Source: Luteimicrobium subarcticum (GTDB lineage: Bacteria > Actinomycetota > Actinomycetes > Actinomycetales > Cellulomonadaceae). From it: a stretch of DNA of 64,000 nt. The notes below the pieces were generated by a model. That model saw only the letters and a list, made by a program, of their open reading frames with translations, had not been told where the DNA came from and did not search any database. Numbering within the stretch: the first letter of the stretch is position 1; each line of letters starts with the position of its first letter. Positions 1 through 64,000 of this stretch are shown piece after piece. The stretch covers positions 62,001-126,000 of the forward strand of contig NZ_PGTZ01000006.1 of assembly GCF_002798015.1 (NCBI RefSeq), given 5' to 3'. The translations under genes and the position numbers were made by a program.

Positions 1-29
1 GTCGGGGTCCTGCTCGTCGTCGGGCTCAT
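1..29 (-). CDS. ftsI: FtsI / penicillin-binding protein, first 9 codons only
   Basis: Partial gene cut by the window edge. An ATG at 29-27 opens a reading frame that starts MSPTTSRTP and runs off the left end. It lies 26 bases after the stop of the ftsL-like gene on the same strand. In actinomycete division clusters the gene after mraZ, rsmH and ftsL is ftsI, the septal transpeptidase that crosslinks peptidoglycan. No catalytic motif is visible in so short a fragment, so the identity rests on gene order alone. Confidence 0.5.
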
Positions 30-55
30 CGTCGCCGTCCGTCCTGGTGCGTCCG

Positions 56-496
56 TCAGCCGTCGGCCGGCTTCGTCGCGCCGAGCACCTTGCCGTCCGC
101 GAGCCGGAGGAACGCCTGCGAGCTGCGCGGCTGCATGCCGAGCTCGCGCGCGGACCGGGCGAGCTGCGCCGGCGAGGACGCCGCGTCGACCTGCGACTGG
201 AGCTTCTGGGTGTCCTGTGCCGTACGGGCCAGGTCGACCTCGAGCTGCTGCGACACGAACGAGCCGTGCGCCATCTGCACGTTCAGCAGGAGCGCGAGGA
301 CGAGGGCGCCCAGGACGACCGCGCCGCAGAGCAGGGCGAAGGGCGCCCGGGACCGGTCCGCGCCCGGTGCGCGGACCACGCGCAGGCGCGGGCCGTTCGC
401 GACGGCCGGCGACGCGCCCGCGGCGGACCGCTCCTGCCCTCCGGCGGGGTCGAACTGGCGCAGGACACGGGCGGTCGCGCCGTCAGTGGTGCTCAT
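56..496 (-). CDS. ftsL: FtsL-like septum protein
   Basis: A 146-residue protein with a cytoplasmic N-terminus of about 50 residues, one strong membrane segment (about residues 52-72, rich in Leu, Val and Ala) and a C-terminal part that looks like a short coiled coil, as in FtsL. FtsL bridges the early and late divisome and works with FtsB/DivIC and FtsQ outside the membrane. Its ATG overlaps the rsmH stop in an ATGA, so the two are probably translationally coupled, and ftsI follows. FtsL sequences diverge strongly, so the call depends on topology, length and position between rsmH and ftsI. Confidence 0.8.
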
Positions 497-1569
497 CGGC
501 GGTTCTCCCTCGATCGGTGGGTCGGCTTGGCCCCGCGGGTGCCGCGGGCTGCCGGGGTGTCACGGTGACGCAGGTGGTCGGGGGTCTCCCGGACGCGCTC
601 GGCGGCGCGGAGCCGCACGGACGCGGAGCGTGGGTTGTGCTCGAGCTCGCCGGCGTCCGCCTCCTCCGCGCCGCGGGTGAGCAGGCGCAGGTAGGGACGG
701 TGGGTCTCCGGCTCGACGGGCAGGCCGGGCGGGGCGCTGGACTCGGCGCCCCGCGCGAGCTCGCGCTTGACGATGCGGTCCTCGAGCGAGTGGTACGCCT
801 CGACGACCAGGCGCCCACCGACGGCCAGGACGTCGACCGCCGCCGGCACCGCGCGCTCCAGCACCGCGAGCTCCTGGTTCACCTCGATGCGCAGCGCCTG
901 GAACGTCCGCTTGGCGGGGTTGCCGCCCGTCTGCCGTGCCGCTGCGGGGATCGCCGAGCGGACCACGTCGACGAGCTCGCCGCTGCGGTCCCACGCGCGC
1001 TGCTCACGGCGCCGGACGATCGCCCGGGCGACGCGCGGCGCGAACCGCTCCTCGCCGTACTCCCGCAGGATCCGCACGAGGTCGGCCTCCGGGTAGGTGT
1101 TGAGGACGTCCGCCGCCGTGTCGCCCGTGGTCGGGTCCATCCGCATGTCCAGCGGCGCGTCCTGGGAGTAGGCGAAGCCGCGGTCGGCCTCGTCGATCTG
1201 CAGCGACGACACCCCCAGGTCCATCAGGACGGCCTGGACCCGGTCGGTGCCCAGGCCGCGGACGACGTCCTGGATCTCGTCGTACACCGCGTGCACGGCC
1301 GTGAAGCGGTCGCCGAACGGGGCCAGACGCTGCGACGCGAGCCGGATCGCCTCGGGGTCACGGTCGATGCCCACCACGCGCGCCGTCGGCACCTGCCGCA
1401 GCACCGCCTCGGTGTGCCCGCCCATCCCGAGCGTGCAGTCCACGAGGACCGACCCGTCGGCGGCGAGCGCGGGCGCGAGGAGGTCGACGCAGCGCTGCAG
1501 CAGGACAGGGGCGTGCCGGTCGGCGGCCGCTCGTTCCTGCGGGGAGCCGGGCTCCTGGTCGTGCGCCAT
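493..1569 (-). CDS. rsmH: 16S rRNA (cytosine(1402)-N(4))-methyltransferase RsmH
   Basis: RsmH (MraW) uses S-adenosylmethionine to methylate N4 of C1402 in 16S rRNA, in the decoding centre. The 358-residue protein has the N-terminal HAPVLL start of the family, the cofactor loop [14 protein letters not shown] near residue 45, GIDRDPEAI for the ribose, and the late signature SLEDRIVKR. The ATG at 1569 is preceded by a GAGGAGG ribosome site at good spacing. It follows mraZ and overlaps ftsL by four bases. The C-terminal 50 residues are a variable Arg-rich tail. About 180 bases separate it from mraZ; I see no gene in that gap. Confidence 0.96.
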
Positions 1570-1746
1570 GGTGGTCCTCCTCTCGTCCTGCTCGTGGTGC
1601 TCGGTGTCCTGGGTGGACTACGGGGTGGAGTGTTGTGGAGGAGCCCGTCCGGTCAGGTCTCCCTCCGCGACTGTCTGACGCCGGGGAAGTGCGTCAGCAG
1701 GCGGGAGGAGGCCTCACCGTGCGGACCCGCGAGGGCCGCGCCGACC

Positions 1747-2220
1747 TCAGAGCCGGAGCCCGGGGACCACCTCCTCCGACGTCTGCGCGTACACGGCCTC
1801 CTGACGCTCCAGGTACTCCTGCCACGCCGGGAGGTCCCAGATCTCGACGCGGGTGCCGGCGCCGATCACGGCGACGTCCCGGTCGAGACCGGCGTACTGG
1901 CGCAGGTGCGCGGGCACCGACACGCGACCCTGCTTGTCCGGCGACTCGTCGGACGCCCCCGAGAGGAACACGCGCAGGTAGTCACGTGCCGCCTTGTTCG
2001 TGACGGGGGCGTCGCGCAGCTGCTCGTACATGCGGCGGAACTCGTCCATGGGGAAGAGGAAGAGGCACCGCTCCTGGCCACGCGTGAGCACGAGGCCCGG
2101 TGCGAGCTGGGGACGGAACTTGGCCGGGAGGATGAGGCGGCCCTTGTCGTCGAGACGCGGCGTGAAGGTCCCGAGCAGCAGGCTCGGCACCCCCGCGATC
2201 GACTCGAGCACTGTCCCCAC
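1747..2220 (-). CDS. mraZ: Transcriptional regulator MraZ
   Basis: MraZ is a ring-forming DNA-binding protein that controls the division and cell wall cluster it heads. The protein shows the two SpoVT/AbrB-like repeats of the family, [13 protein letters not shown] near residue 23 and [13 protein letters not shown] near residue 98. I chose the GTG at 2220 (157 residues) because AGAGG lies seven bases before it. A GTG at 2190 would give the more usual short N-terminus and cannot be excluded. Three 10-base-spaced TGGAG/TGGGAG repeats lie just upstream, as expected for autoregulation. Confidence 0.94.
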
Positions 2221-2230
2221 CCCCTGACCT

Positions 2231-2256
2231 CTCCCATCGCCTCCACTTTACTCCAC
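2231..2256 (-). promoter_or_regulatory. MraZ operator: three boxes at 10-base spacing
   Basis: Read on the minus strand, GTGGAG (2256-2251), GTGGAG (2246-2241) and TGGGAG (2236-2231) recur at an exact period of 10 bases, immediately before the mraZ start. Known MraZ sites are short G-rich direct repeats on one helix face upstream of mraZ, and this array fits. The third box also lies where the ribosome site is, so binding could affect translation as well as transcription. The role is inferred from family knowledge; the periodic repeat is seen directly. Confidence 0.75.
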
Positions 2257-2371
2257 AGCCCCCCACCCGACGCTCGCCGAAAAGCCAGTTCACCCCGTCA
2301 CCGCGCCGTCCGTGCAGGTCAGGGCCCGTGGTGGGCGGTGGAGGGCGCGCGAGCAGCCCGGCGGGTCGCGA

Positions 2372-2387
2372 CGTGACCCGCGTCACG
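2372..2387. promoter_or_regulatory. Candidate CRP/GlxR-type operator upstream of the moxR operon
   Basis: CGTGAC-CCGC-GTCACG is a perfect inverted repeat. It contains GTGA-N6-TCAC, the core of the CRP/GlxR family site TGTGA-N6-TCACA. It lies about 80 bases before the moxR start and about 20 bases before a possible -10 element TAGGCT (2407-2412). Such a short repeat can occur by chance in GC-rich DNA. Confidence 0.35.
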
Positions 2388-2467
2388 CACAGGGGCCGCG
2401 GTGAACTAGGCTCTGGGGTCACGAGGCAGGTGTCCGCGCCGCGGACAAGACCGACGGGGGACGTGCT

Positions 2468-3481
2468 TTGCTCATCGAGACCGGCAGCAGCAGCACGGGC
2501 ACGGCGCCCGACCTCGCGGAGGTCGCCGAGACCGCCGGCCGCATCCGACTCGCCGTCGAGTCCGTCGTCACCGGCCGGCCCGACGCCGTCCGGGTCACGC
2601 TCGCCGTCCTGTTCGCCGGCGGCCACCTGCTGCTCGAGGACGTTCCGGGCGTCGGCAAGACCACCCTCGCCAAGGCGCTCGCCCGCGCCGTGGACGGCAC
2701 CGTGGGGCGCATCCAGTTCACCCCCGACCTGCTGCCCACCGACCTGACCGGCGTCAACATCTACCGGAGCCACACGCACGAGTTCGAGTTCCGTCCCGGG
2801 CCCGTCTTCTCCAACGTCGTCATCGGCGACGAGATCAACCGCGCCTCGCCGAAGACCCAGTCGGCGCTCCTCGAGTGCATGGAGGAGGGCCAGACCACGC
2901 TCGACGGCGTGACCCACGCCATGCCCCGGCCGTTCTTCGTGGTCGCGACCCAGAACCCCGTCGAGATGGAGGGGACCTACCCCCTGCCGGAGGCGCAGCG
3001 CGACCGCTTCATGGCCCGCCTCTCCGTCGGCTACCCCGACCCGGCCGCCGAGCTCGTGCTCCTCGACCGGATGGAGAGCCGCGACCCGCTCGCGGACGTG
3101 CGCCCCGTCGTCGACGGACCGACCGTGGTCCGCCTGGTCGACACCGTCCGCGAGCTGCACGCCGCCGCCGCCGTCAAGCAGTACGTGCTCGACCTCGTGC
3201 TCGCGACCCGCACCCACCCCTCCCTGCGCCTCGGGGCGTCGCCTCGCGCCGGCATCCAGCTCCTGCGGGCCGCCAAGGCCGTCGCCGCCCTCGACGGACG
3301 CGACCACGTGCTGCCGGACGACGTCCAGGAGCTCGCCGTGCCCGTGCTCGCGCACCGGCTGCTGCTGACCACCGACGCCCGGCTCTCCGGGACGACGACG
3401 TCCGCGGTGATCGAGTCCCTGGTGGCACGCACGCCGGTCCCGGCGGGCGTGTCCGCCGGGAGCGACGCCGGCCTCCGCTGA
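2468..3481 (+). CDS. MoxR-family AAA+ ATPase
   Basis: A 337-residue AAA+ ATPase of the MoxR/RavA group, whose members act as chaperones that mature or activate partner proteins, often proteins with von Willebrand or DUF58 domains. Walker A is GVGKTTLAKAL (about residues 62-72), Walker B is VVIGDEINRA and sensor 1 is VVATQNP. The product starts at TTG (2468); no in-frame ATG or GTG stands close by, and GGGGGA lies upstream. It heads a three-gene operon with the DUF58 protein and the transglutaminase, a common actinobacterial set of unknown exact role. Confidence 0.93.
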   Translation: MLIETGSSSTGTAPDLAEVAETAGRIRLAVESVVTGRPDAVRVTLAVLFAGGHLLLEDVPGVGKTTLAKALARAVDGTVGRIQFTPDLLPTDLTGVNIYRSHTHEFEFRPGPVFSNVVIGDEINRASPKTQSALLECMEEGQTTLDGVTHAMPRPFFVVATQNPVEMEGTYPLPEAQRDRFMARLSVGYPDPAAELVLLDRMESRDPLADVRPVVDGPTVVRLVDTVRELHAAAAVKQYVLDLVLATRTHPSLRLGASPRAGIQLLRAAKAVAALDGRDHVLPDDVQELAVPVLAHRLLLTTDARLSGTTTSAVIESLVARTPVPAGVSAGSDAGLR

Positions 3482-3492
3482 AGCAGGCCGAC

Positions 3493-4797
3493 GTGCCTGG
3501 CAGGACCCACGAGACCCACGTCAGGGTGACGCCGCGTGGTCGCGCCCTCGCGCTCGGCGGCGGTGTCGTCGCCCTCCTCGGCTTCGCCGTCGGGCTGACC
3601 GACCTGGTCGTGCTCGGGCTGGTGCTGCCCGTCGCGGTCGGCGTCGCCGCCGTGCACACAGGGCTGCACCGTCGCGAGCGACGGCGCAACGCGCTCACCA
3701 CGACCCGGCGGGTCGCCCCCGACCCCGTCCTCGCCGGACAGGCGACGGACGTGGCGCTCGTCGTGTCGACCGTCGAGCACGAGAGCGCCGCGCGCGCCCG
3801 GCTCGCACGCATGCGGATCTCCGAGAACGTGTCGGCCGAGCTCGCCGGCACCCCGCCGCGCGGCCGGCAGGACGTCACGACCGACGAGATCCGCGTCCTG
3901 TACTCGCTGCGTCCCGAGCTCCGCGGCCGCTGGGAGCTCGGGCCCGCGACCGCGTCCGTCGAGGACGTGTTCGGGCTGGTGGAGGCGAGCCGGTCGTTCG
4001 GCGGCACCACCACGGTGACCGTGTGGCCCGCCGTCGAGGAGCTCCCCGCCCGCGCCCGCAGCAGCTTCCAGCACAGCAGCGACGCCGCCGCCGGGTCACG
4101 ACGCTCCTCCCCCGACGACGCCGTGCTGCGCGAGTACGTGGTCGGCGACGACCTGCGCCGCGTGCACTGGGCCAGCGCCGCCCGGCGCGGGCGGATCATG
4201 GTCCGCGCCGACGAGAGCGCCGGGACGCCTCCCGCGACCGTGCTCTTCGACCGCGCGCTGCTCGTCGCCCCGCCCGGCCGCGCGAGCCTCACACGTCCGC
4301 CCGGCGAGTGGGCCGTCTCGTGCGCGGGCTCGTTCGCCGTCGCGCTCGTCGGCAGCGGGCACGCGACACGCGTCCTCGGCACGGCGCACGTCCCCGACGT
4401 CGCGGCCGTGCCGCACGCCTCGGGCGGGCGCGGCGAGGGCCGGGCGCACGTGCTCGACCAGTGCGTCGACCTGACCGCTCTCGAGGAGCCTGCGGGCGCG
4501 GTCCGCGCGGTGGTCGACACCTCGCGCGCCCTGCGCGGCCACCGGCGTCACGACGAGCTGGTGCTCGCCGTGATCGCCCCCCAGCCGCAGGAGGGCGCGG
4601 ACGCGCTGGCGGGGCTCGCCGGCGACGCCTTCCACGGTGCGGTCGTCGTGCTGCCGCGCAACACCACCGCCGCGCTCGAGGAACGGGCGGCCGACACCGT
4701 GGCCGCCCTGAGGTCGGCCGGCTGGCGCGCCGTCACCGTGTTCGACGGCTCCCCCGTCGCGCGCGCCTGGTCGTCCCTCGCCACGGAGGTCGCATGA
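3493..4797 (+). CDS. DUF58 domain protein
   Basis: About 434 residues: two hydrophobic stretches near the N-terminus (about residues 16-55), then a soluble part. The DUF58 signature appears as REYVVGDDLRRVHWASAARRGRIMVR, split here as REYVVGDDLRRVHW followed by a basic patch. DUF58 proteins are partners of MoxR ATPases and often resemble von Willebrand A domains; their biochemical role is unsettled. The start is uncertain: GTG at 3493 gives VPGRTHETH, and GTG at 3526 is a second choice. The stop overlaps the transglutaminase ATG (ATGA), so translation is probably coupled. Confidence 0.88.
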   Translation: MPGRTHETHVRVTPRGRALALGGGVVALLGFAVGLTDLVVLGLVLPVAVGVAAVHTGLHRRERRRNALTTTRRVAPDPVLAGQATDVALVVSTVEHESAARARLARMRISENVSAELAGTPPRGRQDVTTDEIRVLYSLRPELRGRWELGPATASVEDVFGLVEASRSFGGTTTVTVWPAVEELPARARSSFQHSSDAAAGSRRSSPDDAVLREYVVGDDLRRVHWASAARRGRIMVRADESAGTPPATVLFDRALLVAPPGRASLTRPPGEWAVSCAGSFAVALVGSGHATRVLGTAHVPDVAAVPHASGGRGEGRAHVLDQCVDLTALEEPAGAVRAVVDTSRALRGHRRHDELVLAVIAPQPQEGADALAGLAGDAFHGAVVVLPRNTTAALEERAADTVAALRSAGWRAVTVFDGSPVARAWSSLATEVA

Positions 4798-7076
4798 CAC
4801 CCGCCGCCCGCCTCCGGGACGTCGCGGCACTCGCCGTCGTGACGTCCGCCGTGAGCCTCAGCCTCTACGGCCTCACCACCGTCGTGTGGAACGGCGCGTG
4901 GATCGCTCGCCTCACGGCAGGTCTCGTGCTCGTCGCGCTGAGCGTGGGGATCGCACGCTGGTTCAGCGCCGGACGCACCGACCCGCGGGTCCCCGACCCG
5001 GCCCGCTGGGTCCCGACGCTCGTCGGGGCCGTCGTGGGCGTGGTCGTCTGGTTCGCGCTCGGGACGGCTGGCGACGCCGAGGCGGCGGTGCTCCGCCCCT
5101 CGGTCGTGGGCCGGACGCTCGGCTCCGCGACCGAGCTCTACCACCTCGCGCAGACGTCGGTCCCGCCCATCGAGGCGACCGCGCCCGTCACGACGGTGAC
5201 GCTGGGCGCCGGAATCCTGACCCTGCTCGTGGCGGACGCCCTCGCGATCCCCCTGCGTCGTCCCGTGGCGGCCGCGGTGGTGACCGTCACGCTCAGCCTG
5301 CCCGCCCTCGTGATCGCCGGCCACGTCCCCCTGCCCACCCTCCTCGGGTGGTGCGCGACGCCGCTGCTGCTGCTCGCCGTCGACCGTGCGGCACCCGCGC
5401 CGGGCGCCGGGCGCCGCACCGCCGCGCCCGCCGGCGTGCGCCGCAGCCTGTCGGCGACGGCCTCGACGGCGGCGGTCACGGTCGTCGTCGTCGTCGCCGC
5501 GGTCGCGGTCGGATCCGCGGCCGGGTTCGTGCGCGACGGCTCGGACAGCCCGCTCAAGGGCCTCTTCGGCGGGACGTCCTCCACGGGGCGCCTCGGCAAC
5601 GACCTCAACGTCCTGCAGGACCTCGGCGAGCGGCCCGAGACCGTCGTCATGTCGCTCACGACGCGTGGCTCGCTGGACGGCGTCGGTCCGATGCGCCTGT
5701 ACACCCTGACGAGCTTCGACGGGTCGAGCTGGGTGCCCGAGCGGGACGACGCGACCTCGCTCCCGGCGCTGGACGACACCCAGGCCGTCGGCGCGCAGCC
5801 GGGCGGCCGCTCAGCCGGCCAGCAGGTCGTCGTCTCACCGCACCTGCTCCCCCACCAGCGCCTCGCCACGACCACCGAGCCGAGCACGGTGCGCAGCACC
5901 GACGGCACCTTGCGCTACGACGCCGACCGCGACGAGCTGTACCGCACGGCCGCGCAGGACGAGACGTCGCCGTACGCGCTGGTCGTCCGGCCTCGGAGCC
6001 TCGACGCGGACACGCTCGCCCAGGATGCCTTGGGCGTCCCCGACGACGTCCCGGACGTGATCAGAGCCGCGCTCGAGGTGCCCGACACGTCCCACCGCGA
6101 CGACGTCACCGCGCTCGCCCGTCAGCTCACGCAGGGAGCGACGAACGACTACGAGCGCGCGGTGGTCCTCCAGGACTACCTGCGCGGCAGCGACTTCACG
6201 TACACCACCAAGGCTCCCCCGCCGAAGACGGGCGACGCGGTGTGGGACTTCCTGCAGGCGCGCACCGGCTACTGCGTCCAGTTCGCCACGTCCATGACCA
6301 TGATGTTGCGCGACCTGGGCATCCCGGCGCGCGTCGGCGTCGGCTACCTCGTCCACCCCACGGCGGACGGCACGAGCGCCGACGTCCGCGGCGTGGACGC
6401 CCACGCCTGGCCGGAGGTGTGGTTCGAGGGGGCCGGCTGGGTCCGGTTCGAGCCGACCCCGGCCGTCCAGTCCGGCGCGCCGCCCCAGTGGGCGACCGTG
6501 AGCAGCGCCGCCGTCGCGCCGCGCCCCGAGGACATCCCCCCGCCGCGCGCCACCACGACCAGCACGTCGACCGCGACGTCGCAGGCCACGTCGCACGCGG
6601 AGGCTCCCGCGCACGCGGGCGCCGCCGCGGCGCAGAGCTCGCGCACGCACCGGTGGGTCGCACCGCTCGTCGGGCTCGTGCTGCTGGCCGCCGTCGGGAC
6701 CGCGGTGTGGCTCCTGCGCCGACGCGCCGCACGGACCCCTCCTGCCGATCCGGAGGCCGCGTGGGCGACGACCGTGCGTCGCCTCGAGGCGCTGGGGGTG
6801 CACTGGCCGTCGTCGACCACGCCACGCCGCGCCGCCGGCGAGGTGGAGGATGCCGTGTTCGTGCTCAGCGGGCACCGGCTGGACCCGGACGCGTCAGCAG
6901 CACTGCGGACGCTGACGGGGCTGGTCGAGCAGGCTCGCTACGCGCGGGTCGTGCCCGACGTGGACGCGGCCACCCTGGCCGACCTCGTCGACCGGGTCGC
7001 CGCGGGAGCGCAGTCGACGGTCAGCGGCCGTCGCCGTTCCGACGCCGCTCCCAGCGCTCCTCGAGCCGGCTCATGA
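4794..7076 (+). CDS. Membrane transglutaminase-like protease family protein (TgpA type)
   Basis: A 760-residue membrane protein. The N-terminal third holds several hydrophobic helices (DUF3488-like). An exported core follows with the transglutaminase triad context: Cys494 in TGYCVQFA and His537 in VDAHAWPEVWF. After a Thr/Ser/Ala-rich linker there is one more membrane helix (about residues 622-642) and a cytoplasmic DUF4129-like tail. This is the TgpA layout, a protein implicated in cell envelope maintenance; the substrate is unknown. The last 56 bases overlap the convergent DUF3040 gene. Confidence 0.9.
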   Translation: MTPAARLRDVAALAVVTSAVSLSLYGLTTVVWNGAWIARLTAGLVLVALSVGIARWFSAGRTDPRVPDPARWVPTLVGAVVGVVVWFALGTAGDAEAAVLRPSVVGRTLGSATELYHLAQTSVPPIEATAPVTTVTLGAGILTLLVADALAIPLRRPVAAAVVTVTLSLPALVIAGHVPLPTLLGWCATPLLLLAVDRAAPAPGAGRRTAAPAGVRRSLSATASTAAVTVVVVVAAVAVGSAAGFVRDGSDSPLKGLFGGTSSTGRLGNDLNVLQDLGERPETVVMSLTTRGSLDGVGPMRLYTLTSFDGSSWVPERDDATSLPALDDTQAVGAQPGGRSAGQQVVVSPHLLPHQRLATTTEPSTVRSTDGTLRYDADRDELYRTAAQDETSPYALVVRPRSLDADTLAQDALGVPDDVPDVIRAALEVPDTSHRDDVTALARQLTQGATNDYERAVVLQDYLRGSDFTYTTKAPPPKTGDAVWDFLQARTGYCVQFATSMTMMLRDLGIPARVGVGYLVHPTADGTSADVRGVDAHAWPEVWFEGAGWVRFEPTPAVQSGAPPQWATVSSAAVAPRPEDIPPPRATTTSTSTATSQATSHAEAPAHAGAAAAQSSRTHRWVAPLVGLVLLAAVGTAVWLLRRRAARTPPADPEAAWATTVRRLEALGVHWPSSTTPRRAAGEVEDAVFVLSGHRLDPDASAALRTLTGLVEQARYARVVPDVDAATLADLVDRVAAGAQSTVSGRRRSDAAPSAPRAGS

Positions 7077-7419
7077 AGCCCTGACCGGACGGGGGCTGCG
7101 GGCGACGGGGCGCCGGACGAGGCGCCGCGGTGCCGCCCACCACGCCGATGGGGCCGCGCCGCTGACGCGGCCGCAGCACCGCGAGGACGACTCCGCCGAA
7201 CATCAGCACGAAGCCGACGATGCCGACGATCCACTGTGAGGACGCCGCGCCGAGCACGAGCACGAGCAGACCCACCACGACCAGCGCTGCACCGACGACG
7301 TACCGCCACACGGGACGGCGCTCGGCCGACTGCAGGGTGTTGGCGAGCCGTGGATCGTCGGACGTCAGAGCCTGCTCCATCTGCTCCAGGACGCGCTGCT
7401 CGTACTCTGACAGAGGCAT
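7021..7419 (-). CDS. DUF3040 membrane protein
   Basis: A 132-residue protein with the DUF3040 start MPLSEYEQRVLEQMEQAL, then two adjacent membrane helices (about residues 40-58 and 62-82) and a basic, Pro-rich tail. DUF3040 proteins are small actinobacterial membrane proteins of unknown function, frequently near the mraZ cluster, as here. It lies 37 bases after dinB on the same strand and may be read from the SOS-controlled promoter upstream of the HEPN gene. Its 3-prime end overlaps the transglutaminase gene tail to tail. Confidence 0.9.
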   Translation of the reverse strand: MPLSEYEQRVLEQMEQALTSDDPRLANTLQSAERRPVWRYVVGAALVVVGLLVLVLGAASSQWIVGIVGFVLMFGGVVLAVLRPRQRRGPIGVVGGTAAPRPAPRRPQPPSGQGFMSRLEERWERRRNGDGR

Positions 7420-7456
7420 CAGGACCCCCGGGCGACTCGTGACGGTGTTATCCCCC

Positions 7457-8716
7457 TCAGGATAGGTCTCCCCCGCGCGTCGTGGTAGTCGAGCGGCCCA
7501 CGGTGGACGCGCGACGCACCGCCGAGGCCCCGAAGCGTGCCCGCACGGCGTCCAGGGCCTCCTCTGCAGCCCGGGCCGTCACGGTGACCTCGGCGAAGGC
7601 GTCGTCGAGCGTGGGCTGGAGCGCGGCCGCCGCCCGGGGCTCCAGCCCCTCGACGCGCACCCCGACGAGGCGCACCGGGCGCCCACCGAGCTCGGCGGCC
7701 GCCAGCAGCTCGCGGGCGACCACCGCGATCTCGTGGGCCGTGTCGGCGGGCGACGCGAGCGACCGCGACCGGGTGAAGGTCCGGAAGTCGTCGGTGCGGA
7801 CCTTCAGGCTCACGACGCGCCCCACCAGCCCGCCGGAGCGCAGACGCGCGGCGCACCGGTCGGCGAGCTCGAGCACCGTCAGGCCCACGCGGGACCGGTC
7901 GCGCTCATCCACCTCGTACGTGCGCTCGGCACCCACGGACCGCTCGGTGCGCTCGGTCTCGACCGCTCGGCCGTCGCGACCCCAGGCGAGGTCGTGCAGG
8001 TGCCGGCCGTGCGCCGCCCCGACCACGGACACGAGCCGTGCGAGGTCGGTCTCGGCGAGCTGGGCCACGGTGTCGATGCCGAGCGCCCGCAGCCGTTCCG
8101 CGGTGCGCTCCCCCACGCCCCACAGAGCGCCGACCGGCAGGGCGTGCAGGAACGGCACGGTCGCGTCGTGCGGGACGAGGAGCATGCCGTCCGGCTTGGC
8201 GTGCGTCGACGCGAGCTTGGCGACGTGCTTGGTCGACGCGATCCCGACCGAGCACGTGATGCCCTGCTCCCGCTGCACCCGGTCGCGCAGGCGGGCGCCG
8301 ATCTCGGCCGGGCCGCCGAGCCGGCGACGCGCGCCCGAGACGTCGAGGAACGCCTCGTCGACGCTCACCTGCTCGACGACCGGTGTCACCTCACGGAAGA
8401 GGTCCATGACGGCCCGCGACACGTCCGTGTACGCGGCGCGTCCTGGCGGCACGACCACCGCCTGGGGGCACAGCGCCCGAGCGCGCGCCATGGGCATCGC
8501 GGACCGGACCCCGAACGCGCGTGCCTCGTACGTCGCCGACAGCACGACGGACCGCCCGGAACCGCCGACGATGACGGGCAGCCCGCGCAGCTCCGGGCGC
8601 CGCACGAGCTCGACCGACGCGAAGAACGCGTCCATGTCGACGTGGAGCACGTGGCACCCCGTGTCGTCGGTGCCCCAGGAGCGGCGGACCTCGGCAGAAC
8701 GAGGAGCGTTGCTCAT
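7457..8716 (-). CDS. dinB: DNA polymerase IV (Y family)
   Basis: A translesion polymerase that copies past damaged bases with low fidelity. The 419-residue product has the palm motifs DMDAFFASVE (Asp27, Asp29) and SVDEAFLDVSG, helix-hairpin-helix region GVGERTAERLRALGI and the little-finger domain with SLKVRTDDFRTFTRSRSL. There is no obvious beta-clamp motif that I can point to with confidence in the tail. It begins seven bases after the HEPN gene, without a good ribosome site of its own, which suggests coupling. The operon lies behind a perfect SOS box at 9184-9199. Confidence 0.96.
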   Translation of the reverse strand: MSNAPRSAEVRRSWGTDDTGCHVLHVDMDAFFASVELVRRPELRGLPVIVGGSGRSVVLSATYEARAFGVRSAMPMARARALCPQAVVVPPGRAAYTDVSRAVMDLFREVTPVVEQVSVDEAFLDVSGARRRLGGPAEIGARLRDRVQREQGITCSVGIASTKHVAKLASTHAKPDGMLLVPHDATVPFLHALPVGALWGVGERTAERLRALGIDTVAQLAETDLARLVSVVGAAHGRHLHDLAWGRDGRAVETERTERSVGAERTYEVDERDRSRVGLTVLELADRCAARLRSGGLVGRVVSLKVRTDDFRTFTRSRSLASPADTAHEIAVVARELLAAAELGGRPVRLVGVRVEGLEPRAAAALQPTLDDAFAEVTVTARAAEEALDAVRARFGASAVRRASTVGRSTTTTRGGDLS

Positions 8717-8723
8717 GCGCGGC

Positions 8724-9161
8724 TCACGACGCCTGCCGGGTCACGTGCACCCCGGCGAACGACGCGGCCGGGTCGACCAGCACCGCCACCTCGTCGCGGA
8801 AGTCCTCGGCGCACCGGACGAGCTCGTCGGCACGCGCCGGGTCGACCGCGTCGAAGCGTCCCGCGTCGACCGCGGCGCGCAGCCGGGCGCCGTCGGCGAA
8901 GTAGCTCGACCACGCCGCGAGGCCCGGCTCGGCGCGCTCGACCAGCACCCAGACCGACGCCGTCCGCCCGCGCGGTGCGGCGACGTTGCGCAGCGCCACG
9001 AGGGCCGCCGCCGCACGCAGAGCGGCGAGGTGGGCGTGCACGAAGCGCTCCGCGGGCTCCCCCGCCGCGTGGGCGGCGGCGAGCTCGGCATCGGCCCGCG
9101 CCAGGAGCAGCGTCACCGCCCGGGGCACCGCGACCGGGCCGGGAACCGTGCTGCGCACCAT
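8724..9161 (-). CDS. SAV_6107-like HEPN protein
   Basis: A 145-residue all-helical protein. After residue 30 it carries the pattern EPAERFVHAHLAALRAAAAL, typical of the SAV_6107 HEPN family, including Arg39-x4-His44. An Arg-x(4-6)-His pair is the RNase signature of active HEPN toxins, but whether this family cuts RNA is unknown. The ATG at 9161 was chosen over upstream starts because GGAGGTGG sits five bases before it and an upstream start would run through the SOS box. It is the first gene of the HEPN-dinB-DUF3040 unit and should be induced by DNA damage. Confidence 0.85.
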   Translation of the reverse strand: MVRSTVPGPVAVPRAVTLLLARADAELAAAHAAGEPAERFVHAHLAALRAAAALVALRNVAAPRGRTASVWVLVERAEPGLAAWSSYFADGARLRAAVDAGRFDAVDPARADELVRCAEDFRDEVAVLVDPAASFAGVHVTRQAS

Positions 9162-9183
9162 CTCGCCACCTCCGTCCTCAGGA

Positions 9184-9199
9184 TCGAACACCTGTTCGA
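9184..9199. promoter_or_regulatory. LexA-binding SOS box, perfect palindrome
   Basis: TCGAACACCTGTTCGA matches the actinobacterial/Gram-positive SOS consensus TCGAAC-N4-GTTCGA at every position. It lies 22 bases upstream of the HEPN gene start and about 40 bases before the divergent spermidine-synthase-like gene. LexA is encoded 8 kb away in this window. Repression of the HEPN-dinB operon is the likely role; control of the divergent gene is possible. Confidence 0.92.
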
Positions 9200-9238
9200 C
9201 CGATGTCAAGCCGCGCCGTGTTCGGAGAGACTGTGACC

Positions 9239-10210
9239 ATGAGCCGGAGCACGCGTCGCCGCACACCGGCACGACCAGGATCGCGCGGGGCACCGACACG
9301 GCGCGCCGCCGACCTCCCGACCGGACCGTTGCCGACCACGACGGGCACGGTCGAGCTCGTCCCCGACCCCGACCGCAACGCCGTGACCGTGCACGTCAAC
9401 GGCGTGCCGAGCTCGTACGTCGACCTCGACGACCCGGGCCTGCTGACGTTCGAGTACATGCAGCAGATGGCGGCCGTGATCGACGGCTCGGCGCCGCCCG
9501 GGCCCCTGCGCGCCGTCCACCTCGGCGCGGCGGGGTGCTCGCTGCCGCGCTGGGTCGAGCACAGCCGACCGGGCTCGACCCAGACCGCCGTCGACCTCGA
9601 CACGGAGCTGCTCGAGCGGGCCCGCGAGTGGTTCGACCTGCCGCGCGCACCCCGCCTGCGGCTGCGCCCGGGCGACGCCCGCGCGGTGCTCGCCACGCTC
9701 CGGGACGGGTCCGCCGACGTCGTGGTGCGGGACGTGTTCGCGGGCGACCGCACCCCGGACCACCTCACGACGACCGGCATGGCGCACGAGGTCTGGCGCG
9801 TCCTGACTCCGGACGGTCTCTACCTGGTGAACTGCGCCGACCGTCCCCCGCTCGCCCTGGCCCGCGCCGAGGTCGCGACGCTCCGGGCCGCCGGCGCGCG
9901 GGACGTCGTCATGATCGCCGAGCCCGCCGTCCTGCGCGGGCGGCGCTACGGCAACCTCGTCCTCGCCGCCCGGCCTCCGCGCCCTCCGGACGACGACGGG
10001 CAGCGGGCCGACGACGCACCGGTCCCCCTCGCCGACGACGCCGCCCTCGCACGCGCCCTGCGCACGCTCGCCGTCCCGGCCCGGGCGCTGGGCGGCGCCG
10101 AGCTCACGGCCTTCGCGGGAACGACACCCCCGCGGCACGACGAGCCCGCCGACCCGGCCACGCCCCCGCCGACGGAGGCCACCGCTGCCGCCGACACTGC
10201 GGCGCCCTGA
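9239..10210 (+). CDS. Spermidine-synthase-like methyltransferase-fold protein
   Basis: A 323-residue protein with a Rossmann core like spermidine synthase: AVHLGAAGCSLPRW (nucleotide loop), TAVDLDTELLERAREW, RPGDARAVLATL and VVRDVFAGDRTPDHL. Actinobacteria carry many such stand-alone relatives; without the conserved polyamine-site residues being checked, aminopropyl transfer should not be assumed. The N-terminus is basic and Arg-rich, and the C-terminus is a low-complexity Pro/Ala/Thr tail. ATG 9239 has GGAGAG about ten bases before it; GTG at 9233 is an alternative. Divergent from the SOS-controlled HEPN operon. Confidence 0.82.
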   Translation: MSRSTRRRTPARPGSRGAPTRRAADLPTGPLPTTTGTVELVPDPDRNAVTVHVNGVPSSYVDLDDPGLLTFEYMQQMAAVIDGSAPPGPLRAVHLGAAGCSLPRWVEHSRPGSTQTAVDLDTELLERAREWFDLPRAPRLRLRPGDARAVLATLRDGSADVVVRDVFAGDRTPDHLTTTGMAHEVWRVLTPDGLYLVNCADRPPLALARAEVATLRAAGARDVVMIAEPAVLRGRRYGNLVLAARPPRPPDDDGQRADDAPVPLADDAALARALRTLAVPARALGGAELTAFAGTTPPRHDEPADPATPPPTEATAAADTAAP

Positions 10211-10269
10211 CGTACTGGGTCCGTCCGACGCACCAGGACCGCTGACGCACGAGGACCCCTGACGCACGG

Positions 10270-10303
10270 ACGGCGCCGCACCCCCGACGGGATGCGGCGC
10301 CGT
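10270..10303. terminator. Bidirectional terminator hairpin
   Basis: ACGGCGCCGCA (10270-10280) pairs perfectly with TGCGGCGCCGT (10293-10303) around a 12-base loop. It lies between two convergent genes, the spermidine-synthase-like gene and the cold shock gene, so it can end transcripts from both sides. There is no T-run, which is common for hairpin terminators in GC-rich actinobacteria. Confidence 0.75.
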
Positions 10304-10332
10304 ACGACGTCGACGGGCCGGTGCCCGACGGG

Positions 10333-10536
10333 TCAGACCGGTCGGACGTTCTCGGCCTGCGGGCCCTTCGGACCCTGCGTGATCTCGAACTCGACGCGCT
10401 GCGCCTCGTCCAGACTGCGGTACCCCTGGGTGTCGATCGCCGAGTAGTGGACGAAGACGTCGGAGCCGCCGCCGTCCTGGGCGATGAACCCGTAGCCCTT
10501 CTCCGCGTTGAACCACTTCACAGAACCCTGCGCCAT
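10333..10536 (-). CDS. Cold shock protein (CspA family)
   Basis: A 67-residue single OB-fold RNA chaperone. RNP1 is KGYGFIAQ and RNP2 is DVFVHYSAI, both complete. The ATG at 10536 starts [14 protein letters not shown], the canonical N-terminus, with AAGAGG upstream; longer readings upstream are not protein-like. About 250 bases without a gene (10537-10789) precede it on the same strand, which would hold its promoter and a long leader, as is usual for cold shock genes. I did not find a clear -10/-35 pair there. Confidence 0.97.
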
Positions 10537-10789
10537 GCTGCGTTCCTCTTGTCCTTCTGCCCTTCGAGGGACTTGCCGTGGGCCGGGCCCTTCACCCGAC
10601 CACCGTGCCGCGCCGAGGAGCGGGCACGGTCGCGCTCGGGAGCCTCCGTCGGCTCGGTCGAGCGGCGGGTCCGGTCCAGCAACTCGCTGCAACCCGGACA
10701 GTGTGGCACGGAGCGGACCCTTCGGCCATCGGCACGACGAGCGGGCTTTTCCGACAGGTCGGCGCCGCCCTGGCCCACCCGCCGACCGG

Positions 10790-11713
10790 TCACTCGCCCC
10801 CGTGCTGCTGGGCCAGGAAGCGCTCGAGCTCGGCGCCCAGCTCGTCGGCCGACGGCAGCCGCTCCTCCTGCGCCAGGAGGCTGCGCGCCTCGCTCTGCGC
10901 GAACGCGTCGTACTGCCGCTCCAGCCCCTCGACGAGCGCCGTCAGCTCGTCGGAACCGGCGACCTGCCGCGCGACCTCCGCGAGCGCCTCCTGCGACTCC
11001 TCGCTCACCTCGCCGCTCCAGAGGTCGAGCCCGGTCGCGCCCTCGAGGAGCGTGAGCCCGTGCATCGCACCCGGCGCGTACGGCGTCTGGGCGGCGTAGT
11101 GGGGCACGTGCACGGCGTGCCCGATCGCGTCGTGGCCGGAGCGCCCGAGCCGGTACTCGAGCAGGGCGGACGCGCTCGCGGGCACCTCGGCGCGGCCGAA
11201 CCACGCCGGCGCCGCGCCCACGAGGGCGTCGGACGTCCCGTGGACGGTCGCCGTCGCGGCGCGCGTGTGCGGGACGGCCATCGGGATCCCGTGGACCGTC
11301 GCCACGAGCGACACGCGCAGCTCGTCGACCACCTGCGTGACGGCCGCGACGAACCGCTCCCACTGCAGGTCGGGCTCCGCGCCGTGCAGGACGAGGAACG
11401 GCGACCCCTCGGCGTCGTGCAGGAGGTCGATCGCGAGCACGGGCTCGTCGTAGTCGGCCCAGCGCGACGCGTCGAAGGTCATGGTGGACCGCTTCGACCG
11501 GTAGTCGAGCAGCTGGTCGACGTCGAACGTGGCGACGCGGCGGCCACCGTGCTCCAGCAGGTGCTCGCGCACCCGGCGGCCGACCCCGCCCGCGTCGACG
11601 AAACCGTCGAGCAGGTGCACGAGCACGGGCCCGGTGCCCGGCGCGCGGCCGAGCTCCTCGGCCACCGTCGCACGGTCGATCTCGTAGATTCCTCGCGGGT
11701 CCAGTCCGGTCAT
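10790..11713 (-). CDS. PAC2 family protein
   Basis: A 307-residue protein of the PAC2 (proteasome assembly chaperone 2-like) family. Recognisable parts are [18 protein letters not shown] near the N-terminus, the [10 protein letters not shown] block and [24 protein letters not shown]. In actinobacteria these proteins are conserved and their role is unproven; some lie near proteasome genes, but none is seen here. The ATG at 11713 begins [13 protein letters not shown], a typical start. The gene is divergent from the HelD-type helicase, with 160 bases between. Confidence 0.88.
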
Positions 11714-11873
11714 GACCGTCACAACGCACGACGGCGCCGGACGCTTCCCGATCGCGGGATACTGGATGGCCGTTCCCACGACCGGACCCTGTCGTCCGGC
11801 CGGGCGGGCGGCAGCCGTCATCGCGACGGCAACCACGAAGAACAGGTCAGGACGAGCAGGTCAGGAGGACCGC

Positions 11874-14120
11874 GTGCCGGGCAGCAGGCAGCACGAGCTG
11901 GACCACGAGCAGGGCGTGGTGGACATCTTGTACGCCCGGCTCGACGCGCTCCGCGCCGCGGCTCACGCGAGGCTGCGCGCCGTGCGCCGCGAGGGTCCGT
12001 CCGGATCACCGCAGAACCGCAGCGAGCGCGACGCCTTCGCGACGCTGTACGAGGACCGCGTGGCGCAGCTCGACGGCGTCGAGGAGCGGCTCGTGTTCGG
12101 ACGCCTCGACCTGCAGGACGGCACCACGCGGTACGTGGGCCGCATCGGGCTGACCGACGACGAGCACGTGTCGCTGCTCACCGACTGGCGCGCGCCCGCG
12201 GCGCAGTCCTTCTACCGGGCGACGGCAGCGCAGCCCGACGACGTGCGCCGGCGGCGCCATCTCGTGACCCGGGCGCGGACGGTGCGCTCGGTCGAGGACG
12301 AGGTCCTCGACCTGCGGAGCACCGACCACGAGACGGCAGGCCTGTCGGGCGAGGGCGCCCTTCTCGCGTCGCTGTCGGCGGGGCGGACCGCGCGCATGCA
12401 CGACATCGTCGCGACGATCCAGCGCGAGCAGGACGAGATCATCCGCTCCCCGCTCGCGGGCGCCCTCGTCGTGCAGGGTGGGCCCGGGACGGGCAAGACG
12501 GCCGTCGCGCTGCACCGCACGGCCTACCTGCTGTACGCGCACCGCCGCCAGCTCGAGCGCTCCGGCGTCCTCGTCGTCGGCCCGAGCCGGTCCTTCCTGC
12601 GCTACATCGACCAGGTGCTCCCGTCGCTCGGCGAGACGGGTGTCGTGAGCTCGACGATCGGTGACCTGCTCCCGGGCGTCACGGCGACCGCCGTCGAGGA
12701 CCCCGCGGTGACGGGGGTCAAGGGTCGCGCCGTCTGGAAGGACGTCGTGGCGCGCGCCGTGCGCGCCCGGCAGCGCGTGCCCGCGCAGGACGTCACCGTG
12801 CGGCTCGACGGGCACGTCCTGACGATCCGGCGGTCCGACGTCCGGGACGCGCAGGGGCGTGCCCGCCGCGCGCACCGGCCGCACAACGAGGCCCGTGGGG
12901 TGTTCGTCAAGGAGATGCTGCGGCGGCTCGCCGACCAGTACGCGGCCGCGGCGGGGCTCGAGCCGGGCGAGGTCGGGCACGACGTCCTCGAGGACCTGCG
13001 CGCCCACCGCGACGTGCGCGTGACGCTGAACCTCGCCTGGCTGCCCATCACCCCGCAGCGGCTCGTCGAGGACCTGTGGACCAAGCCGCACCGGCTCGCG
13101 GAGGCCGCGCCGGAGCTCACCGCGGCCGACCGCGCGCTGCTCGCGCGCCCCGCCGGTGCTCCCTGGACGGACGCCGACGTCCCGCTGCTCGACGAGGCCG
13201 CGGAGCTGCTCGGCGAGGACGACCAGCTCCGCCGGGCCGAGGAGCGTGCCGCGGCCGAGCAGCGCGCCGCCGACCTGGAGTACGCGCGCCAGGTCCTGAC
13301 GTCCTCGGGTGCCGGCGGGGGCATGGTCGACGCCGAGACGCTCGTCGGCCGGTTCACGGACGGCGGCCCGCGGCTCACCACGGCGGAGCGCGCCGCGACG
13401 GACCGACGGTGGGCGTACGGGCACGTCGTCGTCGACGAGGCGCAGGAGCTGTCGGCCATGGCGTGGCGCATGCTGCTGCGCCGCTGCCCGACCCGGTCCT
13501 TCACGATCGTCGGCGACGTCGCGCAGACCTCGTCGCCGGCGGGCACCCGGTCGTGGGCCCGGACGCTGCGGCCCGTGTTCCGCGACGCGTGGCACGTCGC
13601 CGAGCTGACGGTGAACTACCGCACGCCGGCCGAGGTGGCGCGCGCCGGGCTGCGCGTCGCGCGGGCTGCAGGCCTGCCGACGTCGACGCTCGAGTCGGCG
13701 CGCGAGGTCGGTGGCTCGCTCGTCCTGCGCCACGTGGCCGCCGGGACGGTCGTGACGGCGGCCGCCTCGGCCGCGGACGAGCTCGCGCTCGAGCTCGTCG
13801 GGGACGAGGGAGGTCGCGTCGCCGTCGTCACGACGCGGGAGCGCGTCGGGGCGGTGCACGAGGCGGTCGTGGCGAGCCTCGCGCGCACCCGAGGTCCGGG
13901 CGTCGCCGACGCCCTGACGGGCGGGCCCGAGGCCCGCGTCGTCGTGCTCGACCCGGTCGCCGTGAAGGGGCTCGAGTTCGACGCCGTCGTGCTCGTCGAG
14001 CCGGACGAGATCCTCGCGGGGACCTCGGGGGCGTCCGACCTGTACGTCGCGATGACCCGCCCGACGCAGCGTCTCGTGGTCGTGCACGAGCGGGCCCTGC
14101 CGCCCGGGCTGTCCGACTGA
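11874..14120 (+). CDS. HelD-type superfamily 1 helicase
   Basis: A 748-residue UvrD/Rep-like ATPase. Walker A is GGPGTGKTAVALHR, motif II is VVVDEAQELS, and a late motif reads VKGLEFDAVVLVEP. The N-terminal part (from about residue 5) begins HELDHEQGVVDILYARLDALR, the helical arm typical of HelD, which binds RNA polymerase and frees it from stalled complexes; some actinobacterial versions (HelR) protect against rifamycins. GTG 11874 has a perfect AGGAGGA four bases upstream. A rifamycin-associated promoter element was not found. The motor core is certain; the HelD assignment rests on the N-terminal arm. Confidence 0.87.
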   Translation: MPGSRQHELDHEQGVVDILYARLDALRAAAHARLRAVRREGPSGSPQNRSERDAFATLYEDRVAQLDGVEERLVFGRLDLQDGTTRYVGRIGLTDDEHVSLLTDWRAPAAQSFYRATAAQPDDVRRRRHLVTRARTVRSVEDEVLDLRSTDHETAGLSGEGALLASLSAGRTARMHDIVATIQREQDEIIRSPLAGALVVQGGPGTGKTAVALHRTAYLLYAHRRQLERSGVLVVGPSRSFLRYIDQVLPSLGETGVVSSTIGDLLPGVTATAVEDPAVTGVKGRAVWKDVVARAVRARQRVPAQDVTVRLDGHVLTIRRSDVRDAQGRARRAHRPHNEARGVFVKEMLRRLADQYAAAAGLEPGEVGHDVLEDLRAHRDVRVTLNLAWLPITPQRLVEDLWTKPHRLAEAAPELTAADRALLARPAGAPWTDADVPLLDEAAELLGEDDQLRRAEERAAAEQRAADLEYARQVLTSSGAGGGMVDAETLVGRFTDGGPRLTTAERAATDRRWAYGHVVVDEAQELSAMAWRMLLRRCPTRSFTIVGDVAQTSSPAGTRSWARTLRPVFRDAWHVAELTVNYRTPAEVARAGLRVARAAGLPTSTLESAREVGGSLVLRHVAAGTVVTAAASAADELALELVGDEGGRVAVVTTRERVGAVHEAVVASLARTRGPGVADALTGGPEARVVVLDPVAVKGLEFDAVVLVEPDEILAGTSGASDLYVAMTRPTQRLVVVHERALPPGLSD

Positions 14121-14145
14121 CCGTCCGGACGGACTGTCCGACTGA
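14109..14145. repeat. 12-base direct repeat flanking a 12-base palindrome
   Basis: CTGTCCGACTGA occurs at 14109-14120, including the helicase stop codon, and again at 14134-14145. Between them is the perfect palindrome CCGTCCGGACGG (14121-14132). It lies between the helicase and serA. It may be a weak terminator or a small duplication. Confidence 0.6.
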
Positions 14146-14191
14146 CGAAACTCGTTTGGTCGCCAGGCGGGACAGGGCGCACCATGGACGC

Positions 14192-15391
14192 GTGCAGCGA
14201 GCCCTCCTCCTCGAGAACCTTCATCCTCACGCCCGGACGGCCCTCGAGGCGGCCGGCTTCGAGGTCGTGACCCGCACCGGCGCCATGGACGAGTCCGAGC
14301 TGATCGACGCCCTCCAGGGCGTCCAGCTGCTCGGCATCCGCTCCAAGACGAACGTGACCGAGCACGTCGTGCGCAACGCGCCCGACCTGGTCGCCGTCGG
14401 CGCGTTCTGCATCGGGACCAACCAGATCGACCTGCAGGCCGCAGCGTCCCTGGGCGTCGCGACGTTCAACGCGCCGTTCCAGAACACGCGGTCGGTCGTC
14501 GAGATCGCCCTCGCCGAGATCATCGCCCTGACCCGGCGCCTCACCGAGCGCGACAAGGCGCTCCACGCCGGGGTGTGGGACAAGTCGGCCGACGGCGCGC
14601 ACGAGGTGCGCGGCCGCACGCTCGGCATCATCGGCTACGGCAACATCGGCACGCAGCTGTCCGTCGTCGCCGAGAGCCTCGGCATGGCCGTCGTGTTCTA
14701 CGACACCGCCGAGAAGCTGGCCCTCGGCAACGCCCGGCGCATGGACAGCCTCGAGGAGCTCCTCGAGATCGCGGACGTCGTGACGCTCCACGTCGACGGC
14801 CGCGCCGGCAACGCCGGCCTCTTCGGCGAGAAGGAGCTCGCGCGGATGAAGCCCGGCGCGATCTTCCTCAACCTCTCGCGCGGGTTCGTCGTCGACACCG
14901 CGGCGCTCAAGGAGGCGATCACGTCCGGTCACCTCGGCGGGGCGGCCGTCGACGTCTTCCCACAGGAGCCGAAGCGACGCGGCGACGCGTTCGAGTCGGA
15001 CCTGCGCGGCCTGCCGAACGTCATCCTCACCCCGCACATCGGCGGCTCGACCGAGGAGGCGCAGGAGGCGATCGGTCAGTTCGTCTCGGCGAAGCTGCGC
15101 GACTACGTCGCGACCGGCTCGACGACGCTCAGCGTCAACGTGCCGAACCTGGCGCTCGAGCACGGCACGGGCATGACGCGCATCGCGCACCTGCACCGCA
15201 ACACCCCCGGCGTGCTCGCGGCCGTCAACAACACGCTCGCCTCGCACGGCGTCAACATCGAGGGCCAGCTCCTCGCGACGCGCGGCGAGCTCGGGTACGT
15301 GGTCACCGACGCCGGCGCCGCCCTCGGCCCGGACGTCGTGGCCGAGCTCGCAGCCATGGAGCAGACCGTCCGGCTGCGCGTCATCGGCTGA
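14192..15391 (+). CDS. serA: D-3-phosphoglycerate dehydrogenase
   Basis: Catalyses the first step of serine synthesis, oxidising 3-phosphoglycerate with NAD. The 399-residue protein is the short, E. coli-type form: substrate domain, NAD fold with LGIIGYGNIGTQLS, catalytic Arg in FLNLSRGFVVD, Glu in the DVFPQEPK region, His in TPHIGGS, and a C-terminal ACT regulatory domain starting near HLHRNTPGVLA. The ACT domain suggests feedback control by serine. GTG 14192 (VQRALLLEN) matches the family N-terminus, although the ribosome site is poor. A strong hairpin follows the gene. Confidence 0.95.
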   Translation: MQRALLLENLHPHARTALEAAGFEVVTRTGAMDESELIDALQGVQLLGIRSKTNVTEHVVRNAPDLVAVGAFCIGTNQIDLQAAASLGVATFNAPFQNTRSVVEIALAEIIALTRRLTERDKALHAGVWDKSADGAHEVRGRTLGIIGYGNIGTQLSVVAESLGMAVVFYDTAEKLALGNARRMDSLEELLEIADVVTLHVDGRAGNAGLFGEKELARMKPGAIFLNLSRGFVVDTAALKEAITSGHLGGAAVDVFPQEPKRRGDAFESDLRGLPNVILTPHIGGSTEEAQEAIGQFVSAKLRDYVATGSTTLSVNVPNLALEHGTGMTRIAHLHRNTPGVLAAVNNTLASHGVNIEGQLLATRGELGYVVTDAGAALGPDVVAELAAMEQTVRLRVIG

Positions 15392-15451
15392 CGGGCGACG
15401 CGATCCGACCCATCCCTGGGCCGGCCACCGGAACGCCACCGACACCCTGCC

Positions 15452-15477
15452 CCGCCCCGGCGCGCCCGCCGGGGCGG
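15452..15477 (+). terminator. serA terminator hairpin
   Basis: CCGCCCCGGCG and CGCCGGGGCGG form a perfect 11-base stem with a four-base loop. Outer arms GCCACCGG (15424-15431) and CCGGTGGC (15478-15485) can pair too, giving a nested structure. It lies 60 bases after the serA stop and just before the next gene, so it would insulate the two. Confidence 0.75.
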
Positions 15478-15497
15478 CCGGTGGCACGATCGGCAAC

Positions 15498-15908
15498 ATG
15501 ACCGGATACACGACGGACTCCGTGACCGAGCTCGACGACCGGCAGTGCCGCGAGCTGCTCGCCGCACGCACCATCGCCCGGCTGGCGGTCAGCTTCCACG
15601 ACGACATCGAGATCTACCCCGTCAACTACACCGCCGCGAACGACGCCATCTGGATCCGCACGGCGCCGGGCACCAAGCTCGCCACGCTGACCGTGCAGCA
15701 CCGCGTGGCGATCGAGATCGACGGCTCCGACGCCGACGGCATGTGGAGCGTCGTCGTCAAGGGCGACGCCGAGGTGGTCGAGGACGAGGCCGTCCTGGCC
15801 TGGGCCGACGAGGGCGGGCCGAAGCCCTACGTCGCCGAGGGCAAGGACGTGGTCGTCCGGATCGGCATCGGGCGCATCACCGGCCGCAAGCTGGTCCGTC
15901 CGGTCTGA
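15498..15908 (+). CDS. Pyridoxamine 5'-phosphate oxidase-like flavin protein
   Basis: A 136-residue single-domain protein of the PNPOx-like split-barrel family (also called MSMEG-type flavin/deazaflavin-binding proteins). The barrel begins CRELLAARTIARLAVSFHDD and contains YPVNYTAANDAIWIRT and VVVKGDAEVV. These proteins bind FMN or F420 and reduce varied substrates; the true substrate cannot be read from sequence. It lies between two terminator hairpins, so it is probably transcribed alone. Confidence 0.85.
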   Translation: MTGYTTDSVTELDDRQCRELLAARTIARLAVSFHDDIEIYPVNYTAANDAIWIRTAPGTKLATLTVQHRVAIEIDGSDADGMWSVVVKGDAEVVEDEAVLAWADEGGPKPYVAEGKDVVVRIGIGRITGRKLVRPV

Positions 15909-15940
15909 CACCGCGGTCCACCCTGAGCTCGGGCGCGCTC

Positions 15941-15966
15941 CGGTGCGGTGCCGCCGCACCGCACCG
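15941..15966. terminator. Bidirectional terminator hairpin
   Basis: CGGTGCGGTGC (15941-15951) pairs perfectly with GCACCGCACCG (15956-15966) across a four-base loop. It lies between the convergent PNPOx-like and DUF5302 genes, 32 bases past the first and 15 bases past the second. Confidence 0.8.
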
Positions 15967-15981
15967 CCGGATCGCGCCGGC

Positions 15982-16197
15982 TCAGCCGGACTTGCGGCGG
16001 AAGTCGCGCCGGGCGGGCCCCTGGTTCTCCGACCCGTGGACGGCGCCGGTGTTCACCGCCGACGACGCCGACGCGTGGTGTGCCGCGTTCTTCCGGTCGA
16101 GCGCCTCCTTGAACCGTGCCTTCACGTCGTCCGCCGCTGCGGGTTCGACAGCATCCTGGTCCGGCGTCTCGTCGCGGCCCTTCGTCGTGTCGCTCAT
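15982..16197 (-). CDS. DUF5302 protein
   Basis: A 71-residue, highly charged protein with no membrane segment. It has the DUF5302 pattern: MSDTTKG start, DVKARFKEALDRKNAAHHAS in the middle and a basic end FRRKSG. These small actinobacterial proteins have no known function; their composition suggests a mostly disordered protein. The gene lies downstream of nrdR on the same strand but beyond the nrdR hairpin, so it probably has its own promoter. Confidence 0.85.
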   Translation of the reverse strand: MSDTTKGRDETPDQDAVEPAAADDVKARFKEALDRKNAAHHASASSAVNTGAVHGSENQGPARRDFRRKSG

Positions 16198-16288
16198 GTC
16201 GCGGCTCCGTCCTTCTCGTCGCGGTTCCCTGTCGTCGGCGCCGTCCGGCACCGACCTCCACCCTGCCCGTTCGCCCGGGTCGCCGCAC

Positions 16289-16315
16289 CCTGCCGCACCG
16301 TGACGGTGCGGCAGG
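16289..16315 (-). terminator. nrdR terminator hairpin
   Basis: CCTGCCGCACC and GGTGCGGCAGG form a perfect 11-base stem around GTGAC, 37 bases beyond the nrdR stop in the direction of transcription. It separates nrdR from the DUF5302 gene. Confidence 0.75.
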
Positions 16316-16351
16316 AGCGGACGCACCCGGACGCCCGGGCAAGAAGTCTCC

Positions 16352-16837
16352 TCAGTCGTCCGCGGTCTCCGTGACCGGCTCGCCGCGCCGCTCGCGGTCG
16401 CCCCGCAGCGACTCGATCGCGGACTCGAAGTCCTCGAGCGACTCGAACGCCTGGTACACGGACGCGTACCGCAGGTACGCCACCTCGTCGAGCTCGCGCA
16501 ACGGGCCGAGGATCGCCAGGCCGATGTCATAGGCGTCGAGCTCAGCGGTGCCCGACGCCCGCAGGGTCTCCTCGACCCGCTGCGCCAGCAGTGCGAGGTC
16601 GTCCCCCGACACCGGGCGGCCCTGGCACGCCTTGCGCACGCCCGCCACGACCTTGTCCCGGCTGAAAGGCTCTGTCGCCCCTGAACGCTTCACGACCGAG
16701 AGGCTCGCCGTCTCGATCGTCGTGAACCGCCGGCCGCACTCGGGGCACTGACGACGGCGCCTGATGGACGCACCGTCGTCGGACGTCCGTGAGTCCACCA
16801 CCCGCGAGTCGGGGTGGCGGCAGAACGGGCAGTGCAT
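16352..16837 (-). CDS. nrdR: Transcriptional repressor NrdR
   Basis: NrdR represses ribonucleotide reductase genes, sensing ATP/dATP. The 161-residue protein has the N-terminal zinc ribbon MHCPFC...CPECGRRF with four Cys, then the ATP-cone domain ([16 protein letters not shown] onward). The ATG at 16837 gives the standard start [17 protein letters not shown]; a longer reading to 16873 lacks family similarity. Placement beside lexA and the LysM gene is conserved in actinobacteria. No ribonucleotide reductase gene is in the window. Confidence 0.97.
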
Positions 16838-16949
16838 GACGGCTCCTCGGAAGTGGCGCGGGGACGCCCTCAACCTAGGTGCGCGTCAAGGCCGCTCGCA
16901 ACCAGGCGCACCGCCTCGTGCGGACGCGACCGCGCGCCCGTGCACGCGA

Positions 16950-17354
16950 TCAGCCGCGGTGGGCGGGGACCAGGAGCACCTGCCCGACGGTGAGGTCACC
17001 GGACTCGAGGCGGTTGATCCGCATGAGCTCGGCGACGACGTCGCGAGGGTCCTCGCCCGGGCGGGCGACCGATCGCGCGACGGCCCAGAGCGTGTCACCC
17101 GGGACGACCGCGTGACGCACCACCTCGATGCCCGCGTGCGGACGCTCGGCGGTCGCGGTGCTCGTGACCCAGGCGCCACCGAGCCCGAGGGCGAGCACGA
17201 GAGCGAACAGCACGCCCCGGCCGCGGCGCGTGAGGCGCAGCTCCGGCGCGACGCCTCGGGCACCCGGTCGCCGCACCGCGCAGGCGGACTGCGCGGCGGG
17301 CTGTGCGATGAGCGACGGACGAGCCGGGTGGTGCTGCAGTGCCAGGGTGCTCAT
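16950..17354 (-). CDS. SOS-linked LysM membrane protein, likely cell division suppressor
   Basis: A 134-residue protein: about 45 cytoplasmic residues, one membrane helix (about 48-66), then an external LysM domain (HAVVPGDTLWAVAR to VGQVLLVPAH), which binds peptidoglycan. The ATG at 17354 has GGGAGAT upstream; a longer reading would begin inside an SOS box. It is divergent from lexA with SOS boxes between. Bacillus YneA and Mycobacterium ChiZ (Rv2719c) have the same layout and position and delay division during DNA damage. The same role here is inference from architecture and context. Confidence 0.85.
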   Translation of the reverse strand: MSTLALQHHPARPSLIAQPAAQSACAVRRPGARGVAPELRLTRRGRGVLFALVLALGLGGAWVTSTATAERPHAGIEVVRHAVVPGDTLWAVARSVARPGEDPRDVVAELMRINRLESGDLTVGQVLLVPAHRG

Positions 17355-17387
17355 GATGATCTCCCAGTTGGCTCGGGCGGACCGAAG

Positions 17388-17403
17388 TCGAACAGGTGTT
17401 CGT
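17388..17403. promoter_or_regulatory. SOS box 1 of the lexA/LysM intergenic region
   Basis: TCGAACAGGTGTTCGT matches TCGAAC-N4-GTTCGA except for the last base. It lies 34 bases upstream of the LysM gene start and probably controls that gene. Confidence 0.85.
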
Positions 17404-17418
17404 CGAACGTCTGTACGA
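17403..17418. promoter_or_regulatory. SOS box 2 of the lexA/LysM intergenic region
   Basis: TCGAACGTCTGTACGA has one mismatch (GTACGA for GTTCGA). It shares one base with box 1, so two LexA dimers would sit side by side. Confidence 0.75.
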
Positions 17419-17455
17419 TTTCTAGCACGAGGCGCCGACACGCGTCCAGCATCTG

Positions 17456-17471
17456 TCGAACAGATGTTTGA
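17456..17471. promoter_or_regulatory. SOS box 3, lexA proximal
   Basis: TCGAACAGATGTTTGA has one mismatch (GTTTGA). It lies 70 bases before the lexA start and 38 bases from box 2. It is the likely autoregulatory site of lexA. Confidence 0.82.
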
Positions 17472-17540
17472 AACAGCACGTCAGGTGGCCTACGGTGGAC
17501 CCAGCGACGGCGGGCGTCGCGGCGGACGGGGAGGCACTCG

Positions 17541-18284
17541 ATGGGCACCGGCACGGACGGCACGCAGAGCGGCAGCGGGAGCGACGGGCTGGCCACGGTG
17601 AGCCGGCTCGGGGACGCCCCCGTCGGCACCGACGGGCTCACCACGCGACAGCGCCTCGTGCTCGAGACGGTGCGTGCGTCGGTCGAGGAGCGCGGGTACC
17701 CGCCGAGCATGCGCGAGATCGGCGAGGCGGTCGGCCTGACGAGCCCGTCCAGCGTGAAGCACCAGCTCACCGCGCTCGAACGCAAGGGCTACCTGCGACG
17801 CGACCCCAACCGTCCCCGGGCCATCGAGGTCGTCCAGCCCGACGACTCCCGGCGCACCGGCGTCCTCGGCGCCCCCCTGCCGGGCGGCGACGACGCCGAG
17901 AGGGCGGGCGCGCCCGCCTACGTCCCGGTCGTGGGCCGCATCGCGGCGGGCGGCCCGATCCTCGCCGAGCAGGTCGTGGAGGACGTCTTCCCGCTCCCCC
18001 GCCAGCTCGTCGGCGAGGGCGAGCTCTTCCTGCTCAAGGTGGTCGGCGACTCGATGATCGACGCGGCGATCTGCGACGGCGACTGGGTCGTCGTCCGCCG
18101 TCAGCCGGTCGCCGAGAACGGTGAGATCGTCGCCGCCATGATCGACGGCGAGGCCACCGTCAAGACCTTCAAGCGGTCGGACGGCCACGTCTGGCTCATG
18201 CCGCACAACCCTGCGTACACCCCGATCCCCGGGGACGACTCGCAGGTGCTCGGCAGGGTCGTGAGCGTCCTGCGCAGCATCTGA
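17541..18284 (+). CDS. lexA: SOS repressor LexA
   Basis: LexA represses the SOS regulon and cleaves itself when RecA filaments form on damaged DNA. The 247-residue protein has an N-terminal winged helix ([19 protein letters not shown], about residues 54-72), the cleavage site Ala136-Gly137 in RIAAGGPI, catalytic Ser171 in VVGDSMID and Lys208 in GEATVKTF. The first 33 residues are a Gly/Ser-rich extension. ATG 17541 has GGGGAGG at good spacing. Three SOS boxes upstream indicate autoregulation. Confidence 0.98.
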
Positions 18285-18308
18285 CCTCTCGGCCGACCTC
18301 GTGGCGCG

Positions 18309-19325
18309 TCAGAACCCGAACTGGCGCGCCACCTCCCGGAGCGACGTCGCCGAGGACCGCAGGCCACCCAGCTCGTCCTCAGACATCGGCGTGCTGACCG
18401 TCTCGCGGACGCCTTCGCGGTCCACCAGCGACGGCACCGAGAGGCACACGTCGCTGATGCCGTAGTAGTCGTCGAGGAGCGACGACACCGGCAGGATCGC
18501 GTGCTGGTCGTCGAGCACCGCCTCGACGATGCGCGCCCCCGCCAGGCCGATCGCGTAGTTGGTCGCGCCCTTGCCCGCGATGATCCGGTACGCCGAGTTG
18601 ACGACCTCGTGGTGGATCTCCTCGCGGTCCTGCGCGCTCAGCGGGGCGCGGCCCCGCACGCCCGGCCAGTCGAGCAGGGGCACGCCGCCGATGGTGGCCG
18701 AGCTCCACAGGGGGATCTCCGTGTCGCCGTGCTCGCCCGCGATGTACGCGTGGACGTTCTGCACGGCAACACCGGCCCGGTCGGCGAGCAGGAAGCGCAT
18801 GCGCGACGAGTCGAGCACGGTTCCCGACCCGAAGAGCCGGTGGGAGGGCAGCCCGGTGATCTTGAGCGACGCGTAGGTCACGACGTCGACCGGGTTGGTG
18901 ACCATGACGTAGACGGCGTCGGGCGCGACGTCGACCAGCCCGGGCAGCACCTTGCGCATGAGCCCGATCGTGTCGCCCGCGAGGTCGATGCGGCTCTGCC
19001 CGGGCTTCTGCTTGGCCCCCGCCGTCACGACGATCACGTCGGAACCCGCGCACACCGACACGTCGTCGGACCCCTCGACGCGCGCCTGCGGCATGAACTG
19101 GATGCCGTGCTGCAGGTCGAGCACCTCGGCCTCGACCTTCGCGGCGTTGATGTCCATGAGGGCGACGGTGCGCGCCGCGCCGCGCATCAGCGCGGCGTAC
19201 GCCATGGTCGCGCCGACGGCTCCCGCGCCGACGATCGAGAGCTTGCTGGGCCGACCTGACGACGGCGCCGTGGCCGCCGCCAGCTCAGGGTGCCCGCCGG
19301 TGATTCCTTCTGCTGCCGATGCCAT
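18309..19325 (-). CDS. ldh: L-lactate dehydrogenase
   Basis: Interconverts pyruvate and L-lactate with NAD, in fermentation under low oxygen. The 338-residue protein has the NAD loop SIVGAGAVGATMAYA, the catalytic region VTNPVDVVTYAS, and active-site His in AYIAGEHGDTEIPLWSSATI. About 28 extra residues precede the fold, a common actinobacterial extension. Gln in the substrate loop (AGAKQKPGQSR) supports lactate rather than malate as substrate. It follows the DinG-type helicase by 54 bases on the same strand. Confidence 0.95.
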   Translation of the reverse strand: MASAAEGITGGHPELAAATAPSSGRPSKLSIVGAGAVGATMAYAALMRGAARTVALMDINAAKVEAEVLDLQHGIQFMPQARVEGSDDVSVCAGSDVIVVTAGAKQKPGQSRIDLAGDTIGLMRKVLPGLVDVAPDAVYVMVTNPVDVVTYASLKITGLPSHRLFGSGTVLDSSRMRFLLADRAGVAVQNVHAYIAGEHGDTEIPLWSSATIGGVPLLDWPGVRGRAPLSAQDREEIHHEVVNSAYRIIAGKGATNYAIGLAGARIVEAVLDDQHAILPVSSLLDDYYGISDVCLSVPSLVDREGVRETVSTPMSEDELGGLRSSATSLREVARQFGF

Positions 19326-19379
19326 GGCCTCGTCCTCGTGTCGTGGGTCGCGTCCTCGGTCGTCGCGTCGGTCGCCAGC

Positions 19380-21476
19380 CTATTTGCGCAGGCGCTCGAG
19401 CGCAGCCGAGGCGACCGCCGGGTCACGCGTCAGCCAGAACGGCGGGAGCGACCGCTGCAGGAACCCGCCGTAGCGCGCGTTCGCGAGCCGCGAGTCGAGG
19501 ACCGCCACGACGCCCCGGTCGTCGACCGACCGGATCAGGCGGCCCGCGCCCTGGGCGAGCAGGAGGGCAGCGTGCGTCGCGGAGACCTGGAGGAACCCGT
19601 TGCCGCCCGCCGCGTCGACGGCCTGCGCGCGCGCCGCCCGCACCGGGTCGTCCGGGCGCGGGAAGGGGATGCGGTCGATCGTGACGAGCCGCAGGCTCGG
19701 CCCCGGCACGTCGACACCCTGCCAGAGCGAGAGCGTGCCGAACAGGCACGTCTCCTCGTCGGCGGCGAACTCCCGCACGAGGGTCGGGAGCTGGTCGTCG
19801 CCCTGGCACAGCACCGGCACGTCCAGGCGATCACGCATCGCCTCGGCCGCGAGCTGTGCGGCGCGGCGCGACGAGAACAGGCCGAGCGTGCGCCCGCCGG
19901 CCGCGCTCACGAGCCGCTCGAGCTCGGCGAGCTGCGGCTCGCCGAGGTCCCGCCCGGGCGGCGGGAGCCGGGAGGCGAGGTACAGGATCCCTTGGCGCGG
20001 GTAGTCGAACGGGCTCCCGACGTCGATGCCCTGCCAGGCCGCGTCGCCGCCCAGCCCGAGGGTGCGGGCCGCCGGGTCGAACGACGCACCGAGCTCGAGC
20101 GTCGCCGACGTGAACACCCCGACGCGCTCGGCGAGGAGCTGCGTGCGCACCAGGCCGGCCACGTCGAGCGGCGCGGCGTGCAGGGCGGACACCGACGTCC
20201 CGCCGGCACCGCCGACCCCGCCGCCCGCCGGGCCGTCTCCGGGGCGCGAGCACCAGACGACGTCGCGACCGTCGGCGTCGCCCGCCATGCGTTCCGCGAC
20301 CTCGAACGCGGCGAGGACCGCGGACTGCGCGACCTTGATCCCCGTGCCGGACTCCGGCTTCTTCGGGTCGGGCTTGAGCGCGCTCGACACCTCGCGCAAC
20401 GCGTCGCGCACCCCCGCGACCGCGAGCCGCGCGTCGTCGGGCAGCCCGTGGGGGAACCGCTCTGCCGGGAGCTGGGCGACGAGCGCGCCGAACGACTGCG
20501 TCGCCGTGTCGAGCGCCGCGGTCTGCACGCCCCCGTGCCGGCGCGCGAGCCGCGCGGCGTGCTCGATGCTGACGACGGACAGCTCGGCCGTGGCCTGCGC
20601 GGTCACCCGGTCGGTGAGCTCGTGCGCCTCGTCGACGACCAGGACGGCGTGCTCGGGCAGCGCCCCGGGCGAGCCGGACGCCGCCACCCCGAGCATCGCA
20701 TGGTTCGTGACCACGACGTCGGCCTCCCGCGACGCCGCACGTGCCCGCTCCGGAAAGCAGTCCTCGATGAGCGGGCAGCGCTGGCCCAGGCACTCGAGCG
20801 CGGTGACCGACACCTGGCGCCACGCCCGCTCGCTCACGCCCGGGACGAGCTCGTCACGGTCGCCCGTCGTGGTGTCGGCGACCCACTCCGTCGCCGCACG
20901 GACCTCGTCCGCGAACGCCCGACGGGCCCGAGCACCGCCGTCGCGCCCGGAGCCGGCCGCCCGGCGCGCCGTGCCGGGACCGTCGGCGGTGTCGTCGGTG
21001 GCGGGGTGCTCCGCCGCGCCCGCCGGCTCGGCGGCGGACAGCTCGAAGAGCGTGCCCGGCTCGTCGGGCGGGTAGCCGCCCGACACCTTGTGCCGGCACG
21101 CGTAGTTGTGCCATCCCTTGAGCAGCGCGATGGTCGGACGTCGCGGCAGGTGCGGCTCGAGGGCGTCCGCGACGAGCGGGAGGTCACGCGTGATGACCTG
21201 CCGCTGGAGCGCCAGGGTGGCCGTGCTCACGACGACGCGCTCACCCGTCGTGACGGCGTGGTGGACGGCCGGCACGAGGTAGCCGAGCGACTTGCCCGTC
21301 CCCGTGCCCGCCTGCACGAGCAGGTGCTCACCCGACGCGACGGCGTCCACGATGGCCTGCGCCATGCGGTGCTGCCCCTCGCGGCGCGCTCCTCCGAGCG
21401 CGTCGACGGCGACGTCGAGGAGCGTGTGGACGGGTCCGTCCGGGATCTCGGGCGGGGACGCGGGGACGGACGGCAC
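19380..21476 (-). CDS. DinG/XPD-type ATP-dependent DNA helicase
   Basis: A 698-residue superfamily 2 helicase of the XPD/DinG group, acting on damaged or structured DNA. Walker A is GTGTGKSLGYLVP, motif II is VVDEAHEL, and the last motif is GAGRLIRSVDDRG. Cysteines in YACRHKV and in ECLGQRCPLIEDC can hold the iron-sulfur cluster of the family. A Gly/Ala-rich insert (about residues 135-170) is unusual in composition. In spite of the name DinG, no SOS box lies upstream; hflX stops in front of it and the genes are only ten bases apart. Confidence 0.93.
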   Translation of the reverse strand: MPSVPASPPEIPDGPVHTLLDVAVDALGGARREGQHRMAQAIVDAVASGEHLLVQAGTGTGKSLGYLVPAVHHAVTTGERVVVSTATLALQRQVITRDLPLVADALEPHLPRRPTIALLKGWHNYACRHKVSGGYPPDEPGTLFELSAAEPAGAAEHPATDDTADGPGTARRAAGSGRDGGARARRAFADEVRAATEWVADTTTGDRDELVPGVSERAWRQVSVTALECLGQRCPLIEDCFPERARAASREADVVVTNHAMLGVAASGSPGALPEHAVLVVDEAHELTDRVTAQATAELSVVSIEHAARLARRHGGVQTAALDTATQSFGALVAQLPAERFPHGLPDDARLAVAGVRDALREVSSALKPDPKKPESGTGIKVAQSAVLAAFEVAERMAGDADGRDVVWCSRPGDGPAGGGVGGAGGTSVSALHAAPLDVAGLVRTQLLAERVGVFTSATLELGASFDPAARTLGLGGDAAWQGIDVGSPFDYPRQGILYLASRLPPPGRDLGEPQLAELERLVSAAGGRTLGLFSSRRAAQLAAEAMRDRLDVPVLCQGDDQLPTLVREFAADEETCLFGTLSLWQGVDVPGPSLRLVTIDRIPFPRPDDPVRAARAQAVDAAGGNGFLQVSATHAALLLAQGAGRLIRSVDDRGVVAVLDSRLANARYGGFLQRSLPPFWLTRDPAVASAALERLRK

Positions 21477-21485
21477 CGGCCGAGT

Positions 21486-23105
21486 CTACGAGTGCCCGCC
21501 CACGACGGCGTCCGTCCGGTCGTCGTTGTGGACGGCACTGCCGGCCGCGACGAGCTCGGCCGCGAGGTGGTCGTCGACCCGGGCCCGCAGGCTGGTGCCG
21601 TCCGCCGTGTGCTCCTCGCGCTCGATCTCGCCGGTCGCGTGGACCCTGCTGAGCAGGTCTCCGCGGTCGTACGGGAGCAGCACGTCGACCGTCCTGCCCG
21701 GCCGCGGCAGCGCGGCAGCGACGCGCTCGAGCAGGTGCTCGATGCCCAGCCCGGTGTGCGCGGAGACGAGGACGGCGTCCTTCTCGCGGCGGCGCACCGT
21801 GTCGACCGTGTCGGGGTCGGCGCGGTCCGCCTTGTTGAGGACGACGATCTCCGGGACGTCCATGGCGCCCGGCACGTCGGCCAGGACGGCACGGACGGCG
21901 GCGATCTGCCCGTCGGGGTCGGGGTGGCCGGCGTCCACGACGTGCAGCAACAGGTCGGCGTCCCCCGCCTCCTCCAGCGTCGAGCGGAACGCCTCGACGA
22001 GCTGGTGCGGCAGGTTACGGACGAAGCCCACCGTGTCGGCGAGCGTGTACGTGCGGCCGTCGGGCGTGCGCGTGCGGCGGATCGTCGGGTCGAGCGTCGC
22101 GAACAGCGCGTTCTCGACCAGCACGCCCGCGCCGGTGAGCGCGTTGAGCAGGGACGACTTGCCGGCGTTGGTGTAGCCGACGATCGCGACCGACGGGACG
22201 GCGTGCCGCTTGCGCGACGCGCGCTTGGTCTCGCGGGCCGGGGCCATCGCCGCGATCTCGCGACGCAGCTTGGCCATCCGGCCGCGGATGCGCCGGCGGT
22301 CGAGCTCGATCTTGGTCTCACCGGGACCGCGGGAGCCCATGCCGGCACCGGCCGAGCCGACCTGGCCGCCCGCCTGGCGCGACATCGAGTCGCCCCAGCC
22401 GCGCAGACGCGGCAGGAGGTACTCGAGCTGCGCGAGCTCGACCTGCGCCTTGCCCTCCTTGGACTTCGCGTGCTGCGCGAAGATGTCGAGGATCAGCGCG
22501 GTCCGGTCGACGACCTTGACCTTGACGATGTCCTCGAGCGCCCGGCGCTGGGACGGGGCGAGCTCGCCGTCCACGACGACCGTGTCGGCGCCCGTCTCCT
22601 GGACGACGGCCGCGAGCTGGGCCGCCTTGCCCTGGCCGAGGTAGGTGCCCGGGTCGGGCGTCTGACGGCGCTGCAGCACCCCGTCGAGCACCTGCGACCC
22701 CGCGGTCTCGGCGAGCGCCGCGAGCTCCCGGAGGCTGATCTCCGCGTCGGCGGCGTCCCGGGACCACAGCCCGACCAGCACGACGCGCTCGAGGCGCAGC
22801 TGCCGGTACTCGACCTCGGTGACGTCCTCGAGCTCCGTCGACAGACCCGCGACACGGCGCAGGGCCGACCGTTCCTGCAGGTCGAGCTGCTGGCCGTCGG
22901 CGGCCGTGTGCCGGGTGCCGCCCGCGTCGACCGCGGTGCCGGCACGCGCCAGGACGCGTGCCACCACGTCGCGCGCCGTCGCGTCGGCGTCCCGACCCGG
23001 ACCTGAGCCGTCGGTGCCGTCACCGGAGCGCCGGGTCTCGGGGGGCTGCGCGGCGCCGTCCGCAGGGGACTGCTCGGGCTCGCGCTCGTCGGGGGTGGGG
23101 GTCAT
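21486..23105 (-). CDS. hflX: Ribosome-associated GTPase HflX
   Basis: HflX splits stalled ribosomes. The 539-residue protein has the HflX N-domain (DPGTYLGQGKAAQL), a Gly-rich stretch (GWGDSMSRQAGGQVGSAG), and a G domain: G1 GYTNAGKSSLLNALTG, G3 DTVGFVRNLPHQLVEAFRS, G4 NKADR. The first 70 residues are variable and acidic. ATG 23105 is chosen because the product then matches the family and it faces the divergent methyltransferase gene. It lies just upstream of the DinG-type gene, and the hflX-dapF-miaA neighbourhood is conserved in mycobacteria. Confidence 0.96.
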   Translation of the reverse strand: MTPTPDEREPEQSPADGAAQPPETRRSGDGTDGSGPGRDADATARDVVARVLARAGTAVDAGGTRHTAADGQQLDLQERSALRRVAGLSTELEDVTEVEYRQLRLERVVLVGLWSRDAADAEISLRELAALAETAGSQVLDGVLQRRQTPDPGTYLGQGKAAQLAAVVQETGADTVVVDGELAPSQRRALEDIVKVKVVDRTALILDIFAQHAKSKEGKAQVELAQLEYLLPRLRGWGDSMSRQAGGQVGSAGAGMGSRGPGETKIELDRRRIRGRMAKLRREIAAMAPARETKRASRKRHAVPSVAIVGYTNAGKSSLLNALTGAGVLVENALFATLDPTIRRTRTPDGRTYTLADTVGFVRNLPHQLVEAFRSTLEEAGDADLLLHVVDAGHPDPDGQIAAVRAVLADVPGAMDVPEIVVLNKADRADPDTVDTVRRREKDAVLVSAHTGLGIEHLLERVAAALPRPGRTVDVLLPYDRGDLLSRVHATGEIEREEHTADGTSLRARVDDHLAAELVAAGSAVHNDDRTDAVVGGHS

Positions 23106-23180
23106 GGTCGCCTCTCGTCGGGACCTCCATCGTCCCACGTCCTCGGGCACCGACCCCAGCCGTTTGTAGACTGCTTCGCT

Positions 23181-23804
23181 GTGAGCGAGCAGCAGGACCA
23201 CTACTTCACCGCGCGGCCCGCGTCGGCCGACGAGCGCCGGACCATCAGCGTGCGCCTCGCCGGGCGCGACGTGGACGTCGAGACGGCCGGCGGGATCTTC
23301 TCGCCCGGGCGGCTCGACCTCGGCACCCAGGTGCTGCTGCGCTCGGTGCCCGACCTCCCGGCCCACGCGGCCGACGTGCTCGACCTGGGCTGCGGCTGGG
23401 GGCCGGTGGCCCTCACTGCCGCGCTCGAGCGGCCGGACGCACGGGTGTGGGCGGTCGACGTCAACGAACGGTCGCTGGACCTCACGGGACGCAACGCCCG
23501 CCGGCTCGGGCTGACCGGCGTGGTGCCGAGCACGCCCGACGCCGTCCCGGACGACGTCCTGTTCGACGCGATCTGGTCGAACCCGCCGATCCGCGTCGGC
23601 AAGCACGTGCTGCACGGGATGCTCGACCAGTGGCTGCCGCGGCTGCGGCCGGGCGCGAGCGCCTACCTGGTGGTCCAGCGCAACCTCGGCGCGGACTCCT
23701 TGCAGACCTGGCTCGCGGACCGGTTCCCGGCCGAGGAGGTCACGCGGCTCGCGTCAGCGAAGGGCTTCAGGGTGCTGCAGGTGCGGACGCCGCCCGAGGG
23801 CTGA
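23181..23804 (+). CDS. Class I methyltransferase, RsmC/small-domain type
   Basis: A 207-residue S-adenosylmethionine methyltransferase. The cofactor loop is VLDLGCGWGPVAL, an acidic end of strand 2 is AVDVNERSL, and the NPPx motif reads IWSNPPIRVGKH, which marks base-amine methylation as in RsmC (16S G1207). The start HYFTARPAS and the GIFSPGRLDLGT loop are typical. It starts at GTG 23181, divergent from hflX. The last 38 bases overlap dapF tail to tail. The exact rRNA target is inference. Confidence 0.87.
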   Translation: MSEQQDHYFTARPASADERRTISVRLAGRDVDVETAGGIFSPGRLDLGTQVLLRSVPDLPAHAADVLDLGCGWGPVALTAALERPDARVWAVDVNERSLDLTGRNARRLGLTGVVPSTPDAVPDDVLFDAIWSNPPIRVGKHVLHGMLDQWLPRLRPGASAYLVVQRNLGADSLQTWLADRFPAEEVTRLASAKGFRVLQVRTPPEG

Positions 23805-24735
23805 TCGCCGCGACGCCTCGTGCGTCGCCCACGACCCCGCCGGCGGGGTCGAACGTGCCCGCGAACACCAGCTCGGCCGGCCCTGCGAGCTCGACCCTCC
23901 CGCCGCGCAGCGCACGCACCCGGACGGTCCCGCCCGGGACGTCGACGAGCCACGTGTCGGGGGCGCCCGACCCCGCCCACGCGCGGACGGCGAGCGCCGC
24001 GGCGCACGTCCCCGTGCCGCAGGACCGGGTCTCCCCCACGCCGCGCTCGTGGACGCGCATGCGCAGCCGGCCGACCGTCCCGTGCTCGGTCACGGCCTCG
24101 CCGAGCGGCACGACCAGCTCGACGTTCGTCCCCGCGGCCGGCTCGGGCCGGACCGCGGGTGCCGCCGTGAGATCGAGGGCGTCGAGCTCGGCCTCGTCCG
24201 CGAGCGCGACGACGGTGTGCGGGTTGCCCAGGTCGACGCTCAGCGCGGGGCGCGGCGCCGTCCAGCCGGCGACGGCGACCTCGGCGTCGTACCCGCGCCC
24301 GACCGCGTCGTCGCCGCCGGGGAAGCGCCACTCCCCCATGTCGACGACGTACCAGCCGCCCGGCTCGCGCGTGATCCGCTTGACGCCGGCGCGCGTGCCG
24401 ACCGCGAGCTCCCCGCCCTGGCCCAGGTCGGCCAGGCCGAGGTGCTCGACGAACGCGCCGAACACGCGCACGCCGTTGCCGCACATCTCCGCGACCGAGC
24501 CGTCGGCGTTGCGGTAGTCCATGAACCACTCGGCGTACGGGGCCTCGGCCAGCACCGCGGCGCCCTCGGGCAGGTGGCGCGAGGCGACCAGCCGGATGAC
24601 GCCGTCCGCGCCGACGCCGCGGCGCCGGTCGCACAGGTCGCGCACGAGGTCGGGCGTGAGGTCGAGGGCGTCGTCGGGGTCGGCGACCAGGACGAAGTCG
24701 TTCTCGGTCCCGTGACCCTTGACGAAGGCGATCAT
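23767..24735 (-). CDS. dapF: Diaminopimelate epimerase
   Basis: Converts LL- to meso-diaminopimelate, needed for peptidoglycan and lysine. The 322-residue protein has both Cys bases: in EMCGNGVRVFG and in RSCGTGTCAAAL. It starts FVKGHGTENDFV, as in actinobacterial DapF. The C-terminal 25 residues (after the barrel ends) are an extra Ala/Gly-rich tail, overlapping the convergent methyltransferase. The ATG overlaps the miaA stop in ATGA. The first step genes dapA and dapB lie elsewhere in this window. Confidence 0.96.
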   Translation of the reverse strand: MIAFVKGHGTENDFVLVADPDDALDLTPDLVRDLCDRRRGVGADGVIRLVASRHLPEGAAVLAEAPYAEWFMDYRNADGSVAEMCGNGVRVFGAFVEHLGLADLGQGGELAVGTRAGVKRITREPGGWYVVDMGEWRFPGGDDAVGRGYDAEVAVAGWTAPRPALSVDLGNPHTVVALADEAELDALDLTAAPAVRPEPAAGTNVELVVPLGEAVTEHGTVGRLRMRVHERGVGETRSCGTGTCAAALAVRAWAGSGAPDTWLVDVPGGTVRVRALRGGRVELAGPAELVFAGTFDPAGGVVGDARGVAAISPRAASAPAAP

Positions 24736-25775
24736 GAGCCCAGACTACGGCGCACGGGAGCGGCGTCGGCACCGTGCCCGCCGTCGGACGCCCCGCCGTG
24801 GGCACCCGCGAGCGGACCGCCGGGGACAGGGGCCCTCCGGGCGTCGTCGAGGACCGCGAGGGCGCGGTCCGCGAGGTCGGGGGCCTGGGCGTCGAGCCAG
24901 GTCACGCGGGGGTCGCGGCCGAACCAGCCCATCTGCTTGCGCGCCAGCCGGCGCGTGTTGGCCACGATCGCCTCCCGAGCCTGGTCCGGCGTGCACCGGC
25001 CCGCGAACGCGTCCAGCACCTCGGCGTACCCGACGGCGCGGGACGCGGTGCGGCCCAGGCGCGGCGCGAGCCGCTCCACCTCGGCGAGCAGGCCACCGTC
25101 CCACATGCGCGCGACGCGTCCCGCGACCCGGGCGTCGAGGACCTCGCGGTCGCAGTCGAGCCCGAGCTGCACCGCGGGCCGCACGTACTCCTGCCGCGGG
25201 AGGTTCGCCGTGTACGGGCGGCCCGTGATCTCCACGACCTCGAGCGCGCGCACGATCCGGCGCGTGTTGTGCGGGCCGATGGCGTCGGCGGCCTGCGGGT
25301 CGAGACGCGCGAGCTCGGCGTGCAGCGCGAGGCGGCCCTCCCGCTCGGCGCGCTCCTCCAGAGCGGCCCGGACCGCCGCGTCGGTGCCGGGGAAGTCCAT
25401 GACGTCGAGCAGCGCGCGCACGTAGAGACCCGAGCCCCCGACGACGACCGCGACCGCACCCCGCGACGCGATCGCGTCGAGGTCCGCGCGCGCGTCCTCC
25501 TGGTAGCGCGCGACGGACGCGTCGTCCTCGGGGTCGACCACGTCGAGCTGGTGGTGCACGATGCCGCGGCGCTCGTCCACGGGGACCTTCGCGGTGCCGA
25601 CGTCCATGCCGCGGTAGAGCTGGAACGCGTCGGCGTTGACGATCTCGGCGCCGCCCGGGGCGTCGTGTCCGAGCCGCTCGGCGAGGTCGAGCGCGAGGTC
25701 CGACTTGCCGGTCGCGGTGGGTCCGACGACCGCCACGACGAACGGCGGCGGGCCTGCCGCCCGCGACCCGCTCAC
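24732..25775 (-). CDS. miaA: tRNA dimethylallyltransferase MiaA
   Basis: Adds a dimethylallyl group to A37 of tRNAs reading U-initial codons; MiaB, encoded nearby, then adds the methylthio group. The 347-residue protein has the P-loop GPTATGKSDLALDLA, NADAFQLYRGMDVGTAK, and VGGSGLYVRALLD. The GTG at 25775 follows AGGAGG; a much longer open frame upstream has no family match. It overlaps the gene before it (GTGA) and dapF after it (ATGA). The C-terminal 30 residues are variable. Confidence 0.96.
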   Translation of the reverse strand: MSGSRAAGPPPFVVAVVGPTATGKSDLALDLAERLGHDAPGGAEIVNADAFQLYRGMDVGTAKVPVDERRGIVHHQLDVVDPEDDASVARYQEDARADLDAIASRGAVAVVVGGSGLYVRALLDVMDFPGTDAAVRAALEERAEREGRLALHAELARLDPQAADAIGPHNTRRIVRALEVVEITGRPYTANLPRQEYVRPAVQLGLDCDREVLDARVAGRVARMWDGGLLAEVERLAPRLGRTASRAVGYAEVLDAFAGRCTPDQAREAIVANTRRLARKQMGWFGRDPRVTWLDAQAPDLADRALAVLDDARRAPVPGGPLAGAHGGASDGGHGADAAPVRRSLGS

Positions 25776-26215
25776 GGTGCCTCCTGCGCGCCGGCGCGGG
25801 CGACGTCCCGGACCACGACCCGGACGACCACGTCCCCGGGCCGTCCGCCGTCGTGCCCGGGGTGCGGCACGACGACGTCGACGGGACCGTCCCACCCCGC
25901 GGCCCCGAGCGCGAGCAGCGCGACGCTCGTCGGCACGTCCGCGCGACCGCTCGCGGTCGCGTCGTTGCCGTGGAAGGACCACCGGGCCCAGCGGGCGGCG
26001 ACGCCCACCGGGCCGAGGTCCGGCACCGGACGACCGGCCGACCCCGCGGCGGCGAGGACCGTCACCGGGGCGGGGTGCGCGGGCGGGGCGCCGCCCAGCG
26101 CCCGCCGAAGGGCCGCGAGCACCTCCCGCCGCTCGCCCACCAGGACGTCGGCTCGGCCGGCGACACCGGGGACCAGCAGCGCGGTGCCCGGCACGCGGAC
26201 GTCGACCCAAGGCAT
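25772..26215 (-). CDS. Small protein between miaB and miaA, possible class III dioxygenase-fold remnant
   Basis: A 147-residue protein that I do not assign with certainty. Its N-terminus (ALLVPGVAG, then a long helix, then VTVLAAAG) resembles the start of the conserved LigB-like protein that lies beside miaA in mycobacteria (Rv2728c type), and GWDGPVDVVVPHPG could be its later part. It is much shorter than that family, and the early active-site His-Pro motif reads VPGTA instead. It overlaps miaA by GTGA. It may be a shrunken, catalytically dead relative. Confidence 0.55.
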   Translation of the reverse strand: MPWVDVRVPGTALLVPGVAGRADVLVGERREVLAALRRALGGAPPAHPAPVTVLAAAGSAGRPVPDLGPVGVAARWARWSFHGNDATASGRADVPTSVALLALGAAGWDGPVDVVVPHPGHDGGRPGDVVVRVVVRDVARAGAQEAP

Positions 26216-26294
26216 GCACCGAGGGTACGGGAGGGTGCGCGAGGGTACGGGGACGTCACGTCGCGTCGTGGGCGCCCGCGGGTACCGTAGTCGC

Positions 26295-26909
26295 GTGACC
26301 CTGTTCGACAGGTGGCGGCACGACCCGCACCGTGACCCCCACCGTGACGACCACCGCGCGGACGCCACCGCCCGGCGCCCGCGGCGGATGCGGCGCGAGC
26401 CGCTCGACGACGCGACCGCCGCCGAGCTCGGCCTCGACGCGGGGCGCGGCACCGTCCGGCAGGTCCTCGCCGACCTCGCCCCCCGCCCGCTCGACAGGGC
26501 TCGGGTCGTCGACTGGCTCGGCAGCGAGGGGTACTCGTACTTCGTCGACTCGGAGGGCGATCTCGGCGGCATCTGGCAGGGGCGGCTGTTCTACTTCCTC
26601 CTGTTCGGGGAGAACGACGAGATCGTGCAGGTCCGCGGGCAGTGGCACCGCGACCTGACGATCGAGCGCCTCGAGGAGATCCTCGAGGTCTGCAACGAGT
26701 GGAACGCGGACCGCATCTGGCCCAAGGCCTACACGCGGGTGCGCGACAACGGGATGGTGCAGGTCTACACGGAGGTCACCGTCGACCTGGAGTTCGGGGC
26801 GAACGACGAGCAGCTCGCCGACGTCCTGCAGTGCGGGCTCAGCACGGCGTCGCTGTTCTTCGACACGCTCGACGACACCTACCCCGACCCGCTGCGGAGC
26901 ACGCCGTGA
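26295..26909 (+). CDS. YbjN domain protein 1
   Basis: A 204-residue protein with a basic His/Arg-rich first 45 residues and then a YbjN-like domain (YFVDSEGDLGGIW, VRGQWHRDL, CNEWNADRIWPKAY). This fold resembles type III secretion chaperones; in actinobacteria the proteins are common and uncharacterised. GTG 26295 is the start; no better one exists. The stop overlaps the start of a second YbjN gene (GTGA). Confidence 0.85.
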   Translation: MTLFDRWRHDPHRDPHRDDHRADATARRPRRMRREPLDDATAAELGLDAGRGTVRQVLADLAPRPLDRARVVDWLGSEGYSYFVDSEGDLGGIWQGRLFYFLLFGENDEIVQVRGQWHRDLTIERLEEILEVCNEWNADRIWPKAYTRVRDNGMVQVYTEVTVDLEFGANDEQLADVLQCGLSTASLFFDTLDDTYPDPLRSTP

Positions 26910-27418
26910 GGCCGCAGACAGGGTGGCTCGGTCGCCTGCTCCGCAACGCCACCAAGGGCCCCGCCGAGGCACCTCACGAGAGCGACGTGCCCACGCCCGT
27001 GACCACCGAGCGCATCGCCGCGTTCCTCACGCGTCGGGGATACCGGTTCCGGATCGACGACGACGGTGACATCACCGGCACCTGGGAAGGGCACCGGTTC
27101 TGGTTCCTGCTGCTCGGCCCCCACGGCACGCTGCTACAGGTCCGTGGCCGGTGGGCGCGGACCGTCGGCGGGGACGAACGGCTCGGCGTGCTCCAGGCCG
27201 CGAACGACTGGAACCGCGACCGCATCTGGCCGAAGGTCTACCTGCGCGAGGAGGACGGCGGACTCGGCGTGTACGGCGAGGTGTCCGTCGACCTGGAGCA
27301 CGGCGCGACCGACGACCAGCTCGGCCAGGTCGTGTCGTGCGGTCTCGGGACAGGCGTCCAGCTGTTCTCCGCGCTCAGCGCGCTGCTGCCCGGGCAGGAG
27401 GACCTCCCGGAGGAGTGA
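26906..27418 (+). CDS. YbjN domain protein 2
   Basis: A 170-residue paralogue of the preceding protein: YRFRIDDDGDITGTW, LLQVRGRWARTV and ANDWNRDRIWPKVYL line up with it motif by motif. A tandem duplication is likely, with the two perhaps forming a heterodimer because they are translationally coupled (GTGA overlap). Function unknown. It ends 21 bases from the convergent miaB. Confidence 0.85.
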   Translation: MRPQTGWLGRLLRNATKGPAEAPHESDVPTPVTTERIAAFLTRRGYRFRIDDDGDITGTWEGHRFWFLLLGPHGTLLQVRGRWARTVGGDERLGVLQAANDWNRDRIWPKVYLREEDGGLGVYGEVSVDLEHGATDDQLGQVVSCGLGTGVQLFSALSALLPGQEDLPEE

Positions 27419-27439
27419 CGCCGTCGGCGGTGTCGCGGC

Positions 27440-29047
27440 TCAGCGCCGCGCGAGCGACGGCATGCCGAGCAGCACCGCGCCGCCCGCCGTCTGCTCCGCG
27501 CCGTGCGCGTGGTCGTCGCCGCCGATGCCGCACGCGGCGCGCTCGCGGCCCGCCCAGGCGTCACCCGCACGCGTGCGACGGACCGTGAAGGTGCCGCCGG
27601 TGAGCGCCGAGTCCGCGATGAGGTGGTGGGGCGCGCCGTGCGTCACGTCGACACGGACCATGTCGCCGGGGCGCGGCAGGTCGGCGGGGAGATCGGCCGC
27701 CAGGCGGGGGTCGTCGGCGCCGCCGGTCAGCCCTGCGGTCGACGCGCCGGGCGCCGGGGTCTCGGGCGCAGGAAGCGCGAAGTGGACCAGGCGGTTGTCC
27801 GCGGCGCGGCCCGTGAGCCGGTGCGTCTCGCCGTCCTTGCGACCGGACCCCTCGGTGACGAGCACCTCGAGCGTGCGTCCCACCTGACGGGCCGACTCCT
27901 GGGCGCTGATGCGCTCCTGGAGCGCGAGCAGCCGCTCGAACCGCTCCTGCACCACCGCCTTCGGCAGCTCGGGCAGGTCGGCCGCCGGCGTGCCCGGGCG
28001 GGTCGAGTACTGGAACGCGAACGCGGACGAGAACCGCGACGCCTCGACGACCCGCAGGGTCTCCTCGAAGTCCGCGTCCGTCTCGGTCGGGAAGCCGACG
28101 ATGAGGTCCGTCGTGATCGCCGCGTCCGGCATGGCGGCGCGCACGCGGTCGAGGATCCCGAGGAACTTCTCGGAGCGGTACGAGCGGCGCATCGCTCGCA
28201 GCACGGCGTCCGAACCGGACTGCAGCGGCATGTGGAGCTGGGGCATGACGTTCGGCGTCTCGGCCATCGCGGCGATGACGTCGTCGGTGAACGCCGCCGG
28301 GTGCGGCGAGGTGAAGCGGACACGCTCCAGCCCGTCGATCGTCCCGCAGGCGCGCAGCAGCTTCGCGAACGCCGCGCGGTCGCCGAACTCGACGCCGTAG
28401 CTGTTGACGTTCTGGCCGAGCAGCGTGACCTCGACCGCGCCCGCCGCGACGAGCGCCTCGACCTCCGCGAGGATCTCGCCGGGCCGGCGGTCGCGCTCCC
28501 TGCCGCGCAGGTGCGGCACGATGCAGAAGGTGCACGTGTTGTTGCAGCCGACGCTGATGGACACCCAGCCCGCGTACACGGACTCGCGACGCGTCGGCAG
28601 GGTCGACGGGAACACCTGCAGCGACTCGTGGATCTCGACCTGCGCGGCCTCGTTGTGCCGGGCCCGCTCGAGCAGCACCGGGAGGGCGTCCAGGTTGTGG
28701 GTGCCGAACACGACGTCCACCCACGGCGCCTTCTCGACGATCGTGCCGCGGTCCTTCTGCGCGAGGCAGCCGCCCACGGCGATCTGCATGCCCGGCCGCC
28801 GCGCCTTGACCGACGCGAGCTGGCCGAGGTTCCCGTAGAGACGGGTCGCGGCGTTCTCGCGCACCGCGCACGTGTTGATGACCACGATGTCGACGTCGCC
28901 GTCCACCTCGGCCGCAGCGGACGCCTTGGTGTAACCGGCGTCTTCGAGCAGGCCGGCCATGTGCTCGGAGTCGTGGACGTTCATCTGACAGCCGAGCGTG
29001 CGCACGGCGTAGGTGCGCGGCTGCGTGGGAGTGGCTTGCGTGGACAT
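27440..29047 (-). CDS. miaB: tRNA-2-methylthio-N6-dimethylallyladenosine synthase MiaB
   Basis: A radical SAM enzyme that adds a methylthio group to i6A37 of tRNA, after MiaA. The 535-residue protein has the N-terminal cluster Cys20, Cys60, Cys94, radical SAM Cys168, Cys172 and Cys175 in GCNNTCTFC, and a TRAM domain near 410-480. The end (about 60 residues) is a Cys/Gly-rich extension. ATG 29047 is uncertain because the GGTGAGG ahead of it is too close; an upstream ATG at 29089 is possible. MiaA is in the next operon, and miaB-recA proximity is conserved. Confidence 0.95.
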
Positions 29048-29201
29048 CCTCACCAGGGTAACGGGCGCGTCGGCGTGCGACGGATGCATGACCTTCCCGT
29101 CGCGTGCTGCGGTGCTCCGCAGCCGCGGGGGTCACAGGATCGTGTCGAGAGCGTTATCTGTCGGACATGTGCTGGCTGAGGCTTTCGTCTAGGGTCGACA
29201 G

Positions 29202-29963
29202 ATGGCAGAGGTGACGCACAGCACATCCACACCGGTCGTCGAGCTGGTCGGCGTGAACAAGCACTTCGGCGAGCTTCACGTGCTGCGCGACATCGACCTG
29301 ACCGTCAGCAAGGGCGAGGTCCTGGTCGTCGTCGGACCGTCCGGATCGGGCAAGTCCACGATGTGCCGAGCGATCAACCGGCTCGAGCCCATCGACTCGG
29401 GCACGATCCGCGTCGACGGCGTCCCCCTCCCCGAGGAGGGCCGACCCCTCGCCCGGCTGCGGTCCGACGTCGGCATGGTCTTCCAGTCGTTCAACCTCTT
29501 CGCGCACAGGTCCGTGCTCGACAACGTCACGCTCGGGCCCGTCAAGGTCCGCAAGGTCAAGAAGGCCGAGGCCAAGGACGAGGCCATGGAGCTCCTGTCG
29601 CGCGTCGGCGTGCAGGACCAGGCCGACAAGCTCCCCGCGCAGCTCTCGGGCGGGCAGCAGCAGCGCGTCGCCATCGCCCGGGCTCTCGCCATGCACCCCA
29701 AGGTCATGCTCTTCGACGAGCCGACGTCCGCGCTCGACCCCGAGATGGTCGGCGAGGTGCTCGACGTCATGGTCTCCCTCGCCCGCGACGGCATGACGAT
29801 GGTCGTCGTCACCCACGAGATGGGGTTCGCCCGCAAGGCCGGCGACCGTGTCGTCTTCATGGCCGACGGCCAGCTCGTCGAGCAGGCCACCCCGGACGAG
29901 TTCTTCACCCACCCGCAGAGCACCCGCGCCCAGGACTTCCTGTCCAAGATCCTCAGCCACTGA
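29202..29963 (+). CDS. gluA: Glutamate ABC transporter ATPase GluA
   Basis: The ATPase of a polar amino acid importer. The 253-residue protein has Walker [10 protein letters not shown] (residues 45-53), signature LSGGQQQR, Walker [15 protein letters not shown] and switch VTHEMGF. It heads gluABCD, which encodes ATPase, binding protein and two permeases. In Corynebacterium this order sits at the same place between miaB and recX and takes up glutamate. Glutamate specificity here rests on that synteny. Confidence 0.94.
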
Positions 29964-30054
29964 CCCGCGCCGGGCCACCGCGCGCGCACCCGTACCCGCA
30001 CCCACCGACGAATCTCCCGAACCCACCGAACCAGGAACCGACGAAAGGGACACC

Positions 30055-30885
30055 ATGCGCACACGACTCCTCAGCGCGGTGGCACTCGCCGCCGCTGCGA
30101 CGCTCGCACTCTCCGCCTGCGGCAGCGGCAGCGGCGGTGACGACAAGAAGATCACCATCGGCATCAAGTTCGACCAGCCCGGCCTGGGATTCCAGGCCGG
30201 CAGCACGTACAGCGGCTTCGACGTCGACGTCGCGACCTACATCGCGAAGAAGCTCGGGTACGACGCGGACCAGATCACGTGGAAGGAGTCGCCGTCCGCG
30301 CAGCGTGAGTCGCTCCTGAGCAGCCACCAGGTCGACATGGTGGTCGCGACCTACTCGATCACGGACGAGCGCAAGAAGACCGTCGCGTTCGCCGGGCCGT
30401 ACTTCGTCGCCGGCCAGGACCTCCTCGTCGCGAACGACAACAGCGACATCACCGGGCCCGACGCGCTCGCGGGCAAGAAGCTCTGCTCGGTGACCGGCTC
30501 GACGTCGGCACAGAAGATCAAGGACACGTACGCCGACACCGTCCAGCTGGTCGAGTACCCCGGGTACGCCGAGTGCGTCACCGCGCTGACCAGCGGTGCC
30601 GTGGACGCCGTGACCACCGACGACATCATCCTCGCGGGCCTCGCGGCACAGCCGCAGAACAAGGGCAAGGTCAAGCTCGTCGGGAGCCCCTTCTCGGAGG
30701 AGAGCTACGGCGTCGGCATCCCGCAGGACTCGACGCAGTGCCAGGCGATCAGCGACGCCATCACGTCGATGATCTCCGACGGCTCGTGGCAGAAGTTCCT
30801 CGACAAGAACACCGACGGCACGGGCTACAAGCCCGACGCGGACAAGAACCCGCCGACGGTGGCGCCCTGCGGCGCCTCCAGCTGA
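30055..30885 (+). CDS. gluB: Glutamate-binding lipoprotein GluB
   Basis: The extracellular binding protein of the importer. The 276-residue precursor has a signal with lipobox LSAC (Cys about residue 22), then a type II periplasmic-binding fold with FDVDVATYIAKKLGY, SPSAQRESLLSSHQVDMVVATYSITDERK and VTTDDIILAGLA. The mature protein is anchored by lipid. AAAGGG lies before ATG 30055. A large hairpin directly after its stop may separate its level from that of the permeases. Confidence 0.94.
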   Translation: MRTRLLSAVALAAAATLALSACGSGSGGDDKKITIGIKFDQPGLGFQAGSTYSGFDVDVATYIAKKLGYDADQITWKESPSAQRESLLSSHQVDMVVATYSITDERKKTVAFAGPYFVAGQDLLVANDNSDITGPDALAGKKLCSVTGSTSAQKIKDTYADTVQLVEYPGYAECVTALTSGAVDAVTTDDIILAGLAAQPQNKGKVKLVGSPFSEESYGVGIPQDSTQCQAISDAITSMISDGSWQKFLDKNTDGTGYKPDADKNPPTVAPCGASS

Positions 30886-30889
30886 CGTG

Positions 30890-30929
30890 ACGGCCGGGGA
30901 CGACGGCTCGCACCGTCGTCCCCGGCCGT
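30890..30929 (+). terminator. Long hairpin between gluB and gluC, likely attenuating terminator
   Basis: ACGGCCGGGGACGACGG (30890-30906) pairs perfectly with its complement at 30913-30929 over a six-base loop: a 17-base stem, five bases after the gluB stop. No T-run follows. In binding-protein operons such stems stabilise upstream mRNA and let fewer transcripts continue, so that binding protein exceeds permease. Confidence 0.8.
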
Positions 30930-30991
30930 GACCGTGCACGGCAGGCGGCGCGTCCGGCTCGGACGCCCGCACAGGATCGACGGGAGGGACG

Positions 30992-31687
30992 GTGAGGACG
31001 CTGGGCAGCGACTCGGGGTTCGGCGAGCTCTTCAAGCAGTACGACGTGCTCGGGGCGTTCTGGGTGAACATCCAGCTGACCCTGTGGTCGGCACTGTTCG
31101 CCCTGGTGATCGGGACGGTCCTCGCGCTGTTCCGCATCTCGCCGGTGGGCTCGCTGCGGTGGGCCGGGACGGCGTACGTCACCGTCTTCCGCAACACCCC
31201 GCTGACGATCATCATGGTGTTCCTCACCCTCGGGGTGTGGGCGCAGCTCCACGTGACGCTGTCGGACGACCTGCAGAAGAACTTCTTCCGGCTCGCCATC
31301 GTCGGCCTCTCGGTCTACACGGCCTCGTTCGTGTGCGAGGCGATCCGATCGGGCGTCAACACGGTGCCGGTCGGGCAGGCGGAGGCGGCGCGCGCGATCG
31401 GGCTGACGTTCCTGCCCGCCGCGCGGATCGTGATCCTCCCCCAGGCGTTCCGTGGATCCGTCGCACCGCTCGGGAGCACCCTCATCGCGCTCACCAAGAA
31501 CTCGACCGTCGCGTCCGTCGTCGGGGTCTCGACCGAGACGTCGAGCCTCATGAAGAACATGCTCGAGTTCAACTCGAGCCTGCTCGTGGCGATCTTCCTG
31601 ACGTTCGCGATCGGCTACGTGATCCTCGTGATCCCGGTCGGCTTCGCGACGACCGCGCTCTCGCGCAGGCTGGCGGTGCAACGATGA
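30992..31687 (+). CDS. gluC: Glutamate ABC transporter permease GluC
   Basis: A 231-residue membrane protein with about five helices and the permease EAA loop EAARAIGLTFLPAARIVILPQAF that docks on the ATPase. It starts at GTG 30992 after GGGAGG. It follows the hairpin after gluB and overlaps gluD (ATGA). Together with GluD it forms the channel. Confidence 0.93.
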   Translation: MRTLGSDSGFGELFKQYDVLGAFWVNIQLTLWSALFALVIGTVLALFRISPVGSLRWAGTAYVTVFRNTPLTIIMVFLTLGVWAQLHVTLSDDLQKNFFRLAIVGLSVYTASFVCEAIRSGVNTVPVGQAEAARAIGLTFLPAARIVILPQAFRGSVAPLGSTLIALTKNSTVASVVGVSTETSSLMKNMLEFNSSLLVAIFLTFAIGYVILVIPVGFATTALSRRLAVQR

Positions 31688-32574
31688 CCGACTCGACCGT
31701 GCTGTTCGACGCCCCCGGACCGAGGGGCCGACGCCTCATCGCGATCGGCAACGTCGTGGGCGTGCTCGTCGTGGTCGGCGGTCTCGCCGTGGTGGTCCGC
31801 GCGTTCGCCGAGAACGGCCAGCTCGACGGCGCCCTCTGGTCGCCCCTGCTCACCGCCGACGCGTGGAAGAACTTCTACCTGCCGGGCCTGGTGTCGACGC
31901 TCGAGGCCGCCGCCGCGTCGATCGCGCTCGCGCTGCTGTTCGGGCTCGTGTTCGGGCTCGGGCGGCTCGCGTCGAGCCGCTGGGTGCGGGCCGCGAGCGG
32001 GACGGTCGTGGAGTTCTTCCGTGCGGTGCCCGTGCTGCTCATGATGATCTTCTTCTCGCTGTTCTTCGCGTACAACGGGGTGTTCCAGTCGCAGTACATC
32101 CCCTTCTTCGCGGTCGTGGTGTCGTTGATGCTCTACAACGGCTCCGTCATCGCGGAGCTCGTCCGGTCGGGGGTGCACAACCTGCCGCGCGGGCAGCGGG
32201 AGGCGGGGCTCGCGATCGGGCTCACGACGGGGCAGTCGCTGCGCACGGTCGAGGTGCCGCAGGCCCTGTCCGCGATGCTCCCCGCACTGCTCAGCCAGCT
32301 CGTCGTGGCGCTCAAGGACTCCGCGCTCGGCTACGCGATCGGGTACACCGAGCTGCTGCAGCAGTCCCGTCGGCTCGGTGCCGCGCACGGAAACATCTTG
32401 CAGTCGCTCTTGGTGGCCGCGGTGATCTTCGTGATCGTGAACTACACGCTCACCACGCTCGCGCAGCGCGTCCGCCGACGCCGTCGGCACCACCACGCGG
32501 ACGGCGGCGAGCCCGGTGCCGCGGGCGGCATCGTGGGAGCCACTCCCCCGCCGATCCCCGCTCCCGCGCGCTGA
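31684..32574 (+). CDS. gluD: Glutamate ABC transporter permease GluD
   Basis: A 296-residue membrane protein with five to six helices and the EAA loop REAGLAIGLTTGQSLRTVEVPQAL. The N-terminal 50 residues contain an extra helix. The C-terminal 30 residues are a His/Arg- and Pro-rich cytoplasmic tail. It ends 34 bases before the convergent recX. Confidence 0.93.
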   Translation: MTDSTVLFDAPGPRGRRLIAIGNVVGVLVVVGGLAVVVRAFAENGQLDGALWSPLLTADAWKNFYLPGLVSTLEAAAASIALALLFGLVFGLGRLASSRWVRAASGTVVEFFRAVPVLLMMIFFSLFFAYNGVFQSQYIPFFAVVVSLMLYNGSVIAELVRSGVHNLPRGQREAGLAIGLTTGQSLRTVEVPQALSAMLPALLSQLVVALKDSALGYAIGYTELLQQSRRLGAAHGNILQSLLVAAVIFVIVNYTLTTLAQRVRRRRRHHHADGGEPGAAGGIVGATPPPIPAPAR

Positions 32575-32608
32575 GCGCGGCCCGGGAAGGCCGCCGACAT
32601 TCTCACCG

Positions 32609-33139
32609 TCAGGCGTCGTCGAGATCCGACGCATCGGCGAGCTCGTCGCGCTCGACGCCGAGCTCTTCGCTGACCACGCGCAGCGCGAGCCCGGGCGAGT
32701 ACCCCTTGCGGGCGAGGGTGCCGACGGCGCGCCGGACGCGGACGTCACGGTCCAGCCCCACGGTGCGCCGCAGGCGGGCGCGTGCCACGGTGCGCGCGGC
32801 CTCGAGCTCGGTGTCGTCGTCGACCTGTTCGAGGGCACCGGCGATGTCGTCGTCACCGATGCCGCGGCGGCGCAGGTCGGCGGCGATGCCCCGACGCGAC
32901 AGTCCGCGCTCGGCGAGCCGGCTGCGGGTGACCATGCCGGCGAGCGCGGCGTCGTCGAGGAGGCCGACATCGACGTACCGCTCGACGATCTCCTCGACGA
33001 CGTCGTCGGCGTGGCCCCTCTGGCGCAGCGAGTCACCGAGCTGCTTGGCGCTGCGGGGTGCGCCGGAGAGGATCCGGAGCGCAACCGCGCGGGCCGCCTC
33101 GAGCTGGTCCTCGCGCGACCCGGTCGGCACGGCCGACAC
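32609..33139 (-). CDS. recX: RecA regulator RecX
   Basis: RecX binds RecA filaments and limits their growth. The 176-residue protein is all helical with the three-helix repeats of the family: LRILSGAPRSAKQLGDSLRQRG, SRLAERGLSRRGIAADLRRRGI and the C-terminal RKGYSPGLALRVVSEEL. It lies 71 bases downstream of recA on the same strand, so it is likely co-transcribed with recA and induced by damage. GTG 33139 is the start; its ribosome site is weak. Confidence 0.93.
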   Translation of the reverse strand: MSAVPTGSREDQLEAARAVALRILSGAPRSAKQLGDSLRQRGHADDVVEEIVERYVDVGLLDDAALAGMVTRSRLAERGLSRRGIAADLRRRGIGDDDIAGALEQVDDDTELEAARTVARARLRRTVGLDRDVRVRRAVGTLARKGYSPGLALRVVSEELGVERDELADASDLDDA

Positions 33140-33210
33140 CTCGTCATCGGTACGGCGGGCTCGGGGCGACCGCGGCGGCCGCCCCGAGCCCGACCGGCCC
33201 GACGTGCCCG

Positions 33211-34287
33211 TCAGAACGGCGACTCCGCGCCGGCCTTCCCCTTGGCGGCGGGAGCCGCTGCGGGCGCATCCTCGGCCGGGACGTCGACCTGCGGGCCGAC
33301 GCCGAGCTTCTCCTTGATCTTCTTCTCGAGCTCGTTGGCGAGGTCGGGGTTGTCACGGAGGAACGACCGCGCGTTCTCCTTGCCCTGCCCGAGCTGGTCG
33401 CCGTCGTAGGTGAACCACGAGCCCGACTTGCGCACGAACCCGTGCTCCACGCCCATGTCGATGAGGCCGCCCTCGCGGGAGATGCCGACTCCGTACAGGA
33501 TGTCGAACTCGGCCTGCTTGAACGGCGGTGCCATCTTGTTCTTGACGACCTTGACGCGCGTGCGGTTACCGACCGCGTCGGTGCCCTCCTTGAGGGTCTC
33601 GATGCGGCGGATGTCCAGGCGGACCGACGCGTAGAACTTCAACGCCTTGCCACCGGTCGTCGTCTCAGGCGAGCCGAAGAAGACTCCGATCTTCTCGCGG
33701 AGCTGGTTGATGAAGATCGCGGTGGTGCCCGACGCACTGAGCGCGCCCGTGATCTTGCGCAGCGCCTGCGACATGAGTCGCGCCTGCAGACCGACGTGGC
33801 TGTCGCCCATCTCGCCCTCGATCTCGGCCTTGGGCACGAGGGCCGCGACCGAGTCGATGACGATGATGTCGAGCGCGCCGGAGCGGATCAGCATGTCCGC
33901 GATCTCGAGCGCCTGCTCCCCCGTGTCGGGCTGCGACACGAGGAGGGCGTCGGTGTCGACGCCGAGCTTCTTGGCGTACTCGGGGTCGAGGGCGTGCTCG
34001 GCGTCGATGAAGGCCGCGATACCGCCAGCCCGCTGCGCGCTGGCGACCGCGTGCAGGGCCACCGTCGTCTTGCCGGAGGACTCGGGGCCGTAGACCTCGA
34101 CGACGCGGCCGCGCGGCAGGCCGCCGATGCCGAGCGCGATGTCGAGCGCGATGGAGCCCGTGGGGATGACGTCGACGGGGGCGCGACCCTCCTCGCCGAG
34201 GCGCATCACGGATCCCTTGCCGAAGTTTCGGTCGATCTGGGCGAGGGCGGCCTCGAGCGCCTTCTCGCGGTCTGCTGGTGCGGGCAT
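33211..34287 (-). CDS. recA: Recombinase RecA
   Basis: RecA pairs homologous DNA and triggers LexA self-cleavage. The 358-residue protein has Walker A GPESSGKT (residues 67-74), [24 protein letters not shown], and [24 protein letters not shown]; the C-terminus is acidic and Ala-rich. No intein is present. ATG 34287 ([12 protein letters not shown]) follows AAGGTGG. An SOS box lies 150 bases upstream; the rest of the 194-base leader shows no gene. Confidence 0.98.
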
Positions 34288-34437
34288 CTGGGCCACCTTC
34301 GGGCTGTTCGCGCCTCCGCGGCGCGTGGCTGCTGGACTCATCGGGGACGACGCTACGGGGAGCCACCGACAACGTCGGCGTGCCACCCGCGAGCTGTGCA
34401 CACCGCCTCGGACTCCCGGGGCTGTGCACCACGATAA

Positions 34438-34453
34438 CCGAACAGGTGTTCGA
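34438..34453. promoter_or_regulatory. SOS box upstream of recA
   Basis: CCGAACAGGTGTTCGA has one mismatch to TCGAAC-N4-GTTCGA (first base). It lies 150 bases from the recA start, in line with a recA promoter with a long leader, and 28 bases beyond the end of the MBL-fold gene. Confidence 0.85.
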
Positions 34454-34481
34454 TCCGCCGCGACACGCCCGGACCGGCGCG

Positions 34482-35273
34482 TCAGGCCGCCGCGACCTCG
34501 TCCGACCCGCCCGGGCGCAGCACGAGCACCCGTGTCGTCGGGGCCACGCGTGCCACCTCGACCGCGAACAGCTCGCCCGGTCGATCCATCCAGCCGGGGG
34601 GCAGGTAGCGGCCGCCCGGCGCGTGCAGCGTCCCCCAGTGGACGGGCACCGCGGCCCGGGCGCCCACCAGCGCGCACAGCTCCGCGGCCTGCAGCGGGCC
34701 CATGTGGCCGCCGGACAGGCGCGGTCCCCAGCCCGAGACGGGCACCAGCACCACGTCCGGCGGCCCTCCCGCGAGCTCTGGCACCGCGGCGAGGCCGCCG
34801 AACAGCTCGGTGTCCCCGACCGCCCAGACGGTCAGCGCCCCTCTGCCGTCGGCGCCCGCGAACCGGACCAGGTGCCCGTTCGCCGCGTTCGGGCGGTGCG
34901 GCATCGGCCGGTGACCGTGCACCGCCGGCGTCAGCCGCACCGAGACGCCCGGGGCCACGTCGAACCACTCGTCCGGCCTGAGCCCCGTGCCGCCCGCGAT
35001 GCCCCGCGACCGCAGCCACCGTGCGTTCGCCGGAGCCGTGAGCACCGGGACGTCGCCGAGCAGCCGCAACGACGACAGCTCCGCGTGGTCGTGGTGCAGG
35101 TGCGACACGACCGCGGCAGCCGCCCCCTGCCACACCCGCTCCGGGCGCGGCCCCCGGCGCCGCAGGACGCCGGCGTGCCGGCCGAGCAACGGGTCCGTCA
35201 CGACCCGCACGCCGGCCCGTTCGAGCACGACGGTCGAGTGGCCCAGCCACGTCATGCGGACGGCGTCCGTCAC
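34482..35273 (-). CDS. Metallo-beta-lactamase-fold hydrolase (UlaG-like)
   Basis: A 263-residue protein with the metal site [12 protein letters not shown], preceded by [10 protein letters not shown] and with a later His in [18 protein letters not shown] and [13 protein letters not shown] follow. UlaG/NAPE-PLD-like members hydrolyse varied esters or lactones; the substrate is unknown. It starts at GTG 35273, overlapping the stop of the membrane phosphodiesterase (GTGA), so the two genes form a pair. Confidence 0.87.
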
Positions 35274-37492
35274 GGGCGCACCCGGTCCTCGCTCGGGGCC
35301 TTGCGCGGGGCGTCGCTCACGGTGTCACCACCGGCGTCGTCAGCACCGTCGGCAGGCGCCCGCTCACCGTGCTCCTCGAGCCACGCGACGAGCTGGCGGT
35401 GGACTGCGTCGGCGCCCACGAGCATCCGGGCGCCGCCGACGTCGGACCGCAGCGCGTCGTCCACCTGCCACGCCGTGGGATGCAGCAGGACCGCGTGGTT
35501 CTGCTCGCCCCCGAGCCCGCCGTGCGACCCGACGAGCCCCTCGAAGGGGTGGACCATCCCGGCGTCGTCCACGGACGACACCACGAGCACGTCGGGCGAC
35601 CCGGGCAGCCGTGCCGCACGCGCGAGGTCGGCGGCGGCCTGGGGGCCGTACCGGGCCACGGGGTCGTGTGCGCCGTCGGCGACGGGAGCCGGCGCACCGG
35701 GTCGGTCCGGGTCCGGCACGAGCCGGCGCACCCCGGTCTCGTCCACCGCGACGGCCACGCCGTCCTCGTCACGCACGACGACGACGCCCACGCCGCGGTG
35801 CGCAGCGAGGCCCGGCACGAGGTCGGGCCAGCGCTCGACGAGCCGCCCGAGACGGACCGGGCCGGCAGGGTCGGCCAGCCAGACGCCCGCGAAGTTGCCG
35901 GATGCCGCGACGACGACGTCGGCGGCCGCCGCCTGCGCGTCCGGCTCGGGCCCGATGGGGTCCTCCTCGCGGGGCGTGCCACCGAGGGCGCGCAGCGCGA
36001 CCGCGACCTGGCGCCAGTCCTCCCGGCGCGCGCGACGCTCCGACGCGCCGTGCGCGTCCGGCCGCCCGACCGCCGCCGACTCCGGGGCCATGAGACCGGT
36101 CACGACGTCGGAGAGCGTCACGCCGAACGCCTGCGCGAACGGCTCGCCCAGCGACTGCCCGTGGTCCGACAGCACGACGACCTCGTAGGGCCGCGCCGTC
36201 TCGCGCCCGAGGCTCGCGAGCAGCCCGACCACGCGGTCGAGCCCTTCGAGCGAGCGCAGCGACTCCGGGCGCAGCGGCCCGGCGTGGTGCGCCACCTCGT
36301 CGTAGTCCACGAAGTCCACGAAGACGACCGGGGCGCCGTCCACCATCGCCTCCGCGACGAGCGACGTGTTGAGGTCGCGCAGCAGCACGTTCGTGATCGC
36401 CCGCAGGACGGGGTAGGCACCGAGGCGCGAGACGCGCGGCTCGACGCGCCGCACCGTCTGCTGCCACCCCTGGTACAGCTCCTTGAGGAGCTCACCGACG
36501 GTCAGGAGCGCGGCACGCGCCAGGACGAACGGGCTCGAGAAGAACTGGACGAACGTCGCCCCCGGGCCCAGGCCCGCCCGCGCGCGGCTGACGACGAGCA
36601 GGCTCGACGCCGCGTCGCCCGAGAACATCGTCGACACGGCGACGCCGCCGCCGGCGAGGAGACCGCGCCCGTCCGAGAGGCGTTCCTCGAGGACGGCCGC
36701 GTCGGCCGGGTGGTTGGTGACCAGGAGGCGGCCGAGGTCGCGGTCCCACCAGCGGAACGCGGGCACGTGGTCGGCCGCGCCGTGCAGCAGCCCGGCCTGG
36801 CTCGCGGGCGTCGTCGACGGCACCTGCGCCCACCACGTCTCGGCGCGGTGCGTCCCGGCGCGCAGCCACGACGCGAGGTTCGGCGCGAGGCCCGCACGGA
36901 CCGCGTGCTCGAGCGTCGGGGCGGCGAGTCCGTCGAGCTGGACGACGAGCAGGCCGGGCGTGGTGGTCGGCCGGGCCGGCGCCGGCCCGCCGCCCGCGTC
37001 CCGGCGCGCGGCGCGGCGGGCCCCGCGACGCGCCCGCCGCCGCAGGTCCCCGAGCGCGTAGTCGTTGTCGCGCAGCCCGATGAGCCAGCGCCCCACGACC
37101 ATGACGACCGCCGAGAGCAGCAGCACCGCGACCGCGTCCCACACCGACTCGGCGCTCACGCCCGGCAGGAGGTTCAGGGCGGCCCACGCGACCGCGAGCT
37201 GCGCGAGGAGGCCCAGCAGCAGCGCCCCGCCAGGCCCGAACCGTCGCGCGAGGACCCGCAGCGGCGCGCGCAGCAGGGCGTCCCCGAGCGTCACGACGAG
37301 CGCCACGAGCAGCACGGACCACCACGACGACACGTGGACGTCCGGCACGACCACCAGCGCGACGCCCAGCCCGAGCGTCGTCGCCACGAGCGACCACACC
37401 GAGTTCCACAGGTCGGTCGCGAACGCCCCCGCGCGCCGGTCCGCGAGGTCGGCCCCGTCCTCCGGCCGGAGGTCGTGCCCCGAAGTCGTCAT
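35270..37492 (-). CDS. Membrane-anchored phosphodiesterase/nucleotide pyrophosphatase-like protein
   Basis: A 740-residue protein with about four N-terminal membrane helices (about residues 27-140, resembling phage holin-like domains) followed by a type I phosphodiesterase domain. Metal-binding features include [46 protein letters not shown] and [10 protein letters not shown]. Similar proteins are common beside recA in Cellulomonas-type genomes; the substrate is unknown. The start ATG at 37492 follows GAGGGCGG. It is coupled to the MBL-fold gene. Confidence 0.83.
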
Positions 37493-37594
37493 GGTCCGCC
37501 CTCTCTCGCGTCGGGTGCTCGTGCCGTCGGGTGCGCCTCCCGGCGGCTCAGCGCCGTCGGGCGGCCGCCGTCGTTCGTCGACGCCCTGCGCCAC

Positions 37595-37825
37595 TCATCG
37601 TGGCGGTGCCTGACGGTACCGGTCGCTGCCCCAGCGCGCGCTGTCGGGGACGTCCATGGCGTCGCACAGCGCGTGCCAGACGGTCCGCGGCTCGACGCCG
37701 GCGTCGAGGGCGGCCTGCGCGGTGCGCGAGCCGAGCTCCGTCAGGACCTGCGTGCCGACCAGGGTGCGGCCGTAACCCTCCCCGTACACGTCGTCGACCA
37801 GGGACCAGAACTCGCTGTAGCGCAC
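37595..37825 (-). CDS. DUF3046 protein
   Basis: A 76-residue protein starting MRYSEFWSLVDDVYGEGYG, with the family pattern GTQVLTELGSRTAQAALDAGVEPRTVWHALCDAMDVP. DUF3046 proteins are restricted to actinobacteria and lie near recA; no function is known. It starts at GTG 37825 and is divergent from the Lhr helicase. Confidence 0.9.
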   Translation of the reverse strand: MRYSEFWSLVDDVYGEGYGRTLVGTQVLTELGSRTAQAALDAGVEPRTVWHALCDAMDVPDSARWGSDRYRQAPPR

Positions 37826-37902
37826 GGGTCCAGCCTGCCACGACCTGCACGGCGACCGTCGTCCCGCCTGCCGGTGTCGGCGGCCCCGGACACAATGGGC
37901 GC

Positions 37903-40900
37903 ATGGCCGCCCCGGACCCGAACCCTCTCGCAGGCTTCGGCGCTCCGACGCGCGACTGGTTCGCCGGGGCGTTCGAGGCGCCCACCGCGGCGCAGGCGGG
38001 TGCCTGGGAGGCTGTCGGCTCGGGTCGCCACGCGCTCGTCGTCGCGCCCACCGGCTCGGGCAAGACCCTCGCTGCGTTCCTCTGGTCGATCGACCGGCTC
38101 GTGCGCCCCGACGCGGAGCCGGCGGTCCCGGCCGAACGCTGCCGCGTGCTGTACGTCTCGCCGCTCAAGGCGCTCGCCGCGGACGTCGAGCGGAACCTGC
38201 GCTCCCCCCTGACCGGCATCCGGCAGGCGGCCGCCCGGCGGAACGAGCCCGTGCGCGACGTCGAGGTCGGCCTGCGCACGGGCGACACGCCCGCCCGCGA
38301 GCGCCGCGCGTTCCCCACCGCTCCCCCGGACGTGCTGGTGACGACGCCCGAGTCACTGTTCCTCGTGCTGACGTCGGGGGCGCGGGCGGGGCTCGCGGGC
38401 GTGCAGACGGTGATCGTCGACGAGATCCACGCGCTCGCGGGCACGAAGCGCGGCGCGCACCTCGCGGTGTCGCTCGAGCGGCTCGACGCGATGCTCCCCG
38501 CCCCGGCGCAGCGGATCGGGCTGTCGGCGACGGTCCGTCCGGTCGACGCCGTCGCCCGGTTCCTGGGTGGTGCCCGGACGGTGCCGGACGGGGGTCGCGA
38601 GGTCGTGGTCGTGCAGCCGCCGTCCCGCAAGGAGCTGCGCATCGACGTGGAGGTGCCGGTCCCGGACCTCTCCGACCTGGCCGCGACGCCGGCACGCGAC
38701 CGCGGCGCGCCCGGGCGGGGCGCGGAGGACGGGCTCCCGCCCCTGCCGCCGGGCGAGCCGGACCTCACGGGCGCCGCCGCGATGCCGCTGCCGGGCGACC
38801 CCGGCGTGCCCGCGGTCGGCGGGGCTCCCGGCGCGGGCGCGGCGACCGACGGCGCGGCACGACCCGGGAACCGGTCGTCGGTGTGGCCGCACGTCGAGGA
38901 GCGCATCGTGGACCTCGTCGCGCAGGACACGGGCGCGGCGCCCGGGGCGGGCGGGCGGGTGAACCGGTCGACGCTGGTGTTCACCAACTCGCGCCGCGGG
39001 GCCGAGCGCCTCACGGCACGGCTCAACGAGCTGTGGGCGGAGCGGCAGGGCGAGGAGGTCCTCGACCCGGGGACGGTGCGGGCGGCGCAGGTGCAGGCCC
39101 AGTCGGGTGCGAGCGCGGGCGTCGAACCGGTCGTGGCGCGCGCCCACCACGGCTCGATGAGCCGGGCCGAGCGCACGCGCACCGAGACCGAGCTCAAGGA
39201 GGGCCGCCTGCCGGCCGTGGTCGCGACGAGCTCCCTCGAGCTCGGGATCGACATGGGGGCGATCGACCTGGTCGTCCAGGTCGGGTCGCCGCCGTCCGTC
39301 GCGAGCGGCCTGCAGCGCCTCGGGCGTGCGGGCCACCAGGTGGGAGCGGTGTCGCACGGCGTGGTGCTGCCGACGTTCCGGGGCGACCTGGTGCCGTCGA
39401 CGGTCATCGCGCGGCGCATGCGCGCGGGCGAGATCGAGGCGGTGCACGTGCTGCGCAACCCGCTCGACGTGCTCGCGCAGCAGGTCGTCGCGATGGTCGC
39501 GCACGACACGTGGGCGGTCGACGACCTGGCGACGGTGGTGCGCCGGGCGGCGCCGTTCGAGGGCCTGACCGACGGCGCGCTGACGGCCGTCCTCGACATG
39601 CTCGCCGGGCGGTACCCGAGCGAGGACTTCGGCGAGCTGCGGGCGCGGGTGGTGTGGGACCGGGCGGCGGGGACGCTCGCCGGCCGGCCGGGCGCGGCGC
39701 GGCTCGCGGTGACGAGCGGCGGCACGATCCCGGACCGCGGGCTGTACGGGGTGTTCCTCGTCGGCGCGGACGACGCCACCGTCGACGGGACGGCGAGCGC
39801 CGGAGGGGACGCCGACGCGGGCGTGGCGCGCGGCCGGCAGGCGCGCCGCGTCGGCGAGCTCGACGAGGAGATGGTGTACGAGTCGCGCGTGGGCGACACG
39901 TTCACGCTGGGTTCGAGCACGTGGCGGATCGAGGAGATCACGCCGGACCGGGTGCTGGTCTCGCCCGCGCCCGGGCTGCCGGGGCGCCTGCCGTTCTGGA
40001 AGGGTGACTCCCCCGGTCGGCCGGCCGAGCTCGGGCGGGCCGTCGGCGCGTGGGTGCGCGAGACGTCGGCCGCGGCGACGGCCGACCCGTCCGCCGCGCA
40101 CGCGACGCTGCGCGCCGACGGGCTCGACGACTGGGCGGCCGACAACCTGCTCGCGTACCTCGCGGAGCAGCGGGCCGCGACCGGATCGGTGCCCGACGAC
40201 CGCACCGTGGTCGTCGAGCGGTTCCGCGACGAGCTGGGCGACTGGCGCGTCGTCGTCCACTCGCCCTACGGTGCGCGCGTGCACGCGCCGTGGGCGCTCG
40301 TGGTGGCGCGCCGGCTGCGCGAGCGGCTCGGCGTGGACGTCTCCGCGCTCCACTCGGACGACGGCATCGTGCTGCGCGTGCCCGACGCGGAGGACGTGCT
40401 CGGCGGCTGGGACGACGCGTCCGGCCCGGACGCTCCGGGCGCCGCCGGCGGGGTCGGGACGGGCGGGGTCGGGCTCGACGACCTGCTCATCGAGCCGGAC
40501 GAGGTCGTCGAGCAGGTCCGGGACGCCCTCGGCGGCTCGGTGCTCTTCGGCGCGCGCTTCCGCGAGGCCGCGGCGCGGGCCCTGCTGCTGCCCCGCCGGC
40601 GCCCGGACCGGCGGCAGCCGCTGTGGCAGCAGCGTCAGCGCTCCGCCCAGCTCCTCGCGGTCGCGTCCCAGTTCCCGCAGTTCCCGATCGTGCTCGAGGC
40701 GGCGCGCGAGTGCCTCCAGGACGACTTCGACACGGCCGCCCTCACGACGCTCATGGACGAGGTGCGCTCGCGCCGCGTGCGGGTGGTCGAGGTGACGACT
40801 CCCAGCCCGTCGCCCTTCGCCCAGTCCCTCCTGTTCGGGTACACCGCCCAGTTCCTCTACGACGGTGACGCCCCGCTCGCGGAGCGGCGCGCCGCAGCCC

Positions 40901-43017
40901 TCGTGCTCGACCCGACGCTCCTGTCCGAGCTCCTGGGGGCCGAGGGGGCCGGCGACCTCGCGGACCTCCTCGACCCGGACCAGGTCGTCCGCACGGAGGA
41001 CGAGCTGCAGCACCTCGCCCCGGACCGCCGGGCGAAGGACGCCGAGGCGCTCTGGGACGTGCTGCGCCGGGTGGGACCGCTGCCGGGGCGGGAGGTCGTC
41101 CGGCGCGTGCGGGACGAGTCCGCGGACGACGTCCCGCGCTGGCTCGCCGGTCTCGAGGCGGCGCGCCGGGTGGTGCGGGTCCGCGTCGCGGGCGCGCCCG
41201 CCGACGACGTCGAGCAGTGGGCCGTGGCCGAGGACGCGGGCCGGCTGCGCGACGCGCTCGGCGTCGCTCTGCCGGTCGGTCTGCCGGAGGCGCTGCTCGA
41301 GCCGGTCCCGGACGCGCTGGGCGACCTGGTGCGCCGCCACGCGCGCACGCACGGACCGTTCCCCGCGGCGGACGTCGCGCACCGGTTCGGGCTGGGGAGG
41401 GCGGTCGTCGCGGACGTCGTGGCGCGGCTGGTCGCGAGCGGGGTCCTGGTGCGGGGACGGCTGCGGCCCCCAGCGCTCGGCGGGACCGGCGACGAGGTCT
41501 GCGACGCGGAGGTGCTGCGCCGGCTGCGTCGCCGGTCGCTCGCCGCCCTGCGCGCCGAGGTGGAGCCGGTCCCCCCGGAGACGCTCGGCGTGTTCCTGCC
41601 GCAGTGGCAGAACGTCACGGACGGTTCGTCGCACGGTGCCCCGCCGCTGAGCGGCGCCGACGGCCTGCTGCGGGTCGTCGAGCAGCTCTCCGGGGCGGCC
41701 GTGCCGGCGAGCGCGCTCGAGTCGCTCGTCCTGCCCTCCCGGGTGCGCGGCTACACGCCCGCGCTGCTCGACGAGCTCACCACCTCAGGCGAGGTGCTGT
41801 GGTGCGGGCACGCCGCGATCGCCGGCTCGGGCGGCGGCGACGGGCTCGTGAGCCTCCATCTCGCCGACACCGCGCACCTCACCCTGCCCGACGTCCCCGC
41901 GCTCGACGACGTCGGCGCGGGCACCGACCTGCACCGTGCCGTGCTCGACGTGCTCGACCGGTCGGGCGGCGTGTTCGTCGGACGGCTGGCCGAGCTGGTC
42001 GAGGCATCACCCGTCGCGGTGCTGGAGTCCCTGTGGGACCTGGTGTGGGCGGGCCGCGTCACCAACGACGGGCTGGCCGCCCTGCGGAGCCGGCTCGGGA
42101 CGGCGGGCGGCGCGCACCGGGCCCCGCGCGCGCCCGCACGGGCGCGGCCGATGACGCGGCGCGCGGGCTTCGGCCTGGGTGTCGGACGCACGGCCCGGGA
42201 CGACCTGCGCGGCGGGACCGGGCGGTGGGCCGCGCTGCCCGGGCGCGAGCCCGACGCCACGCGCCGGACGCACGCGCTGACGTCCGTGCTGCTCGACCGG
42301 TACGGCGTCCTGACGCGCGGGGTCGCCGCCGCAGAGGACGTCACCGGGTACTTCCGGGGCGTCTACCGGGTGCTCGCGGAAGAGGAGTCGCTGGGACGGG
42401 TGCGGCGCGGGTACTTCGTCGAGCACCTCGGAGGGTCCCAGTTCGCGCTGCCCGGCGCGGTCGACGTGCTGCGCGCGCACGCCCAGGACCTCGAGCTGGC
42501 CCGGCAGTCCGACACCGGCCCGGGTGGCGCCGGCTCGGGTGGCGCCGAGGCGCGTGGCGCCGGACGGGCGATGCTGCTCGCCGCGACCGACCCCGCCAAC
42601 CCGTACGGCGCGGCGCTGGCCTGGCCGGTCGCGGCGCCGCCGGTCGCCGGCACGCGCGCCCGGCCGGGTCGCAAGGCCGGGGCCGTCGTCCTGCTCTGCG
42701 CCGGCGAGCTCGTCGCGTACGTCGAGCGGGGCGGCCGCTCCGTGCTCACGTTCACGCCCGACGAGCGCGCACTGCGGGCGGCCGCGGACCGGCTGGTCGG
42801 TGCGGTGCGGGCGGGCACGCTCGGGCGGCTGACGGTGCAGCGCGTCGACGGCGCGCCGACGCTCGACGGCGTGCAGGGCGGGCGCGGCACGACGCCTGCG
42901 ACGCGTGCGCTGCTCGCCGCGGGCTTCACCGTCGCGCCGAGCGGCCTGCGTGTCGCGCCCGGTACGACACCGACGGGCACGACACCGACGGGCACGACAC
43001 GCCCCGGGGCGAGGTGA
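37903..43017 (+). CDS. lhr: Lhr-family giant superfamily 2 helicase
   Basis: A 1704-residue Lhr (large helicase-related) protein, a DNA-repair 3'-5' translocase. The core (about residues 1-870) has Q motif, Walker A APTGSGKT, motif II VIVDEIHAL, SAT LSATVRPVD and TSSLELGIDMG. A winged-helix-rich Lhr C-terminal half follows. A Pro/Gly/Ala-rich insertion at about residues 265-325 in the core looks like a linker. The C-terminus ends in short Thr-Pro-Thr-Gly repeats. Upstream Arg-rich readings are shadows. It is coupled to the Nei-type gene. Confidence 0.95.
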   Translation: MAAPDPNPLAGFGAPTRDWFAGAFEAPTAAQAGAWEAVGSGRHALVVAPTGSGKTLAAFLWSIDRLVRPDAEPAVPAERCRVLYVSPLKALAADVERNLRSPLTGIRQAAARRNEPVRDVEVGLRTGDTPARERRAFPTAPPDVLVTTPESLFLVLTSGARAGLAGVQTVIVDEIHALAGTKRGAHLAVSLERLDAMLPAPAQRIGLSATVRPVDAVARFLGGARTVPDGGREVVVVQPPSRKELRIDVEVPVPDLSDLAATPARDRGAPGRGAEDGLPPLPPGEPDLTGAAAMPLPGDPGVPAVGGAPGAGAATDGAARPGNRSSVWPHVEERIVDLVAQDTGAAPGAGGRVNRSTLVFTNSRRGAERLTARLNELWAERQGEEVLDPGTVRAAQVQAQSGASAGVEPVVARAHHGSMSRAERTRTETELKEGRLPAVVATSSLELGIDMGAIDLVVQVGSPPSVASGLQRLGRAGHQVGAVSHGVVLPTFRGDLVPSTVIARRMRAGEIEAVHVLRNPLDVLAQQVVAMVAHDTWAVDDLATVVRRAAPFEGLTDGALTAVLDMLAGRYPSEDFGELRARVVWDRAAGTLAGRPGAARLAVTSGGTIPDRGLYGVFLVGADDATVDGTASAGGDADAGVARGRQARRVGELDEEMVYESRVGDTFTLGSSTWRIEEITPDRVLVSPAPGLPGRLPFWKGDSPGRPAELGRAVGAWVRETSAAATADPSAAHATLRADGLDDWAADNLLAYLAEQRAATGSVPDDRTVVVERFRDELGDWRVVVHSPYGARVHAPWALVVARRLRERLGVDVSALHSDDGIVLRVPDAEDVLGGWDDASGPDAPGAAGGVGTGGVGLDDLLIEPDEVVEQVRDALGGSVLFGARFREAAARALLLPRRRPDRRQPLWQQRQRSAQLLAVASQFPQFPIVLEAARECLQDDFDTAALTTLMDEVRSRRVRVVEVTTPSPSPFAQSLLFGYTAQFLYDGDAPLAERRAAALVLDPTLLSELLGAEGAGDLADLLDPDQVVRTEDELQHLAPDRRAKDAEALWDVLRRVGPLPGREVVRRVRDESADDVPRWLAGLEAARRVVRVRVAGAPADDVEQWAVAEDAGRLRDALGVALPVGLPEALLEPVPDALGDLVRRHARTHGPFPAADVAHRFGLGRAVVADVVARLVASGVLVRGRLRPPALGGTGDEVCDAEVLRRLRRRSLAALRAEVEPVPPETLGVFLPQWQNVTDGSSHGAPPLSGADGLLRVVEQLSGAAVPASALESLVLPSRVRGYTPALLDELTTSGEVLWCGHAAIAGSGGGDGLVSLHLADTAHLTLPDVPALDDVGAGTDLHRAVLDVLDRSGGVFVGRLAELVEASPVAVLESLWDLVWAGRVTNDGLAALRSRLGTAGGAHRAPRAPARARPMTRRAGFGLGVGRTARDDLRGGTGRWAALPGREPDATRRTHALTSVLLDRYGVLTRGVAAAEDVTGYFRGVYRVLAEEESLGRVRRGYFVEHLGGSQFALPGAVDVLRAHAQDLELARQSDTGPGGAGSGGAEARGAGRAMLLAATDPANPYGAALAWPVAAPPVAGTRARPGRKAGAVVLLCAGELVAYVERGGRSVLTFTPDERALRAAADRLVGAVRAGTLGRLTVQRVDGAPTLDGVQGGRGTTPATRALLAAGFTVAPSGLRVAPGTTPTGTTPTGTTRPGAR
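42961..43001 (+). repeat. 15-base tandem repeat in the lhr tail
   Basis: The unit GGCACGACACCGACG occurs two full times (42961-42990, first copy with T for C) and partially a third time to 43001. It encodes the G-T-T-P-T repeats at the end of Lhr and is in frame, so copy-number changes would not break the protein. Confidence 0.75.
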
Positions 43018-43021
43018 GGAG

Positions 43022-43903
43022 GTGCCCGAGGGGGACGTCGTCCTGCTGACGGCCCGGCGGCTGCACGCGGCGCTCGCCGGACGACCGCTCGTCCGCGCGG
43101 AGCTGCGCTGGCCCACGGTGGCCGAGGCCGGGCTCGCCGGGTGCACCGTCCGGGAGGTCGTCGCGTACGGCAAGCACCTGCTCGTGCGCCTCGACGACGG
43201 GCGCACCCTGCACACGCACCTGCGGATGGACGGGTACTGGCGCATCGCCCGGACCGGCACGCCCGAGGCGCGCGGCGCGTCGCCCGGCGTCCGTGCCGCG
43301 CTCGCGAACGACCTGTGGACCTGCCTCGGGCACCGCCTCGGGATGCTCGACGTCGTCGCGACGCGCGACGAGCACCGGCTCCTGTCCCACCTCGGGCCGG
43401 ACCTGCTCGCGGACGACTTCCCGGACCGCGTGGACGAGGCCGTCGGTCGCCTGGTCGCCGCGGACGCGGTCGGCGGGTTCCACCACGAGCGCCCGCCCGC
43501 GGTGGGTCTGCCCGTGGGCGATGCGCTGCTCAGCCAGCAGGGCGTCGCCGGGATCGGGACGATCTACGCGTCCGAGTCGCTCGCGGCGGAGCGAGTCCAC
43601 CCGTGGGCCGCGGTCCGCGACCTGGGGCTGCCGTCGGGAGGCGCCCGCGACGCCGTGCTGCGCCGCGTCCTGCTCACGGCCCGCCGGCTCGAGCAGGAGG
43701 CGCTGGTCGCCCGCGGCGGCCCGGCGGACGTCCCCCGGGCGGTCTACGGACGCGAAGGACGGCCGTGCCGACGATGTGGCACGGCCGTCCTGCGGGGGGT
43801 CGTGAACCTGCCGCCCTACGAGCGACAGCTGTACTGGTGCCCGGCCTGCCAGCCGGGACCGGGGCCTCAGCCCACGGGGGCCAGGTCGTCGGGGGCGCGG
43901 TAG
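43022..43903 (+). CDS. Endonuclease VIII-like DNA glycosylase (Fpg/Nei family)
   Basis: Removes oxidised bases from DNA. The 293-residue protein begins PEGD after the initiator, the catalytic Pro2 and Glu3 of the Nei group; Lys51 follows in [10 protein letters not shown], then the helix-two-turn-helix [15 protein letters not shown] and a zinc finger CRRC...CPAC. GTG 43022 is just behind the lhr stop and a GAGG. The last 37 bases overlap clgR tail to tail. Nei2 type is likely by its PEGD start. Confidence 0.93.
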
Positions 43904-44256
43904 CCGCGGGACGGCTCGCGCAGGAGCTCGCGGACGAGCTCGTCACGGGAGTCCCCCACGGGCGGCGCCGCGAGCGCCGACATGGTGAGGTCGGCCGGGA
44001 CGGTGTCGGGGATCGAGAAGCCCTCTGCGACCGCGACCCGGTCGGAGACCTCGCGGAGCACGAGCCACAGGGGCACGTCGAGCGCCTCGCAGATCGAGCC
44101 GAGCAGCTCCGAGGACGCCTCCTTCTGGCCGCGCTCCACCTCGCTGAGATACCCGAGGGAGACGCGGGCCGCTGACGACACCTCACGCAGGGTCCTGCCC
44201 TGGCGCTGCCGCACGTCGCGCAGCACGTCCCCGATCTCGCGTCGAAGAACGATCAT
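43867..44256 (-). CDS. clgR: XRE-family regulator ClgR
   Basis: A 129-residue regulator with a helix-turn-helix ([25 protein letters not shown], about residues 24-48) followed by [17 protein letters not shown], the ClgR hallmark. ClgR activates clp protease genes and others under envelope or protein stress. The ATG at 44256 follows GGAGGGGG. Neighbours cinA, pgsA and ftsK keep the order found in mycobacteria. A sigma-E/H-like promoter stands upstream. Confidence 0.92.
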
Positions 44257-44362
44257 GTGGCGACCCCCTCCCGTCGTCATGGCTGCTGGTTCGTCGACCA
44301 CCTTGCGGTGCAGCGCGTGGTGCGGTGCGGTGCGTCCCGTGGTGCTGCGTCCCATCGGCCTG

Positions 44363-44378
44363 TTGGCTATCACGCCAA
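44363..44378. promoter_or_regulatory. Inverted repeat near the clgR transcription start
   Basis: TTGGC-TATCAC-GCCAA is a perfect five-base inverted repeat. It begins four bases past the predicted -10 GTT on the minus strand. Position fits an operator, perhaps autoregulation, but it is not the usual ClgR consensus (CGC-N5-GCG). Confidence 0.4.
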
Positions 44379-44381
44379 TCT

Positions 44382-44407
44382 AACAGCACGGGCTCCGCCG
44401 TTGTTCC
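44382..44407 (-). promoter_or_regulatory. Extracytoplasmic sigma factor-type promoter of clgR
   Basis: Read on the minus strand, GGAAC (44407-44403), then 18 bases, then GTT (44384-44382). This matches the GGAAY-N18/19-GTT pattern of actinobacterial sigma-E, sigma-H and sigma-R promoters. clgR in mycobacteria and corynebacteria is transcribed by such sigma factors. The -10 lies about 126 bases before the clgR start. Confidence 0.6.
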
Positions 44408-44501
44408 GTGGGAGCGGTGCCGCGCGGCGTTTCGCCCGGACCGGTACACGACCGTCACCTCGTCGAGACCGGTCCGTCACGCGCGGACCGGTCACGCGGG
44501 G

Positions 44502-45026
44502 TCACGCGCCGTCGGCGGCGCCGTCGTGCCCGGCGGCAGGGCCCGGCAGGCGTGCCCACCGCAGCGCGAGCGCGAGCGCGGCCTCGACGGCAGCGCCGCG
44601 GACGGCCGACCGGTCGCCCCGCAGGTCGAGACGTCTCGTCGTCACGCCGTCGGGCGTGGCGACCGCGACGTGCACGCGCCCGGGCTCCTTGCCCTCCTGC
44701 AGGTCGGGACCCGCGACGCCCGTCGTCGCGAGCCCGACGTCGGCTCCCGCGACGCGTCGCACGCCCTGCGCCATCGCGGCGGCGGTCTCGTCGGACACGG
44801 CGCCCGCGCGGGCGAGCAGGTCGGGGTCGACGCCGAGAAGGGTCGCCTTGAGGTCCGTCGCGTACGCGACGACGCCACCGCGCAGGACGGCCGACGCCCC
44901 TGGCACGGCGACGAGCGCGCTCGTCAGCGCGCCGCCCGTGAGCGACTCGGCGGCGGCGAGCGTCCACCCGAGGTCCGCGCAGTGCCGCAGCAGCCGGGCA
45001 GCCGTGTCCGTCGGCTGGTCCGTCAC
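44502..45026 (-). CDS. cinA: CinA C-terminal domain protein (nicotinamide-nucleotide amidohydrolase type)
   Basis: A 174-residue protein consisting only of the CinA C-terminal (PncC-like) domain: LAAAESLTGGALTSAL, VVAYATDLKATLLGV, TTGVAGPDLQEGKEPGRVHVAV. The domain can deamidate nicotinamide mononucleotide. The N-terminal molybdopterin-like half of full CinA is absent, as usual in actinobacteria. It follows pgsA by 16 bases on the same strand and starts at GTG 45026. Confidence 0.93.
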   Translation of the reverse strand: MTDQPTDTAARLLRHCADLGWTLAAAESLTGGALTSALVAVPGASAVLRGGVVAYATDLKATLLGVDPDLLARAGAVSDETAAAMAQGVRRVAGADVGLATTGVAGPDLQEGKEPGRVHVAVATPDGVTTRRLDLRGDRSAVRGAAVEAALALALRWARLPGPAAGHDGAADGA

Positions 45027-45042
45027 ACCGTCTCCCGCCCGG

Positions 45043-45633
45043 TCACGCGGCGCGGCTCTCGCGCCGCAGCCGCCGCATCCCGACGAGGTAGTCGACGCCC
45101 GTGACGACCGTGAGGACCACGGCCAGCAGCATGAAGCCCCAGGCGATCCAGGTGACCGGGTCCGGCAGGGTGTCCAGCGGCGCGACGAACAGGCCGATCG
45201 CGACGGTCTGCACGACCGTCTTGAGCTTGCCGCCGCGCGACGCCGGGATGACGGCCTGGTCGATCACGACGAACCGCATGACGGTGATGCCCACCTCGCG
45301 CACCAGGATCACGATCGTGACCCACCAGGGCAGGTCGCCCAGCGCCGACAGGGCGACCAGGGCCGCGCCCATGAGGGCCTTGTCGGCGATCGGGTCGAGC
45401 AGCTTGCCGAGATCGGTCACGAGCCCGCGGGACCGCGCCAGCCACCCGTCGAGCCGGTCCGTGGACGCCGCCAGGCCGAACAGCACGAACGCGGCCCAGC
45501 GCCACCCGGTCGAGTGGCCGCCGTCCTGCAGCAGGAGCACCAGGAACACCGGGACGAGGACGATGCGCGCGACCGTCACCGCGTTGGCGACGTTCCACTG
45601 CGCACGCCACCCCAGGCGGTCCGGTCTGCTCAT
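45043..45633 (-). CDS. pgsA: CDP-diacylglycerol-glycerol-3-phosphate phosphatidyltransferase
   Basis: Makes phosphatidylglycerophosphate for phosphatidylglycerol and cardiolipin. The 196-residue protein has about five membrane helices and the CDP-alcohol transferase motif D-x2-DG-x2-AR-x8-9-G-x3-D-x3-D, here from STDRLDGWLARS to LLDPIADK. All metal and substrate Asp residues of the motif are in place. It lies between ftsK/CapA and cinA, as in mycobacteria. Confidence 0.94.
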   Translation of the reverse strand: MSRPDRLGWRAQWNVANAVTVARIVLVPVFLVLLLQDGGHSTGWRWAAFVLFGLAASTDRLDGWLARSRGLVTDLGKLLDPIADKALMGAALVALSALGDLPWWVTIVILVREVGITVMRFVVIDQAVIPASRGGKLKTVVQTVAIGLFVAPLDTLPDPVTWIAWGFMLLAVVLTVVTGVDYLVGMRRLRRESRAA

Positions 45634-45720
45634 CCCGCCAGCCTAGGGGGTCTGCGAGCAGCGCGGACGCCCACCCGGCGGGCACACGGGAGGACCCCCG
45701 TCTACCGGTAGGCTCCTCGG

Positions 45721-47073
45721 GTGCCACGTCATGCCCGCCTGCCCCAGTCGCGCGCCGGGCAGCGCTTCCTCGCCGGCTCCGTCGTCGCAGCCCTGGTCGT
45801 CGTGATGATCGTGCTCAGCATCAACGCCTCGAGCGGCAAGCACCCCGACCCCACCCCGATCGGTATCGGCACACGGTCGGCCACGCCCACCGCGACGCCC
45901 ACCCCGACCCCCACGCCGACGCCGGCCGAGCCCGCGGTCTTCACGATCGTCGCGGCCGGCGACGTCCTGCCGCACTCGTCGGTGATCGAGGACGCGAAGA
46001 CGGCGTCGGGCGGCTACGACTTCTCGACGGAGCTGTCGGGGCTCGACGACTGGGTCGGCGGCGCGGACCTCGCGCTCTGCCACATGGAGGTGCCGTACGT
46101 CCCCCAGGGCGAGAAGATCTCCACCTACCCCGTGTTCGGGGTCCCGTCGCACGTCGCCACCGACCTCGCGGAGCAGGGCTGGGACGGCTGCTCCAACGCG
46201 TCGAACCACGCGGTCGACCGCGGCTTCGCCGGCATCTCGACGACGCTCGACGCGTTCGACGCCGTCGGCCTCGGGCACGCCGGCACCGGGCGGACCGCCG
46301 CCGAGGCCGCGAGCCCGCAGCTCTACCGGCTCGAGCGCGAGGGCCAGACGATCACGGTCGCGCACATCTCCGCGACGTACGGCCTCAACGGCCTGCCCCT
46401 CCCGGCCCAGGAGCCGTGGTCCGTCGAGCTCATCGACACCAAGAAGATCGTGGCCCAGGCCAAGGCGGCCCGGAAGAACGGCGCCGACCTCGTCGTCGTG
46501 AGCATCCACGACGGCGTCGAGTACACGGCCACCCCGACCACCGACCAGAAGTCGGTCATGAAGGCGCTCGCGAGGTCCGGCGAGGTCGACCTCGTCATCG
46601 GGGCGCACGCGCACGTGCCGCAGCCCGTCGCCCACCTGAAGGGCGGCGTCGACGGCCGCGGCATGTGGGTCGCCTACGGCGTCGGCAACATGCTGTCCAA
46701 CCAGGACGCCGCGTGCTGCGTCGCGCAGACCGCCAGCGGCCTCCTCATCACCGCCACGATCACCAAGCCCGCCGACGGGCCCGCCGAGGTCACCGGGTTC
46801 GAGTGGACGCCGCTGACCGTCGACCGCACGGGCGGGCACCGCGTCTACGCGATCCCGGACGTCATCGACGACCCGAAGGGCGTCGGCCACCTGTCGCACG
46901 CGGAGCTCGAGGCGCGGCTGGGGCGGGTCGAGGACGTCGTCGGCACGGCGGCTCCCGAGCGGACCGCGCCGCCGACGAGCACCGGGCCCGCACCCGACGT
47001 CGTGCCGCACGAGCACGGCAACCCGAAGCTCACGGCGACCGCGACAGCGACGCCAACGCCCACCGCAGGCTGA
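45721..47073 (+). CDS. CapA family protein
   Basis: A 450-residue exported protein: one signal-anchor helix (about residues 17-36), a Thr-Pro repeat linker (TATPTATPTPTPTP, about 53-68), and a CapA/poly-gamma-glutamate synthesis domain (AAGDVLPHSSV, SNASNHAVDRG, DLVIGAHAHVPQP). CapA domains resemble metallophosphatases and act in capsule polymer assembly or release; role here unknown. The end is again Thr/Pro-rich. It starts at GTG 45721. Confidence 0.88.
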   Translation: MPRHARLPQSRAGQRFLAGSVVAALVVVMIVLSINASSGKHPDPTPIGIGTRSATPTATPTPTPTPTPAEPAVFTIVAAGDVLPHSSVIEDAKTASGGYDFSTELSGLDDWVGGADLALCHMEVPYVPQGEKISTYPVFGVPSHVATDLAEQGWDGCSNASNHAVDRGFAGISTTLDAFDAVGLGHAGTGRTAAEAASPQLYRLEREGQTITVAHISATYGLNGLPLPAQEPWSVELIDTKKIVAQAKAARKNGADLVVVSIHDGVEYTATPTTDQKSVMKALARSGEVDLVIGAHAHVPQPVAHLKGGVDGRGMWVAYGVGNMLSNQDAACCVAQTASGLLITATITKPADGPAEVTGFEWTPLTVDRTGGHRVYAIPDVIDDPKGVGHLSHAELEARLGRVEDVVGTAAPERTAPPTSTGPAPDVVPHEHGNPKLTATATATPTPTAG

Positions 47074-47146
47074 GCGACGCCACGACGGGTGAGCGTCCGG
47101 CCACCCCGGGCCAGCCTCGGGCCCGAGCCGGGTGGGCGACCGGCCC

Positions 47147-50122
47147 TCAGCGACGGTCGGTGAGGTTCCAGGCGTCGTCGGAGTCGGAGCCCGGCTCGTC
47201 CGCGCCGTCCGCCCAGTCGGTCGCCGCGTCGGGCAGCGAGTCCGCGACGACGTCGCCCGACCCACCCACGGACGCGCCTGAGTCGGCGGGCACGTCGTCT
47301 CCGCGCAGCATCGCGAGCGTGCCCGGCAGGTCGTCGGGCTGCACGAGCACCTCGCGCGCCTTCGACCCCTCGGACGGGCCGACGATCTCGCGCGACTCGA
47401 GCAGGTCCATGAGCCGCCCCGCCTTCGCGAAACCGACCCGGAGCTTGCGCTGCAGCATCGACGTCGAGCCGAACTGGGTGGTCACGACGAGCTCGGCCGC
47501 CTGCAGCAGCAGGTCGAGGTCGTCGCCGATGTCCTCGTCGACCTGCTTCTTGGCGCCGGCGGCCGCGGCGACGTCCTGCCGGTAGATCGGCTTGAGCTGC
47601 TTCTTGACGTGCTCGACGACCTGGTGGATCTCCGACTCGCCGACCCACGCCCCCTGGACACGCATCGGCTTGGCCGCGCCCATGGGCAGGAACAGCGCGT
47701 CACCCTGGCCGATGAGCTTCTCGGCACCGGGCTGGTCGAGCACGACCCGCGAGTCCGCGAGCGACGACGTCGCGAACGCGAGCCGCGACGGCACGTTCGC
47801 CTTGATGAGACCCGTGACGACGTCCACGGACGGGCGCTGCGTCGCGAGGACCAGGTGGATCCCTGCCGCGCGCGCGAGCTGCGTGATGCGCTGGATCGAC
47901 GCCTCGACGTCACGGGGCGCGACCATCATGAGGTCGGCCAGCTCGTCCACCACGACGAGCAGGTACGGGTACGGCGCGATCTTGCGCTCCGAGCCCGGGA
48001 TCGGCTTGACCTTGCCGGACCGGACTGCCGCGTTGAAGTCGTCGATGTGCTTGTAGCCGAACATCGCGAGGTCGTCGTAGCGCGCGTCCATCTCGCGCAC
48101 GACCCACTCGAGCGCCTCCGCTGCCTTCTTCGGGCTGGTGATGATGGGCGTGATGAGGTGCGGGATGCCCTCGTAGATCGTCAGCTCGACCCGCTTCGGG
48201 TCGACGAGGACCAGACGGATCTGGTCGGGCGTGGACCGCATGAGGATCGACGTGATCATCGAGTTGATGAAGCTCGACTTGCCCGCGCCGGTGGCGCCCG
48301 CGACGAGGATGTGGGGCATCTTCGCGAGGTTCGCGACCACGTAACCGCCCTCGACGTCCTTGCCCACGCCGATGACCATGGGGTGCTCGGTGCGTCGCGC
48401 CGCGCTCGAGCGCAGCACGTCGCCGAGCACGACCGTCTCGCGGTCGGTGTTCGGGATCTCGATGCCGATCGCCGACTTGCCCGGGATCGGCGCGAGGATG
48501 CGCACGTCCGCGCTCGCCACCGCGTAGGCGATGTTGTTGGACAGCGACGTGATGCGCTCGACCTTGACCTTCTGACCGACCTCGACCTCGTAGCGCGTGA
48601 CCGTCGGGCCACGCGTGAAGCCTGTGACCTGGGCATCGACGTCGAACTGCTCGAACACGCCGGTGAGCGCCTCGACGACCCGGTCGTTCGCGGCCGAGCG
48701 GACCTTGTGCGGGGCGCCCTTGACGAGGAGGTCTTCGTCCGGGAGGAGGTAGAGGGTCTCTCCGTCGAGCATCGGCTGCTCGCCGCGCGGCAGCGGCGCG
48801 GGGTCGACCGGCGCCGGTCCGCCGAGCGCCACCCCGGCACCGACCGTCGTGACGGGGGCCGGAGCGGGCGGCGGGGGCGGCACCGCGCCGGTCGCCTGCG
48901 GCACCGCCTGGGTGGGGGCCGTCCGGACGTCCGCGGCCGACGGGACGTCCGCACCCGTGTCCGCCGTGCGCGCGGTCGCACCGGCAGCACGACCTGCCGG
49001 ACCGACGCGACGGCTGCGCTCGGGCGCCGCCTCGACCTCGGCGGCGCGCTCGAACGCCTCGTCACCGCTGAAGTCCTGCGGCTCGCCGTCGACGCCCGCC
49101 GGCTGCTCGCCCCGCTTGCGGCGGCGCTTGCGCACGGGGGCCGGCGCGGGTTCGGTGCCGTCGTGCCGGGACACGCCGTCGGCGAGCTGGAGCGCGTCGT
49201 CGTCCGCACCGAACAGCCCGTCGGCGGTGTCCTCGTGGTGCCCCGTGAGCGTGCGGTACAGGCCGCCGAGGCGGCTCGGGATCGCGTGCACGGGCGTCGC
49301 CGTGACGACGAGCACGCCGAACAGCCCCACGAGCACGAAGATCGCCACGGCGATGCCCGGCGTGAGCGCCGCGGCGACCGGCGTCGACAGCAGGTAGCCG
49401 ACCATGCCCCCGGCCCGGCGGACGTCGTCGAAGCTGTCGGTCGGGCTCGGGCGCCCGTGCCGGATCGCGACGAGCGCGCACACGGACGCGGCGATGAACG
49501 CCAGCCCGATCGCCACGCGGCCGTTCGCCTCGACGCGCTCGGGGTGCCGCATGAGCCGCACCGCGAGGTAGACCAGCAGGACGGGGACCGCGAGCGCCAC
49601 CACCCCGAACGTCCCGGCGACGACGGAGTGCACGCTGTCACCGAAGCTGCCCGCCACGGCCCACCACTCGCGCGCGGCGACGACGATCGCGAGCCCGAGC
49701 AAGAAGAAGGCGAGACCGTCTCGGCGGTGGGCCGGGTCGAGGTCCTTGGCGCCCTGGCTCACGGCCCGGGTCGACGACCCGATCGCGTGGGCGAAGCCCA
49801 TCCAGACCCCGCGCACGGCCCGCACGGGCCAGGCGGGCCGGCGGGCGGCCGGCTTGCGGGCCGGGGCGCGCCGGGTGGCCGCGGTGGGCTTGCGGGCGCT
49901 GGTCCCGGACGTCTTGCGCGCGGGCGCCTTCGCGCCGGTGGCGCGCGCTGTTCCGGTCGACGCGGTGCCGGTCGCGCGGGTGGTGCTCGTCGTGCGGGCC
50001 GTGCTCGTCGCGCGAGGGGCGCGGGTGGTCGCGGTGGGACGGGGGCGCGGGGCACCGCCGGCGGGCGGGGTGGTGCGTCCCGACGCGGCCGGTCGTCCGG
50101 AGGAGGGCGTTCGTGCAGCCAT
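47147..50122 (-). CDS. ftsK: DNA translocase FtsK
   Basis: Pumps chromosomal DNA through the septum and activates dimer resolution. The 991-residue protein has an N-terminal Thr/Arg/Ala-rich stretch (about residues 1-100), four membrane helices (about 130-310), a Pro/Ala linker, and the motor with Walker A VAGATGAGKSSFINSM, Walker B LVVVDELADLMM and LATQRPSVDVVTG, then a winged gamma domain (STSMLQRKLRVGFAKAGRLMDLL) that reads KOPS. ATG 50122 has GGAG ten bases upstream. It is divergent from the PPTase gene. Confidence 0.96.
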   Translation of the reverse strand: MAARTPSSGRPAASGRTTPPAGGAPRPRPTATTRAPRATSTARTTSTTRATGTASTGTARATGAKAPARKTSGTSARKPTAATRRAPARKPAARRPAWPVRAVRGVWMGFAHAIGSSTRAVSQGAKDLDPAHRRDGLAFFLLGLAIVVAAREWWAVAGSFGDSVHSVVAGTFGVVALAVPVLLVYLAVRLMRHPERVEANGRVAIGLAFIAASVCALVAIRHGRPSPTDSFDDVRRAGGMVGYLLSTPVAAALTPGIAVAIFVLVGLFGVLVVTATPVHAIPSRLGGLYRTLTGHHEDTADGLFGADDDALQLADGVSRHDGTEPAPAPVRKRRRKRGEQPAGVDGEPQDFSGDEAFERAAEVEAAPERSRRVGPAGRAAGATARTADTGADVPSAADVRTAPTQAVPQATGAVPPPPPAPAPVTTVGAGVALGGPAPVDPAPLPRGEQPMLDGETLYLLPDEDLLVKGAPHKVRSAANDRVVEALTGVFEQFDVDAQVTGFTRGPTVTRYEVEVGQKVKVERITSLSNNIAYAVASADVRILAPIPGKSAIGIEIPNTDRETVVLGDVLRSSAARRTEHPMVIGVGKDVEGGYVVANLAKMPHILVAGATGAGKSSFINSMITSILMRSTPDQIRLVLVDPKRVELTIYEGIPHLITPIITSPKKAAEALEWVVREMDARYDDLAMFGYKHIDDFNAAVRSGKVKPIPGSERKIAPYPYLLVVVDELADLMMVAPRDVEASIQRITQLARAAGIHLVLATQRPSVDVVTGLIKANVPSRLAFATSSLADSRVVLDQPGAEKLIGQGDALFLPMGAAKPMRVQGAWVGESEIHQVVEHVKKQLKPIYRQDVAAAAGAKKQVDEDIGDDLDLLLQAAELVVTTQFGSTSMLQRKLRVGFAKAGRLMDLLESREIVGPSEGSKAREVLVQPDDLPGTLAMLRGDDVPADSGASVGGSGDVVADSLPDAATDWADGADEPGSDSDDAWNLTDRR

Positions 50123-50350
50123 GATGCGCTCCACGCTACCGGCGACCTGCGACGACGCCGGGGCGGCGCGCCGTGCGGGTCGTCCGCATGCTGGGCCGGA
50201 CCGTGGGCGAGGGAGAGCTGGGGCCCGTGGTGCACGTACGCTGCCGTCAAGTGGTCGCACCCGAGCCGCCGACCCGGCACGAGCTCAGCGTGCGGGTCCT
50301 GCCGCCCCTGCGGCATCGACCCCGACGACGGCAGCACGACAGGAGGCTCC

Positions 50351-51160
50351 GTGGCTCCCGACCTGGACCCGGTCGTCCAGGGACGCGTGGCGTCCGTCGA
50401 GGAGGCAGCGCGGGGCGTGCGCCCGAGCGACGTCGAGCACGTCGCGCTGGTCGTGCCCGTCGGGTCCGTCGCGGCGACCCCGGGCTGGCTCACCGCGGCG
50501 GAGCGGGCCCGCCGCGACGCGCTGCGCGACCCGCGCGACCGCGCCGCCTACCTCGCGGCGCACGCGCTCGTGCGCAGCTGCGCCGCCCGGCTCCTCGGGG
50601 CGTCGGCCTCGGGCCTGCGGATCGTGCAGGAGTGCCCGACGTGCGGCTCGGGCACGCACGGACGTCCCGCGGTCGACGGCCACGAGGTGGTGGCCGTCAG
50701 CCTGTCGCACACCCGCACGCACGTCGCGGCGGTCGCCGCCCGCCTGGCCACGGTCGCGGCCGGCGCGGCCGGCGTCCTCGAGGTGGGGGTCGACGTCGAG
50801 GACGTCCAGCCGGTGCCCGACAGCGCGTTCAGCGACCGCGAGCTCCGTTGGCTCGCGCAGCAGCCAGACCGCGCGCGCGCCGCGACCACGCTGTGGGCGC
50901 GCAAGGAGGCGCTGGTCAAGGTCGGGGTGGTCGACCTCGGGCGGGTCGGGTCGCTGGACGTCCTCGACGCGGCGGCCCACGCCCCGGGCGACCGCGTGGA
51001 CGACTGTGCCGTGCTCCCGCTGGAGGTCTCGCCTCCAGCGGGGCACGGCACGGTCGTCGCGGCGTGGGCGTGGCGGGTCAGGCCTCCACGACCACCGGCA
51101 CGATCATCGGACGACGACGCAGCTTCGTGGCGACGAACCGACCGACGACCCGGCGCATGA
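50351..51160 (+). CDS. 4'-phosphopantetheinyl transferase, Sfp type
   Basis: Attaches phosphopantetheine from coenzyme A to carrier-protein serines. The 269-residue protein has the magnesium site VGVDVEDVQPV and the WARKEALVKVG motif, with SLSHTRTHVAAVAA upstream. The Sfp type (double-size) usually serves polyketide, peptide or siderophore synthases; none is in this window. GTG 50351 follows AGGAGG. Its last 83 bases overlap RNase J tail to tail. Confidence 0.9.
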   Translation: MAPDLDPVVQGRVASVEEAARGVRPSDVEHVALVVPVGSVAATPGWLTAAERARRDALRDPRDRAAYLAAHALVRSCAARLLGASASGLRIVQECPTCGSGTHGRPAVDGHEVVAVSLSHTRTHVAAVAARLATVAAGAAGVLEVGVDVEDVQPVPDSAFSDRELRWLAQQPDRARAATTLWARKEALVKVGVVDLGRVGSLDVLDAAAHAPGDRVDDCAVLPLEVSPPAGHGTVVAAWAWRVRPPRPPARSSDDDAASWRRTDRRPGA

Positions 51161-52763
51161 TCTGCTGGAGCTGGTAGGTGTCGGTGGCACCCCCGGCGAT
51201 GGCGTCCTCGAGGGCGCGTGCCACCTGGGGCTGCACGTCCGCGAACACCTTGTCGTCCTCGGCGAGTCCGCGGGCGAGGATCTGGGGGCCGGCGATGACC
51301 TTGCCGGTCGCGGAGTCGACGACGGCGAAGACGGACACGAAGCCCTCCTCGCCGAGCGTGAGGCGGTCCTTGAGCTCGGCCTCGGTGATCTCGCCGACGC
51401 TCGAACCGTCCACGTACACGTAGCGGCACGGCACAGCGCCGACGACGGACGCCTTGCCGTCCACGAGGTCGATGACGACGCCGTCCTCGGCGAGCACGAC
51501 CCGCTCCGGCGGCACGCCGGTCTTGACCGCGAGCGCGCCGTTGGCGACGAGGTGGCGGACCTCGCCGTGCACGGGCATGACGTTCTTCGGCTTGACGATG
51601 TTGTAGCAGTACAGGAGCTCGCCGGCGCCCGAGTGCCCGGAGACGTGCACCTTGGCGTTGCCGGAGTGCACGACGCGGGCGCCGAGGCGGGTCAGGCCGT
51701 TGATGACGCGGAACACGGCGTTCTCGTTGCCCGGGATGAGCGAGCTCGCGAGGATCACGGTGTCGCCGGGACCCACGGTGACCTTGTGGTCGTGGTTGGC
51801 GATGCGGGACAGCGCGGCCATGGGCTCGCCCTGCGAGCCGGTGCACATGAGGACGATCTCGTCGTCGCGCAGCGAGTCGACCTTGCGGAGGTCGATGAGC
51901 ACGCCGTCCGGGACCTTGAGGTAGCCGAGGTCGGCGGCGATGCCCATGTTGCGGACCATGGACCGGCCGACGAGCGCGACACGGCGGCCGTGCGCGTAGG
52001 CGGCGTCGAGCACCTGCTGGACGCGGTGCACGTGCGACGAGAACGACGCGACGATGATGCGCTGGTCGCTCTGCCCGAACACCTGGTCGAGGACGGGGCC
52101 GATCTCGCGCTCGGGGGTCACGAACCCGGGGACCTCGGCGTTGGTGGAGTCGACCATGAAGAGGTCGACGCCGCGCTCGCCGAGTCGCGCGAACGCGCGC
52201 AGGTCGGTGATGCGCCCGTCGAGCGGGAGCTGGTCCATCTTGAAGTCGCCGGTGTGCAGGACGGTGCCGGCGGCAGTGGTGACGGCGACGGCGAGCGCGT
52301 CGGGGATCGAGTGGTTCACGGCGACGAACTCGCACTCGAACACACCGAGCTTCTCGACCTGGCCCTCCTTGACGGTGAGGGTCACGGGGTTGATGCGGTG
52401 CTCCTTGAGCTTCGCCTCGACGAACGCGAGCGTGAGCTGGGAGCCGACGAGCGGGATGTCGCGGCGCAGGCGCAGCAGGTACGGCACGGCGCCGATGTGG
52501 TCCTCGTGGCCGTGGGTGAGGACGATGGCCTCGACGTCGTCGAGACGGTCGGCGATGTAGTCGAAGTCGGGCAGGATGAGGTCGACGCCGGGCTGGGAGT
52601 CCTCGGGGAACAGGACGCCGCAGTCGATGACGAGCAGCTTCCCCTCGTGCTCGAGGACGGCCATGTTGCGCCCGACCTCGCCGAGCCCGCCGAGCGCGAC
52701 GATGCGCAGCGCGCCGGACGGGAGGGGCGGTGGGGTGGTGAGCTCGGTGTGGAGATGGCTCAT
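51078..52763 (-). CDS. rnj: Ribonuclease J
   Basis: A metallo-beta-lactamase/beta-CASP nuclease with endo- and 5'-exonuclease activity for mRNA decay and rRNA processing. The 561-residue protein has metal site HGHEDH (residues 84-89), LHTGDFKMDQ, VDSTNAEVPG, SGHSGAGELL and VMPVHGEVRH. ATG 52763 follows AGGAG. It lies 16 bases after dapA on the same strand, the order found in mycobacteria (dapA then RNase J). Confidence 0.96.
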   Translation of the reverse strand: MSHLHTELTTPPPLPSGALRIVALGGLGEVGRNMAVLEHEGKLLVIDCGVLFPEDSQPGVDLILPDFDYIADRLDDVEAIVLTHGHEDHIGAVPYLLRLRRDIPLVGSQLTLAFVEAKLKEHRINPVTLTVKEGQVEKLGVFECEFVAVNHSIPDALAVAVTTAAGTVLHTGDFKMDQLPLDGRITDLRAFARLGERGVDLFMVDSTNAEVPGFVTPEREIGPVLDQVFGQSDQRIIVASFSSHVHRVQQVLDAAYAHGRRVALVGRSMVRNMGIAADLGYLKVPDGVLIDLRKVDSLRDDEIVLMCTGSQGEPMAALSRIANHDHKVTVGPGDTVILASSLIPGNENAVFRVINGLTRLGARVVHSGNAKVHVSGHSGAGELLYCYNIVKPKNVMPVHGEVRHLVANGALAVKTGVPPERVVLAEDGVVIDLVDGKASVVGAVPCRYVYVDGSSVGEITEAELKDRLTLGEEGFVSVFAVVDSATGKVIAGPQILARGLAEDDKVFADVQPQVARALEDAIAGGATDTYQLQQIMRRVVGRFVATKLRRRPMIVPVVVEA

Positions 52764-52779
52764 GGTGAAGCTCCTGTCG

Positions 52780-53727
52780 TCAGGACGGGTCCAGGACGCC
52801 GCACCGTTCGAGCGCGGCGACCACGGTGGCCGCCTCGTCGTCGGTCGCGGGCACCTGCGGGAGTCGGAGGTGGCGGCCGTCGACCAGCCCGAGGGCTTCG
52901 ACGGCGGCCTTGGCCATGACGGCCTGGGCACCGGCGCCGTTGATCGCCTCGATGACGGGCGTGACGGCGCGGTGGATCGCGAGGGCGCGGGCGGTGTCGC
53001 CCGCGTCGAACGCGGCGGTGAGGTCGCGCAGCTCGCGACCGAGGACGTGGGACGCGACGCCGACGAGTCCGGCGGCTCCCACGGCGAGGAACGGGAGGTA
53101 GAGGCTGTCGTCGCCGCAGTACCAGGCCCAGCCGGTGGACGCGGCGAGGCGTGAGGCGGCGAACAGGTCGCCGGTGGCGTCCTTGCAGGCGACGAACTGG
53201 TCGTGGGCGGCGAGACGCTCGTAGGTGCTCTCGGCGATCCGCAGGCCGGTGCGGCCGGGCACGTCGTAGACCATGACGGGCAGGTCGGTGGACCCGGCGA
53301 CGCGGAGCATGTGCTCGTAGAGGCCGTGCTGCGTGGGGCGGGAGTAGTACGGGGTGACGACGAGGAGGCCGTGCGCCCCGGCCTCGGCGGCCTGCTCGGC
53401 CATGCGGACGGCGTGGTCGGTGTCGTTGGAGCCGGCACCGGCGACGACCGCGGCACGGTCTCCCACGGCCTCGACGACCGCGGCGACGAGCGCCGCCTTC
53501 TCCTCGGCGTGCGTGGTGGGGCTCTCGCCCGTCGTGCCGTTGAGCACGAGGCCGTCGTGCCCGTGGTCGACGAGGTACCGCGCGAGCCGGACGGCGGCGT
53601 CGAGGTCGACGGCCCCGCCGGGGCTCATGGGGGTGACCATCGCGGTGAGCAGTGCACCGAACGGGCGGCCCGGGACGGCCGTCGGCGCGCCGTGCTGCGC
53701 CGCCGACGACGGGGAGGGGGTTGCCAT
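52780..53727 (-). CDS. dapA: 4-hydroxy-tetrahydrodipicolinate synthase
   Basis: Condenses aspartate semialdehyde and pyruvate, the entry to diaminopimelate and lysine. The 315-residue protein has GTTGESPTTH, the Tyr motif VTPYYSRPTQHG and Schiff base Lys182 in ACKDATGD. ATG 53727 is chosen: GGTAGG lies eight bases before it, whereas a GTG six bases earlier is too close. It heads a dapA-RNase J pair. Confidence 0.95.
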   Translation of the reverse strand: MATPSPSSAAQHGAPTAVPGRPFGALLTAMVTPMSPGGAVDLDAAVRLARYLVDHGHDGLVLNGTTGESPTTHAEEKAALVAAVVEAVGDRAAVVAGAGSNDTDHAVRMAEQAAEAGAHGLLVVTPYYSRPTQHGLYEHMLRVAGSTDLPVMVYDVPGRTGLRIAESTYERLAAHDQFVACKDATGDLFAASRLAASTGWAWYCGDDSLYLPFLAVGAAGLVGVASHVLGRELRDLTAAFDAGDTARALAIHRAVTPVIEAINGAGAQAVMAKAAVEALGLVDGRHLRLPQVPATDDEAATVVAALERCGVLDPS

Positions 53728-53801
53728 GTGCACAACCTACCGTTTCCCGGCGCACGGGCCACGGCACGTCCAGGCCCGACGGGCACCAGCAGACTCCCAG
53801 G

Positions 53802-53820
53802 TAAGGACAGGCTCTCCTTG
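53802..53820. promoter_or_regulatory. Iron-box-like imperfect palindrome upstream of the YqhA-like gene
   Basis: TAAGGACAGGCTCTCCTTG fits 12 of the 16 defined positions of the DtxR/IdeR consensus TTAGGNTAGSCTNNCCTAA, and its core AAGGA...TCCTT is a 17-base near-palindrome. It lies 36 bases before the GTG start and five bases from a possible -10 TACGAT (53822-53827), where a repressor would block RNA polymerase. Confidence 0.4.
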
Positions 53821-53855
53821 CTACGATTCCGGTTCCCCGACACCAGGAGAGCCCC

Positions 53856-54476
53856 GTGGCCGAGACCCTCGACCGACCCGACTCCCCCGCCCCCGCGGCA
53901 CCCACCACGCACCGGTGGAACCCGGCCAACGGCCTCGGGTACGCGATCTTCGCGTCCCGCTGGCTCCAGGCGCCCCTCTACTTCGGCCTGATCGTCGCGC
54001 AGGCCGTCTACGTGTGGCAGTTCATGAAGGAGCTGTGGCACCTCGCCGAGAACGTGTTCGGCGGCAAGCACTCGGTCGACGAGGCCGACATCATGCTGTC
54101 CGTCCTCGGGCTCGTCGACGTCGTGATGATCTCCAACCTGCTCATCATGGTGATCATCGGCGGCTACGAGACGTTCGTCTCCCGGCTGCACGTGGACGGC
54201 CACCCCGACCAGCCCGAGTGGCTGAGCCACGTCAACGCGAACGTGCTCAAGACCAAGCTGGCGATGTCGATCATCGGCATCTCGTCGATCCACCTGCTGC
54301 GCACGTTCATCGACTCGGAGCGCTACACCGGCGAGCAGATGATGTGGCAGACGATCATCCACCTCGCGTTCGTCCTCTCGGCCGTGGCGCTCGCGCTCAT
54401 CGACCGCATGTCGCTCAGCGCGCACCAGCGCGCCGAGAACGCCTACCGCGGCGACGAGGCGCGCGTGCCCGCCTGA
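53856..54476 (+). CDS. YqhA-like membrane protein (TIGR00645/UPF0114)
   Basis: A 206-residue membrane protein with four helices and the family pattern FASRWLQAPLYFGLI, LLIMVIIGGYETFVSRL and SSIHLLRTFI. Function is unknown. GTG 53856 follows GGAGAG. An iron-box-like sequence is just upstream. It is read toward azlCD with 39 bases between. Confidence 0.88.
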   Translation: MAETLDRPDSPAPAAPTTHRWNPANGLGYAIFASRWLQAPLYFGLIVAQAVYVWQFMKELWHLAENVFGGKHSVDEADIMLSVLGLVDVVMISNLLIMVIIGGYETFVSRLHVDGHPDQPEWLSHVNANVLKTKLAMSIIGISSIHLLRTFIDSERYTGEQMMWQTIIHLAFVLSAVALALIDRMSLSAHQRAENAYRGDEARVPA

Positions 54477-54515
54477 CGGTTCGGGCCCGCGCCGGCGCGT
54501 GGCTACGCTCGGACG

Positions 54516-55253
54516 GTGAGCTCCCGGACCGACCCCCGCGCCAACCCGCGCCCCGAACGACCACCCGAGGTCCGAGCCGTCGTCCGGCAGGCGATGTCCG
54601 TGTCGCTCGCGACCGGGCTCTACGGGATCTCGCTCGGCGCGCTCGCCGTCGTCGCCGGACTGTCCGTCCCGCAGGCGATGGTGCTGAGCCTGCTGATGTT
54701 CTCCGGCGGGTCGCAGTTCGCGCTCGTCGGGATCGTGGGCGCGGGCGGGACGGCGCTCTCCGCGGTCGCGACGGCCGGGCTGCTCGGCGTGCGCAACGCG
54801 TTCTACGGTGTCCAGCTCTCGCCGCTGCTCGCCGTGCGGTCGTGGCGGCGCGTCCTCGCCGCGCACCTCACCATCGACGAGTCCACCGCGGTCGCGACGG
54901 TACAGCCCACGGTGCGCGCGGCCCGCGTCGGCTTCTGGTGCACGGGCGTCGGCGTGTTCGTGCTCTGGAACCTGTTCGTGCTCCTCGGGGCGCTCGCCGG
55001 CAACGCGCTCGGCGACCCCAAGAAGTACGGGCTGGACGCGGCCGCGTCCGCCGCCTTCCTCGCCCTGCTGTGGCCCCGCCTCGTCACGCCGGTCACCCGC
55101 TGGGTCGCGGCGTCGGCCGTCGTCGTCGCGGTCGTGCTCGTCCCCGTCGTGCCGAGCGGCGTGCCCGTGCTCGCAGCCGCGGTGGTCGCCGTCGCCGTCG
55201 GCTGGTTCCGGGGTGACCGCACCGGTCGCCGTGTCCCCGGGGCCGCGCGATGA
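54516..55253 (+). CDS. azlC: AzlC family branched-chain amino acid exporter subunit
   Basis: A 245-residue protein with several membrane helices and the AzlC signature GLYGISLGALAV, FSGGSQFALVGIVGAGG and RNAFYGVQLSPLL. AzlC with AzlD exports branched-chain amino acids or analogues. It starts at GTG 54516 and overlaps azlD (ATGA). Confidence 0.9.
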   Translation: MSSRTDPRANPRPERPPEVRAVVRQAMSVSLATGLYGISLGALAVVAGLSVPQAMVLSLLMFSGGSQFALVGIVGAGGTALSAVATAGLLGVRNAFYGVQLSPLLAVRSWRRVLAAHLTIDESTAVATVQPTVRAARVGFWCTGVGVFVLWNLFVLLGALAGNALGDPKKYGLDAAASAAFLALLWPRLVTPVTRWVAASAVVVAVVLVPVVPSGVPVLAAAVVAVAVGWFRGDRTGRRVPGAAR

Positions 55254-55570
55254 GCGGCGCCACGATCTGGGTCACGGTCGTCGTCGCGAGCGTCGTCTGC
55301 CTCGTGCTCAAGCTGGCCGGCCACCTCGTGCCGGGTCACTGGGTCTCGCACCCGCGCGTCGCCCGGACGGCGGCGCTCGTGACCGTCGCCCTGCTGGCGG
55401 CGCTCGTCGCCGTGCAGACGGTCGCGTCGGGTCAGCACCTCGCGGTCGACGCCCGCCTGCCCGCGCTCGGGGTCGCGGCCGTGGCCCTGGCGCTGCGCGC
55501 GCCGTTCATCGTCGTGGTGGTGCTCGGCGCGCTGACCGCCGCGCTGCTGCGCGCGGCCGGGATGGCCTGA
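55250..55570 (+). CDS. azlD: AzlD family exporter subunit
   Basis: A 106-residue protein with three or four membrane helices and the AzlD-type region RLPALGVAAVALALRAPFIVVV. It is the small partner of AzlC and is coupled to it by an ATGA overlap. It ends 21 bases from the convergent TPR-like gene. Confidence 0.88.
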   Translation: MSGATIWVTVVVASVVCLVLKLAGHLVPGHWVSHPRVARTAALVTVALLAALVAVQTVASGQHLAVDARLPALGVAAVALALRAPFIVVVVLGALTAALLRAAGMA

Positions 55571-55591
55571 TGATCCGGTTCAGGACGCGCC

Positions 55592-56047
55592 TCAGGAACG
55601 GGCGCGCGACGCCTTCTCGAGCGCGACGGCGTGGCGGAGGGTCTCGCGGGCCCGCTTGCGGTCACCGGACGCGTCGTACGCGAACGCGAGGTTGAACCAC
55701 CGCTTCCAGTCGGACGGGTCGGCCTCGACCTCGGCCTGCCGCTCCGCGAACTGCGCGTCCGCGACGGTGCGGTCGATGCGACCGCCCGGCGAGCGCGGCA
55801 GGTCGTCGACGGGGAGCTCGCCCCGCTCGTGCAGGTGATCGGCGAGCCGCTGCACCTGGACGGCGAACCACCACTCGCGCCCGATGTACCAGACGCCCAC
55901 GAGGGGCGCGACGACGAGCGCGCCGCCGAGCACGGCCCCGACGACCGACCCCGACGTCACGAGCGCCCACACGGTCCGCCCGATGACGAACCCGTACAGC
56001 AGCAGCACGCCCGTCAGCAGGACGGCGCCCAGCAGGCCCTTGCGCAT
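55592..56047 (-). CDS. Membrane protein with a C-terminal TPR-like motif
   Basis: A 151-residue protein with two membrane helices (about residues 5-25 and 32-55), a charged middle and a C-terminal motif DWKRWFNLAFAYDASGDRKRARETLRHAV, which resembles one tetratricopeptide repeat. Function unknown. It follows dapB by 13 bases and is probably in its operon. Confidence 0.75.
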   Translation of the reverse strand: MRKGLLGAVLLTGVLLLYGFVIGRTVWALVTSGSVVGAVLGGALVVAPLVGVWYIGREWWFAVQVQRLADHLHERGELPVDDLPRSPGGRIDRTVADAQFAERQAEVEADPSDWKRWFNLAFAYDASGDRKRARETLRHAVALEKASRARS

Positions 56048-56060
56048 CGTCGGTCGCCCC

Positions 56061-56852
56061 TCAGCCGAGGTCGAGGACGTTCTCGAGCCCGACGGTCAGG
56101 CCCGGCCGGCCGACGACCTCGCGGACCGCGAGGACGACGCCGGGCATGAAGGACGCCCGGTCGAACGAGTCCTGCCGGATCACGAGCTGCTCGCCGACGT
56201 TCCCGAGCAGGATCTCCTCGTGCGCGACGAGCCCGCGCAGCCGCACGGCGTGCACGCGCACCCCGTCGACGTCGGCGCCGCGCGCCTCCCAGCCCGACTC
56301 GGTGGCGTCGGGGCTCGGGGCGACACCGGCCGCGCGCCGTGCTGCGGCGACGGCGTGGGCGGTGTGGGTCGCGGTCCCCGAGGGTGCGTCGGCCTTGTCG
56401 GGGTGGTGCAGCTCGATGACCTCGACGGACTCGAAGTAGCGGGCAGCCTGCGCCGCGAACACCCCGGCGAGCACGGCCGACAGGCCGAAGTTCGGGGCGA
56501 TGATCACGCCGAGGTCCAGGCCCTCGTCCGCACGGCGTGCCAGGTGGTCGGCGACCCGGCCCCGGCTCTCGTCCGTCCAGCCGGTCGTCCCGACGACGAC
56601 GTGCGCGCCCGCGTCGAGCGCGGCGTGCACGTTCGTCTCGGTCGCGCTCGGGTGCGTGAAGTCGACGGCGACCTGGGCGCCCGCGGCCGCGAGCACCGCG
56701 GTGACGTCGTCGCCCTGCTCGACGCGGGCGACGAGCTCGAGCCCGTCGGCGGCCTCGACCGCGGCGCACGTCGTGCGGCCCATGCGGCCGTCGGCGCCCA
56801 GGACGGCGACGCGGATCGTGGCGGAGGTCGGAGCGGTGGTCGTGCTCGTCAC
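56061..56852 (-). CDS. dapB: 4-hydroxy-tetrahydrodipicolinate reductase
   Basis: Reduces the DapA product, next step of the diaminopimelate pathway. The 263-residue protein has the NAD(P) loop VLGADGRMGR, GTTGWTDE, APNFGLSAVL and the signature HHPDKADAPSGTA. It starts at GTG 56852. It lies 70 bases after the M16 peptidase on the same strand. Confidence 0.96.
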   Translation of the reverse strand: MTSTTTAPTSATIRVAVLGADGRMGRTTCAAVEAADGLELVARVEQGDDVTAVLAAAGAQVAVDFTHPSATETNVHAALDAGAHVVVGTTGWTDESRGRVADHLARRADEGLDLGVIIAPNFGLSAVLAGVFAAQAARYFESVEVIELHHPDKADAPSGTATHTAHAVAAARRAAGVAPSPDATESGWEARGADVDGVRVHAVRLRGLVAHEEILLGNVGEQLVIRQDSFDRASFMPGVVLAVREVVGRPGLTVGLENVLDLG

Positions 56853-56922
56853 GGGGCAGCCTCTCGGTCGGTGCGGGTCCGGGGCGTGCCCGGGTCTGCG
56901 CGGCGGCGCGCGGTCAGGCGGG

Positions 56923-58245
56923 TCAGTCCTCGAACGGTCCGACGCGCACGACCGTGCGCGGGCGGGCCGCCAGGTCGGCGGCGAGGTCGCGGACCTCGTC
57001 GAGCGTCACGGCGGCGATGCGCTCGAGGGACTCCTCGAGCGTCAGCAGCTCGCCGAACACGAGCTCGGCACGACCGAGGCGGCTCATGCGCGAGCCCGGG
57101 TCCTCGAGGCCGAGCACGAGGCCGCCCGAGAGCTGCCCGACGCTGCGGCGCAGCTCGTCGGGCGTGATGCCGTCCGTGGCGAGCCGGTCGAGCTCGGTGC
57201 CGAGCAGCGCGGTGACCTGGTCGACCTTCGCCGGCGCGCAGCCGGCGTACAGGCCGAACGTGCCGAGGCCGCCGTGCGCGGACGCGAACGAATAGGTCGA
57301 GTAGGCCAGGCCGCGCTTCTCGCGGATCTCCTGGAACAGGCGCGAGCTCATACCGCCGCCCAGGACGGCGTTGAGCACGGACAGCACGAAACGGCGCTCG
57401 TCGGTCGCGGCGAGGCCGGTCGAGCCGATGACGACGTTCGCCTGCTCGACCCGGCGCGTCACGGTGAGCGCGCGCGCCTCGTCGATGACGGTCGCGGCGG
57501 CATGGTCGCGGCGCGCACGCGGCGCCGCGGCGGGGTCGAGCGTCCAGCCGCCGGCCACGAGCGCGTCGCCGACCTGCGCGGCGAGCGCGTCGTGGTCGAC
57601 GTTGCCCGCGGCGGTGACGACGAGCGTCTCGGGGCGGTAGTGCCAGCCGTAGTGCTCCCACACGGCGTCGCGCGGGACCGCGCGGATGGTCTCGGGGGTG
57701 CCGCCGATCGGACGCCCCAGGGGGTGCCCGGCGAGGACGGTCTCGGCGAACCGCTCGTGCACGACGTCCGCCGGGTCGTCGTCGTTCATGGCGATCTCTT
57801 CGAGGATGACCTCGCGCTCGGTCTCGAGCTCGTCCGTGTCGATCGTCGCGGACGTCACCATGTCAGTGATGACGTCGACCGCCATCGGCAGGTCGGCGTC
57901 GAGCACCCGCGCGTAGTAGCAGGTGTGCTCCTTGCCGGTCGCCGCGTTCGCCTCGCCACCCACGGCGTCGAACGCCTCGGCGATGTCGAGCGCGGACCGG
58001 CGCGCGGTGCCCTTGAACAGCAGGTGCTCGAGGAAGTGCGTGGAGCCGAAGTGGCCGTCGGTCTCGTCACGCGAGCCGACGCCTACCCAGGCGCCGAGCG
58101 ACGCCGAGCGCTGGCCCGGCAGGTGCTCGGTCAGGACGCGGACGCCGCCGGGCAGGACGGTGCGACGGATCGTCGCGCCGTCCTGCCCGGCGAGGAGCTC
58201 GTCCCGGCCGGAGCCGGCCGGGACGAGCGGGAGTGCGTACGGCAC
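56923..58245 (-). CDS. M16 family zinc peptidase
   Basis: A 440-residue peptidase of the mitochondrial-processing-peptidase type. The inverted zinc motif HFLEH is in place, with a second Glu in EREVILEEIAM; the C-terminal half is the paired fold. GTG 58245 is the first codon, one base after the pnp stop, so the two are coupled. The substrate is unknown; pnp-M16-dapB order is common in actinobacteria. Confidence 0.94.
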   Translation of the reverse strand: MPYALPLVPAGSGRDELLAGQDGATIRRTVLPGGVRVLTEHLPGQRSASLGAWVGVGSRDETDGHFGSTHFLEHLLFKGTARRSALDIAEAFDAVGGEANAATGKEHTCYYARVLDADLPMAVDVITDMVTSATIDTDELETEREVILEEIAMNDDDPADVVHERFAETVLAGHPLGRPIGGTPETIRAVPRDAVWEHYGWHYRPETLVVTAAGNVDHDALAAQVGDALVAGGWTLDPAAAPRARRDHAAATVIDEARALTVTRRVEQANVVIGSTGLAATDERRFVLSVLNAVLGGGMSSRLFQEIREKRGLAYSTYSFASAHGGLGTFGLYAGCAPAKVDQVTALLGTELDRLATDGITPDELRRSVGQLSGGLVLGLEDPGSRMSRLGRAELVFGELLTLEESLERIAAVTLDEVRDLAADLAARPRTVVRVGPFED

Positions 58246-58246
58246 G

Positions 58247-60499
58247 TCAGGCGTTCTCGGCCGGAGCCTCGGCAGCCTCGGCGGGCGCCTCGGCGCCCTC
58301 CTCGTCAGCGACGACGGCGTGCAGCGACAGCTTGCCGCGCGGGTCGATCTCACCGATCTCGACCTGGACCTTCTGGCCGATCGAGAGGACGTCCTCGACG
58401 TTCTCCACGCGCTTGCCGCCGACGAGCTTGCGGATCTGCGAGATGTGGAGCAGGCCGTCCTTGCCCGGGGAGAGCGAGATGAACGCGCCGAACGACGTCG
58501 TCTTGACGACGGTGCCGACGAAACGCTCCCCGATCTCCGGGACGTGCGGGTTGGCGATCGCGTTGATCGCCGCGCGGGCGGCCTCGGCCGACGGGCCGTC
58601 GGTGGCGCCGATGTACACGGTGCCGTCGTCCTCGATCGAGATGTCCGCGCCCGTCTCGTCCTGGATCTGGTTGATCATCTTGCCCTTCGGGCCGATGACC
58701 TCGCCGATCTTGTCGACCGGGACCTTCACGCTGATGACGCGCGGCGCGAACGGGCTCATCTCGTCCGGCGTGTCGATGGCCTCGTGGAGGACCTCGAGGA
58801 TCGTGAGGCGGGCCTCACGGGCCTGCGTCAGCGCGCCGGCGAGGACGGACGTCGGGATGCCGTCGAGCTTCGTGTCGAGCTGGATGGCCGTGACGAACTC
58901 GCTGGTACCGGCGACCTTGAAGTCCATGTCGCCGAAGGCGTCCTCGGCCCCCAGGATGTCGGTGAGCGCCGCGTAGCGGGTCTCACCGTCGAGCTCGTCG
59001 GACACGAGGCCCATCGCGATGCCCGCGACGGCCGCACGCAGCGGCACGCCGGCGTTGAGCAGCGACAGGGTCGAGGCGCAGACCGAGCCCATCGACGTCG
59101 AGCCGTTGGAGCCGAGGGCCTCGGACACCTGACGGATCGCGTAGGGGAACTCCTCGCGCGTCGGCAGCACCGGCACGAGCGCCCGCTCGGCGAGCGCGCC
59201 GTGACCGATCTCGCGGCGCTTCGGGCTGCCCACGCGACCGGTCTCACCGGTCGAGTAGGGCGGGAAGTTGTAGTTGTGCATGTACCGCTTGCGCGTCTCC
59301 GGACCGAGCGAGTCGATCTGCTGCTCCATGCGGAGCATGTTCAGCGTGGTGACGCCCATGATCTGGGTCTCGCCGCGCTCGAAGATCGCGGAGCCGTGCA
59401 CGCGCGGCAGGACCTCGACCTCGGCCGACAGCGTGCGGATGTCGCGCAGGCCACGACCGTCGATGCGGAAGCCGTCGGCGAGGATGCGGCGACGCACGAC
59501 CGCCTTCTGCACGGACCGGTAGGCCGCGGAGATCTCCTTGGACCGGCCCTCGAACGCCTCGGCGAGCTCGCCCTGGACCTCGGCCTTGAGCTCGTCGATG
59601 CGGGACTCGCGGTCCTGCTTGTCGGCGATGGACAGCGCCTCGTCCAGGCGGGCTGCCGCGGCCGACTCGACCGCCGCGTACGCGTCGGGCTGGTAGTCGG
59701 GGAAGAGCGGGAGCTCGGTGGTCGCCTTGGACGACTGGGCGGCGAGCTGCTGCTGCGCCTCGACGAGCGCACGGATGAACGGCTTCGACGCCTCGATGCC
59801 CTCGGCCACGACCTCCTCGGTCGGAGCCTGCGCGCCCTCGTTCTTGATGAGGTTCCAGGAACCCTCGGTGGCCTCGGCCTCGATCATCGCGACGGCGACG
59901 TCGGACGAGCCGTCCGCGTTCGTCACGACACGGCCGGCGACGACCATGTCGAACACCGCGCGCTCCTTCTCGGAGTAGCGCGGGAAGGCGACCCACTGGC
60001 CGTCGACCAGGGCGACGCGGACCGCGCCGACCGGGCCGGAGAACGGCAGGCCGGAGATCTGCGTGGACATGGACGCCGCGTTGATCGCCAGCGTGTCGTA
60101 CGCGTCGTCCGGGTTGATCGCGAGGACGGTCAGGACGACCTGGACCTCGTTGCGCAGGCCCTTGACGAACAGCGGGCGCAGCGGGCGGTCGACCAGACGG
60201 CAGACCAGGATCGCGTCGGTCGAGGGGCGACCCTCACGACGGAAGAACGAGCCGGGGATCTTGCCCGCGGCGTACTGGCGCTCCTCGACGTCGACCGTCA
60301 GGGGGAAGAAGTCGAACTGCTCCTTCGGGTGCTTCCCGTAGGTCGTGGCCGACAGGAGCATGGTGTCGTTGTCGAGGTACGCGGCGACGGAGCCGGCGGC
60401 CTGGCGCGCGAGACGCCCGGTCTCGAAACGGATGGTGCGGGTGCCGAAGCGACCGTTGTCGATCGTGGCCTCGGCGAACTGGATCTCGGGACCCTCCAT
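58247..60499 (-). CDS. pnp: Polyribonucleotide nucleotidyltransferase (PNPase)
   Basis: A phosphorolytic 3'-5' RNase that also adds tails. The 750-residue protein has two RNase PH domains, a helical domain between, a KH domain ([17 protein letters not shown]), an S1 domain ([21 protein letters not shown]) and a short Ala/Glu-rich tail. ATG 60499 follows GAGGAGG. A strong hairpin lies between rpsO and pnp, so pnp may have its own promoter in the 245-base gap. Confidence 0.97.
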
Positions 60500-60700
60500 G
60501 GGTCCTCCTCTCTCGAGGGCCACCTGCCGGACGGCTGGTCTTCGATCGAGGTCCGCGGAGCCAGGCTCCCCCTGCGGGGTGCTCCGGGTCCGAGGCCCAC
60601 TACCGAGGACCGAACCTCGCGGCGCGGCGGCGGTGATGTGTGCGGCGTGGGGTGTGAGTGCAAGGACCGGGAGCCGCACGCGTCCCGGGCCCTGACGCCC

Positions 60701-60736
60701 GTCCAGCCCGGACCCCCTGAGGGGACCGGGCCGGAC
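60701..60736 (-). terminator. rpsO terminator hairpin
   Basis: GTCC-A-GCCCGG and CCGGGC-C-GGAC (with a C4/G4 pair at the tip) form a long stem, nine bases after the rpsO stop on the minus strand. It can end rpsO transcripts or be a processing site in the rpsO-pnp mRNA. Confidence 0.7.
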
Positions 60737-60744
60737 GAGGAGGT

Positions 60745-61014
60745 TCAGCGACGCAGACCGAGGCGCTCGATGAGGCTGCGGTAGCGGGCGATGTCGACCT
60801 TCTGCAGGTAGCCGAGGAGGCGACGGCGCTGGCCCACGAGGATCAGCAGACCACGACGGCTGTGGTGGTCGTGCTTGTGCTCCTTGAGGTGCTCCGTCAG
60901 GTCCTTGATGCGCTGCGTCAGCATCGCGACCTGCACCTCGGGCGAGCCGGTGTCGGTCTCGGACGTGCCGTACTCGGCGATGATCTGCTTCTTGGTGGCG
61001 GTGTCCAGGGGCAT
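60745..61014 (-). CDS. rpsO: Ribosomal protein S15
   Basis: A 30S primary-binding protein. The 89-residue protein has the family form: [53 protein letters not shown]. Pairing with pnp downstream is conserved. ATG 61014 is the start. Confidence 0.98.
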
Positions 61015-61078
61015 GGTTCTCCTTCGAGGATCAGGTCGTTGCGCGGCGCGCCAGGGCTTTCCCCTGGGCTCTTGGGAC

Positions 61079-61121
61079 GGCTCCCTCGACTCCCCGCGAC
61101 ACCTGTCGAGGGGCGGGAGCC
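61079..61121 (-). terminator. Hairpin between ribF and rpsO
   Basis: GGCTCC...GGAGCC with inner CTCGAC...GTCGAG forms a nested stem in the 132-base gap between the ribF stop and the rpsO start. It may end ribF transcripts or form part of the rpsO leader, where S15 often regulates itself. Confidence 0.55.
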
Positions 61122-61146
61122 ACCGCGGCCGATCGAACGGCAACCC

Positions 61147-62151
61147 TCAGTCTACCAAAGGGGCGCCCGGATCCAGGCCCAGCACCGCGCGCGTCCGGGC
61201 GACGTCGTCGTTCATCGCCGCGAGGAGCTGCTCGAGCCAGTCGTCGCCCTCGAACCGCAGCGTCGGCCGCAGGCGCTCCACGAGCTCGACGACGACCTCC
61301 TCGCCGTACAGGTCGAGGTCGGTGCGGTCCAGGACGTACGCCTCGACCCGGCGCTCCTGCCCGTCGAACGTGGGGTTGGTGCCGATCGAGACGGCCGCCG
61401 GCAGGCGCTCCGCGGCGGGCGTCCCGGGCGACCGGACGAGCCAGCCCGCGTACACCCCGTCGGCCGGCACGAGACCCTGCACCGGCGTGCCGTCGGCGAC
61501 CGCGCCCAGGTTCGCGGTCGGGAACCCGAGCTCGCGGCCCCGCGCGTCCCCGTGGACGACCTCTCCCCGCAGCCGGTGCGGCCGCCCGAGGACTCCGGCG
61601 GCCGCGACGACGTCACCCTGCGCGAGCAGCTCACGGACGTACGTCGACGACCACCGCGCGTGCGCGGGCTCAGTGGTCGCGCCGACGTCCCCGACGACCT
61701 CCACGACGAACCCGTGCCGCGCGCCGAGCGCGACCATCGTCTCGAGCGTGCCGCTGTTGTCGCGCCCGAACCGCACGTCCCGCCCCACGACGACCCGCTG
61801 CGCCCGCAGCCCGTCGACGAGGTACCGCACGACGAACTCCTCGGGCGTCTGCGCCGCGAAGTCGAGGGTGTAGCGCACCAGCAGGACGGCGTCGAGGCCC
61901 GCCTCGGCGAGCAGGTCGAGCCGGTCCCGTACCCCGGTGATGAGCTCGGGCGCGTGCTCGGGGCGGTGCACCGCCAGGGGGTGCGGGTCGAACGTCACGG
62001 CCACGGCGTGGGCGCCGTCCTCGCGGGCCCGCGCCGCGATGGCGCGACAGACCTCGGCGTGACCCCGGTGGACCCCGTCGAAGTTGCCGATCGTCACCAC
62101 GGTCGGGCCGAAGCTCGCTGGGACCTGGTCCAGCCCCGTCCACACCTGCAC
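61147..62151 (-). CDS. ribF: Bifunctional riboflavin kinase/FAD synthetase
   Basis: Makes FMN and FAD from riboflavin. The 334-residue protein has the adenylyltransferase P-loop TIGNFDGVHRGH and the kinase domain GRPHRLRGEVVHGDARGRELGFPTANLG. GTG 62151 begins VQVWTGLDQVP, the family start, with AGGAG at good spacing; a GTG six bases earlier is too close. It follows truB by 98 bases. Confidence 0.95.
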   Translation of the reverse strand: MQVWTGLDQVPASFGPTVVTIGNFDGVHRGHAEVCRAIAARAREDGAHAVAVTFDPHPLAVHRPEHAPELITGVRDRLDLLAEAGLDAVLLVRYTLDFAAQTPEEFVVRYLVDGLRAQRVVVGRDVRFGRDNSGTLETMVALGARHGFVVEVVGDVGATTEPAHARWSSTYVRELLAQGDVVAAAGVLGRPHRLRGEVVHGDARGRELGFPTANLGAVADGTPVQGLVPADGVYAGWLVRSPGTPAAERLPAAVSIGTNPTFDGQERRVEAYVLDRTDLDLYGEEVVVELVERLRPTLRFEGDDWLEQLLAAMNDDVARTRAVLGLDPGAPLVD

Positions 62152-62249
62152 GCTCACGCTCCTCGCGTCGTCCTGTCGCCGCCCGGCGTGCGTCGCACAG
62201 AGGGCCTGGACAACTCTGCCACGTCCACGGCCGTGGGCCGTCGTGGAGC

Positions 62250-63209
62250 TCAGGCGGGGGCCAGCACGATCTGCGGTCGCGCGAGCAGACCACCCTTGCC
62301 GCGGGCGTCCTCGACGAGCGCGACGAGGGTGCCGTCCGGCCCGATGGCGGCGTGCAGGCCTGGGACGTCCAGCGGCGGGAGCGCGCGACCGTGCCCGAGC
62401 GCAGCCGCCTCGGCCGCGTCGAGCCGCCGGACCGGGAACGACGCCGCTGCGGCCTCGGCGAGCGGCAGCGTGGCGAGCACGCCGTCGGCGTCCACCTGGT
62501 CCTGGAGCTGTTCGAGCGTGCGCGCCCCGGCGATGCCGTAGCCGCCGACCCGCGTGCGCCGGAGCGCCACGAGGTGCCCGCCGACCCCGAGCGCCGCGCC
62601 CAGGTCGCGCCCGAGCGCCCGCACGTACGTGCCCGACGACACCGTGACGGCCGCGTCGACGTCGACCGTCGCGGACCCCTCCACGACAGGGCCGGGACGC
62701 ACGTCGAGCACGTGGAAGCGCGAGACCGTCACGGGCCGCGCGGCGAGCACGACGTCCTCGCCGGCCCGCACGCGCGCATAGGCGCGCTCGCCGTCGACCT
62801 TGATCGCGCTCACCGAGCTCGGCACCTGCTGCAGGTCTCCGGTGAGCCCGGCGACGACCTCCTCGACCTGCGCACGGGTGACACCGGCCGCGTCGACGCG
62901 CGCGACGACCTCCCCCTCGGCGTCCTCGGTGGTCGTCGCGACGCCGAGCCGGACCGTGGTCTCGTAGTCCTTGTCGGCGCCGACCACGTAGGTGAGCAGG
63001 CGCGTCGCCCGGCCCACCCCGACCACCAGGACGCCCGTCGCCATCGGGTCGAGGGTGCCCGCGTGCCCGACCTTCTTCGTGCCGGCGAGCCCGCGCATCC
63101 GACCGACGACGTCGTGGCTGGTCCAGCCCTGCGGCTTGTCGACGATCACGAACCCGTCGGGAGCGGTGGGGTTGCGGGGGCGGCGCTCCCGCTGCTCGCG
63201 CCCGCTCAT
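62250..63209 (-). CDS. truB: tRNA pseudouridine(55) synthase TruB
   Basis: Makes pseudouridine 55 in the T-loop of tRNA. The 319-residue protein has catalytic Asp54 in VGHAGTLDPMATG, with SHDVVGRMR and a C-terminal PUA-like region. The ATG at 63209 overlaps the stop of the TetR gene (ATGA), an unusual coupling of a tRNA enzyme with a regulator. Confidence 0.96.
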   Translation of the reverse strand: MSGREQRERRPRNPTAPDGFVIVDKPQGWTSHDVVGRMRGLAGTKKVGHAGTLDPMATGVLVVGVGRATRLLTYVVGADKDYETTVRLGVATTTEDAEGEVVARVDAAGVTRAQVEEVVAGLTGDLQQVPSSVSAIKVDGERAYARVRAGEDVVLAARPVTVSRFHVLDVRPGPVVEGSATVDVDAAVTVSSGTYVRALGRDLGAALGVGGHLVALRRTRVGGYGIAGARTLEQLQDQVDADGVLATLPLAEAAAASFPVRRLDAAEAAALGHGRALPPLDVPGLHAAIGPDGTLVALVEDARGKGGLLARPQIVLAPA

Positions 63210-63790
63210 GCGGCACCCCGGACGAGCGCCGCGGCGATGTCGGCACCGACCGCACAGGTGAGGAGCGCACCGACGCCGGGTTCGTCGGTGTGCTCAGGCG
63301 CTTCGGTCGCCAGCAGGACGTTGATGAGCATGCCGGTCGCGACGAAGCTCCGCGCCTCCTCGGGCCCCTCGCCCGTGCGCTCCTGGTAGATCTCGAACGC
63401 GCGCACGAGCACGGCACGGGCGCTCGCGCCGAGGTCGGGGTCGGACGCCGCGACGAACCCGTGCATCAGGACGCGCAGCAGGTTGCGGTCGGCGAGCAGC
63501 TCCACGTAGGCGTCGCCGAGCCGGTCGCGGGCGTCCGGACCGGCGGGGACCGCCTCGAAGGCGTCGACGATGCGGTCGCCGATGCGCTCGAACACCGCCC
63601 GGAACAGGCAGCGCTTGGACCCGAAGATGCGCACCACGTAGGGCTGGGACACGCCGGCGGCCTGGGCGACCTGGTCGGTCGTCGTGCCGGCGAAGCCATG
63701 CTCGGCGAACGCCTGCGTGGCGGCGTCGAGGATCTGCTCGCGCCGCTCCTCCTTGCTCATCCGGACCCGTGTGGCGCTCATGGTTGACAT
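63206..63790 (-). CDS. TetR family transcriptional regulator
   Basis: A 194-residue repressor-type protein with an N-terminal TetR helix-turn-helix (REQILDAATQAFAEHGFAGTTTDQVAQAAGVSQPYVVRIFGSK, split here as REQILDAATQAFAEHG and VAQAAGVSQPYVVRIF). The divergent gene is an MFS exporter; such pairs usually sense drugs. ATG 63790 or 63781 could be the start; no ribosome site is clear, so translation may be nearly leaderless. A palindrome abuts the start. Confidence 0.9.
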   Translation of the reverse strand: MSTMSATRVRMSKEERREQILDAATQAFAEHGFAGTTTDQVAQAAGVSQPYVVRIFGSKRCLFRAVFERIGDRIVDAFEAVPAGPDARDRLGDAYVELLADRNLLRVLMHGFVAASDPDLGASARAVLVRAFEIYQERTGEGPEEARSFVATGMLINVLLATEAPEHTDEPGVGALLTCAVGADIAAALVRGAA

Positions 63791-63812
63791 GTTATCAGCC
63801 GATAACTAGCGT
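63784..63812 (+). promoter_or_regulatory. Promoter of the MFS exporter gene
   Basis: TTGACA (63784-63789), a 17-base spacer, then TAGCGT (63807-63812). The spacer is filled almost exactly by the palindrome, so a bound TetR protein would block this promoter. Confidence 0.6.
63791..63806. promoter_or_regulatory. TetR operator palindrome
   Basis: GTTATC-AGCC-GATAAC is a perfect six-base inverted repeat. It lies directly between the TetR start and the divergent exporter gene, inside the -10/-35 spacer. It stands out as AT-rich in this GC-rich DNA. Confidence 0.8.
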
Positions 63813-63860
63813 CTCCTGTGTAGTAATCAGTCGATGCTTACCGCACGAGGGGAACAGGCC

Positions 63861-64000
63861 ATGACCACCACCGAGACCACGCCCTTGCCTCCGGGCAGCA
63901 GCGAGCTGCTCCCCCACGACGACGGCGCGGGCCGACCGCTCCGCACCCGACCCGTCTGGCTCGCCCTCCTGGCCGCGTCGCTGCCGATGTTCATGGCGAC
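63861..64000 (+). CDS. MFS efflux transporter, N-terminal part
   Basis: Partial gene cut by the right edge. The first 46 codons start MTTTETTPLPPGSS and end in the first membrane helix (VWLALLAASLPMFMAT), as in drug:H+ exporters of the 14-helix type. AGGGGAA precedes the ATG. Divergent TetR and its operator support drug efflux. The class is inferred from context and the short helix. Confidence 0.65.
   Translation, partial: MTTTETTPLPPGSSELLPHDDGAGRPLRTRPVWLALLAASLPMFMA

Follow-up and report, generated by a model that had tools for sequence, protein, structure and literature searches.

Division inhibitors linked to lexA have been described (PMC3989709; PMC6851548), and the gene analysed here resembles two of them, ChiZ of Mycobacterium tuberculosis and YneA of Bacillus subtilis. 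In M. tuberculosis, lexA uses one of the four known boxes of the arrangement while the other three, together with a PafBC motif, serve the divergent rv2719c operon (PMC8151990; the sentence concerned prints Rv2019c to Rv2017c, the supplement legend rv2719c). The need for the LysM domain that both proteins carry is disputed: in YneA, whose helix binds TM7 of FtsW, LysM is essential to stop septal synthesis (PMC13396833), whereas it is dispensable for filamentation by mycobacterial ChiZ, for which the N-terminal region and the helix suffice (PMC7355643). Models of ChiZ on FtsW have been presented and are called not of high confidence (PMC13396833), and the hydrolase activity once claimed for ChiZ (PMC3989709) has been reported as a likely false positive (PMC7355643). 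Against this background the locus described below is itself expected; the useful part is the comparative picture, which indicates which boxes belong to which gene.

A LysM membrane protein gene with three LexA boxes

In the window, the 64,000-nucleotide stretch of Luteimicrobium subarcticum DNA analysed here, lexA (17541..18284, plus strand; TIGR00498, 258 bits) is divergent from a gene of 134 residues at 16950..17354 on the minus strand. We read its start as the ATG at 17354, with a predicted ribosome-binding site GGGAG (17361..17365, minus) six bases upstream; an alternative GTG start at 17441, giving 163 residues, was rejected, being upstream of the predicted transcription start and within the promoter. 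The next gene in the same direction is nrdR (16352..16840, minus), assigned by profile and domain matches. The protein has an Arg-rich N-terminus, one predicted membrane helix at about residues 48-66 (17157..17213, minus; our own reading of the sequence) and a C-terminal LysM domain that contains GDTLW (residues 82-130; 16965..17111, minus; Pfam E 6e-9) and whose sequence matches in the PDB are 4uz2 and 4xcm, from cell-wall-binding endopeptidase-related proteins. A Pfam search found no other domain in it. The motif LRLTRRGR stands just before the helix (residues 39-46; 17217..17240, minus) and, by the positive-inside rule, would sit on the cytoplasmic side with LysM outside. The protein thus has the single helix followed by LysM, presumably extracellular, and the position beside lexA that mark the ChiZ/YneA kind.

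Using the pattern TCGAAC-N4-GTTCGA and counting mismatches, we found three LexA boxes with one mismatch each, all at positions where relatives also have boxes: box 1 (TCGAACAGGTGTTCGT, 17388..17403); box 2 (TCGAACGTCTGTACGA, 17403..17418), which covers the predicted transcription start of the LysM gene (about 17412); and box 3 (TCGAACAGATGTTTGA, 17456..17471), whose TTGA lies within the predicted lexA -35. The Pfam, TIGR00498 and box searches confirm what an initial annotation had proposed from the letters alone, a LysM membrane protein gene divergent from lexA with three SOS boxes; the intergenic region is indeed 186 bases long (17355-17540), and the two boxes near the LysM gene do overlap by one base, at 17403. 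That annotation took the overlap as a sign of tight or cooperative repression, and we retain the claim as tight or multi-site repression, which is consistent with the box geometry conserved among relatives (see below).

Boxes with at most one mismatch occur at only 37 places in the 3.63-Mb genome, against 7 for the reversed pattern, so three of them within 84 bases are not a chance cluster (about 1e-5 per genome by our own estimate). The 15-bp pair pattern CGAACN4GTTCGTCGAACN4GTNCG matched only the window site at 0-2 mismatches and two others at three, with one match for the control, and a 16-bp pair pattern had no match in the genome. When two mismatches are allowed, boxes are found at 487 places against 144 for the control, and single weak matches mean little. 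Even at the zero-mismatch boxes elsewhere in the genome (L002-L005), the ORFs tested included no clear SOS gene, and L002 adjoins genes for ribosomal proteins. A single box is therefore weak evidence.

Further boxes lie in the window. A perfect one (9184-9199) stands ahead of genes for a SAV_6107-like HEPN protein and a DinB-type polymerase IV (7457-8716 and 8724-9161, minus, the start at 9161 being our own reading), likely an SOS mutagenesis operon. Another, with one mismatch (34438-34453), is perhaps there by chance, since it is placed at the 3' end of a gene for a metallo-beta-lactamase-fold hydrolase (34482-35273, minus).

The protein and its relatives

Our comparison covered 151 lexA loci: four named contigs, picked up by way of the protein (Georgenia, a Nocardioidaceae MAG and two Actinomycetota MAGs), 70 loci of the window's family, window included, from 80 family genomes with lexA, and 77 others from 155 genomes of the class with lexA. 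Of 134 loci, 126 have the protein by an iterated HMM, as do 11 of 17 added loci; with two LysM-less matches removed (L139 and L158), the LysM gene is present in 135 of the 151, not always adjacent to lexA (L007), and a GDTL-type LysM-like core is found in all of the first 126 proteins but that of L139. A LysM gene beside lexA is common among relatives, and the window is an ordinary case. By our reading, a LysM-less single-helix protein replaces the LysM protein in five loci. Eleven loci have neither, two of them (L127 and L159) on short contigs where absence is uncertain. Family f8 is taken as mycobacterial because its LexA is near-identical over 111 residues to chain 6a2q, which we take to be M. 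tuberculosis LexA. Family f21, presumed to be Streptomyces, has neither the gene nor a box pair in any of its four loci, and a Streptomyces study states that clear homologues of the SOS division inhibitors known so far are lacking there (PMC9380542).

The 126 relatives are diverse (median identity 35% over 2000 sampled pairs), yet most share the stretch before the helix. The pattern [LVIM][TNS]xRG[RWKQ] or a near form occurs in 118 of these 126 proteins (69/70 in the family, 46/52 in the rest of the class, 3/4 on named contigs), a figure that may under-represent motif-less proteins, which the HMM, itself including the motif, would tend to miss; the stricter [LVIM][TNS][RK]RGR occurs in 79. A hydrophobic stretch follows the motif in 116 of the relatives, a combination absent from all 4868 other ORFs of these loci. 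By column, R44, G45 and R46 are conserved at 94-96% and T42 at 94%, against 100% for A93 and 98-99% for G86, N114, G124 and P130 in LysM, so that the few residues next to the membrane are nearly level in conservation with the core of LysM. Within that core, D87-T88 of GDTLW presumably match D46 and T47 of YneA, which are needed for peptidoglycan binding (PMC13396833).

Two other explanations of the motif were rejected. It is no twin-arginine signal, as the first arginine of the pair varies (another residue in 36 of 118), and no DNA element, as the 79 exact motifs have 74 distinct DNA spellings. A degenerate DNA pattern for LTRRGR matched the genome four times, one match being the window gene, against nine (3 and 6) for the reversed control; of the other three matches, two give an LTRRGR frame, neither with a helix after it, and the third gives no such frame.

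The motif is missing from all seven LysM proteins of family f8 (L091, L092, L146-L149 and L151), so docking may differ in these mycobacterial-type proteins. It is also missing in L009, L050 (which has PTRRGR instead), L084, L128, L129 and L130. Conversely, in one genus of family f20 the relatives (L139 and L158) retain LTxRGR with the helix but end just after it, lacking LysM; the L158 protein still matches the window protein (E 2e-5). They lie at -1160 to -800 (L139) and -1040 to -680 (L158) from the lexA anchor, both SOS-box-driven as judged by sequence. A second set of LysM-less proteins with one helix is found in family f8 (L093, L094 and L150); that of L093 can be aligned to the L147 protein across the juxtamembrane part (E 9e-5), and the group may correspond to Corynebacterium DivS. 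The presence of the motif in 118 of 126 proteins and the existence of relatives without LysM suggest that motif and helix form the functional core, and the two together make the disputed need for LysM directly testable.

An alternative reading makes the protein an envelope factor induced by SOS, such as a LysM scaffold or a partner of a hydrolase, with a role in strengthening or remodelling peptidoglycan during damage and none in inhibiting division. LysM indeed predicts peptidoglycan binding only, and the hydrolase activity once claimed for ChiZ (PMC3989709) would fit; but that claim is a likely false positive (PMC7355643), the window protein has no other Pfam domain, LysM-less versions exist, and the proteins that resemble it in topology and locus inhibit division (PMC7355643; PMC6851548), which makes an envelope factor improbable compared with an inhibitor of division.

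Box geometry and promoters across lexA loci

A tandem box pair is present in 117 of the 151 loci, and its spacing is narrow: the best pair is at 15 bp in 68 loci and at 16 bp in 46, which makes 114 of the 117; two loci have 17 bp and one has 18 bp. The preference differs by group, with 75 pairs at 15 bp versus 14 at 16 bp in the window's family and 29 at 16 bp versus 3 at 15 bp in the rest of the class; five mycobacterial-type loci (L091, L146, L147, L148 and L151) have a spacing of 22-23 bp, and three consecutive boxes occur in 17 loci. In the controls, where the true box gave 282 matches, a shifted box form gave 70 matches and 7 pairs, and three other patterns gave 2, 11 and 17 matches and no pairs. 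By its distribution over gene content, the predicted pair goes with the LysM gene: it is found in 112 of 135 LysM loci (23 have no called pair), in 3 of 5 LysM-less loci and in 2 of 11 with neither gene.

L104 and L152 have tandem LexA boxes ahead of nrdR and no LysM gene that we could find, an arrangement that may have brought the ribonucleotide-reductase regulator under SOS control. They invite the reading that nrdR is the key target of the operon, the boxes coupling damage to ribonucleotide-reductase control and the LysM gene being incidental, the more so as an nrdR start motif in the same orientation occurs in at least 118 of the 151 loci, in the short stretches examined. We regard this as very unlikely, since a pair is absent from nine of the eleven loci with neither gene (two of the nine are on short contigs) and nrdR has, by our reading, a possible promoter of its own.

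Of the 117 pair-bearing loci, 82 have boxes 2 and 3 at a distance of 52-54 bp. Among loci with a tandem pair, box distances include none at 57-61 bp and nine at 62-65 bp; we make no claim of strict helical phasing, as single-box promoters do occur at 57-60 bp (L097, L118-L120 and L128). In six loci the lexA box lies more than 85 bp from box 2, and four of these (L007, L089, L121 and the box-rich L122) have a box of their own (two mismatches or fewer) whose distance from box 2 is 51-53 bp; L081 and L147 have none. At L007, in the Nocardioidaceae MAG, the LysM gene lies some 1.5 kb away from lexA and has a full operator of three boxes, the third of them a perfect GTTCGA palindrome; lexA there keeps a GTTTGA box. 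Because four of the six loci with a distant lexA box keep their own third box, the third box is probably part of the LysM operator and not of lexA's alone, and we read the GTTTGA spelling as the price of its common use with lexA. The third site probably helps silence the division inhibitor.

The notion that the boxes chiefly serve lexA autoregulation, with the LysM gene a bystander under a weak promoter, can draw on the position of box 3 within the predicted lexA promoter, but it is hardly tenable, since the L007 pair stays with the distant LysM gene, only 2 of 11 lexA loci without the gene or a LysM-less relative have a pair, and M. tuberculosis lexA uses one box, the other three serving the divergent operon (PMC8151990).

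The assignment of the boxes to two promoters rests on 74 lexA loci aligned on box 3. The box is spelled GTTTGA in 73 of the 74 and GTTTGG in one, in a search that used the GTTTGA spelling and is biased towards it. Its TTGA is the beginning of the predicted lexA -35 (TTGAAA, 17468..17473, plus), followed after 17 bases by the predicted -10 (TACGGT, 17491..17496, plus), whose first T, A and last T are kept in 99-100% of these loci. In the opposite direction, the LysM-side promoter reads TGCTAGAAA, with a predicted -10 TAGAAA (17419..17424, minus; our own reading) after TGC and just ahead of box 2. From this spacing, boxes 2 and 1 would cover the LysM transcription start and the first transcribed bases. 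In many family members, though not in the window, GTCGAGACACGC recurs between the promoters, in the 12 bases that precede box 3; this stretch may contain a LysM -35 (TCGACA, read on the opposite strand).

Ten bases upstream of the predicted LysM -10 stands a PafBC-like element, TGTCGG (17435..17440, minus). The mycobacterial PafBC motif is TGTCGG-N10-TANNNT (PMC8151990); the window has TGTCGG-N10-TA, and its TAGAAA departs from TANNNT at the last base. Among 128 LysM-side promoters (134 loci less five without a called box 2 and one without box 3), TGTCRG-N10-TA occurs in 40 (15/70 in the family, 24/55 in the rest of the class, 1/3 on named contigs), the exact motif being absent from 88; at the other spacings between 4 and 18 the hexamer gives 12 matches in all, and five control hexamers at N10 gave none in these promoters. 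The source genome encodes a tandem pair of WYL-domain proteins, which we infer to be PafBC, and, on another contig, two Pup-ligase family genes. In the window, and in roughly one in three of the promoters examined (40/128), two damage pathways may converge on a single promoter.

A proposed mechanism and comparison with known systems

Taken together, these findings make it likely that the window gene encodes an actinobacterial ChiZ-like SOS division inhibitor, held off by LexA on three boxes, freed by LexA cleavage with probable PafBC activation, and pausing septation after docking, the effect on division following by homology. In the undamaged cell, LexA would occupy boxes 1 and 2 over the start and the first transcribed bases of the LysM gene, and box 3 over the lexA -35, about 50 bp upstream of the LysM start, keeping the gene tightly off. 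Upon damage, RecA-triggered LexA cleavage would free the boxes, and PafBC probably also activates the LysM promoter via TGTCGG-N10-TA. The protein would insert with its Arg-rich N-terminus inside and LysM outside, LRLTRRGR and the helix would dock, by analogy, on FtsW, FtsI or FtsQ of the machinery for septal peptidoglycan, and LysM would grip new glycan so that septation pauses until LexA returns. LexA-controlled expression is predicted from the three conserved boxes at the LysM promoter.

More tentatively, and with rather less than even confidence, we propose a generalization: that in most actinobacteria the working part of the SOS brake is LxLTxRGR plus the helix, a conserved divisome-docking element absent from mycobacterial ChiZ; that LysM is an accessory missing in at least two lineages; and that the promoter is a three-site LexA module, a 15/16-bp pair with a third box about five helical turns away, tied to this gene and only incidentally common with lexA. 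Neither the spacing rule nor the LTRRGR motif is described in the titles and abstracts of the open-licence literature that we searched (LexA + LysM + SOS box; actinobacterial tandem boxes; LTRRGR).

Homology to ChiZ runs through the helix and LysM when the L091 protein of family f8 stands in for Rv2719c (35% over 84 residues, E 1e-7, in one comparison). The mycobacterial-type f8 proteins differ from the window protein in lacking LRLTRRGR (7/7), and their box pairs, at 22-23 bp in five loci, differ from the 15 bp of window boxes 1 and 2. In M. tuberculosis nrdR lies downstream of the ChiZ gene, as it does in the window. The box sequence of colicin operators differs from that of the window boxes. 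Those operators likewise have a pair of overlapping LexA boxes, by which a harmful product is kept off, but they control an unrelated gene, and the account of them in PMC2994835 on which we draw makes no mention of a shared third box.

DivS of Corynebacterium glutamicum and SosA of Staphylococcus aureus are also single-helix SOS division inhibitors beside lexA, but they have no LysM (PMC6851548), and L093, L094, L150, L139 and L158 are nearer that state than the window protein is. YneA shares one helix followed by an extracellular LysM, SOS induction and a place beside lexA (PMC13396833; PMC6851548), but its residues 5-14 are already in the helix region (PMC13396833), compared with about 46 residues before the helix here. 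Because the protein scores 32 bits on the NCBIfam YneA equivalog NF010723, below the cut-off of 60, it is by this measure not YneA proper. ChiZ matches it in its N-terminal charged region, single helix and C-terminal LysM, with 64 residues before the helix instead of about 46 (PMC7355643); its gene is divergent from lexA, which has one box, and the LysM operon has a PafBC motif and LexA boxes of its own, though three besides lexA's instead of the two in the window (PMC8151990). The initial annotation had likened the gene to ChiZ and YneA for its topology, its locus and its LexA boxes, which homology and the published M. tuberculosis data (PMC8151990) support, and its division brake is a prediction from homology. 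That annotation had missed the PafBC-like element, the sign that box 3 serves the LysM gene too, the juxtamembrane motif and the commonness of the arrangement. The arrangement is already published for that species, and the window gene adds a member to the ChiZ/YneA kind.
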